DNA of 35,804 bases from Dictyobacter arantiisoli (GTDB lineage: Bacteria; Chloroflexota; Ktedonobacteria; Ktedonobacterales; Ktedonobacteraceae), in NCBI RefSeq assembly GCF_008326305.1, contig NZ_BIXY01000076.1, positions 1 to 35,804 on the forward strand. Direction: 5' to 3'. Below are positions 1-35,804 of this stretch, piece by piece (within the stretch, counting starts at the first letter, position 1; the number at the start of each line of letters is the position of its first letter). The notes beneath the pieces were generated by a model. The model did not search any database. It was not told the origin of the DNA and saw nothing but the letters and a program-made list of their open reading frames with translations. A program made the position numbers and the translations under genes.

Positions 1-872
1 ATTTTGCGTATCGGTGATCGTGTTGAGATCTCCATTGCTGCCATAACTGAACTGCAAACAGTTGCCATTCTTATCACAATCAATCAAGCGGGAACCATAA
101 CTATTAAACCCCCAATATTCGCCTGTCTTATGGAAAATGATTCTATAGGTACCACTTCCCACACTCTTGATGGATGCATTGAGACCGGGGGCATCACGAA
201 AGCCGCCACTTCCATCTGCGGCAAAGAACGCGGTGTAGTCACTGGGTCCATGCAGCGTAATGCCGCTGGAGAGATTGCTTAGATCTACCGTGACACCACG
301 TCCGGTAGTAAAGAACCACCCGTCACCAGCGTCCAGCAGCTTGTTTTGGTTTTCGCTACTGTTATAGGTACTTCCAAGGGAGAGATTGATGCCGGTTCCT
401 TTGATGCCCATCTCAGCCGTACTCAGCAGCAAATTTCCGTTACCGACATTGACCTTCATCGACACCTGATCGGTGAGATTGCGCTTCGCAACAAAGGTAT
501 AAAAAGGCAAATCACCCAGGCCATTGTAGCTGGCTCCTGCCATCAATGGCTGCAGCGTACTTTTTTCGCTGATGTGGTAGGGGCAGGATACTGCTGCGCC
601 AGTTTCAACAATAGCTGTTGAGCTTTATCTACTCCACTGACAATAGGGGGTGAGGTGATCGGTGTCGTGTGTGCTGTGGTCTCCGTTGCCGTTGCCGCAT
701 AGGCGGAAAGTGTCGTGCCAAGCGCTGTGGTGAGAATAGCTCCCGCTGCCAGACTCACTACTAACAAGAGTCGAAGCACGGAAGACCAGGACGAACGCGT
801 TACTGCAGTCATTGCGTGCGTATCCGTCTGCGAAGACGCTTCATTCGGAATAATCGATGAAGAGCGTTCCAT
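1..872 (-). CDS. RHS/YD-repeat-type secreted protein, N-terminal part, with internal frame break
   Basis: The gene reads leftward and leaves the window at position 1. The first segment (to the stop at 543) has a charged leader, a hydrophobic stretch rich in Leu/Val/Ala ending in 'LSAYAATA' (signal peptide) and a Thr/Pro-rich linker. It stops shortly after an A6 tract (561-566 on the plus strand as T6). The -1 frame stays open from there to the window edge and reads like the N-terminal beta region of RHS-repeat proteins: 'DLPFYTFVAKRNLTDQVSM', 'VNVGNGNLLLSTAEMGIKG', 'GINLSLGSTYNS', 'DAGDGWFFTTGRG'. RHS proteins form large surface or exported shells, often with variable toxic C-termini; that end is outside the window. 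One extra A in the tract would restore one frame. The cause may be a sequencing error, a mutation, or slippage on A6. The start is uncertain: ATG 870-872 is used, and ATG 885-887 and ATG 810-812 are alternatives. Confidence 0.75.
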
Positions 873-961
873 ATAAAGAAAATCCATTTCTCTAAAAGCA
901 CAATATAGCAGTGGTAGAGAAACAGGTATTTTGCTATTGAGACAGTGAGACACTCATTTTC

Positions 962-990
962 ATTACAAAGCGAGCTTAACGATACTGCAA
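962..990 (-). promoter_or_regulatory. Candidate sigma-70 promoter for the RHS-type gene
   Basis: Reading leftward, a -35 TTGCAG (990-985), a 17-nt spacer and a -10 TGTAAT (967-962) lie about 80-90 bases upstream of the chosen start. The predicted transcription start falls near 955, which argues against the GTG at 953 as the translation start. Confidence 0.35.
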
Positions 991-1204
991 TCTATGAATT
1001 TATAGTGCATATATCGAATAAGTAATATGTGCAAAATACGAAAGAGCTATGAAAATGGATAGGTCTCATTATATGCAAGATCATTCATATACAAAGATAC
1101 AACAATGTATATTCATTGTCTCTAAGCAAAATACCTGAGTGTAACACCTGGTACGCTATAAATAGCGCTACGATCAGATAGTGTTTTTAACTTATATCTA
1201 CCAA

Positions 1205-1218
1205 AGGTAATATTACCT
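1205..1218. repeat. 14-bp perfect palindrome
   Basis: AGGTAATATTACCT is a perfect palindrome in the AT-rich gap between the RHS-type gene and the M24 peptidase. It could be an operator half-site pair. No promoter is firmly attached to it, so a role is not assigned. Confidence 0.4.
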
Positions 1219-1289
1219 GCAAAAACTTAAAAAAGCAAGAGGAAGTAAAGATAGTTCTTATCTTCTAATGAAATTCTAATCTTGCGACA

Positions 1290-1342
1290 ATATAGACTCA
1301 ACAATAAGAAAAGCACAGTTCTTATTATTGTTGAGTCTATAT
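1290..1342. repeat. Long inverted repeat (21/24-nt arms)
   Basis: The left arm at 1290-1310 (starting ATATAGACTCAACAATAAG) pairs with the right arm at 1319-1342, which carries the same sequence in inverse orientation plus a 3-base insertion. An 8-base loop separates them. There is no terminator-like T-run outside the stem. It sits in a gene-free stretch beside other hairpins and looks like a repeat element remnant. Confidence 0.7.
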
Positions 1343-1384
1343 CGCTTTATCATTATCTCCGGTTGATGAACAAACACATTTGTG

Positions 1385-1475
1385 GCTCTCTCTCCTTCCG
1401 GGGGATTGGGAGGAGGGAGAGAGCGAGGACACCTCGCGCTCCGTCATGGGCTGCCGCCCCTGCACCCCGCTTTCA
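1385..1475. repeat. GC-rich micro-hairpin repeat, copy A
   Basis: A 40-base hairpin (1385-1424, arms beginning GCTCTCTC and ending GAGAGAGC) is followed at once by GCGAGG-ACA-CCTCGC (1423-1437) and a GGGC...GCCC hairpin. The end of the unit, GGGCTGCCGCCCCTGCACCC, resembles GGGGCTCGCCGCCCCTTGCA at 5223-5242, so the two are likely degenerate copies of one dispersed family. Overlapping ORFs on both strands here are low-complexity products of the hairpins and were not called. Confidence 0.6.
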
Positions 1476-1564
1476 CCCGCAAGGACGGAGATCCACATTT
1501 GTTTTTCTTCACACCTGTTTCGGGTTGACTTCACATCCATTACCTCTACAGCCGTCTTCATACG

Positions 1565-1617
1565 CTATCTATATCCATGGTGTGTCTTGCATCCGTTTGT
1601 AGAAAGGATATAGATAG
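1565..1617. repeat. 12-bp perfect inverted repeat in front of a 33-codon ORF
   Basis: CTATCTATATCC (1565-1576) and GGATATAGATAG (1606-1617) are perfect inverted repeats. The right arm begins within the AAAGGA ribosome-binding-like motif (1604-1608) just before the ATG at 1619. If transcribed rightward, the stem would cover that site. Confidence 0.6.
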
Positions 1618-1618
1618 T

Positions 1619-1720
1619 ATGCTCAAGTTTCAACGTTCTTCTGCCTCTTCAAAGTGGCAAAACACCGTTGCTTTAGAACGTCGTTGGGATGCTGAGATGT
1701 CACCTTTAATGGTGATATAG
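1619..1720 (+). CDS. Possible 33-residue small ORF
   Basis: ATG 1619 to TAG 1720 encodes 33 residues beginning MLKFQRSSASSKWQNTVALE. An AAAGGA motif lies about 10 bases upstream, inside a hairpin arm. No family is recognised and there is no conservation evidence. It may be a leader peptide, a gene remnant or chance, so it is listed with low confidence. Confidence 0.2.
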   Translation: MLKFQRSSASSKWQNTVALERRWDAEMSPLMVI

Positions 1721-1849
1721 TGATAGAGATTTTTTCTATGCATGCTAAAATTTGTCTACCGGATCATGCACAGGCAAGTACCGGGTCGCTGCTTGGAGGC
1801 CAGAGCGTTTCTCTGTGCATCTGATCTCTATTTTGTGGGAGTGTGTTTG

Positions 1850-3037
1850 ATGATTATTGAACGTATTCAGCAGGTGTTGCGCGAGGCTCATCTGGATGGC
1901 TGGCTTTTCTATGATTTTCATAAGTCGAATCCCATTGCTTATCAAGTTTTGCAACTGCCTGTTGATACTATGTATACGCGACGCTGGTTCTATTATGTGC
2001 CGGCTGAGGGGACACCTGTCGCGATTATTAGTGCAGTTGAGTCTCACGTTTTGCGCTCGCTGCCCGGCGCACGGCTCTCTTTTCAAACCTGGCAGGATAT
2101 GCATGTTCATCTGCGCTCCTTCCTTTCTCAGGGAGCCCGGGTCGCCATGGAGTATTCGCCACTCAATGCTATCCCTTATGTCTCCCGTGTGGATGCTGGC
2201 ACAGTCGAGCTTATTCGTTCGTTTGGGGTTGAGGTGGTGACTTCGGCCAATCTGGCGCAGCATTTTATCGCGCAATTGACGCCTGAGCAGATCGCATCCC
2301 ACCGCAAGGCCGGACGCTTGTTGATCGCTGCCAAGGATGCCCTCTTTGCCCAGTTACAGAGTGATTTAAGCGCGGGCAAAGATTTAAATGAGTATCAGGT
2401 GCAGCAGCGCTTCGTGGCCCTGATTCAAGCTGCGGGACTGGCTCTGCCTGAGGATGAGATGCCGATTGTGGCAGTGAATGGGAATGCGAGCAATCCCCAC
2501 TATGAGCCTACGGTTGCGCACTATAGTCCAATTCGGCGCGGTGATCTGATCTTGTTCGATTTTTGGGCCAAATTGCCTCAGCCTGAGGCTGTCTTCGCGG
2601 ACTATACCTGGATGGCTTTTGCCGGAACACGGGATGAGATTCCTGCCCGGCAGCGTGAGGTGTTTGAGGTGGTACGCGATGCCCGTGATAGCGCGATTGC
2701 TTTCATTCGTGAAAGCCTGGCCGCTGGCAGAGCGGTTGAGGGACGCGCGGCGGATGATGTAGCCCGCAATGTCGTTACCCGTGCTGGTTATGCGGAATAT
2801 TTTGTGCATCGCACTGGTCATAGCATCGGGCCCGTCCTGCATGGCAATGGAGCGAATGTGGATAACTTTGAGACGCAGGATGAGCGTACATTGTTACCCT
2901 CTACCTGCAATTCAATTGAGCCAGGCATCTACCTGCCCGAATTTGGTATTCGTAGCGAAGTGGATCTTTTGATTTCTGAGCATGACGCCGAAGTGACCGG
3001 TGTACCCATTCAAACCGAAATTTCTCCCCTACTCTAA
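1850..3037 (+). CDS. M24 family metallopeptidase (Xaa-Pro aminopeptidase-like)
   Basis: A 395-residue pita-bread-fold peptidase of the aminopeptidase P / prolidase family, expected to remove N-terminal residues next to proline in the cytoplasm using two metal ions. The N-terminal creatinase-like domain spans about 1-140 and the catalytic domain about 150-390. The five metal ligands appear in order: D237 ('LFDFWAK'), D251 ('FADYTW'), H324 ('RTGHSIGP'), E357 ('NSIEPGIYLP') and E370 ('GIRSEVDLLI'). The first motif is 'FDFWAK' rather than the commoner 'D.G', a variant seen in distant members. ATG 1850 is chosen because GGGAG lies 8 bases upstream; a longer in-frame start at 1742 has no such site. 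The exact substrate is unknown. Confidence 0.9.
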   Translation: MIIERIQQVLREAHLDGWLFYDFHKSNPIAYQVLQLPVDTMYTRRWFYYVPAEGTPVAIISAVESHVLRSLPGARLSFQTWQDMHVHLRSFLSQGARVAMEYSPLNAIPYVSRVDAGTVELIRSFGVEVVTSANLAQHFIAQLTPEQIASHRKAGRLLIAAKDALFAQLQSDLSAGKDLNEYQVQQRFVALIQAAGLALPEDEMPIVAVNGNASNPHYEPTVAHYSPIRRGDLILFDFWAKLPQPEAVFADYTWMAFAGTRDEIPARQREVFEVVRDARDSAIAFIRESLAAGRAVEGRAADDVARNVVTRAGYAEYFVHRTGHSIGPVLHGNGANVDNFETQDERTLLPSTCNSIEPGIYLPEFGIRSEVDLLISEHDAEVTGVPIQTEISPLL

Positions 3038-3050
3038 GAGAGTGTCGGAA

Positions 3051-3225
3051 AGAGAGTGTCAGCCTCCCAATGCCATCGGGATCTTGCTGCTCCCTTTTTA
3101 GTATGTGGTGCAGAAAAGGTTCGAAGAACCTTTTCTGCACCACATACTAAAAACTGTTTTGAGCACCGTAGGTGCGAAAACTCATGCACAGAGATGGTGG
3201 AGAGCATGGGAGTCCAACACTCTCT
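3051..3225. mobile_element. Palindromic MITE-like element, copy 1 (175 bp)
   Basis: Imperfect terminal inverted repeats bracket the unit: AGAGAGTGTCAGCCTCCCA at 3051-3069 and TGGGAGTCCAACACTCTCT at 3207-3225. Inside is a perfect palindrome with 28-bp arms (3095-3122 and 3126-3153) around GAA. The flank at 3159-3210 (GAGCACCGTAGGTGC, then GCATGGGA) recurs in inverse orientation at 27210-27263. The palindrome begins with T5 and ends with A5 on both strands, the reverse of an intrinsic terminator. A small ORF across it reads only because the repeat is open in that frame. Confidence 0.75.
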
Positions 3226-3233
3226 AAAGCCCT

Positions 3234-3286
3234 TTTAGCGCTACCACTGAAAATATCGCTGCGATATTTTCAGTGGTAGCGCTAAA
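3234..3286. repeat. Perfect 26-bp-arm palindrome with a 1-base centre
   Basis: Arms at 3234-3259 and 3261-3286 are exactly complementary around a single T at 3260. The outer ends are TTTAGCGC and GCGCTAAA. The sequence differs from the neighbouring 28-bp palindrome but has the same T-outside/A-outside polarity. It lies 8 bases beyond the element at 3051-3225 and may be a second family member or a nested insertion. Confidence 0.8.
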
Positions 3287-3433
3287 TCTCTTTAAGCATC
3301 TCTCTTACAACTCTCATATCCTTCTCTCGTACATATAAGTGTGAAATAAACATTGCTGATGGTCTTGTGATGGCGCAAGATGTCTTTGCTTGTTGAGATA
3401 TCCTCTTGAGTATAAGGGAGGCAACGATAGTAT

Positions 3434-4975
3434 ATGAGTAACGAATGGAACCAGGACCCCGACAAGAGCAATAATAATGCGGGGAATCGCTTGAATCAGG
3501 ACGAAATAGATAAACAAATTAGAGAGTTGACCCGCGTTGTAAAGCAGGGGGCCAATGAGGCACAGGTGCGCTTGAAACGTGTGGTCAATAAGGCCAGCGA
3601 TTACTGGCAACATGCCCAATCAGCTCCAACTCCTCGTCAGGCCTCCAGTCTTGAAGAGCAACGTTTGCGTCAATTAATCAATGATTGGAGCAGTGACAAC
3701 TGGCGTGTGGCCCGCGAGTTAGGTTCGTATATGGATATTGTTTCCACTGCGTTTGATGAGACCTGGGAGGTCTCACTGGAGACGCGCTGGGAAACGCGCT
3801 CGATGGAAATCTTGAGTGAACCTTATACCGGACGTTCGCCCATTCGCCCGCAGCCTCTCTTGCCCGTCTGGGATTATGAATTGCCAGAAGTGGCTGGACT
3901 TAAAGCAGCCCCTACTCGCACGCGTCTCGAAGGTATGGATGAGATTGTTTCCTGTACATCCTGTAACAGTACCGGACATGTCCTCTGCTCTGGCTGTAAT
4001 GGTCGTGGTTGGATCGTTTGCCCAGAATGTAAGGGTCGCACGAAGAAACGCTGCTCTACCTGCCGTGGTCGAGGTTATATCTCGGATTGGACTCCGGGCG
4101 AGAAGAAAACCTTCTTCAAGAAGCAGGCTGATAATGTTGCCAGCACCGTCAGCAATAAATTCTCAGATGTCTTCGATACAATTCGTCAGCAAGGCGTGCC
4201 CATTCCTAATCCTGTTGATACAGATCCGGCGAGTAAGGGACCGACCGTACCCTGTCCAGAATGTATCAATGGTGAAGTGAATTGCTCTTGTGGCAATGGG
4301 AAGCGTGTTTGCTCGACCTGTCAGGGCGCAAAGATGTCTCTCTGTTCAAATTGTGGTGGTACCGGCAAGGTTGTGCGGCATCGCGAAATCTCCCGGCGCT
4401 TTGATCTGCGTTCGCAGAACCGTTTTATCGGCGAGACCATTATTCCTTCTGCCCAGTTGAGTAAAGCCGAAGGTGACCTCGTCTATAGCTCTGAGATTAA
4501 TGAAACGCTTCACATGGATGCTCCCCCTGATCTCGTGCCCCAGGATGTCTGGCGTGCAACAGTTGAGCTGGTGGAGTCCGAGCGTAAAGTCGTCGATAAA
4601 CCTGGCCTGGACCCCCAATCTTTCCCGCGTCCTACCTTGCAGGTGGTTGAATTAGTGCGCATTCCTTATACGACGATTCGCTATCGCTATGCCGATCAGG
4701 ATTATGTGCTCTATGTGTATGATACTGAAGGTCATGAGAAATTCTACTCGGATCGTTTCCCGGCCCGTTGGGATCGTGTAGAGCGCCTGGTCAAGGCCAT
4801 TACCGCAGATTTGCGTATCCCGACCCAGCCTGACGTGCAAAATGCACAGAATGATAGTGAAGCCCATGTCTATGGTGGTGGCTATCGCGTCCCTGTCGAG
4901 GTTCCACCCGTCACCGTCCAGGAAGAAGATGAGGAGGATGAGAATGGAAATACTCCTCCCCCCATCACCCATTAG
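3434..4975 (+). CDS. Protein with two DnaJ-type cysteine-rich zinc cassettes
   Basis: A 513-residue protein without a signal peptide or membrane segment. After a charged helical N-terminus (about 20-120) come two clusters of CxxCxGxG-like motifs: C174/C177, C185/C188, C196/C199, C207/C210, then C274/C277, C284/C286, C293/C296, C304/C307. Eight Cys per cluster fit two zinc ions each, as in the DnaJ/Hsp40 central domain. There is no J-domain HPD motif. The C-terminal half (320-480) is a beta-rich region of unknown fold and the protein ends in an acidic tail (EEDEEDENG). It may be a chaperone-like or scaffold protein; the function is not known. One pair in the second cassette is CxC rather than CxxC. 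It stands alone, with GGGAG about 13 bases before ATG 3434. Confidence 0.8.
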   Translation: MSNEWNQDPDKSNNNAGNRLNQDEIDKQIRELTRVVKQGANEAQVRLKRVVNKASDYWQHAQSAPTPRQASSLEEQRLRQLINDWSSDNWRVARELGSYMDIVSTAFDETWEVSLETRWETRSMEILSEPYTGRSPIRPQPLLPVWDYELPEVAGLKAAPTRTRLEGMDEIVSCTSCNSTGHVLCSGCNGRGWIVCPECKGRTKKRCSTCRGRGYISDWTPGEKKTFFKKQADNVASTVSNKFSDVFDTIRQQGVPIPNPVDTDPASKGPTVPCPECINGEVNCSCGNGKRVCSTCQGAKMSLCSNCGGTGKVVRHREISRRFDLRSQNRFIGETIIPSAQLSKAEGDLVYSSEINETLHMDAPPDLVPQDVWRATVELVESERKVVDKPGLDPQSFPRPTLQVVELVRIPYTTIRYRYADQDYVLYVYDTEGHEKFYSDRFPARWDRVERLVKAITADLRIPTQPDVQNAQNDSEAHVYGGGYRVPVEVPPVTVQEEDEEDENGNTPPPITH

Positions 4976-5000
4976 TGGTTTTGAAGCTCATGTCTTCCGC

Positions 5001-5032
5001 ATTATTCGTACGTGAGTTTTTGTACGAATAAT
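5001..5032 (+). terminator. Candidate terminator of the DnaJ-like gene
   Basis: ATTATTCGTAC and GTACGAATAAT form an 11-bp stem around GTGAGTTTTT, 25 bases after the stop codon, followed by 'accatttt'. The U-tract is short, so termination may be weak. Confidence 0.5.
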
Positions 5033-5059
5033 ACCATTTTGAGTGATTTTTACAACACA

Positions 5060-5105
5060 AAAGAAAAAAGTGTGGGCGTTGCTCATATGCGAGCAACGCC
5101 CACAC
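5060..5105 (-). terminator. Intrinsic terminator downstream of hisS
   Basis: A perfect 15-bp stem (5070-5084 with 5091-5105, arm GTGTGGGCGTTGCTC) with a 6-base loop. In the leftward direction it is followed by TTTTTTCTTTT (5069-5059), a classical Rho-independent structure. It lies about 190 bases beyond the hisS stop, with the micro-hairpin repeat in between. Confidence 0.85.
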
Positions 5106-5134
5106 TCGGGCAACGAGATTCCACTAGTGCTTTG

Positions 5135-5255
5135 TCAAACTTCGTTTGATGAGTTGTGCGCCCGCTACGCGGGCGGGATGGGGGGGAGATGACGGGGGCA
5201 CAGCCCCCGATCCCCCAGTCAAGGGGCTCGCCGCCCCTTGCATCCCCGCTTCTCA
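5135..5255. repeat. GC-rich micro-hairpin repeat, copy B
   Basis: Four short hairpins follow one another: TCAAAC-TTC-GTTTGA (5135-5149), GCCCGC-TAC-GCGGGC (5160-5174), GGGGGC-ACA-GCCCCC (5194-5208) and AAGGGGC-TCGCC-GCCCCTT (5221-5239). Three have 3-base loops. The end resembles the repeat at 1446-1475. The array would lie in the 3' untranslated region of hisS. No coding potential is evident. Confidence 0.65.
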
Positions 5256-5297
5256 TCACATGATGTCTGATAGACTACTAGGAGCGGGAATTAAACA

Positions 5298-6602
5298 TTA
5301 TGCCTGGTGCCCGGTGAGATAGGGGATAATCTCATCGCGCTTGATCTGTACCTGTTTGTTTTCGGTTTTCTCCTGGCCCACTTGCATCTGTTTGATGGAG
5401 AGTGTGCCGTTGGCGAGTTCGTCTTCTCCAATAATAATTGAGAATTCTGCTCCTGAGGCATTAGCCTGCTTCATTTGAGCTTTATTGCTCCGCTCCCCAT
5501 AACTGGTGGCGGCTTTGATGCCTGCCTGACGCAGTTCGGCAGTCAGTTGTGTAGCGGCATCTTTCATGTCCTGCGTTTTGCCAAAGTACACCACAAAGGC
5601 GCGTGGTTTTGGCTCCGCTGGTGGCTCAATCCCCTGGCGTTTGAGTTCCAGGATGACGCGCTCAATACCTACGCCAAAGCCAATTCCTGGCGTCTGAGGA
5701 CCACCAAAGATCTCTGCCATGCCATCATAGCGTCCGCCGCCGTTCAGGGCCACATTATCGATCTCAGAGGTAAACTCAAAGACGGTACGTGTGTAGTAGT
5801 CCAGACCACGTACGATCAGGGTGTCGATATCGTAGGGCACACCATAAAACTTCAGATAGCGTTGCACACTCGCAAAGTGCTCCTGACAGGGTTCACACAG
5901 GTTATGCGTGATCCTGGGGGCGGCAGCAATTTTAGCCTGATCCTGTGGCTTTTTGCAATCGAGCAGGCGGAGTGGATTTTTATGGAAGCGGATCTGGCAA
6001 TCATCACAGCAATCGGTGAGTAATGGTTGATAATATGCTTTAAGCTTCTCAATATATTGTGGACGGCAGTTACTATCCCCAATGCTGTTGATGTTGACAC
6101 GGATATTTTTTAAGCCTAGACGCGTATAGATCTGATAGAGCATGCCGATGATTTCGGCGTCGATGGCGGGATCACTCTCACCGAGGGCCTCACAGCCAAA
6201 CTGATGGTGTTCGCGCAGGCGACCGGCCTGTGGACGCTCACGTCGGAACATAGGCATACTCATATAGAATAGTTTGACTGGCTGGGCCAGTTTGAACATG
6301 CCATGTTCAAGGTAGGCACGCACAACACTGGCGGTACCTTCAGGACGCAACGAAATGTTCTGACGCCTGCCCTCTTTATCGGCCCGGTCGTCGAAACTAT
6401 ACATTTCGTGTTCAACAATATCGGTGCCCTCTCCAGAGGTACGGCGGAAGACAGTCGTATCTTCGAGCAGGGGTGTTTCAATGCGTTGATAGCCATACAG
6501 GCTGGCAACTTCTGAGGCTGTATTTTCTATCAAGCGCCAATAGGGCTGCTCTTCTGGTAAAATGTCCTTAAAGCCCTGCAAGGCTCTATAATTTTCTGGC
6601 AT
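5298..6602 (-). CDS. hisS: Histidine-tRNA ligase
   Basis: A 434-residue class II aminoacyl-tRNA synthetase that charges tRNA-His using ATP. Recognisable blocks are motif 2 with 'LRPEGTASVVRAYLEHGM', the 'QFGCEALGE' region, the histidine-specific 'RGLDYYTRTVFEF' and motif 3 'GIGFGVGIERVI'. A C-terminal anticodon-binding domain follows (about 335-430). ATG 6602 is chosen because AGGAAGG lies just upstream; the longer in-frame ATG at 6710 would include 36 unrelated residues. Length is normal for the family. It is monocistronic, with its own terminator. Confidence 0.97.
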   Translation of the reverse strand: MPENYRALQGFKDILPEEQPYWRLIENTASEVASLYGYQRIETPLLEDTTVFRRTSGEGTDIVEHEMYSFDDRADKEGRRQNISLRPEGTASVVRAYLEHGMFKLAQPVKLFYMSMPMFRRERPQAGRLREHHQFGCEALGESDPAIDAEIIGMLYQIYTRLGLKNIRVNINSIGDSNCRPQYIEKLKAYYQPLLTDCCDDCQIRFHKNPLRLLDCKKPQDQAKIAAAPRITHNLCEPCQEHFASVQRYLKFYGVPYDIDTLIVRGLDYYTRTVFEFTSEIDNVALNGGGRYDGMAEIFGGPQTPGIGFGVGIERVILELKRQGIEPPAEPKPRAFVVYFGKTQDMKDAATQLTAELRQAGIKAATSYGERSNKAQMKQANASGAEFSIIIGEDELANGTLSIKQMQVGQEKTENKQVQIKRDEIIPYLTGHQA

Positions 6603-6644
6603 AATGTCCTTCCTAATCCCTCCAAGCACATACGAGTTCTCGCT

Positions 6645-6650
6645 ATTATA
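6645..6650 (-). promoter_or_regulatory. -10 element for hisS
   Basis: A perfect leftward TATAAT (6650-6645) lies 43 bases upstream of the hisS start. No good -35 is visible at 16-18 bases, so the call rests mainly on the -10. Confidence 0.4.
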
Positions 6651-6696
6651 GCAGATCAATCTTGTAGCGGACAGCATTTTTTTGCTCTCCCTTTGA

Positions 6697-6726
6697 TTGT
6701 GACCTGACAAGGCTTTGCACTATAAT
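6697..6726 (+). promoter_or_regulatory. Sigma-70 promoter for the GT39 gene
   Basis: A -35 TTGTGA (6697-6702), an 18-base spacer and a perfect -10 TATAAT (6721-6726) point rightward, divergent from hisS. They leave a leader of about 250 bases before the start at 6981. Confidence 0.55.
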
Positions 6727-6843
6727 AGAACAGTCAGATCCTCGATAGATAGTATCTCTGTATCATTTTACCCATCTATCTGTGACCTGTCCGATGACCA
6801 TTCGTCAGTATGTAGCGAGTCTCTTTTTGTGATATTCCTCATC

Positions 6844-6882
6844 ATCACCTATCTTTTTCTGATAGGGGCATCACCTATTTTT
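6844..6882 (+). promoter_or_regulatory. Possible alternative hairpins in the GT39 leader
   Basis: GATAGG (6861-6866) can pair with the upstream CCTATC (6848-6853) or with the downstream CCTAT (6874-6878), which is followed by TTTTT. The arrangement arises from a direct repeat of ATCACCTAT (6844-6852 and 6870-6878). It resembles an attenuator in form, but the stems are only 5-6 bp, so this may be chance. Confidence 0.2.
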
Positions 6883-6980
6883 GGAGCGAACGAGCCTTTC
6901 TGGTTCTACGTATGCACACAGATAACTGATGAGATATGGCACAATGCTCAGAGTATACATGTGAGACGCTAGAAGGGCAA

Positions 6981-8651
6981 ATGGATATGATTCCAGTAAG
7001 GAAAAATAGCAGACAAGAAGGAAAAAAGACACTGTTTGAGCGCAATGGATTGGATGAAAGCATGCGCAGGGGTTGGATCTTTCATCCTTTCACGATGGTT
7101 GCTTTACTGACCGTGCTGGCTCTGGTACTGGATTTTCACTTGCTTGGACGTCCTGGTATCTGGTTTGATGAAGCTTTTTCGGTTGAACTTGCGCGCCAAC
7201 CTCTCCCATTACTCTGGCATACTATCTTCGGACCAGAACCAAATATGGAATTGTATTATCTTTTGCTCCATGTCTGGCTGCAGGTGACTGGCTGGGTGGG
7301 ATGGCAACCGGTCGAGTGGATCGTGCGTTTCCCTTCAGCGCTCTGTGCGGCATTGAGTACTGGTGTATTATTTCTCCTGGGACGGCGTTATCTGGGAACC
7401 CTGGCGGCGGCGGTAGCTACTGTATTATATGCTTGTAATTATTTACAATTGGTTTATGCCCAGCAAGCCCGTTCCTATGCCCTGCAATTGCTCTTGTTGA
7501 GTGTGGGCTGGCTTGCGCTGTTCCTGGCTTTGCAGGGCGCGCAGCCACAGAAACGCTGGTGGATCGCCTATGTCGTCGTTATGACGCTAGCTATCTATGC
7601 GCAACTTTTTAGTATGCTGATAGTATTATCTCAAGTTGTTGCTATTATCGGTTTGTGGATCATGCCTACTCACTGGCGTGCTCAGACGCGACAAAGAACG
7701 CCTGGCTTCTTTATCAGTCTGATTGCTATTGGCGTGCTGAGTATTCCAATGTTTATTGAGAGTTTACACGGCTCTAAAACTGGTTGGCTGCCTGTTCCTC
7801 ATCTCAATGATTTTCAGGCGTTCTTTACTATTTTAAGTGGTGATACGCCACGTTACCTGGTGGTAATGGGGGGCTGCATGCTGGCTGGCTTGCTCTGCAT
7901 CGTTATCGTTCTGTGGAGACAGCGTGTGCCTGCCTGGTATCTTCGGATTGCCGGTGGAGCTGAGGAGAATGTAAGCATTACCAGACATAGAGATCTCTGG
8001 CCGTTTGTCTGGATCATGTTGTGCTGGTTTATTTTGCCGATTGTTGTCAGTTACGGAATATCCCAGGGCTCGTTACGACTCTTTTCGACACGCTATCTGG
8101 TCGTAGTAGTGCCGCCTTTCTGTTTCCTGACGGTCCTGTTGCTGTCCATCTGGCGGCAATGGTTGGTGCGAGCTGTATTAATTCTGGGTATACTGGGATC
8201 GGCGGTACTTGTCGTACCACACTATTATCAAAATGCGCAGGTTGAGACCTGGAATAGCGCGGTCCACTGGTTACTCGATCGCTATCAAGCGGGAGATGGA
8301 CTGGTTTGCTATGATAATGCAACCACGCAGGGATGCCAGATTGCAGTTGAGTATTATCTGCATGCGTATCCCAATGGGGCGTACTTTTCAGCCGACAGCC
8401 CGGGAGCGTTTTCCTGGCAGAAATTTAGTACCAATGAGGCGCAAAATGATCCAGAGCTGGCGTTAAATCCAGCTATAATATCCAGCTATGCCAGCCACCA
8501 TAAGCGCATCTTTATGATTGTTGGGCGTGTCGCTAACGATGCCGGTGCGGTGCGTGTCAAACAAACCCAACTCTGGTTGGATCAGCAGTATCATTTTATT
8601 GATCAAGTCGTTACACCTACGGTGATTATCCGTCTGTATCAAACGCAATGA
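6981..8651 (+). CDS. Multi-membrane glycosyltransferase, GT39/ArnT-like
   Basis: A 556-residue integral membrane protein with about ten hydrophobic segments. The first external loop has the acidic motif 'GIWFDEAFSVELARQPL' (D63, E64), the usual place of the catalytic Asp in PMT/ArnT-type (GT-C) enzymes. It is followed by 'PNMELYYLLLHVWLQ', equivalent to the 'HPPLYYLLL' block. Such enzymes move a sugar from a polyprenyl-phosphate donor to a lipid or protein outside the membrane. The donor and acceptor are unknown. ATG 6981 is used, after AGAAGGG; ATG 6987 has better spacing. The soluble C-terminal part (about 440-556) is normal for the family. It is upstream of a second GT-C enzyme, suggesting a cell-envelope glycan role. 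Confidence 0.8.
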   Translation: MDMIPVRKNSRQEGKKTLFERNGLDESMRRGWIFHPFTMVALLTVLALVLDFHLLGRPGIWFDEAFSVELARQPLPLLWHTIFGPEPNMELYYLLLHVWLQVTGWVGWQPVEWIVRFPSALCAALSTGVLFLLGRRYLGTLAAAVATVLYACNYLQLVYAQQARSYALQLLLLSVGWLALFLALQGAQPQKRWWIAYVVVMTLAIYAQLFSMLIVLSQVVAIIGLWIMPTHWRAQTRQRTPGFFISLIAIGVLSIPMFIESLHGSKTGWLPVPHLNDFQAFFTILSGDTPRYLVVMGGCMLAGLLCIVIVLWRQRVPAWYLRIAGGAEENVSITRHRDLWPFVWIMLCWFILPIVVSYGISQGSLRLFSTRYLVVVVPPFCFLTVLLLSIWRQWLVRAVLILGILGSAVLVVPHYYQNAQVETWNSAVHWLLDRYQAGDGLVCYDNATTQGCQIAVEYYLHAYPNGAYFSADSPGAFSWQKFSTNEAQNDPELALNPAIISSYASHHKRIFMIVGRVANDAGAVRVKQTQLWLDQQYHFIDQVVTPTVIIRLYQTQ

Positions 8652-8867
8652 GCAGCCTTGCTATACTTGATGTGCTGCCAGTACTGCTTTTACTATAGTA
8701 CGAAGCGCTTGTTTAATGTTTATTGTAGCAACATATGCTATTATTAATAGTGCGTTGTATGCTACCAATTATAGCGCACCATCTGCCATCATAAAAGTAA
8801 GCCGATGCGATGTGCTGGTCAGATAGATACCCCTGATAGTCTGATGAGTAGGAGATGGGAGTTGAAC

Positions 8868-9242
8868 ATGGCTAATTCATTTAATGAATTGTATAACAAT
8901 ATCCTCAATGCTGTTTTTATCGAAAAAGCAAAGCAGCAATTGGAACAAGGTGTGGACGGATTGGGAGGCGCGGATGCCTACGCGGATCAAGGCAAACCTG
9001 ATTTCGCTCTGGCCCATTTATTATTGACAGATGCCCCCGATGATGTGAAACGGGATATTCTGGCGCGTGCCTATGAGCGTCGCGCAGAGTTGACTGAAGC
9101 AAAGGCCGAGTCATTTGATCAGCAGTTTCATCGTCCGTTCCCATTGGTAAAGTTGGAAGCTCAAAAAGATCGTTTGTCCGCCCAACAGGTACGCCAGGGA
9201 AAGCGGATACGTAGAGGCGCAAAATCACTTACGATGAATTGA
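8868..9242 (+). CDS. Small charged protein of unknown function
   Basis: A 124-residue soluble protein, rich in Ala, Gln, Asp, Lys and Arg, mostly helical in appearance, with no cysteine and no membrane segment. Landmarks are 'MANSFNELYNNILNAVFIEK', a middle 'GADAYADQGKPDFALAHLL' that could form a TPR-like helix pair, and a basic C-terminus ('RQGKRIRRGAK'). ATG 8868 has GGGAG seven bases upstream; an earlier in-frame start at 8805 lacks one. It lies between two glycosyltransferase genes but has its own gaps (216 and 87 bases). I do not recognise a family. Confidence 0.7.
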   Translation: MANSFNELYNNILNAVFIEKAKQQLEQGVDGLGGADAYADQGKPDFALAHLLLTDAPDDVKRDILARAYERRAELTEAKAESFDQQFHRPFPLVKLEAQKDRLSAQQVRQGKRIRRGAKSLTMN

Positions 9243-9278
9243 CGATTTTACGCATTTTTTGATTTTCACTTTATTGTA

Positions 9279-9284
9279 TATAAT
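9279..9284 (+). promoter_or_regulatory. -10 element for the second glycosyltransferase
   Basis: TATAAT at 9279-9284 lies 45 bases before the TTG start, with a T-rich TTTTGA-like -35 region at 9257-9262. Confidence 0.35.
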
Positions 9285-9329
9285 TGTTAGCCAGTACAGT
9301 TAGCCTTTTATTGTAGGAGATGGTAGTTC

Positions 9330-11078
9330 TTGTTAGATAATGCTATAAAAAGTTCTGGCACACCTCTAGCGGCCGAATCTCTTTCTGAGTCAGCGCATAA
9401 AATTTCTCTCTGGCCTCTTCTCTGTTGTGCAGGTGTGTTTCTTCTCAGTATTTTATTCAGTATATCAGTATTTTATTCATTCGCTGGTTTCTCTACCCAT
9501 AACTGGATTAGTTTGAAATTGAAATGGTTCGGCAGTTGGATTCCCGTCTATCTGGGATCAGCTCCCCATGATGTGTTCCATCTCAAAGAGGCTGGCTTCA
9601 TTGAGTGGATGGTTTTGCTGGCGTGTATGACTATTGCTTATGCACTGGCTGCCTTTTTCATCTATCGCCAGGCCCGAGAGGCTACCACTAAAACTATCCT
9701 GGCCTTCATTTTTGGCGGCGTAATCATTGCTGCTTTACTCTACCTGTTTACGCCCGCCATGGTGACGACCGATATCTTTTCCTATGAGAATTATGGTCGC
9801 CTTCTGAGTGTCCATGCTGCCAATCCATATTTTGTACCACCTAACGCTTATCAAGGTGATGTATCATTACAATGGGTATTTAAGGCATATAGAAATGTTG
9901 TCTCCATTTATGGGCCAATCTGGACATTGGTGAGTAGCCTCCTATCCGGGTTCTCAATTACACAAATGGGGATGATCATCGTATTTCGCGGTTTCGCGAT
10001 CTTGTGCCACCTTGCCAATATTGTGCTGGTGATCGCTACCTTACGCATGTTGAAGCGTTCGCCACGCGTGGTGCTACTTGGCGCTTTCCTTTACGCCTGG
10101 AATCCTCTGGTATTGCTGGAAGCTTGCATGAGTGGACATAACGATGTGTTTATGGCCTTCTTCATGTTGTTGGGATTATACTTTTGTGCCCGGGGCGAGC
10201 GTAAAGGAACGTTTACACAATGGCGTAGCTATATACCGGCAATACTGGCCTTTACTGCCTCTGCCCTCGTCAAGTTTAGTTCTGCTCCGCTTCTCATCAT
10301 CTTTGTGCTGGCATTGTTCTTCGCGAAAGTTCATGCAGATAGTAAAGATGGCAAGCTAATCTGGCGTCCCGCGCTTGTGCCAGCGTTGCTGGCAAGTTGC
10401 ATCTGTATCGTGTTTGCGCTTGCGCTCTATGCTCCCTTCTACAGTGGACATAGTGTTCAGGCCATTATCTCAAGTGTGACCAATCTGCCATCGGCCACGC
10501 AATCGCAGAATTCGATACTGGCTACCTTTTTCTACTACAATGAAGCGCATCGTTTGCATGGGATAGTAACTATCCTGAATAGCCGCAAACTATGGAATAT
10601 ATTGAATATTGTGGGCTTGCTATTGCCGATTATGGTGGGGTGTCGATATCTGTGGCGTACGCCTGACACGCGTACCATTGCGCTGGTCACCTTAGCCTCT
10701 CTGGGTGGTTTCTTGCTCACCTCTCCCTGGTTCTTCTCCTGGTATCTGGTATGGGTAATGATACTGATTCCCTTTTGCTTACCGGTACAAAAGGAGCGTC
10801 TGGCGCGTGCTCTCCTGGCGTTTGGACTCTCATTTTCGATTACCTGTTTCCTGGCATATTACACCTCCACTGTTGGCTGGCGGCTTGCTGCGATGAAACC
10901 GGCATCGGATAGCTGGTCGATCTGGCAAAATCTTGGCATGTTTGTTATTCCACTCCTTGCCTTTCTCATCTTCTGGTTCTATCCACCACGGAATGCCAGG
11001 GTAGAGCAGGAGCTTGAGCCACAAGCCATTTCCGCTTTTTCATCTATAACCGCTTCTGCTTCTGCTGATCCTCAGTAA
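9330..11078 (+). CDS. Polytopic GT-C mannosyltransferase-like protein (MptB/GT87-like)
   Basis: A 582-residue membrane protein with about 13 hydrophobic segments. The first large loop has 'TTDIFSYENYGRLLSVHAAN' followed by 'PYFVPP', then 'SIYGPIW'. This D..SY..YGR...NPY...YGP pattern is typical of polyprenol-phosphate-mannose-dependent alpha-mannosyltransferases; D148 is the candidate catalytic acid. It is expected to add mannose (or another hexose) to an envelope glycolipid or glycan on the outer face of the membrane. The start is TTG at 9330, about 10 bases after AGGAGA; no ATG or GTG fits. It ends inside the left arm of a 30-bp terminator palindrome. The sugar and acceptor cannot be told from sequence. 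Confidence 0.8.
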   Translation: MLDNAIKSSGTPLAAESLSESAHKISLWPLLCCAGVFLLSILFSISVFYSFAGFSTHNWISLKLKWFGSWIPVYLGSAPHDVFHLKEAGFIEWMVLLACMTIAYALAAFFIYRQAREATTKTILAFIFGGVIIAALLYLFTPAMVTTDIFSYENYGRLLSVHAANPYFVPPNAYQGDVSLQWVFKAYRNVVSIYGPIWTLVSSLLSGFSITQMGMIIVFRGFAILCHLANIVLVIATLRMLKRSPRVVLLGAFLYAWNPLVLLEACMSGHNDVFMAFFMLLGLYFCARGERKGTFTQWRSYIPAILAFTASALVKFSSAPLLIIFVLALFFAKVHADSKDGKLIWRPALVPALLASCICIVFALALYAPFYSGHSVQAIISSVTNLPSATQSQNSILATFFYYNEAHRLHGIVTILNSRKLWNILNIVGLLLPIMVGCRYLWRTPDTRTIALVTLASLGGFLLTSPWFFSWYLVWVMILIPFCLPVQKERLARALLAFGLSFSITCFLAYYTSTVGWRLAAMKPASDSWSIWQNLGMFVIPLLAFLIFWFYPPRNARVEQELEPQAISAFSSITASASADPQ

Positions 11079-11138
11079 GCAAACAAACAAAAAGAAGGGA
11101 TCTCAAGTTTGAGATCCCTTCTTTTTGTTTGTTTGCTT
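11077..11138. terminator. Bidirectional terminator, perfect 30-bp arms
   Basis: Arms at 11077-11106 and 11109-11138 match exactly around GT. The stem core AAGAAGGGATCTCAA is preceded by AAGCAAACAAACAAA and followed by TTTTTGTTTGTTTGC, giving T-rich tracts in both directions. It serves the glycosyltransferase (rightward) and gyrA (leftward). The TAA of the glycosyltransferase contributes the first two bases of the stem. Confidence 0.9.
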
Positions 11139-11156
11139 GCTTAACACAAGATACTT

Positions 11157-13739
11157 TTATTCCTCGTCTTCGGAATCCTGGGTTTCAAGTGTATCCTCAG
11201 CCTCCTCGTCAGCATCTTCTGGCTCTAAGGTCGGAACTGCTACGGGAGCGCCCTGCTCATCTAACTCAAGGGATGTGTTATCTATATTCTCATCATCCTC
11301 CGTTTCGGAATCTTTCTTTCCGTTGGTGGTGGCAATAGCGACAATCGCATCCTTCTTGTTGACATGCATCAGGATCACGCCCTGGGTGGCACGTCCGCTG
11401 ATCTTGATCGTGTTGACATCGGTACGGATTACCACACCACTGGCGGAGATAATCATGACATCATTATCCAGCTCCGTGATAGTGCGGGATGCTGCCACCA
11501 GACCGGTTTTGTCCGAGATTTTAGAGGTAATGACACCGCTACCGCCGCGATTGTGGCGTGGATAATCCTCAATCGGCGTACGTTTGCCATAGCCATACTC
11601 GGTGACGATCAGGAGTTCGCTATTCTCTGTGGCCTGATTAAGCGAGACTACGGTATCGTTCTCATCCAGACGAATACCGCGTACGCCGCCACTGGTACGT
11701 GATGCCAGCCGTAAGTCATCGACGCAGAAGCGAATTGCCTGACCTCTAGATGTGATCAGCAGGACATCATCGCCGGTACGCGCCATTTTCGCGCCTACCA
11801 GTTCATCATCCTCTTCCAGATTCATGGCGATCAAGCCCTGGCGGCGGACCGCTTCAAACTCGCTCATGGCGGTCTTTTTGACTTCACCCTTTTTGGTCGC
11901 CACAATCAAGACATCGTGGCTCACGCCCTTGGTAACGGCCACAATCGCGGTAATCCGTTCGCGCTGCTCAATGGCGAGCATATTAATCAGATGCTCTCCT
12001 TTGGCGGTACGACTGACATCAGGCAGTTCATACACCCTGAGCTGGAAGACGCGACCGCGATCAGTAAAGAAAAGCAGGCTATCATGGGTATGAGTGACCA
12101 GTAAGTCGCGTACTGCATCATCCTCGCGGGTCGCCATACCGGTGACTCCACGGCCACCACGGCGCTGCGCACGATAGGTATCGGAAGGCAGGCGTTTGAT
12201 ATAGCCTTTTTCGGTCAGCGTAACCACGACCTCTTCATTCGGAATCAGGTCCTCATATTTGAAGTCCCCGATCTCAGCCTCGATAATCTCAGTGCGGCGC
12301 TCATCGCCATATTTCTCTTTGAGTTCCTTCAAATCTGCTTTAATGAGCTTGCGAATTTCATTGATATCGCTTAACAGCATATTGTAATAATTGATATGCT
12401 GCAGGACATCCTTCAACTCATCCTCATTCTTCTGGCGTTCCATCGAGGCCAGACGAGCCAGGCGCATTTCCAGGATGGCGCGAGCCTGTAATTCAGAGAA
12501 GCCAAACTGTTCGCGCAATGACTGCAAGCCATCTTCATAGGCTGAACGGGAGGTACGAATGATATTGATTACCGCATCCAGATTATCCAGCGCGATCTTA
12601 AAGCCTTCCAGGATATGTTCGCGGGCTTGAGCCTTGGCAAGCTCAAATCTGGTCCGGCGCGTTAAGACAACTTCACGATGGCGGATATAATGAAACAGGA
12701 ACTTCTTCAGGGTCAGGGTCTGTGGTTGTTGTTCAACCAGCGCCAGCATATTCGTATTAAACGCCGTCTGCATGGCCGTAAATTTAAAGAGGGAATTGAG
12801 CACGCTATCCATGTTGGCGTCGCGCTTGAGATCGACCACCATACGCATACCCTGGCGATCTGATTCGTCGCGAACTTCTGAGATGCCATCGATTTTCTTA
12901 TCGCGTGCCAGCTCGGCAATCTTTTTGACGAGATCAGCTTTATTCACCTGATAGGGAAGTTCTGTCACAATGATGCTGATGCGACCGCGTTCGCTCTCTT
13001 CAGCATGGGTTTTGGCGCGAATCACCACGCGACCGCGTCCAGTGGCATAGGTATTGCGAATGCCGGAGCGACCTTGAATGATACCACCGGTAGGGAAATC
13101 GGGACCACGTACAATCCGTGACAGTTCTTCTGTCGTGGCATCTGGATTGTCGATCAGATAGGCGATACCATCACAGACCTCATTCAAATTGTGAGGTGGA
13201 ATATTGGTTGCCATACCGACGGCAATACCGGTTGAGCCATTTAAAAGTAAATTTGGGAGGCGGGCCGGCATAACCGTTGGTTCTAAGGCCTGATTATCAT
13301 AGTTGGGATCGAAGTTGACAGTATCCTTCTCAATATCGGATAGTAACTCGTCGGCGATCGCGGCCATTTTCGCCTCGGTATAACGCATGGCGGCGGGTGG
13401 ATCGTCATCTTGCGATCCAAAGTTCCCCTGACCAAGGATCAGCGGATAGCGCATCGCCCAGGGTTGAGCCATACGCACCAGTGCGGCATAAACAGATGAA
13501 TCGCCATGCGGGTGATAACTCTTCAACACTTCGCCAACGGTACCTGCGGATTTGCGAAACGTTTTTGTTGATTGCAGACCCATCTGGTCCATTGCATAAA
13601 GTACACGACGATGAACAGGTTTCAGGCCATCTCGTACATCAGGAAGCGCGCGGCTCACAATGACGCTCATTGAGTAGTCGAGATAGGCTCCTGTCATTTC
13701 ATTTACGATATTAACTAGCTTTACATTGCCGGGTTCCAT
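11157..13739 (-). CDS. gyrA: DNA gyrase subunit A
   Basis: An 860-residue type IIA topoisomerase subunit that cleaves and religates DNA for ATP-dependent negative supercoiling with GyrB. The winged-helix/tower region holds the catalytic tyrosine Y120 in 'AMRYTEAKM'. The C-terminal beta-pinwheel begins with the GyrA box 'QRRGGRG', which identifies gyrase rather than Topo IV. Pinwheel repeats such as 'TSRGQAIRF' and 'TEYGYGKRT' follow, then a long acidic tail ('EPEDADEEAEDTLETQDSED'). In the quinolone region 'HPHGDSSVYAALVRM' the residue matching E. coli D87 is alanine (A85). ATG 13739 is chosen because GAGGA lies 9 bases upstream; the longer frame to 13847 has no support. gyrB is not in the window. 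Confidence 0.97.
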   Translation of the reverse strand: MEPGNVKLVNIVNEMTGAYLDYSMSVIVSRALPDVRDGLKPVHRRVLYAMDQMGLQSTKTFRKSAGTVGEVLKSYHPHGDSSVYAALVRMAQPWAMRYPLILGQGNFGSQDDDPPAAMRYTEAKMAAIADELLSDIEKDTVNFDPNYDNQALEPTVMPARLPNLLLNGSTGIAVGMATNIPPHNLNEVCDGIAYLIDNPDATTEELSRIVRGPDFPTGGIIQGRSGIRNTYATGRGRVVIRAKTHAEESERGRISIIVTELPYQVNKADLVKKIAELARDKKIDGISEVRDESDRQGMRMVVDLKRDANMDSVLNSLFKFTAMQTAFNTNMLALVEQQPQTLTLKKFLFHYIRHREVVLTRRTRFELAKAQAREHILEGFKIALDNLDAVINIIRTSRSAYEDGLQSLREQFGFSELQARAILEMRLARLASMERQKNEDELKDVLQHINYYNMLLSDINEIRKLIKADLKELKEKYGDERRTEIIEAEIGDFKYEDLIPNEEVVVTLTEKGYIKRLPSDTYRAQRRGGRGVTGMATREDDAVRDLLVTHTHDSLLFFTDRGRVFQLRVYELPDVSRTAKGEHLINMLAIEQRERITAIVAVTKGVSHDVLIVATKKGEVKKTAMSEFEAVRRQGLIAMNLEEDDELVGAKMARTGDDVLLITSRGQAIRFCVDDLRLASRTSGGVRGIRLDENDTVVSLNQATENSELLIVTEYGYGKRTPIEDYPRHNRGGSGVITSKISDKTGLVAASRTITELDNDVMIISASGVVIRTDVNTIKISGRATQGVILMHVNKKDAIVAIATTNGKKDSETEDDENIDNTSLELDEQGAPVAVPTLEPEDADEEAEDTLETQDSEDEE

Positions 13740-13848
13740 AAAAGCATCCTCACCAAAAAGTAAGACATAGCCTGAAGGGCGATATCGGGTTGAAGCATTG
13801 ATATAAGCTGTTTGGAGGGGTCTTAGAAAAAGTAATCCTACCAGCATT

Positions 13849-13854
13849 ATTATA
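13849..13854 (-). promoter_or_regulatory. -10 element for gyrA
   Basis: A perfect leftward TATAAT (13854-13849) gives a leader of about 100 bases. The -35 region (TCGTCA or near) is poor, as is common for supercoiling-sensitive gyr promoters, but that link is inference. Confidence 0.4.
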
Positions 13855-13859
13855 GCACA

Positions 13860-14301
13860 CCAGGCCTGTATTGACGAATTTTTTTGCCGCCATTTAGGAC
13901 CTCTATTTCAGGCGCGCAATCCCCTCTACAGGTGGCTTGATGCCCTTCTGGTTCTGCTTATGGATAGGCAGTTTTTTTACCCATCAGTAAAACGCGTTGC
14001 TGTAAGTATATGGTTGTTTTAGGGCAGCGTCTCGCCTCTTGTTATCGCCGCCTATCTGTTGTTTGGCCGACCATTTGACATGAACGTGTAGCTCATATGT
14101 ATTTGAATTTGCTCACTAATACTCTATATTTTGTAAATAACCTGTGGTATGATTAACTGCAGGAGCGGAGATGCAAGGCTGTAAAAAAACAACCTGCTGT
14201 TCGTTCAGAAGTGCAATGTGAGCCGTGGAAGGACTGTTTCTACTTATCTTTGGCCTGCCAGGCGATTATTACGCTGCTATGTTGACCGTTGAGGTGACTG
14301 A
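13860..14301. other. Intergenic region between divergent gyrA and the PH-domain gene
   Basis: About 440 bases without a convincing ORF, RNA gene or long repeat. It holds a gyrA -10 at its left end and a rightward promoter candidate at 14103-14130. Nothing else could be supported. Confidence 0.5.
14103..14130 (+). promoter_or_regulatory. Sigma-70 promoter candidate for the PH-PASTA gene
   Basis: A -35 TTGAAT (14103-14108), a 16-base spacer and a -10 TATATT (14125-14130) leave a leader of about 165 bases. A second possible -35, TTGACA, starts at 14075, but its -10 is weak. Confidence 0.4.
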
Positions 14302-15909
14302 ATGGCTCAAAAATCTAAACAAACAACCACGAAACCTCCAAGAGATCTCATCCGTTCTGTGCGCCACCGTTTTAGCGGCTCACAGTTGAGGCGTGGCCCT
14401 GACCATACCTGGCAATTTCCTGGGCAGCAGCCAGGCGAGAGGGTATTGATGGTCGTCCGTAAACACTGGTGGTTCTTGTTCAAGACCGCCTGGCCTCTCT
14501 TGCTGGCTCTGCTGGCCGTAATTGCCATCACCCTCGGCACGGTATCCTATCCTTCTCTGGTAACAGTATGGGTCATATTGGAGATCTCGGCCTTTATTGC
14601 GCTGGTGGGAACTGGCGTCTGGTTCGCCTATCGAAAGTTGGCTGTCTGGTGGTATGAAACATACATCATCACTGATAAGCGTATTATCAATGCGCGTGGA
14701 TTGCTGGAGCCAACGCGTCAATTGACGCCAATTGAAAAGGTGGAGCAGGTTGGTATCGGGGTTGATTCTGTGCTGGGCCTCATACTAAACTTTGGTACGG
14801 TGCATGTCTATCTCGCCGGTGGCGACCTCGATATTAAAGATGTGCCGAATCCCAAAGCCATGCGGGACGCCATCCAGGGAGTATCGAACATTGTTAAAGC
14901 GAAACAACCCAAGCCTGCCCCCGTGCCAACTCCGAAAGATCCAGAACTGGCTGCTGTACTCAAAGCGTTGGCGCAAGGGAAAGAGGTTCCCAAGCTTCCT
15001 AATGCTGATGAAGATCTTCCCCCGATTCGTGGGGATGATGGACGTTTCCTGGGACCCCGCCGTACATTTGGTGGCATTTTACGGATTCCCTGTAATGTGC
15101 GTTACGTTTCCGGTGAATATACGGTTAAATATATTCAACGCTCGCAATATGTACTATTGCGCAGCATTTCACTACCTTTAATCTCATTTATTATTCTCGG
15201 AGTGATTACGCTCTTCGCACCCGGGCTTGGAGTCATCCCTTATACCATCTGGTCCTATTGGTGGCTTTTTATGGGGATAGTTCTGCTTGTTTTGTTGGGA
15301 TATATCGCTTTGACCTACTTCAACTTTGTGGATGATGTGTATATCCTGACCAGTCGGCGTATTATTGATATCGAGCGGCATTTTGCCTTCTTCTTTGAGA
15401 CGAGCCTGGAAACTGAATATAAGAGCGTACGTGACATTCGTGTTCAGGTTCCGGGCATCCTGGCGCGCTTCTTTGATGTTGGTCATGTCTATGTCGAGAC
15501 CCCGGGCAACAATCCAGATGTTGTGCTCTCGTATGTCGATCATCCTTTTATTTTGCAGGATGAGATCCTGGCGATTAAAGCGCATAAAGATAAGGTCGAT
15601 GCGGCGAACAAAGAGAACAACGAAAAGAAGAACTTATCGACCTGGTTTGGTACCGTGGTCTCCAAGATGGAAGAGTTGAATAAGGGTATCAGTACCCCTG
15701 ATCTACGTCATCTGGATCTGTTGGAGGCGATGGGTTGTGCCCAGGAACTGGGATTGGATGTGACGGTTCAGGGTGAGGCTGTCGATAGTCCACATATTCC
15801 GCCAGGATTGGTGATACGCCAGAGTCCTCCTCCAGGAACCGTGATGGAGCGTGGGAGTAAGATTGAGATTGTGTTGAGTAAACGGCCTACTCTGGTGGAT
15901 TCACGGTAG
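14302..15909 (+). CDS. Membrane protein with two bacterial PH-like domains and a C-terminal PASTA domain
   Basis: A 535-residue protein in duplicated format. Two membrane segments (about 58-82 and 86-109) are followed by a first bPH2-like domain (115-198; 'YIITDKRIINARGLLEPTRQ'). Then come a Pro-rich linker (200-250) and two more membrane segments (about 286-306 and 317-340). A second bPH2-like domain follows (345-428; 'YILTSRRIIDIERHF'), then a charged linker and a PASTA domain (470-530; 'LGLDVTVQ', 'VIRQSPPPGTVMERGSKIEI'). PASTA domains usually bind peptidoglycan or beta-lactams outside the cell. With four membrane spans, the PASTA domain lies on the same side as both PH-like domains. GAGGTGA sits 5 bases before ATG 14302. 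The function is unknown; the domain calls are firm, the topology inferred. Confidence 0.85.
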   Translation: MAQKSKQTTTKPPRDLIRSVRHRFSGSQLRRGPDHTWQFPGQQPGERVLMVVRKHWWFLFKTAWPLLLALLAVIAITLGTVSYPSLVTVWVILEISAFIALVGTGVWFAYRKLAVWWYETYIITDKRIINARGLLEPTRQLTPIEKVEQVGIGVDSVLGLILNFGTVHVYLAGGDLDIKDVPNPKAMRDAIQGVSNIVKAKQPKPAPVPTPKDPELAAVLKALAQGKEVPKLPNADEDLPPIRGDDGRFLGPRRTFGGILRIPCNVRYVSGEYTVKYIQRSQYVLLRSISLPLISFIILGVITLFAPGLGVIPYTIWSYWWLFMGIVLLVLLGYIALTYFNFVDDVYILTSRRIIDIERHFAFFFETSLETEYKSVRDIRVQVPGILARFFDVGHVYVETPGNNPDVVLSYVDHPFILQDEILAIKAHKDKVDAANKENNEKKNLSTWFGTVVSKMEELNKGISTPDLRHLDLLEAMGCAQELGLDVTVQGEAVDSPHIPPGLVIRQSPPPGTVMERGSKIEIVLSKRPTLVDSR

Positions 15910-15976
15910 ACATCTTCAACTATGAATTTTCGCAATCTATCATGAAAAATGATCAGAGATGACAGGGCGGCTATAT

Positions 15977-16018
15977 AAAAAGAAGGTGTAGATGCGTTAG
16001 CATCTACACCTTCTTTTT
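15977..16018. terminator. Bidirectional terminator between convergent genes
   Basis: A perfect 19-bp stem (15977-15995 with 16000-16018) with loop GTTA. It starts AAAAAGAAGG and ends CCTTCTTTTT, so each direction ends in a T-run. It separates the PH-PASTA gene (rightward) from the RlmD-like gene (leftward). Confidence 0.9.
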
Positions 16019-16039
16019 ATGGGATGGATGGGAATGAGT

Positions 16040-17401
16040 TTAGCGATTACCGACGCGTGCGAGCAGAGCCACGCTTTCGATATGATATGTTTGTGGGAAC
16101 ATATCGACAGGTTGGGCGGAGACGAGGCGATAACGTCCTCCTGAGCACAGGGTAGCGATATCACGCGCCAGCGTACTGGGGTCGCAGGAGACATAGCAGA
16201 TAGCACGTGGGGCCATGGTCTGCATCGCCTGTAACGCTTTTGGATGACAGCCAGCGCGTGGAGGATCAACCAGCGCGATATCGATTCTTTCGCGTCTGTA
16301 GTGAAGCTGATTGAGGACGCGTTCCAGAGTCCCTTCCAGGGCGGTAATGTTACTTTGATTATTCAAGGCGCAGCCAGCACGGGCATCCATCACTGCGCTG
16401 GGTTGAGACTCAACCCCGATGACACGGGCGCTGCTTGAGGCCAGGAAGGTCGAGAAGAGGCCCACACCGCTATAGCCATCCAGAACCACCTCATGGCGCT
16501 GTGGCTCCAGTGCGGCCATCGCCTGTTCCACCAGGACAGAGGTTTGGATTGGGTTGACCTGGAAAAATGAATCTGCAGAGACGCGGAAACGGCGTCCCAG
16601 AACCACATCCGTCAAGTATTCCTGGCCCACGAAGACCCGCCCGTAGCGACCGCCGACGCGCTCAATAATCACGCCAACGATACCAGGGGCAATCGTCATC
16701 AGATCCTGTGCTAATTGATGTGGATCTTCCATCTGGGAACCGGGGCGTGCATTGAGGATGAGGAGCGTGGGAACTGCCTTGACAGCATTGGCAGCGATCC
16801 CCGTGGTAGAATTACTGACCGCACCAATGGCTCCACGAATCGTCACGCTTTGGAGCATTTGACCAAGCGTATCGCCAAAATAAGTAATGAGTTTTCTGCG
16901 TACCAGTTGATACACCTGATCCAGGGCTGGATGCAGCAGACCACACTCCTCTAAATCCTGGACATCGTGGCTCTCTGTCAACTTAAAGCCAATTTCACCG
17001 GCTGTTCCCACCGTAAATACTGCATAGTTGCGATAGTGCCAGGGTTGAATCGATGCTGGCATGCCAATGGTTGGATGAACCAGCGCATCAGGTTGTTTAC
17101 CAATACGTACCAGCAATTGCCGTACAATATGGGCCTTCCAGGTGAGCTGGGCGGGATATGAAATATGTTGCCATTGGCATCCGCTATTGGTGAGGAGTGG
17201 AAAGGCTGGTTCCACGCGCTCAGGGGCGGGGCGAAGGATCTCAAGTAACTCGGCGCGTGCATGACCGCGACGCTCTTCTACAATCTCCACGCGGACCCGC
17301 TCCCCAGGAATGCCCCCGGGGACAAATAAGACACGTCCCTCATAGCGGCCTACAGCATCTCCTCCGTAGGCAAGGTCCGTAAGTTCAACATCAATACTCA
17401 T
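16040..17401 (-). CDS. rlmD: TrmA/RlmD-family RNA (uracil-5-)-methyltransferase
   Basis: A 453-residue SAM-dependent enzyme that methylates C5 of a uridine in rRNA or tRNA. An N-terminal TRAM RNA-binding domain (about 1-58, 'LTDLAYGGDAVGRYEGRVLF') is followed by the RumA-type insert and the methyltransferase core. The core has SAM motif 'LDGYSGVGLFSTFLA', 'DPPRAGCHPKAL', and catalytic Cys in 'CYVSCDPSTLARD'. The general base is in the final 'HIESVALL'. Only two of the four Cys that hold the [4Fe-4S] cluster in E. coli RlmD are evident: the usual CGGC is 'NSGC' and the first Cys is missing. The cluster is therefore probably absent. ATG 17401 has GAGGTGAAC just upstream. The symbol names the family; the target base is not known. 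Confidence 0.88.
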   Translation of the reverse strand: MSIDVELTDLAYGGDAVGRYEGRVLFVPGGIPGERVRVEIVEERRGHARAELLEILRPAPERVEPAFPLLTNSGCQWQHISYPAQLTWKAHIVRQLLVRIGKQPDALVHPTIGMPASIQPWHYRNYAVFTVGTAGEIGFKLTESHDVQDLEECGLLHPALDQVYQLVRRKLITYFGDTLGQMLQSVTIRGAIGAVSNSTTGIAANAVKAVPTLLILNARPGSQMEDPHQLAQDLMTIAPGIVGVIIERVGGRYGRVFVGQEYLTDVVLGRRFRVSADSFFQVNPIQTSVLVEQAMAALEPQRHEVVLDGYSGVGLFSTFLASSSARVIGVESQPSAVMDARAGCALNNQSNITALEGTLERVLNQLHYRRERIDIALVDPPRAGCHPKALQAMQTMAPRAICYVSCDPSTLARDIATLCSGGRYRLVSAQPVDMFPQTYHIESVALLARVGNR

Positions 17402-17591
17402 GTTCACCTCGGCGGCACCTGACGACATTGGATGTCGCTGATAACCGTCACATCTTTCCAGCGTTTTTGTATTCTTTTCATTCTTATTACTACATAGCCC
17501 CAACAATGGAGACCTATCTGTCGCAGAGATTTTATCATGATTGAGTTGTTGGTTCCAACAGAAGAAGCACCTCTTTGACTTTCCACCCGTA

Positions 17592-18578
17592 TTACAAGGG
17601 AAGTGGTTGTTTGGGCTGGCTATAGAGCCGGGTCCCAAAGTGGCTCAAGAAGACTGCGCCGATGCCTAATACACCGACAGCGATATTAACCAGCCAACCA
17701 ATGTAGGGAAGCGATCCTAACAGAGCCAGGACAGCTGTTCCCACACATACCTGCGCCAGGCGTGTATCAAACTGGGGAGCGACGTGCTGTAAAAGAGCGT
17801 CACCAATAATCCAGCCTGTAGATACAGTACCTAATGCCCATGCGGCGAACAGACCAAGCGCAACCAGAATTGCCAGCGGAATCGGGATAATCAGGGCAAT
17901 CAAGACTGTAAAAACCACTGGCGCCAGTAGAATGCTCAAAAAGCCCAGAGCTACACTGCGGCGCAATTTGCTTTTCACAGTTGTTCGTACCATCATAACA
18001 TGTTCCGGTAACAAAGTGGTCAGTAACACTCCCAACACAACCCATGTCACAATATACCACAGGCGGAATTGACTTCCAGCATCGCTTCCCAGCATATCGA
18101 TTATGCCAGTCGGGCAACCAAAGAGGCTTCCATGCAGAAGTAACCCTCGATTCTGGACCTGTTGACCTCCACAAACATGAATATCTCCATTAACAGAGGC
18201 GCCGGGTTGTGAAATGAGATTACCGCCGTAGAGGGTGACATTGCCATTCACCTTGCCATTGATAGTCACATTCCCGCCGACGACCATTACATCCCCTTTA
18301 ACCTCTCCATTGATGGCGACATTGCCCCAGAATGAGGTTAAATCCCCGCACACCACATTCCCGCTGCTCACCACCACCGCACTCCGAAAACTGGGTTTCC
18401 GTGGTTCTCCAATGCACTCGGCTGGCTGTTGGACACTGTTTGTATCCACCCCCATGGCTGAAGCTCTTGAAATACCAGTTGAGAGTGCTTCTACTCCACC
18501 GCTTATCAAGAACGCCGCTAAGAGCATAAGCCCTGGCAGCGAGAGCATGAATCGTTGTCTTCGAGAGACCTTTTGCAT
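17592..18578 (-). CDS. Membrane protein with bactofilin-like (polymer-forming) beta repeats
   Basis: A 328-residue protein. It has an N-terminal hydrophobic signal or anchor (about 10-34), then a right-handed beta-helix-like region (about 70-150) with repeated GNV/GDV units: 'GNVVCGDLTSFWGNVAINGE', 'GDVMVVGGNVTINGKVNGNV', 'GASVNGDIHVCGG'. These resemble bactofilin/polymer-forming repeats. Three or four membrane segments follow (about 175-315). The beta region would be outside the cell if the N-terminus is a signal peptide; two Cys flank it and could form a disulfide. GGGAG lies 8 bases before ATG 18578. It is 50 bases downstream of the anti-sigma gene in the same direction, so it is a likely member of that regulon, perhaps an envelope-stress product. 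The exact role is unknown. Confidence 0.7.
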   Translation of the reverse strand: MQKVSRRQRFMLSLPGLMLLAAFLISGGVEALSTGISRASAMGVDTNSVQQPAECIGEPRKPSFRSAVVVSSGNVVCGDLTSFWGNVAINGEVKGDVMVVGGNVTINGKVNGNVTLYGGNLISQPGASVNGDIHVCGGQQVQNRGLLLHGSLFGCPTGIIDMLGSDAGSQFRLWYIVTWVVLGVLLTTLLPEHVMMVRTTVKSKLRRSVALGFLSILLAPVVFTVLIALIIPIPLAILVALGLFAAWALGTVSTGWIIGDALLQHVAPQFDTRLAQVCVGTAVLALLGSLPYIGWLVNIAVGVLGIGAVFLSHFGTRLYSQPKQPLPL

Positions 18579-18627
18579 ACTAGAACTCCCTATCATGATC
18601 ACCATTTGATCATGACCTTCGCTTGTG

Positions 18628-19233
18628 CTATGCCTCTTGCGGAGGACGCATCAAGCGAAGCCACATCCCCATCATGACGACCACCGCGAACCCCAGCGCT
18701 GATAGCAACCAGTTATCGCGGGTAACGAGGGTCAGTCCGGTTTGTGTGTATTGACCAAACACAATCCCTTCATCGATGGCACCATTAAAGAATGCCAACA
18801 TTTTCAGCGCGAGATCGGTTTGAAGAAGTGTGATGATCAAAAACAAGAGTGGAATGCTGCTCAAGGTGAGGAGACCTAATGCTGTACCCACTGCGCCAGC
18901 GGTCCGAAAGCGCTCGATGCGCGACTTTTGCTGCTGACGCAGATCCTCAAGTTGATGAGTAATATGATTTTGTTGTTGAATGGCCCGCATGATTTTATCA
19001 GTTGATATGCTGACCGGGCATGCCACAGGTGTCTCGCTGGTGGCTGTACGCGTAGTCGTCACCTGGAAGGAACTGAACACAGCATCGAGGCTTTGCTGTT
19101 GGTGCGCAAAGGTACGGCAAGAGGCACATTCTGAGAGGTGCTCCTGGAGAGCCTTAGCGTATGACGAATCAGACGGATCAAGTTCGCCATCACGCTGAGC
19201 GCTCAGCCATTCTTTAGCGTCGCGACAGCGCAT
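18628..19233 (-). CDS. Zinc-binding anti-sigma factor, membrane-anchored
   Basis: A 201-residue protein. The N-terminal zinc anti-sigma motif is C3...H32-x3-C36-x2-C39 ('MRCRDAKEWLSAQRDGELDP', 'EHLSECASCR'). A helical linker follows, then two membrane segments (about 112-138 and 172-190). It should hold the ECF sigma factor encoded just upstream at the membrane until a signal releases it. ATG 19233 is preceded by GAGGAGGG and lies inside the end of the sigma gene (20-base overlap), showing translational coupling. Longer starts at 19251 or 19296 lack a ribosome site. The signal sensed is unknown. Confidence 0.88.
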   Translation of the reverse strand: MRCRDAKEWLSAQRDGELDPSDSSYAKALQEHLSECASCRTFAHQQQSLDAVFSSFQVTTTRTATSETPVACPVSISTDKIMRAIQQQNHITHQLEDLRQQQKSRIERFRTAGAVGTALGLLTLSSIPLLFLIITLLQTDLALKMLAFFNGAIDEGIVFGQYTQTGLTLVTRDNWLLSALGFAVVVMMGMWLRLMRPPQEA

Positions 19234-19978
19234 CGATTGGTCCCTCCTCATTGGGTGCTTTCTGTTGCATGTAGCGAGCCAGTAATTCGCGAGCACGATG
19301 CAAACGCGCTTTAACCAGCGCTGGCGTCAATGTCAGTGCGTTGGCGATCTCTTCATAGGAGAAGTCGTACCAGTAACGCAACACAATTACCGCACGGTAC
19401 TTGCTGGGCAGTCGTTGGAGATACACTTGAATATCATCCTGCTGCTCGCCCCGTAAAGCGGATTGTTCCGGGCTGACACCCACATCGACAATCCATTCCA
19501 AAAATGGCACATCTTCCAGTGGCAATGCCAGGAAGCGTCTTCTCCGCAACTGATCAATGGCGAGATGGGAGGCAATGGAAAGCAGCCAGGTACTAAATTT
19601 ATGGACGGACTTATAAGTAGCAAGCTGTGTAAAAGCTCGCACAAATGTTTCCTGGGTTACATCTTCAGCTTCAGTTATGTTACCAAGCATGCGGTATGAG
19701 AGGTTTTGCACGGCATCTTTATAGCGCTCGATGAGCACCGCGAAGAGGTCCTGTTCACCACCGAGAACGAGTTCAACGAGCGCTGCATCGCTCATCGACT
19801 CTACAATGGCGCCAGCCTTTGTTTTGGTGTGAGCCATGCTACTTGCAATACCCTGTACACCCGCTGCATCTGTTGATCCACTACTCTGACTACGACGTGT
19901 TCTGCGAGCTGGCTTTTTCAGCGCCCCGGTCGCAATCCCCCCCAGCACATTTGAAGCGTTTACAGTTGATTCTAACAT
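19214..19978 (-). CDS. ECF-type RNA polymerase sigma factor
   Basis: A 254-residue sigma-70-family factor. Region 2 (about 75-145) shows 'RYKDAVQNLSYRMLGNITEA', 'EDVTQETFVRAFTQL' and 'FSTWLLSIASHLAIDQLRRR'. Region 4 (about 185-240) shows 'LPSKYRAVIVLRYWYDFSYE' and 'EIANALTLTPALVKARLHRA'. An unusual basic, low-complexity extension of some 60 residues precedes region 2 ('KKPARRTRRSQSSGS'). The start at 19978 has GGTGA four bases upstream; M48 is an alternative but has no ribosome site. It overlaps the anti-sigma gene and probably also directs the bactofilin-like gene. Confidence 0.93.
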   Translation of the reverse strand: MLESTVNASNVLGGIATGALKKPARRTRRSQSSGSTDAAGVQGIASSMAHTKTKAGAIVESMSDAALVELVLGGEQDLFAVLIERYKDAVQNLSYRMLGNITEAEDVTQETFVRAFTQLATYKSVHKFSTWLLSIASHLAIDQLRRRRFLALPLEDVPFLEWIVDVGVSPEQSALRGEQQDDIQVYLQRLPSKYRAVIVLRYWYDFSYEEIANALTLTPALVKARLHRARELLARYMQQKAPNEEGPIDALSRR

Positions 19979-20059
19979 TTATCACCGCTCATTTATTCAT
20001 TAAACTCGATGCAGATCATAAGAGGACGATATACGACGTCTTCTCTCACTAATTACGAG

Positions 20060-20090
20060 CTGCGGTTAAAAAAGTTGTAATCTTTTGTCG
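20060..20090 (-). promoter_or_regulatory. Possible ECF-type autoregulatory promoter
   Basis: In the leftward direction ACAACTT with a T-run (near 20078-20068) stands about 15 bases before GTAAT (near 20057-20053). This loosely resembles the AAC -35 of ECF promoters. No second copy of the motif was found to support it. Confidence 0.2.
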
Positions 20091-20628
20091 AAGTGTAACA
20101 TGAGACCGACAGAGTGACAAGAGGGAAGGCTTGCCAGCATCGATTACAAGTTTAGGCGCAAGCTCTGTGTTGGAAACCTGCATCGTTGGATACATTATTC
20201 TTTTCTCTCTATATCGTATAGACGCAATAATTCATCTCAATCAAAATTACAGCCTGTACTGTTCTAACGAAGTACCTTTCAGGGGAGGTAATTTATTCTC
20301 ATCTTACTTATTATAACAATCGCGCCGCCCTAAATATTGCATCCGAAGTCGTACCAAAACACCAATCACCCCTCACGAGCAGGACCGCTCAAAGGAAAGG
20401 AATGATGAACAAAAACGGAGGGGTATTCGTCCGATCCCCTCGAGCAGGGCATGGTGCTCAAGCATGGGAGAGCGTTGGGGGGAGATGTTGGTACGAGACG
20501 AGGAAAGCGCACCTCGGCTGCGGCCTCGGTACGCACCTACACTTCTCCATCATGATTCTCGTTCTTCGAATGGAATACTCTAAATTTTAGCTTAGCGAGA
20601 TAACATATGTGATATAGGAGCATCTTAG
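20091..20628. other. Gene-free region with a GC-rich structured core
   Basis: About 540 bases without a convincing gene. From 20370 to 20545 the sequence becomes GC-rich and contains several stems: GAGC-AGGACC-GCTC (20377-20390), GAGGGG/CCCCTC (near 20418-20441), GAGC/GCTC (20442-20459) and CGAGG-AAAGCGCA-CCTCG (20499-20516). TATAAC precedes it near 20310. It could be a small RNA gene or a decayed repeat; it matches none of the RNA families I can recognise (tmRNA, SRP, RNase P, 6S). Confidence 0.35.
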
Positions 20629-20677
20629 ATGAGGGACAAAAAAGAGCAGCCATGAGCTCGCCTTTTTTGTCCCTCAT
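20629..20677 (-). terminator. Terminator of the sugar operon
   Basis: A 16-bp stem (20629-20644 with 20662-20677; ATGAGGGACAAAAAAG and its complement) with an inner GAGC/GCTC extension, 16 bases beyond the GH4 stop. The T6 lies within the stem rather than after it, so efficiency is uncertain. Confidence 0.65.
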
Positions 20678-20692
20678 TCTGTCGTTTTCGAT

Positions 20693-22246
20693 TTATGAGA
20701 TTTTGGTCATTTTTCCTTTGTCGGTGGCGCTGGCGTTTGCTCTGGCTTCGGCGCGGTTGCTGGCCATCTCTGCAACGGTTTTGATGGGCAGGCGTGCTGC
20801 ACCTCTGGTTTCAACGGTTTTGACGCGTGTGCCATTTTGCTCGGCCTGTTCCAGGCGGGATTTTGCCTGTGGGACCGCTGTTTGATACTGAGGGAGCCAT
20901 TGCGCCTGCGCAACGAGCATCTCATCTGTCATCTGCCAGACCTCTTCTGGATTGCAGACAGCCCCGACCAGAGGATCATGCAACATTGCTTGCTTGAGCA
21001 GTGTGATATCACCACGAATGGCGGCCAGCATACCCATCTCCTGTACCCGAACACTGGCCGAACAGGTTGCGGCACAGGCCAGGGGCAGATCGCCGACCAC
21101 CGGCATGTTGATGCCTGTCTTATCGACGTAGCCGGGAATCTCGATCACACAGCCGTTGGGTAAGTTTGTAATATGGTTCTGATTGATGACATTGAAGTGT
21201 CCCCGGTAGATGCGACCGGTTTCCAGGGCTTCAATGATATACGAACCATGTTCCTCACTGCGCTTCTGCTGGCTGATCGGTTGTGGCTCTTCCTTTAACC
21301 AGTTTGGGAAATCAGTTTCAAACCAGTTGCGTCCTTCAGTGCACACGCGCAAATAGCCGCCGGTTTCGCCATTAATCCAGTTTGACAGATCGATCCATTG
21401 TGGAATCTCTGCGATACGTTTGCGATACCAGGGGAGATATTCGCTCAAGTGGCCGTTGGATTCGGTGCTATAGTAACCGAAGCGGCGTAACACATCAATA
21501 CGAACCTTTTCCGTGGTTGGATAGGTAGGATGCGCCTCGAAAAGTTCCAGCAGATGAGGCACCATATCTCTACCACGCCATTCAACCTTCGTGAACCAGG
21601 TTTGATGATTGATACCAGCCGCAATCACATCCACATCCCGACGGTGTAGATGCTCTTCTTCTGCGAGCAGGCCTTCTTTTTTCGCCCATAATTCGATACA
21701 GTGAACAATCTGCCAGTGCGCTCCCTGTACGCCGTGGCACAGGCCGATGGTGGGCACCCCACCATAGGTATTGCAGGCCCAGACATTCATTGCCATCGGA
21801 TTAGAGTAGTTCAGGAAAAGCGCGCCTGGCCTGGCTACTTCCCGAATATCTTTGCAGAAGTCTAGCAGGGCTGGAATCGTACGTTGAGCATACATCAGGC
21901 CACCAGCCGACAATGTATCCCCTACGCATTGATCAACCCCATATTTCAATGGAATATCAATATCGGTCTCAAAGGCTGCCAGGCCGCCTTGACGAACTGT
22001 GCTGATCACATAATCGCTATCAGCGATGGCCGCACGGCGATCGGTTGTCGCAATGATCTGCGCAGGTAGTTTGCTTGCGTCAATCTCACGTTGGCAGAGT
22101 TGTGCCACCATCTCAAGATTCTGCGTGGAAATATCTGTAAAGGCAAAGGTCGTATCGGCCAATTCTGGTACGGATAAGATATCGCGCAATAGCGTACGCG
22201 TAAAGCCAATCGATCCGGCTCCAATCATCGCAATTTTAATTGCCAT
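20693..22246 (-). CDS. Glycoside hydrolase family 4 (alpha-galactosidase/alpha-glucosidase type)
   Basis: A 517-residue NAD- and metal-dependent glycosidase. It has the Rossmann 'GAGSIGFTRTLL' (9-20), 'GDTLSAGG', the 'YSNPMAMN' block (N149) and the metal-binding Cys-His pair C170-H171 in 'GLCHGVQG'. 'GINHQTWF' and 'ESNGHLSEYLPWYRKR' resemble MelA-type enzymes. GH4 enzymes cleave by oxidation at C3 and elimination. The sugar cannot be fixed from sequence: alpha-galactoside, alpha-glucoside or a uronide. Family members are usually 430-480 residues; here the last 50 residues are a charged, Ala-rich extension. GAGGAG lies 10 bases before the start. It is the last gene of the operon and would split the sugar imported by the upstream ABC system. 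Confidence 0.9.
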   Translation of the reverse strand: MAIKIAMIGAGSIGFTRTLLRDILSVPELADTTFAFTDISTQNLEMVAQLCQREIDASKLPAQIIATTDRRAAIADSDYVISTVRQGGLAAFETDIDIPLKYGVDQCVGDTLSAGGLMYAQRTIPALLDFCKDIREVARPGALFLNYSNPMAMNVWACNTYGGVPTIGLCHGVQGAHWQIVHCIELWAKKEGLLAEEEHLHRRDVDVIAAGINHQTWFTKVEWRGRDMVPHLLELFEAHPTYPTTEKVRIDVLRRFGYYSTESNGHLSEYLPWYRKRIAEIPQWIDLSNWINGETGGYLRVCTEGRNWFETDFPNWLKEEPQPISQQKRSEEHGSYIIEALETGRIYRGHFNVINQNHITNLPNGCVIEIPGYVDKTGINMPVVGDLPLACAATCSASVRVQEMGMLAAIRGDITLLKQAMLHDPLVGAVCNPEEVWQMTDEMLVAQAQWLPQYQTAVPQAKSRLEQAEQNGTRVKTVETRGAARLPIKTVAEMASNRAEARANASATDKGKMTKIS

Positions 22247-22308
22247 CTTTTACAATCTCCTCTTTGTTACGTAGCAATATATGTATATCAGGAAAGCCTG
22301 ATCGAGAG

Positions 22309-23220
22309 TTACCCCTTCAGAGAACCTGCCATCAAGCCTTCTACAATTTGTTTCTGGAACACAATTGTTATGATGAAAATCGGCGCAATCACGATTAATC
22401 CCATGGCTGCTTCGTTGCCCCAGGCCACTGTTTGATACTGTGGATTTACGGCCGCCTGGGTAATACCCAGGGTCAGGGTTGCGGAAGCATCCGAACGGCT
22501 GAAGATGAGTGGGAAAAAGAATTCCTGCCAGCTAGCGACCAGATTAATCAGGAACAGGGTAGCAATCGATGGCCGGAGCACAGGGATAATCACGTGCCAG
22601 AAGATAGACAGGAAGTTTGCTCCATCAATCTGGCCAGCCTCTTCAAGTTCAACCGGTATTTGCCGTACAAACGATGTCATGATCCAGACGCTGGTAGGCA
22701 TCAAGAAGCTTACCAGAAGAATAACCAGGCCCTGAATCGAGTCCAGCAGCGAGAGATTTTCAAACATCTGGAACAATGGAATGATGATAGAAATGGTTGG
22801 TAGATAACCAGAAATCAGCAAGCCGAGAAAGAGTATATTGCTGCCGGGAAAGGATATCCGTGCAAAGGCATACGCGGCCAGCAAAGATACCAGCACTGAG
22901 AAGGCAGCCGAGAGCACTGAGAGTAGAGTGTTATTGATAAACTGTTGATCCAATGGAACAATCTGTGCAACCGTCTGGAAATTTATAAATGAGGGATGCA
23001 CTGGAATATAGTTCAATGGCGTGGTAAACAGTTCAGTAATAGGTGTAAAGGCTGATAAAACTATCCAATAGATTGGTATCACTGTTATCAGCAGGAACAG
23101 TATGACTCCTATATACAATGCGACTGTGCCGGGGGGGATGTTTGCAAAGAATGAGCGTTTTTTCGGTGTCCTGGTCAGCCCCGGCGTTTGTGGAGGAGAA
23201 TGAACCTCAGCGGTGGACAT
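22309..23220 (-). CDS. Carbohydrate ABC transporter permease (MalG type)
   Basis: A 303-residue inner-membrane permease with six predicted membrane segments and the EAA loop 'EEAGQIDGANFLSIFWHVII' that contacts the ATPase. It belongs to the CUT1 sugar transporters. A 35-residue Pro-rich cytoplasmic tail precedes the first span. AAGGGGG lies 9 bases before ATG 23220. It starts 13 bases after the partner permease. No ATPase gene is in the cluster, so a shared ATPase elsewhere must drive it. Confidence 0.93.
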   Translation of the reverse strand: MSTAEVHSPPQTPGLTRTPKKRSFFANIPPGTVALYIGVILFLLITVIPIYWIVLSAFTPITELFTTPLNYIPVHPSFINFQTVAQIVPLDQQFINNTLLSVLSAAFSVLVSLLAAYAFARISFPGSNILFLGLLISGYLPTISIIIPLFQMFENLSLLDSIQGLVILLVSFLMPTSVWIMTSFVRQIPVELEEAGQIDGANFLSIFWHVIIPVLRPSIATLFLINLVASWQEFFFPLIFSRSDASATLTLGITQAAVNPQYQTVAWGNEAAMGLIVIAPIFIITIVFQKQIVEGLMAGSLKG

Positions 23221-23233
23221 ATTGTATACCCCC

Positions 23234-24163
23234 TTACAAGGCGCGTTCGCTACGACGCATAAACAGGAAAAAGAACAAACTCAAGAAAAGCACGATCAGG
23301 AAGGCAAAGACTGCAACCGCCGACCCATAGCCATAATAGAGACCCGTGAAGGCCAGTTGATAGATCTGATACGAGAGCAAGGTTGTGGAGTTGCCCGGTC
23401 CTCCCTGGGTCAGACCATAAACCAGATCAAAGCTCAAGACACGCGCCGTGGAAATGAAGATCAAGAGCGTGAAAATCAAGGGAGCCAGCAGAGGTAAAAC
23501 GACAGAGCGTAAGGTCCGCCACGAAGAGGCTCCATCGACTTTCGCCGCCTCATAAAGTTCACTGGGAATATTTTGCAGACCAGCCAGTAGAATAATCGAG
23601 GCCCAGGGTGCGTTTTTCCAGACATCCAGCAAGATCACCACGATGCGAGCCAGCGTAGGATCAGCGAGCCAGAGGGGACGGAATGGCAGCACACGTATAA
23701 TCAGATCATTGATCATGCCATACTGATTGTTAAACATCCATTGCGAGGCCGTGGCAATCACAATGGTCGGCATGGCCCAGGGCAAAAGATTAATGGCACG
23801 GACCAGCTCTCGACCGCGAAAAGGCCGATTGAGTAGAAATGCGATCCCCAATGCATATACCATTTGCACAAAGGTTGAAACCACCGTAAAGAGAAAGGTA
23901 AACCCGAGGGATTGCATCACCATTGGATCGTGGAACATGCGCACAAAATTATCCAGGCCGATAAAGCGTGGCGTTCCCGAGAGCGGGCTACTATCGGTGA
24001 AACTTTGATAGAGCGTAATCAGGAATGGATAGATCGCAACGGCCAGACGCCAGATGATCGCCGGAGCCACTAACAGATATGCCAGCAGTAATAGACGCCT
24101 ACGCCGTCTACGGGTTCCCACAGCCACCGTGGCTGTAGGAACCTTCGCGGTTCCTACATACAT
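23234..24163 (-). CDS. Carbohydrate ABC transporter permease (MalF/UgpA type) with repeat-derived N-terminus
   Basis: A 309-residue permease with six predicted spans and the EAA loop 'YEAAKVDGASSWRTLRSVVL'. It pairs with the MalG-type permease downstream and the lipoprotein upstream. AGAGGA lies 7 bases before ATG 24163. Codons 3-17 ('VGTAKVPTATVAVGT') are written by two overlapping inverted repeats (24113-24157), and an Arg6 run follows. The first membrane segment starts only after that, so the N-terminal 23 residues look like an added, non-family extension. An alternative start inside is not obvious. Confidence 0.92.
   Translation of the reverse strand: MYVGTAKVPTATVAVGTRRRRRRLLLLAYLLVAPAIIWRLAVAIYPFLITLYQSFTDSSPLSGTPRFIGLDNFVRMFHDPMVMQSLGFTFLFTVVSTFVQMVYALGIAFLLNRPFRGRELVRAINLLPWAMPTIVIATASQWMFNNQYGMINDLIIRVLPFRPLWLADPTLARIVVILLDVWKNAPWASIILLAGLQNIPSELYEAAKVDGASSWRTLRSVVLPLLAPLIFTLLIFISTARVLSFDLVYGLTQGGPGNSTTLLSYQIYQLAFTGLYYGYGSAVAVFAFLIVLFLSLFFFLFMRRSERAL
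24113..24157. repeat. Double palindrome inside a coding start
   Basis: GGTTCCCACAGCCAC (24113-24127) pairs with GTGGCTGTAGGAACC (24129-24143) with one mismatch. GTAGGAACC (24135-24143) also pairs with GGTTCCTAC (24149-24157) around TTCGC. The two hairpins share one arm. This has the look of a dispersed REP-type repeat lodged at the 5' end of the permease gene. Confidence 0.75.
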
Positions 24164-24203
24164 AGAAATCCTCTCTTACTTCCTTCTAAAAGCTAGAGAC
24201 ACG

Positions 24204-25514
24204 TTATCCTTGCATGGCCTGATTGACGGCAGCTTGTCCCTGGCTCATAGCCGTTGCTAAGTCAATCTGGTTGTTCAAGTACTTATTGACAACTTGTTCG
24301 AAGGCGTCAGAGACACGCTGAGCATGGGCGGTAATCGGGCGATAGTGAAGCTCAACGTTCTTCACATAATCGGCATCATATTTGCTCTGAGGGAGCGCTT
24401 TCTGCACCTCGGAATTTGTCAGAGCATCGGTACGGGGAGGGGTTGATCCGGTTTTTGCCAGATGGATTTGTGAATCGATACTGGTTGCATATTCGATGAA
24501 TTTACCAGCCATGGTAGGATTCTTAGAATACTTATTAATCGCCCAACCCCAGTTTGCGATGATCGTACCATTATTTTTGGGACCCATCGGTGGATGCGCA
24601 ACGCCGAGGGTATAGTTTTTTGCGACGTTGGGGAAGACCGCCGTACTCTCATACAGGCCATCCCAGCTAATCCACATCGCGATTTTGCCATTCTCAAAAC
24701 TGGTCTGGATTGAAGTGTAATCATCCGTCACGGTAGAAGGGGCCAGGATCTTATGTTTATGGAGCATATCATAGACAAACTGAAGCGCCTCTTTCGCCTC
24801 AGGTGTATTCATATGCAAAGGATCTCCCCCGGCCTGTCCCATCCAATAGCACATCTCATTGAACAGCTCTGTATTACCGTTTTTGCCAGCCAGAGCTAAG
24901 CCATAGACCCCATCTTTCGTCAATTTGATACCGGCCTGCACCAGTTCATCCCAGGTCGTTGGGACACTGATGCCCTCTTTATCAAAAAGATCTTTGCGAT
25001 AGAAGAAAACTACCGTACCAAAATTGCCGGGCAGGCGATAGTGTTTACCATTGTAGGTACTCAGTTTGAGTTGTGCGTCGGCCACGGCTGAGAAACTACT
25101 GGCAGGAACAACACCATCGAGAGGAGCTAACCAGTTTGCGTTACTGAAGGTAGCCGTCATGAAGTCATCCAGCCAGAGGACATCCAGACCGGCATAACCT
25201 GAAGAGAGGTAGGTTGTCATTTTCTGAACAGTATCGCCGAAACCTTGAGGAAGTTGGAAGTAGGTTACTTTGGCATTGTTTTGCTTTGCGAAGCCATCAA
25301 AGACGGCTTGCAGTTCTTTCTCAGGCACCACACTCGTCCAATAAGCGACTGTAAGCTGTTGGGGACCGCTGCCAACGGTGCCGGTGGTACCACCACAGGC
25401 TGCAATCAGTTCGGGTAATGTTAATCCCGCAGTCAGGATTGCTGCGCCCTGGCCTGCGCGCTGGAGTAAAGATCTTCGGCTCATCGCCTGTGAATGGTGG
25501 GTAGTTTGCGCCAT
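24204..25514 (-). CDS. Extracellular sugar-binding lipoprotein (ABC transporter, family 1)
   Basis: A 436-residue solute-binding protein. The leader has a twin-arginine-like 'SRRSLLQRAG' (12-21), a hydrophobic stretch and a lipobox 'LIAAC' with C40, so it is probably exported folded by Tat and lipid-anchored. The mature part follows the family 1 plan: 'VAYWTSVVPEKELQAVFDGF', 'VLWLDDFMTA', 'YRLPGNFGTVVFFYRKDLFD', 'NNGTIIANWGWAINKYSKNP'. It captures the sugar and hands it to the two permeases. GGAGATG lies 8 bases before ATG 25514. It is first in the operon, 40 bases ahead of the MalF-type permease. Confidence 0.95.
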   Translation of the reverse strand: MAQTTHHSQAMSRRSLLQRAGQGAAILTAGLTLPELIAACGGTTGTVGSGPQQLTVAYWTSVVPEKELQAVFDGFAKQNNAKVTYFQLPQGFGDTVQKMTTYLSSGYAGLDVLWLDDFMTATFSNANWLAPLDGVVPASSFSAVADAQLKLSTYNGKHYRLPGNFGTVVFFYRKDLFDKEGISVPTTWDELVQAGIKLTKDGVYGLALAGKNGNTELFNEMCYWMGQAGGDPLHMNTPEAKEALQFVYDMLHKHKILAPSTVTDDYTSIQTSFENGKIAMWISWDGLYESTAVFPNVAKNYTLGVAHPPMGPKNNGTIIANWGWAINKYSKNPTMAGKFIEYATSIDSQIHLAKTGSTPPRTDALTNSEVQKALPQSKYDADYVKNVELHYRPITAHAQRVSDAFEQVVNKYLNNQIDLATAMSQGQAAVNQAMQG

Positions 25515-25653
25515 CGTTTCATCTCCATTGAATCAAATAAGAGACAACGTAAGCCACTCGACTCACTTCTCAATCCGTAGTTCATTGTTCCCTTGAACAA
25601 ATTCTCTGTTCCATCATTGGTACAGAATGTTGAGAAGATACTTTTTTGAATAC

Positions 25654-25670
25654 CGTTTTTATGAAAAACG
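25654..25670. promoter_or_regulatory. Candidate operator palindrome (CGTTTTT-ATG-AAAAACG)
   Basis: Seven-base arms around ATG sit about 45 bases downstream of the predicted start of the sugar-operon transcript and 140 bases before the lipoprotein start. Position and symmetry suit a LacI-family roadblock operator. No second copy was seen, so this is inference. Confidence 0.35.
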
Positions 25671-25716
25671 TAACAATTCCTGGCTGATAAACACGGTAAG
25701 TATCTTTATATGTACA

Positions 25717-25745
25717 AGTGTAACTATATTGTACGTGAGTGTCAA
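25717..25745 (-). promoter_or_regulatory. Sigma-70 promoter of the sugar operon
   Basis: A perfect leftward -35 TTGACA (25745-25740), a 17-base spacer and a -10 TACACT (25722-25717). The leader to the lipoprotein start is about 195 bases. Confidence 0.55.
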
Positions 25746-25831
25746 TACTTATATTGTGTTTTGTGACAAAGTATGCACACTGTACTACTAATTATGGATA
25801 ATCATGTGAGAAATCTTTAAATATGTAGTAA

Positions 25832-25875
25832 AAGAGACCAGTAATGTTACAATGACGTAACATTACTGGTCTCTT
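25832..25875. repeat. Perfect 19-bp hairpin between divergent genes
   Basis: AAGAGACCAGTAATGTTAC (25832-25850) and its exact complement (25857-25875) flank AATGAC. It lies between the leftward sugar-operon promoter and the rightward lacI-type promoter. Neither side shows a proper T-run, so it is either a large operator or another mobile palindrome. Confidence 0.7.
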
Positions 25876-25997
25876 CAGAATGATATTAGCAAGCAAGCTG
25901 TAAAAAAGAAACAGCATCATTAATAGAGCCAATAGAATAGTAGAAGCGGTAGTTTCAGAAGCCACGAAAAAGCAGGCTGACTATTGAGTCTGCTTGC

Positions 25998-26026
25998 TTG
26001 ACAAAGAAACTGAGCTATGGGATATT
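25998..26026 (+). promoter_or_regulatory. Sigma-70 promoter of the LacI-type regulator
   Basis: A perfect -35 TTGACA (25998-26003), a 17-base spacer and a -10 GATATT (26021-26026). A partial inverted repeat (25969-25997, AAGCAGGCT and AGTCTGCTT) abuts the -35 and may be the regulator's own site. This rules out a translation start at 25998. Confidence 0.6.
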
Positions 26027-26111
26027 TAGCGATGAAAATGTTACAAGTGTTCATCCCATTCTATGGAAAGACATGCTTAATGGATGTTATTCATCTTGTA
26101 GGGAGAGAGAG

Positions 26112-27161
26112 ATGGCCACAAGTGAGGAAGTAGCACGCTTAGCTGGCGTTTCCCGGGCAACGGTGTCGCGCGTTCTCAATGGTTCCTCACATGTGAGTGA
26201 GACGACGAAGAAGCGTATTTATGAGGCCGTGGCTGCGCTGGGATATGGAGCAAATGCCCTGGGGTCAGCCCAACGTTCAGGTCTGGTTGCTTTGACCCTC
26301 TTTGGCAAGGAAAATGGACTGAATCTTTCGCAAATCACCAATACAGAGTTCTACTTTTTTTTAGAGATACTCAGACATTTAGAGTATGAACTGGCCAGTG
26401 CAGGCTATGATCTCTTTTTACCGACGCGTTCATATAATCCAACGAATGTAAGTGAGAATCCAGAGATTGGCTATATGCTTACTTTACAGAATCGGGGCAT
26501 TGAAGGCGTGATTACGATAGCCTTAAATACGAATGATAGTCGTATTCCAATGCTCTGCCGTTCGACCATCCCAACAGTATTTATTGATAGTCTTTTTCAG
26601 GGCGAGCACGCCACTTATGTGAAATCGGATTATCTGGATGGCGCTCAACAGGCAACGGAGCATCTGCTTCAACTGGGCCATAAACGCATTGCCTTCTTTG
26701 TCGGAGATCTTTTTTCAAATACGGGCACAGAGCGACTGATGGGACAGCAACAGAGCATGGCGCGTGCTGGTCTGGTGATGGATCCCCAGCTTATCTGCCA
26801 GACAGCCTGGAATACCAGAGATGCCTACCAGACAATGAAGTCGCTTTTACATGAGCGGCGGGATTTTACCGCCGTCGTTGCCAGTAGCGACATGCTGGCC
26901 TTTGGCATCCTTGAGGCATTAAAAGAAGAGCATATCCGTGTCCCTGAAGACGTATCTGTCGTAGGATTTGATGATATCGATCTGAGTGAAACTTCCGATC
27001 CACCCCTCACAACTGTTCGCCAGGATAAAAAACGCATCGGTAAAGGGACGGTAGATACTTTGATTCAGCTCATACAAGGAAACAAGGCTCCGGTACCACT
27101 GATTATCCCCACACAATTAATTGTACGCAACTCTACAGGTCCTGCGCGGTTAGATAAATAG
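26112..27161 (+). CDS. LacI-family transcriptional regulator
   Basis: A 349-residue repressor-type regulator. The N-terminal helix-turn-helix and hinge helix (1-60) read 'TSEEVARLAGVSRATVSRVL' and 'NGSSHVSETTKKRIYEAVAA'. The periplasmic-binding-protein-like sensor domain follows (65-340), with 'HLLQLGHKRIAFFVGD' and 'VPEDVSVVGFDDIDLSETSD', then 'PPLTTVRQDKKRIGKGTVD'. It should bind a sugar and control the divergent transport/GH4 operon. GGGAG lies 6 bases before ATG 26112; the longer frame to 25998 begins inside the promoter. Confidence 0.95.
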   Translation: MATSEEVARLAGVSRATVSRVLNGSSHVSETTKKRIYEAVAALGYGANALGSAQRSGLVALTLFGKENGLNLSQITNTEFYFFLEILRHLEYELASAGYDLFLPTRSYNPTNVSENPEIGYMLTLQNRGIEGVITIALNTNDSRIPMLCRSTIPTVFIDSLFQGEHATYVKSDYLDGAQQATEHLLQLGHKRIAFFVGDLFSNTGTERLMGQQQSMARAGLVMDPQLICQTAWNTRDAYQTMKSLLHERRDFTAVVASSDMLAFGILEALKEEHIRVPEDVSVVGFDDIDLSETSDPPLTTVRQDKKRIGKGTVDTLIQLIQGNKAPVPLIIPTQLIVRNSTGPARLDK

Positions 27162-27201
27162 TCCTCGTACAGTTCCCTTTTAGCTCAGTCTATTGGCTGA
27201 T

Positions 27202-27516
27202 AAAGTGTTTGATTCCCATGCTCTCCACGATCTCTGTGCATGAGTTTCGCCCCTACGGTGCTCAAAAGGGTTTTAGTGTGTAGTGCAGAATATGTGCTTC
27301 GCACATATTCTGCACTACACACTAAAAAAGGCCGCCCACCTATGGCCTTCGCCATCCTGGCGCATGAGTTTTCGCACCAATGGTGCTCAAACAGATTTTT
27401 ATTATGTGATGTAGAAAAGGTTCTTCGAACCTTTTCTACATCACATAATAAAAAGGGCGCAGGCGCGCATGCGCCTGCCAGCAGGTATCCTGATGGTGAT
27501 GGGAATCAAACACTTT
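27202..27516. mobile_element. Composite palindromic MITE-like element (315 bp) with 18-bp TIRs
   Basis: Perfect terminal inverted repeats AAAGTGTTTGATTCCCAT (27202-27219) and its complement (27499-27516) bracket the unit. Inside are two related sub-units. Each has a 'GCATGAGTTT..CGC' to 'GGTGCTCAAA' segment followed by a perfect long palindrome: arms 27271-27297/27301-27327 and 27396-27423/27427-27454, both around TTC. A shorter GCAGGCGC/GCGCCTGC hairpin follows. The palindromes and their left flank match the element at 3051-3225 in inverse orientation. No transposase is encoded. An apparent 101-codon ORF here merely reads through the repeats. Confidence 0.8.
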
Positions 27517-27575
27517 GTGAGCGATTTACATGTCTCCTGGGCTAGGGTCGTTTTTTCAACCCAGGAGACTTTCGA

Positions 27576-27595
27576 GAAAAAGCCAAAAATTGGCT
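27576..27595 (-). terminator. Probable terminator of the tRNA-Leu transcript
   Basis: AGCCAA (27581-27586) and TTGGCT (27590-27595) form a short stem; leftward it is followed by TTTTT (27580-27576). It lies about 70 bases beyond the tRNA. A separate stem GTCTCCTGGG/CCCAGGAGAC (27532-27541/27560-27569) follows. Confidence 0.5.
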
Positions 27596-27665
27596 AGCGT
27601 TCGAGCGAGTTTTTAAAATGTGGTGTGGGATAAAGCGGCTTATGAGGCGGGTCTGCTAAAGAAGT

Positions 27666-27747
27666 GGGGCGAGAGGGAGTCGAACCCTCACAGCCTTTCA
27701 GCCGGGAGATTTTAAGTCTCCTGCGTCTACCATTCCGCCATCGCCCC
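27666..27747 (-). tRNA. tRNA-Leu (anticodon UAA)
   Basis: An 82-base tRNA with acceptor stem GGGGCGA/TCGCCCC, D-arm with GGTAGA, anticodon stem GGAGA/TCTCC around CTTAAAA (anticodon TAA), a long variable arm typical of class II tRNAs, and T-arm GAGGG-TTCGACT-CCCTC. The 3' CCA is not encoded. It decodes UUA and, by wobble, UUG. Confidence 0.96.
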
Positions 27748-27763
27748 GTGTTTAGCAATACTG

Positions 27764-27792
27764 ATATTACCATGCTTCAGACTATCCGTCAA
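27764..27792 (-). promoter_or_regulatory. Sigma-70 promoter of tRNA-Leu
   Basis: A leftward -35 TTGACG (27792-27787), a 17-base spacer and a -10 TAATAT (27769-27764), placed about 10 bases upstream of the expected transcript start. Confidence 0.65.
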
Positions 27793-27948
27793 TCATTTTT
27801 GTGGCTAATTTTGGAAGGAGTCCAATATTTGCTTCGATTTCGTGGCTGCTTTCCTTTGCTGCTTTTTAGCTGCTGCAACTCATGATGAAACGCGTCATCG
27901 CATTTCAGTCTTTTTGTATCATAAAATACTAGTTTATAGCTATGAATA

Positions 27949-27977
27949 TTGACGAAGGCAGGTATCTAAGGCATAAT
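27949..27977 (+). promoter_or_regulatory. Sigma-70 promoter of mnmG
   Basis: A -35 TTGACG (27949-27954), a 17-base spacer and a -10 CATAAT (27972-27977), leaving a leader of about 55 bases. Confidence 0.65.
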
Positions 27978-28040
27978 ACGAATCGCGCAGGAATGAAAAA
28001 TCGTTCATATTATTAGAGGAATCAACCAGGTAACATTACT

Positions 28041-30134
28041 ATGAGTAACGGCACAGAGAGCAAGAATCTATCCCCGGATCTATTGGTACGGGGGACTTAT
28101 GATGTGATTGTGGTAGGCGCTGGACACGCCGGTTGTGAAGCGGCTCTGGCCAGTGCCCGGATGGGACGCAAGACGCTGCTGCTGACGATGAATCTGGATA
28201 GCGTCGCGTTGATGCCCTGCAATCCATCCATGGGTGGACCCGCAAAAGGACATTTAATTAAAGAGATTGATGCGTTAGGTGGTGAGATTGGTCGTAATAC
28301 CGACCGCACATTCATTCAAATCCGTCTGTTAAATACCAGTAAGGGTCCCGCCGTACAAGCTCTGCGTGCTCAGTGTGATAAGCAAGCCTACCGTCTGGCG
28401 ATGAAGTTTGTCCTGGAGGGCCAGCCGAATCTCGAGTTAAAGCAGGCAACGATTTCACAGCTTATCAGCCACCAGGGGAGCGATGGACGCCCTGTCGTAA
28501 CAGGTGTGGTGACCAACACTGGTTGGTATTACGAAGCTGCTTCGGTGATCCTGACGACGGGTACCTTTATCAATGGACGTTTGGTGATGGGCGAGAAGAC
28601 ACAGCCAGGTGGGCGTGCCGGTGAAGGTCCCGCGCTGGGTATCTCTGGCTCGTTGCAGGCATTGGGTCTGGATATTCGGCGCTTTAAAACCGGCACTCCT
28701 CCACGTATTGATGCGCGCTCGGTTGATTTCAGTAAAACTGAAAGGCAGCCTGGCAGCAGCGTCCCGCTGTATTTCTCACGCGATACTGACGCGCATGAGG
28801 ATGTACAGCTCGCCGGTGGACGTCCCAATCCCATTTATCCTGTGACCGATGAAGATTTGCATGGATGGCGTCCACAACTGCCCTGCTATCTTGTGCGCAC
28901 GACCGAGCAGACACATCAGGTGATACGCGACAACTTGCATCGTTCGCCACTCTATACCGGTGTGATCGAGGGGATTGGCCCGCGCTACTGTCCCTCAATT
29001 GAGGATAAGATTGTGCGTTTCGCGAGTAAGACCTCCCATCAGATCTTTCTGGAACCTGAAGGATGGCGCACAGGCGAGATCTATGTTCAAGGCTTGAATA
29101 CCAGTTTGCCCGAGGATGTACAACTCGATCTGTTGCGTTCGATTCCTGGTCTCGAGCATGCGGAGATGATGCGTGCAGGCTATGCGGTCGAATATGATTA
29201 TGTGCCACCCGAGCAGCTCTCACCTACCATGCAGACCAAGGCGGTGGCCGGTCTTTTCCTGGCTGGACAGATTAATGGGACGTCGGGCTATGAAGAGGCT
29301 GCCGCGCAAGGGATTATGGCTGGTATCAATGCAGCTCTGAGCGCGCGTGGGGAAGAGCCTTTTGTGCTGGGACGTCATGAAGCGTATATCGGGGTGTTGA
29401 TCGACGATCTGGTAACGCGTCCTATGAGTGAGCCGTATCGTCTACATACCTCACGGGCCGAGCACCGTCTGTTGCTCCGTCCTGATAGCGCGGACCTGCG
29501 CCTGAGTGAGCATGCTTATCGCTTAGGCTTGATCAATGAGGAGCGTTATTTCCAGGTGGCGCAGAAGCGTGCGGCGATTGAGCATGCCCTGGTGCGACTC
29601 GATACCCTCACCTTTACCTCCTCAAAGCTAGTTGAGAATTGTGCTCAGGAGGTTGGTATTCCTCCTCTGGGACAAATGTTGACGGGGCGCGAGTTGTTAC
29701 GCCGACCAGATGTCCATTATCAGCAGATCGCGCAAATGGCGCAACGTGTCGAACAAGAGCGGATGGCACTGGCGGACACCTCTTATCCTGTTGAGAGCAT
29801 CGAGGCAGGTGAGAAGGCTGAAACGTTGCCGCATCTTCCGGTGTTGGATGATGAGGCAGCTGAAGAGGTCGATTTGCAGGTGAAGTATGAAGTGTATATT
29901 CGCAAGCAGGAACAATTGGTTCATCGCACCAGTCGTTTAGAAGAGATGCGCATTCCAGATGTGGTCAATTACCAGGCCATTCCTCACCTCCGTACTGAGG
30001 CACGCCAGAAATTACAGCGTACACAACCACTCACGGTCGGGCAGGCCTCACGGGTAGAGGGCGTAACACCGGCGGATGTCGCCATTTTGATGATCCATCT
30101 GGAGAAACTACGTGCACTAAAAGCCTCATCTTGA
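28041..30134 (+). CDS. mnmG: tRNA uridine-5-carboxymethylaminomethyl modification enzyme MnmG (GidA)
   Basis: A 697-residue FAD enzyme that, with MnmE, builds the cmnm5 group on U34 of tRNAs reading split codon boxes. The FAD-binding GxGxxG is '[17 protein letters not shown]' (26-42). Signature blocks are '[20 protein letters not shown]', '[12 protein letters not shown]', '[10 protein letters not shown]' and '[19 protein letters not shown]'. The C-terminal MnmE/tRNA-binding region has 'KYEVYIRKQ'. It is longer than the usual 620-640 residues because of a 17-residue N-terminal extension and an acidic insert ('[20 protein letters not shown]') ahead of that region. It uses ATG 28041 after AGGTAACATT. 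The partner mnmE is not in the window. Confidence 0.96.
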
Positions 30135-30160
30135 CAGTACACGCACCGAACGTGTACCAT
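30131..30160 (+). promoter_or_regulatory. Promoter with embedded inverted repeat, response-regulator gene
   Basis: A perfect -35 TTGACA (30131-30136) overlaps the mnmG stop. After an 18-base spacer comes -10 TACCAT (30155-30160). The spacer holds GTACACG (30137-30143) and CGTGTAC (30151-30157), an inverted repeat in the classical place for a repressor or activator site. Confidence 0.55.
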
Positions 30161-30209
30161 ACACACATATTACTCATTAATAATGTATCGATGTTCGCTA
30201 GAACCAGTC

Positions 30210-30349
30210 GCGTATGTCCCCCCTACATACGCTCCTCGTTCTTGTATGTACATAAATTGTTTGAGACAGGTGCCTGAGCAGGCATCATTTCATCAGGATC
30301 ATCCTGATGCCTATAGGTACAACTGCTCGCATGCACGCGCCATGCATGC
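30210..30349 (+). promoter_or_regulatory. Structured 5' leader of the response-regulator gene
   Basis: Four perfect hairpins follow in a row: GCGTATGT/ACATACGC (30210-30232), TGCCTG-AG-CAGGCA (30271-30284), CATCAGGAT-C-ATCCTGATG (30291-30309) and GCATGCA/TGCATGC (30329-30349). The leader between promoter and start is about 250 bases. None is followed by a T-run. The function could be RNA stability, a ligand or protein site, or operators in DNA. It is no riboswitch class I can name. Confidence 0.45.
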
Positions 30350-30414
30350 CGGTATGAGGGTTCTACCTACAGGGGGTGCGCGGCAAACTGAGGAATCAAG
30401 AAGAGGGGAAAATT

Positions 30415-31098
30415 GTGTACATTCTAGTCGTTGATGATGATCGGTTTGCGAACACGCTGGTGCAATTCGTTCTCAGTAAAGAGGGATACGAGGTTGAGAC
30501 AGCCGATAACCCGCGTGGGGCCATGCAGATGATTCAAAAACGGGAACCGGATTTGCTGATTCTTGATGTGACGATGCCATATATCAATGGCTTTGAGTTT
30601 TCGGCAAAATTGCGTGCTGAAGGTTATGAGATTCCATTGATTTTCATGACTGCTCAAGATACAATCGAGGCGAAATTGCAGGGGTTTAATATCGGTGCAG
30701 ATGACTATATCTGTAAACCCTATAATCATCAAGAACTGGTGGCGCGCGTTCAGGCGGTGCTCCGTCGCATCAAGAAAAATAGCAAGGTTGGCAATCAAAG
30801 TATTCGTGGAGGTCAGATTGAACTTTTTCCGGCGGAGTTGAAAGTGGTAATTGGCTCACGCGCTCCAATTACATTGACTCCCACCGAGATGCATGTACTG
30901 CGAACGTTGATGAATAGTTCGGGTCAGGTCGTAAATAGGGACCAGTTACTGGCCGAAGTGTGGAATGATAACGAGAATAATAGTAATATTGTGGATGTCT
31001 ATATACGCCGCTTAAGGATAAAACTGGAGCTTGATGCGGATCGTCCTCAATATATTGTGTCGGTACGAGGGCTTGGCTATAAGTTTATTGTGAAATAG
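30415..31098 (+). CDS. OmpR/PhoB-family response regulator
   Basis: A 227-residue two-component regulator. The receiver domain (1-120) has acidic D7-D9, phospho-acceptor D51 in 'LLILDVTMP', T79 and K101 in 'CKPYNHQEL'. The C-terminal winged helix (about 125-225) includes 'LTPTEMHVLRTLMNSSGQVV' and 'NIVDVYIRRLRIKLE'. It acts as a phosphorylation-controlled DNA-binding protein. The start is GTG 30415, with GAGGGG six bases upstream, followed at once by 'YILVVDDD'. It is 272 bases ahead of a histidine kinase in the same direction, its likely partner. Confidence 0.93.
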   Translation: MYILVVDDDRFANTLVQFVLSKEGYEVETADNPRGAMQMIQKREPDLLILDVTMPYINGFEFSAKLRAEGYEIPLIFMTAQDTIEAKLQGFNIGADDYICKPYNHQELVARVQAVLRRIKKNSKVGNQSIRGGQIELFPAELKVVIGSRAPITLTPTEMHVLRTLMNSSGQVVNRDQLLAEVWNDNENNSNIVDVYIRRLRIKLELDADRPQYIVSVRGLGYKFIVK

Positions 31099-31370
31099 GA
31101 CAGGATTTTTTAGCGTTTGTCTTATACAAAGGTTTGCACTGGTATTATCTCTACACGCTTCTGTTTATATATGGGTATGCATGTGGATTGGATAGATGAA
31201 TAGGAGTGTGCAAGCGTTCTTCAGGTGTTGTTTGACACGCTTAGTGTTTTGTATAGCGGAAATATTGTCTTTCTGCTAGCACAAAAGGGTCAGGTGTTGC
31301 AGATATATGGTGTTACATGGGAATGTGCGAATTGAAAACTCTGTGATATCGTGGGAAAGGCTGGGTCAGG

Positions 31371-32579
31371 TTGAGGAAGCGTATTCAAAAACAAGTGCCA
31401 GACGAAGAGCAAACGGCTCTCTCTTTACCCGTTACATCTGAAAAATCCTCTCCGGAGCATTGTCCTGATGTGGTGTCCGCTCCTCCTTCAGAGAAGTGGC
31501 AACCAACGGTGGATGCTGCGATTCTAACGACTTCAGATGCTGTAATTGCCCTGAAGCACAATTTTCGTCTGCTATATCTTAATCCCGTAGCCGCTACTAC
31601 CCTTGGCATCTCTGCACAAGAGGCGGTTGGAAAACATTGCACGACGGTTCTCAATTGTAAAAACCTCAATCATATGATGCTCTGTGGCACATCGAGCTGT
31701 CCACTTGTACGTGCGCTCGAGCGTCAATCACCCCTTCCCAATGAAGAGCTTATTCTAGGGGCAGACTCCTCGCATATGTATGAAGTTTCCACCAGTGTCA
31801 ATCCTGTCAAAGTAGGGAAGCAATCTACCATAGTATTTACGGCGCGGGATATGTCGGCGTGGAAAGTTGCGAATCAGGTACGTTCGAATTTTGTCTCGAT
31901 GGTCTCGCATGAATTGCGTACACCGCTCAATTCCGTACATGGTTTTATCGATCTCTTATTGCAGGGACATATGGGCGAACTGACGGATGAGCAGAGCATG
32001 TATCTGGGGTATACTCAGGAGGGTGTGCAACAATTAGTCTCGATTGTGGAAGATATCCTGTTTATGACGCGTTCAGATCTGGGACAGTTTGAGGTGAAGC
32101 AGGAGGAAGTGCGTCTGTTGAGTCTGGTCAGACAGGTGATGCGCAGTTTGCAGCCCCAGGCACTCAAGGCTGAGGTGGCGCTGTGTCAGGATGTTGCATC
32201 CAGCGTACCCTCTTTATACATTGATCCTCAGCGTATCAAGCAGGTTTTGAACAATCTGGTCACCAATGCTATTAAGTTTACACCACCCGGAGGAACTGTC
32301 ACGGTAAGCGCGCATCGGTATGACGATACATCTGAGATGATCTCTGTCTCTGATACCGGCTATGGTATACCAGTAGAGGATCGGCCGCATGTCTTTGAGC
32401 GTTTCTATCAATCGAATCACAGCCAGCAATCGAAGATGGGTGGCTATGGATTGGGCCTCTCGATAGCGAAATTGATTGTCGAGCAACATGGCGGTTTCAT
32501 CGGCTTTGATACCGTCATCAATAGAGGCACTACGTTTTATTTCACCGTTCCCTTGTTTGTACCTGTGCCTGAAACATAG
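31371..32579 (+). CDS. Soluble PAS-domain sensor histidine kinase with four clustered cysteines
   Basis: A 402-residue kinase without membrane segments. After a disordered start (1-45) a PAS domain (about 46-160) contains C90, C96, C105 and C110 ('GKHCTTVLNC' and 'MMLCGTSSCPL'), a spacing that could hold a metal or Fe-S centre or act as redox switch. The H-box 'SHELRTPLNS' has H180. The N-box is 'NNLVTNAIKFT', G1 'DTGYGIP' and G2 'GGYGLGLSIAK'. It probably phosphorylates the regulator just upstream. The only start available after the in-frame stop is TTG 31371, about 10 bases after AAAGG. The ligand is unknown. Confidence 0.9.
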   Translation: MRKRIQKQVPDEEQTALSLPVTSEKSSPEHCPDVVSAPPSEKWQPTVDAAILTTSDAVIALKHNFRLLYLNPVAATTLGISAQEAVGKHCTTVLNCKNLNHMMLCGTSSCPLVRALERQSPLPNEELILGADSSHMYEVSTSVNPVKVGKQSTIVFTARDMSAWKVANQVRSNFVSMVSHELRTPLNSVHGFIDLLLQGHMGELTDEQSMYLGYTQEGVQQLVSIVEDILFMTRSDLGQFEVKQEEVRLLSLVRQVMRSLQPQALKAEVALCQDVASSVPSLYIDPQRIKQVLNNLVTNAIKFTPPGGTVTVSAHRYDDTSEMISVSDTGYGIPVEDRPHVFERFYQSNHSQQSKMGGYGLGLSIAKLIVEQHGGFIGFDTVINRGTTFYFTVPLFVPVPET

Positions 32580-32648
32580 TGCCACCTTTGCATCTTTGAT
32601 GACAACCAGAGGAGATAGAATTGGAGAAGTACTGACTTTGTGGCTTTG

Positions 32649-34373
32649 TCAGGACCATAAGCTTAGCTGCTGTTTATCATCATCGGATGGCTCTTCCCAG
32701 GCATTATCTTTGGATAACTGGACACCTGTTAGAACTGGTGAATAGGTTATGTGTATTTTTCCGTTGGGGATAATGTATTCTTCGTGAGGCATTTTACTGA
32801 TATGAGGTAGTTTATTAATGTAAACTTTAACGCCTAGAATATATAGTGCGTTTCTTATTTCTTTATAATCAGCTTGCTGATATTTTCCTTTCATGATCCT
32901 GAGAAAATCAATGAAATTCTGGATTCGTTTTTTGTATGTATCTGCCCGACTTATGAGGGGTGTTGACTTTTGGGCTTCCTCTCTATATTTCTGAAGCTGT
33001 TCTTTCTTATTTTGGATATCTTGTGTGATGAGGTTGTAGTAGTAGCTTCCTTCTGTATGTCTCTTTTGTTCTTCCTTTGCATAGCTTATCTCTGTTTCTA
33101 TTTGTAGAATGTGGTTGTTTGCGGTGGTGTTGTCTAATAGTCTTCCTACTGCTTTTTCTGCCTCCTTTTCTAGGACCTCTTGAATAAGTTCTAGCCGCTC
33201 AAAGATGTGACAACATTCTTCCCATACTAATTTGTCTACTGCTTGTGTCTGGATGCGTGTACGTGCATTGCATGTTGTATATTTGTTATTATAGTATCCA
33301 CATTGATAGTAGTGGTACTCATGTCCTTTTTTATTGTCTGTCGCTGCACGCATTCTTGTTTTGCATTCTCCGCAATAGATGTATCCTGCTCGTAGCAAGA
33401 AATTTTCAACTTTTTTGGGAGAATTACTTTTTTCTATTTTGTTTAATTCTAACTTTCTTAATACCATGCTGTGCCGTTCTGCGTCTATTATTGCTGGCAT
33501 TGCATTTGGTATTTTTCGCATATTCTTGTTTGGTCTGGCTACTTTTTTTCCACTTTCTGAAAGTATGTAAGTTACTTTACAAATCGTAAGGGTTCCAATG
33601 TTCTTTTCGTCTATCATCATTTGGCGTATGGTTTCTGGATACCATCCTTTAGCCGTCTTCTTTTCATTGCGGGTTGCTGATGGTGGTGGGATATTGTCTT
33701 CTGTGAGTTTGTGAGCAATACTTCTCAAGCTCATATCTAGATCAATAAACATGTAGAATAATGAGAAACGTATAGCTGCTAACTCTGGATTAAGGGTATA
33801 AGATGTTTTATCTTCATCTGTCCAGTCCCATCCATAGGGCGCTCTTCCTGTTGCCATAGGCAAGCCTTGGGCTAGTCTGTTTTGCCAATGTCGATTTGCG
33901 TATTCAACAATTTTGTGACGTTCTGACTCTGCACTCCATGCAAGAATAGAGCGAATGAGTTTTCCTGTGAGGCTATTATCAATATTCTCGCTAACACTAA
34001 CTACAGAACCTCCAGCTTGTTCTATTTCCTCAAAGATTATGGCTGAGTGGACAAAGTTACGGGAAAGACGCCGTAGGTCAAATACAATTAGTACCTTTGC
34101 TAATTCATCATGTATTAAGTGTCGAGCAAGGGTTAATTGTTCGCGTAGGCTGTAGTGTATATATCCACTCTTTGCTTCTTTTACAACTTTTATGACTTTG
34201 TAGTTGTGTAGTTTGGCATATTGTAGACATTTTTCTTCTTGATATTCTAGGCTTTCTCCGTCTTCTTCTTGTCTATCTGTGGATACACGACAATAGATAA
34301 CAACGGGTATTTCTGATGGATGGAAGCTACTGTTTGTGTCGTTTGTTTGTGACATGGTTTTCTTCTGCTCCAT
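32649..34373 (-). CDS. Large serine recombinase
   Basis: A 574-residue site-specific recombinase of the phage-integrase/transposase type. The catalytic domain (22-165) has 'VIYCRVSTDRQEEDGESL' with nucleophile S31 and helper Arg in 'FDLRRLSRN'. The recombinase domain (about 175-300) begins 'GRAPYGWDW'. A zinc ribbon uses C334, C337, C358 and C368, and a coiled coil spans about 395-470. It integrates, excises or inverts DNA between att sites. The gene is distinctly AT-richer than its neighbours. It ends 70 bases from the convergent kinase. The start may be 34373 or 34355; neither has a strong ribosome site. Confidence 0.95.
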   Translation of the reverse strand: MEQKKTMSQTNDTNSSFHPSEIPVVIYCRVSTDRQEEDGESLEYQEEKCLQYAKLHNYKVIKVVKEAKSGYIHYSLREQLTLARHLIHDELAKVLIVFDLRRLSRNFVHSAIIFEEIEQAGGSVVSVSENIDNSLTGKLIRSILAWSAESERHKIVEYANRHWQNRLAQGLPMATGRAPYGWDWTDEDKTSYTLNPELAAIRFSLFYMFIDLDMSLRSIAHKLTEDNIPPPSATRNEKKTAKGWYPETIRQMMIDEKNIGTLTICKVTYILSESGKKVARPNKNMRKIPNAMPAIIDAERHSMVLRKLELNKIEKSNSPKKVENFLLRAGYIYCGECKTRMRAATDNKKGHEYHYYQCGYYNNKYTTCNARTRIQTQAVDKLVWEECCHIFERLELIQEVLEKEAEKAVGRLLDNTTANNHILQIETEISYAKEEQKRHTEGSYYYNLITQDIQNKKEQLQKYREEAQKSTPLISRADTYKKRIQNFIDFLRIMKGKYQQADYKEIRNALYILGVKVYINKLPHISKMPHEEYIIPNGKIHITYSPVLTGVQLSKDNAWEEPSDDDKQQLSLWS

Positions 34374-34385
34374 TCATGTTGTTTT

Positions 34386-34856
34386 CTAGATATTGGTTTT
34401 ATTTTTTAAACTGTCTTGAAAGTTCCTTATCAATCTTGAGGCTCCAGGGCGTTTCATATCTAACACATAAGCATCTTCAGCTAGATCATACAATGGGGCG
34501 AAGAAAAGTTTTTGTATTAGAATATCTCCTTTGTCACTGGCTGCCTGGGCGTAGATTTTTTCTATATAGCGGTCTGGATATTGTTCAAGCCAATAATTGA
34601 GCAAGTAACGGATAACCTCGCCTAGTTTTTCGGGATAATCAGGATGACATGCAGCACTTTCTGCTAAAAGTGTATATCCACCTTTCCTATCATATAGCTC
34701 AATGTCTTCAGGCCTGATATCCGTTTCCTTCATTTCACCTTTTAGTACTTTTAGTATGGTGCTTTCTTTGATAGGAATAATTGCAATATATGCTAGGACG
34801 GTTCTTCTATCATTAGCATCAAAAGCTGCAAGTGACATTTTTCCGTTTCTCTTCAC
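34386..34856 (-). CDS. GNAT-like protein of unknown function, linked to the recombinase
   Basis: A 156-residue, AT-rich gene reading into the recombinase (12-base gap). The C-terminal part 'YIEKIYAQAASDKGDILIQK' followed by 'LFFAPLYD' resembles the last strand-helix-strand of GNAT acetyltransferases ('G..L..KLGF'). The usual acetyl-CoA loop is not clear. The start given is GTG 34856; the frame stays open for about 20 more codons upstream ('LLYQEAILGDLNLYVSW') without an ATG, so the gene may be 5'-truncated or start at an unusual codon. The role could be in element maintenance or as cargo. Confidence 0.55.
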   Translation of the reverse strand: MKRNGKMSLAAFDANDRRTVLAYIAIIPIKESTILKVLKGEMKETDIRPEDIELYDRKGGYTLLAESAACHPDYPEKLGEVIRYLLNYWLEQYPDRYIEKIYAQAASDKGDILIQKLFFAPLYDLAEDAYVLDMKRPGASRLIRNFQDSLKNKTNI

Positions 34857-34926
34857 CCAGGAAACATAGAGGTTTAGATCTCCTAAGATTGCTTCCTGGT
34901 ATAAGAGATAGTCTGAGGAACAGAAA

Positions 34927-35154
34927 TTGCAGGATCAGTATGTGCGAACTGCTGATATTGTAGCGAAGAAAGTCGTTGAGAATGTTCAGCTTGTCGAAAA
35001 ACAAGTCGTTTCTTTCGAATATTGCTATCTCTGCGCTACACCTGCTCGGTGCTTGTGGATGGTTTTACATATTGGTAGTCAAGTTTGTTTCTGTTGGGTG
35101 TGTGATGCATGTCAGCGGGATCGTTGCCGTGATCATAGTACTGAAGGATTGTAA
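34927..35154 (+). CDS. Possible small Cys-rich protein
   Basis: A 75-codon ORF with TTG start and GAGGA 8 bases upstream. The end has paired cysteines 'YCYLC', 'CFCWVCDAC' and 'RDRC', which could bind zinc. It overlaps only the 5' side of the leftward GNAT-like gene. The family is not recognised and the ORF could be chance; the GNAT-like gene's promoter must lie in the same stretch. Confidence 0.35.
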   Translation: MQDQYVRTADIVAKKVVENVQLVEKQVVSFEYCYLCATPARCLWMVLHIGSQVCFCWVCDACQRDRCRDHSTEGL

Positions 35155-35158
35155 GAGT

Positions 35159-35188
35159 GCTGGCTAGTGGCTGCAACCATTAGCCAGC
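35159..35188. repeat. 12-bp hairpin ahead of the sigma-like gene
   Basis: GCTGGCTAGTGG and CCATTAGCCAGC pair (one G-T) around CTGCAA. There is no T-run. A second stem GGCTAGAC/GTCTAGCC (35221-35228 and 35254-35261) follows, just before the sigma-like start. Confidence 0.5.
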
Positions 35189-35288
35189 GGGTGAGATGAA
35201 CTTTGCTTCGCGTTCGGCTTGGCTAGACTCTCTTTCTCAGTATGTAGCATCGGGTCTAGCCTGTCAATCTCAGAGAAGGCAGGATGCT

Positions 35289-35615
35289 ATGAAAAAACGA
35301 CTTTCACAGACAGCATTATATGGTGAAATATTAACACTTGAACAACAGTATACGAAGGATCTTGGGGTTGTTGTTCCTCTGACACCTGATCAGGAGCAAT
35401 GTCTTTTAGATCGTGCTTTAAAGAACGATGTACAAGCAAAGGATGAGATGATTGTAAGTTGTTTGCCTTATGTCAAAAATATAGCATCCTCCTATGCCCG
35501 TAACTACAAAATTACCTCACCTCGCATTGAGTATTTAGAACTTGTTCAAATTGGCAACCTCGCTATTGTTGAAAAGTTTGATGATTGTTTGAACTCTGAT
35601 CAACCATCAGGGCTT
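35289..35615 (+). pseudogene. Sigma-70-like factor, N-terminal part, cut by an insertion sequence
   Basis: ATG 35289 (AGGA 6 bases upstream) opens a frame with 'LTPDQEQCLLDRALKNDVQA', 'CLPYVKNIASSYARNY' and 'LVQIGNLAIVEKFDDCL'. These match sigma-70 regions 1.2 to 2.2 (core binding). After 'NSDQPSG' the homology breaks off and the frame ends at 35660 in sequence belonging to an IS end. Regions 2.3-4 are missing here and may resume beyond the IS. It is probably inactive unless the IS excises. The 3' limit (about 35610) is an estimate. Confidence 0.65.
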
Positions 35616-35645
35616 TCCAATTCTCCTAGAGGAGGTGAAAAAAAA

Positions 35646-35695
35646 GAGATTTCCTTGTAGAATACAAAAAACTTCAAAACCACAAAGGAAATCTC
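35646..35695 (+). promoter_or_regulatory. IS-end hairpin hiding the transposase ribosome binding site
   Basis: GAGATTTCCTTGT (35646-35658) pairs with ACAAAGGAAATCTC (35682-35695) with one bulge. The right arm contains AAAGGA, the ribosome site of the transposase at 35698. A transcript entering from outside would fold and block translation, as known for other IS families. Confidence 0.6.
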
Positions 35696-35697
35696 AT

Positions 35698-35804
35698 ATG
35701 GATTATACTACCTTGACGCTCAAGAGAGCATCCGTGACGAATGAAGAAAGCCTTTCGTTGCTCTCACTGTACGAAGCACTTCAGGCCCTCCCAGACCCAC
35801 GACG
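35698..35804 (+). CDS. IS transposase, N-terminal fragment (ISAs1-like)
   Basis: ATG 35698 starts 'MDYTTLTLKRASVTNEESL' and reaches 'SLYEALQALPDPRR' at the window edge. The 'L..LPDPR' block is the usual N-terminal motif of ISAs1/H-repeat-type DDE transposases. Family assignment is provisional because only 35 codons are visible. The IS has entered the sigma-like gene; the left inverted repeat probably begins near 35610. Confidence 0.65.
   Translation, partial: MDYTTLTLKRASVTNEESLSLLSLYEALQALPDPR

Follow-up and report, generated by a model that had tools for sequence, protein, structure and literature searches.

The element at positions 27202-27516 of the sequence analysed here (positions 1 to 35,804 of a Dictyobacter arantiisoli contig, hereafter the window) is very probably a fused form of a high-copy IS5-type MITE with a core of three hairpins, whose long central palindrome is kept perfect through copying of one arm onto the other at the DNA level. 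Copies with the same ends and target duplications are present throughout the host genome, an IS5-family partner carries the same termini, and the palindrome arms change in mirrored fashion while their loop occurs in both orientations.

The fused element and its copies in the host genome

Two perfect palindromes with arms of 27 and 28 bp lie within 27202-27516 (20 shuffles of the window gave no arm longer than 10), bracketed by perfect 18-bp terminal inverted repeats at 27202-27219 and 27499-27516 and having a leading segment in common (80% identity over 30 nt), as the initial annotation had described. The element was also described there as having no ORF of its own; a mechanical 101-aa ORF crosses it (27240-27545) and has no signs of a gene. 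The true edges lie one base further out on each side and are followed by a TGA duplication. The description as one composite element stood only in part; ends and palindromes are real, but they belong to two fused copies of a single-palindrome MITE of approximately 201 bp. Blast matches to the family in the host genome begin at query base 138 (27339) and unit 2 lacks its first ~16 bases, and the window element therefore consists of two units joined with loss of their inner ends. Further fused dimers were found at two other loci (L051 and L056). The features of the window are as follows.

27198..27200, no strand: target-site duplication TGA, left copy (from sequence; the S-TNN-S rule holds in 44/64 units)
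27202..27219, plus strand: left terminal inverted repeat AAAGTGTTTGATTCCCAT of unit 1, identical to the termini of the resident IS5-type element
27245..27264, plus strand: short hairpin (SH) of unit 1, TTTCGCCCCTACGGTGCTCA, an imperfect copy (from sequence and family consensus)
27271..27327, no strand: central perfect palindrome of unit 1, 27-bp arms, loop TTC (palindrome search)
27328..27345, no strand: fusion region, join near CTATGG; unit 1 has lost its right end and unit 2 its left terminal repeat
27370..27389, plus strand: short hairpin (SH) of unit 2, TTTCGCACCAATGGTGCTCA (from sequence and family consensus)
27396..27454, no strand: central perfect palindrome of unit 2, 28-bp arms, loop TTC (palindrome search)
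27459..27478, plus strand: third, GC-rich hairpin GCAGGCGC-GCAT-GCGCCTGC of unit 2 (from sequence and family consensus)
27499..27516, minus strand: right terminal inverted repeat ATGGGAATCAAACACTTT of unit 2, perfect
27518..27520, no strand: target-site duplication TGA, right copy (from sequence)
3053..3223, minus strand: second family member in the window, a 171-bp unit with a palindrome at 3095-3153 (28-bp perfect arms), GC hairpin lost

Among the 18 copies that have the stem type of unit 2, the loop reads GAA in 12, and the window copy reads TTC. Other structures were observed in the window, including a tRNA-Leu gene (anticodon taa) on the minus strand at 27664-27747, ~150 bp from the element, and an additional perfect palindrome of unrelated sequence at 3234-3286 (25-bp arms, TTTAGCGCTACC..., loop TGC) that adjoins the MITE copy at 3053-3223. 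Long perfect palindromes at 11077-11138 and 15975-16020 lie between convergent ORFs and resemble bidirectional terminators, with an A-rich start and a T-rich end.

In the host genome (7.2 Mb in 256 contigs), blast matched the element ~100 times, and the terminal repeat was present at 167 sites with ≤1 mismatch, compared with 0 for the reversed control. Both ends were present in 64 of the 95 palindrome-bearing units examined (the fused window unit left out), so that the palindromes are neither confined to this site nor found elsewhere only without their ends, the two outcomes that would have spoken against the initial annotation. A unit opens with an end repeat and a spacer, continues with the short hairpin TTTCGCACC-NNN-GGTGCTCA, the ~59-bp palindrome and the GC hairpin, and closes with a second spacer and end repeat; 38 of the 64 two-ended units are exactly 201 bp long. 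The unit is small, has no transposase gene and occurs in many copies, as expected of a MITE of the IS5 family. The target duplications that the initial annotation had suggested seeking were found not only at the window element; an exact 3-bp duplication flanks 44 of the 64 two-ended units, compared with a mean of 9.1 and a maximum of 21 when left and right flanks were permuted (5000 trials), and is absent in the remaining 20. These duplications are mostly TNA, with C or G usually standing between duplication and repeat, and tandem units with one trinucleotide in common are frequent in the host genome.

No placement bias relative to genes was seen for host-genome units with long flanks in longest-ORF context (convergent gaps 10/37). 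A second, cruder ORF pass, with gap lengths uncorrected and nothing concluded from it, suggested more divergent gaps in Ktedonobacter (14/24) and more convergent ones in the host (15/35). A second small palindromic family, GCTCGACTTTGTACA...TGTACAAAGTCGAGC (~95-120 bp), often adjoins the MITE (L106 ~180-300, L107 ~430-560 and L104, on contigs 68, 123 and 12). At L107 both elements have the trinucleotide TGG in common at their joints, and the second family may therefore be another IS5-type MITE with the same targets.

IS5-family partner and probable mobilization

In the host, a longer element with the terminal repeats of the MITE is represented by its two termini at ten contig ends, its middle being unassembled. 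Read by eye, one terminus begins a transposase reading frame and the other holds C-terminal coding sequence. Complete copies of ~1.08 kb in D. kobayashii encode an IS5-family transposase in two overlapping frames (PF13340, PF01609, NF033580), and their duplications (TTA, TGA, TTA) are of the same type as those of the MITE. The full-length partner envisaged by the initial annotation was thus recovered, as termini in the host and in complete form in a relative. The D. kobayashii MITEs bear the terminal-repeat variant of that species' own IS, and Dictyobacter relatives have units of ~200 bp with exact duplications TTA, TAA, TGA and TTT. A covariance model found units in all five Dictyobacter genomes, with 60 scored in the host and 60, 56, 52 and 5 in the others, and gave weaker matches in a second genus, Ktedonobacter. 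The TNA duplications would fit the IS1031 subgroup of the IS5 family, for which such duplications are the rule.

Because ends and duplications match, the MITE is probably mobilized in trans by the resident IS5 transposase. Acting on the common ends, this enzyme would spread the MITE and create the 3-bp TNA duplications. An inserted unit is bounded by S-TNA-S, so that insertion beside earlier copies is to be expected; unit boundaries may themselves serve as targets and give rise to tandem arrays, and fused dimers such as the window element could arise where the repeat-repeat junction of two neighbouring units is lost. The suggestion of recent mobility made initially is borne out by the many copies with the same ends, their 3-bp duplications and the IS5-family transposase element with those ends.

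Symmetric change in the palindrome arms

In 69 palindromes of 59 bp, the two arms of a copy disagreed at 0.67% of sites, compared with a difference of 16% between copies, and 29 different perfect stems were present. The arms stay perfect while their sequence changes, in agreement with the active correction proposed in the initial annotation. In 24 diverse units, 14 of 28 stem pairs had changed on both sides, and the central helix contained 85 double-changed cells as opposed to 1 single-changed cell, with almost no G-U intermediates. The residual arm mismatches were of G-T and A-C types equally. Certain positions within the stem are invariant (TTTTTANTNTNTNNTG...).

Counted over all perfect palindromes, the loop is found in either orientation (GAA 22, TTC 13; ATA 9, TAT 8), and the copies C33:44433 and C35:12507 differ from C148:201 solely in the loop (ATA/TAT). 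Contigs that end in the IS have 120-123 bp in common, approximately twice the length of the palindrome, and since this overlap exceeds the palindrome, misassembly is an unlikely cause of the loop orientations. In these units the two terminal repeats are separated by ~160 bp and disagree with each other at 16% of sites, indicating that only closely spaced arms are corrected. Whole palindromes have been swapped between copies with near-identical flanks, which indicates that conversion between copies also occurs; such exchange would replace whole palindromes and could explain part of the arm pattern. One copy (L078, C14:57733) has a left arm of one stem type and a right arm of another and is apparently an uncorrected recombinant of two copies.

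Outside Dictyobacter, the family was recovered in part, as Ktedonobacter has the hairpin and palindrome but lacks the IS5 ends at these modules. Of 47 genomes of the class, 9 contained the exact short-hairpin motif, all of them Dictyobacter or Ktedonobacter, and the controls gave no hits. A palindrome follows the 20-nt hairpin motif in 53 of 59 cases in these two genera and in 0 of 25 chance occurrences in other taxa. The Ktedonobacter palindromes have arms mostly of 26-35 bp that are usually perfect and nearly always differ in sequence. The core of short hairpin and long palindrome is probably older than the MITE, because it is common to Ktedonobacter without the ends.

Modules flank one gene region on both sides in K. 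robiniae, Ktedonobacter sp. SOSP1-85 and K. racemifer, and there the species differ by 3-5% over 3.3 kb with nearly unchanged flanks. At one site the orthologous palindromes differ by substitutions and a 2-bp indel, all mirrored between the arms, and the loop is inverted (AGA/TCT); at the other, many mirrored changes and a mirrored 1-bp indel accompany an unchanged short hairpin. A single asymmetric arm mismatch, in SOSP1-85, was present among these orthologous palindromes. The gene between the two inverted module copies (L286, L287 and L288), which lie at orthologous places in the three species, encodes a putative membrane protein with an FHA-like start that appeared PrsW-like by eye.

Explanations for the arm symmetry and comparison with known systems

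Template switching has a published signature, namely homogenized arms combined with an inverted spacer (PMC8604942). The three hairpins (short hairpin, long palindrome and GC hairpin) would form the cargo of the MITE, and one palindrome arm would be rewritten from the other. The likeliest route is a template switch during replication at an extruded hairpin, an event that would also invert the 3-nt loop. The family may well have no host function. A pure mutation process would nevertheless require neither invariant stem positions nor an exact length of 201 bp, and some selection on sequence or length is therefore likely. As the invariant positions and the conserved short hairpin both suggest selection, a function of the core is conceivable. 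In a further reading, which we consider unlikely, the short hairpin and the hypervariable, nearly always symmetric palindrome are a functional DNA element of the Ktedonobacteraceae that is recognised by structure and not by sequence, an enzyme that processes hairpins being one candidate. This element would have stayed at fixed loci in Ktedonobacter, whereas in Dictyobacter an IS5 MITE would have taken it up as cargo.

Covariation often passes as proof that an RNA helix is functional, and the stem covaries strongly, above shuffles, within a very stable fold (z -12.6 as RNA, -14.3 as DNA). These properties would suit a structured non-coding RNA or RNA processing site with a stem under selection for RNA base pairing, a reading we regard as improbable. 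RNA helices are commonly thought to change via G-U intermediates (PMC8794818), which are nearly absent here given the single one-sided cell against 85 two-sided ones, and neither the equal occurrence of G-T and A-C mismatches nor the loop in both orientations agrees with such selection. The lack of gene-relative placement bias in the host genome also argues against it, as does the Rfam scan, in which the element gave only chance matches (microRNA precursors and similar) below gathering scores, with no family at threshold, and nearby only tRNA-Leu reached its score. Template switching can imitate compensatory evolution in RNA stems (PMC8794818), and the mirrored changes and loop inversion fit DNA-level arm copying better than RNA selection.

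Less probable still is a REP/REPIN-like family whose short hairpin is the recognition site of a Y1 (RAYT) transposase responsible for its spread. The conserved short hairpin, high copy number and intergenic location are like those of REPs, and Y1 transposases were found in 6 of 7 genomes searched; however, K. robiniae has 29 exact hairpin motifs yet no Y1 match, and the motif is absent from the Y1 loci retrieved, on which grounds the link was rejected. Moreover, no GTAG tag precedes the hairpin, whose conserved 5' neighbour is GCATGAG-TTTTCGC, and the Dictyobacter ends and duplications are of IS5 type.

That the arms are perfect merely because the copies are young can be given almost no weight; the same stem recurs in 18 of 69 palindromes, but the 29 different perfect stems, the 16% divergence between copies and the mostly perfect arms of truncated units (20/27) do not accord with it, and the symmetric change of orthologous Ktedonobacter palindromes at fixed loci argues strongly against it. 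A bidirectional transcription terminator spread for its function is equally hard to credit and was rejected, since, although long hairpins do stand in intergenic gaps, a T-run lies before the stem and an A-run after it, the wrong polarity on either strand for an intrinsic terminator, in which a T-run follows the hairpin, and convergent gaps are not enriched.

The preferred reading of a MITE subject to arm copying can be set beside several known systems. Our search of the open-licence literature on Ktedonobacter repeats found no paper describing this MITE/palindrome family, and no Rfam family corresponds to it. Correia/NEMIS, ERIC and RPE repeats measure roughly 100-200 bp, and we know of no hypervariable self-matching centre in them. 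They resemble the present element in being palindromic repeats of such a size (PMC10969869). REP/BIME/REPIN elements with TnpA-REP (PMC8266576) are also intergenic, present in many copies and provided with a short conserved hairpin, whereas the present element lacks the GTAG tag and a linked Y1 gene and has IS5-type ends and duplications. The closest counterparts in mobility are the IS5-family MITEs (PMC10969869), which are likewise short, high in copy number and intergenic, without a transposase, and have short target duplications and terminal repeats common to a resident IS5-family element. In contrast to these, the present element is mostly exactly 201 bp, has a central perfect palindrome with coevolving arms and a flipping loop, and its core is also found in another genus without the ends.

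With respect to the arms, template-switch systems (PMC8604942, PMC8794818) show the same multi-base mirrored changes, short spacers and loop inversion, even of TTC/GAA. The spacer inversions of PMC8604942 are in yeast genes, at single loci where the arms measure 10-16 bp, and PMC8794818 concerns RNA genes, unlike the many palindromic copies described here, with arms of 22-36 bp in two bacterial genera. This natural series of many palindromes, some at orthologous loci, whose strong covariation appears to result from DNA arm copying, calls for caution in structured-RNA discovery within palindromic repeats. With loop flips as an internal marker of arm copying, it also offers a bacterial case for measuring template-switch rates.
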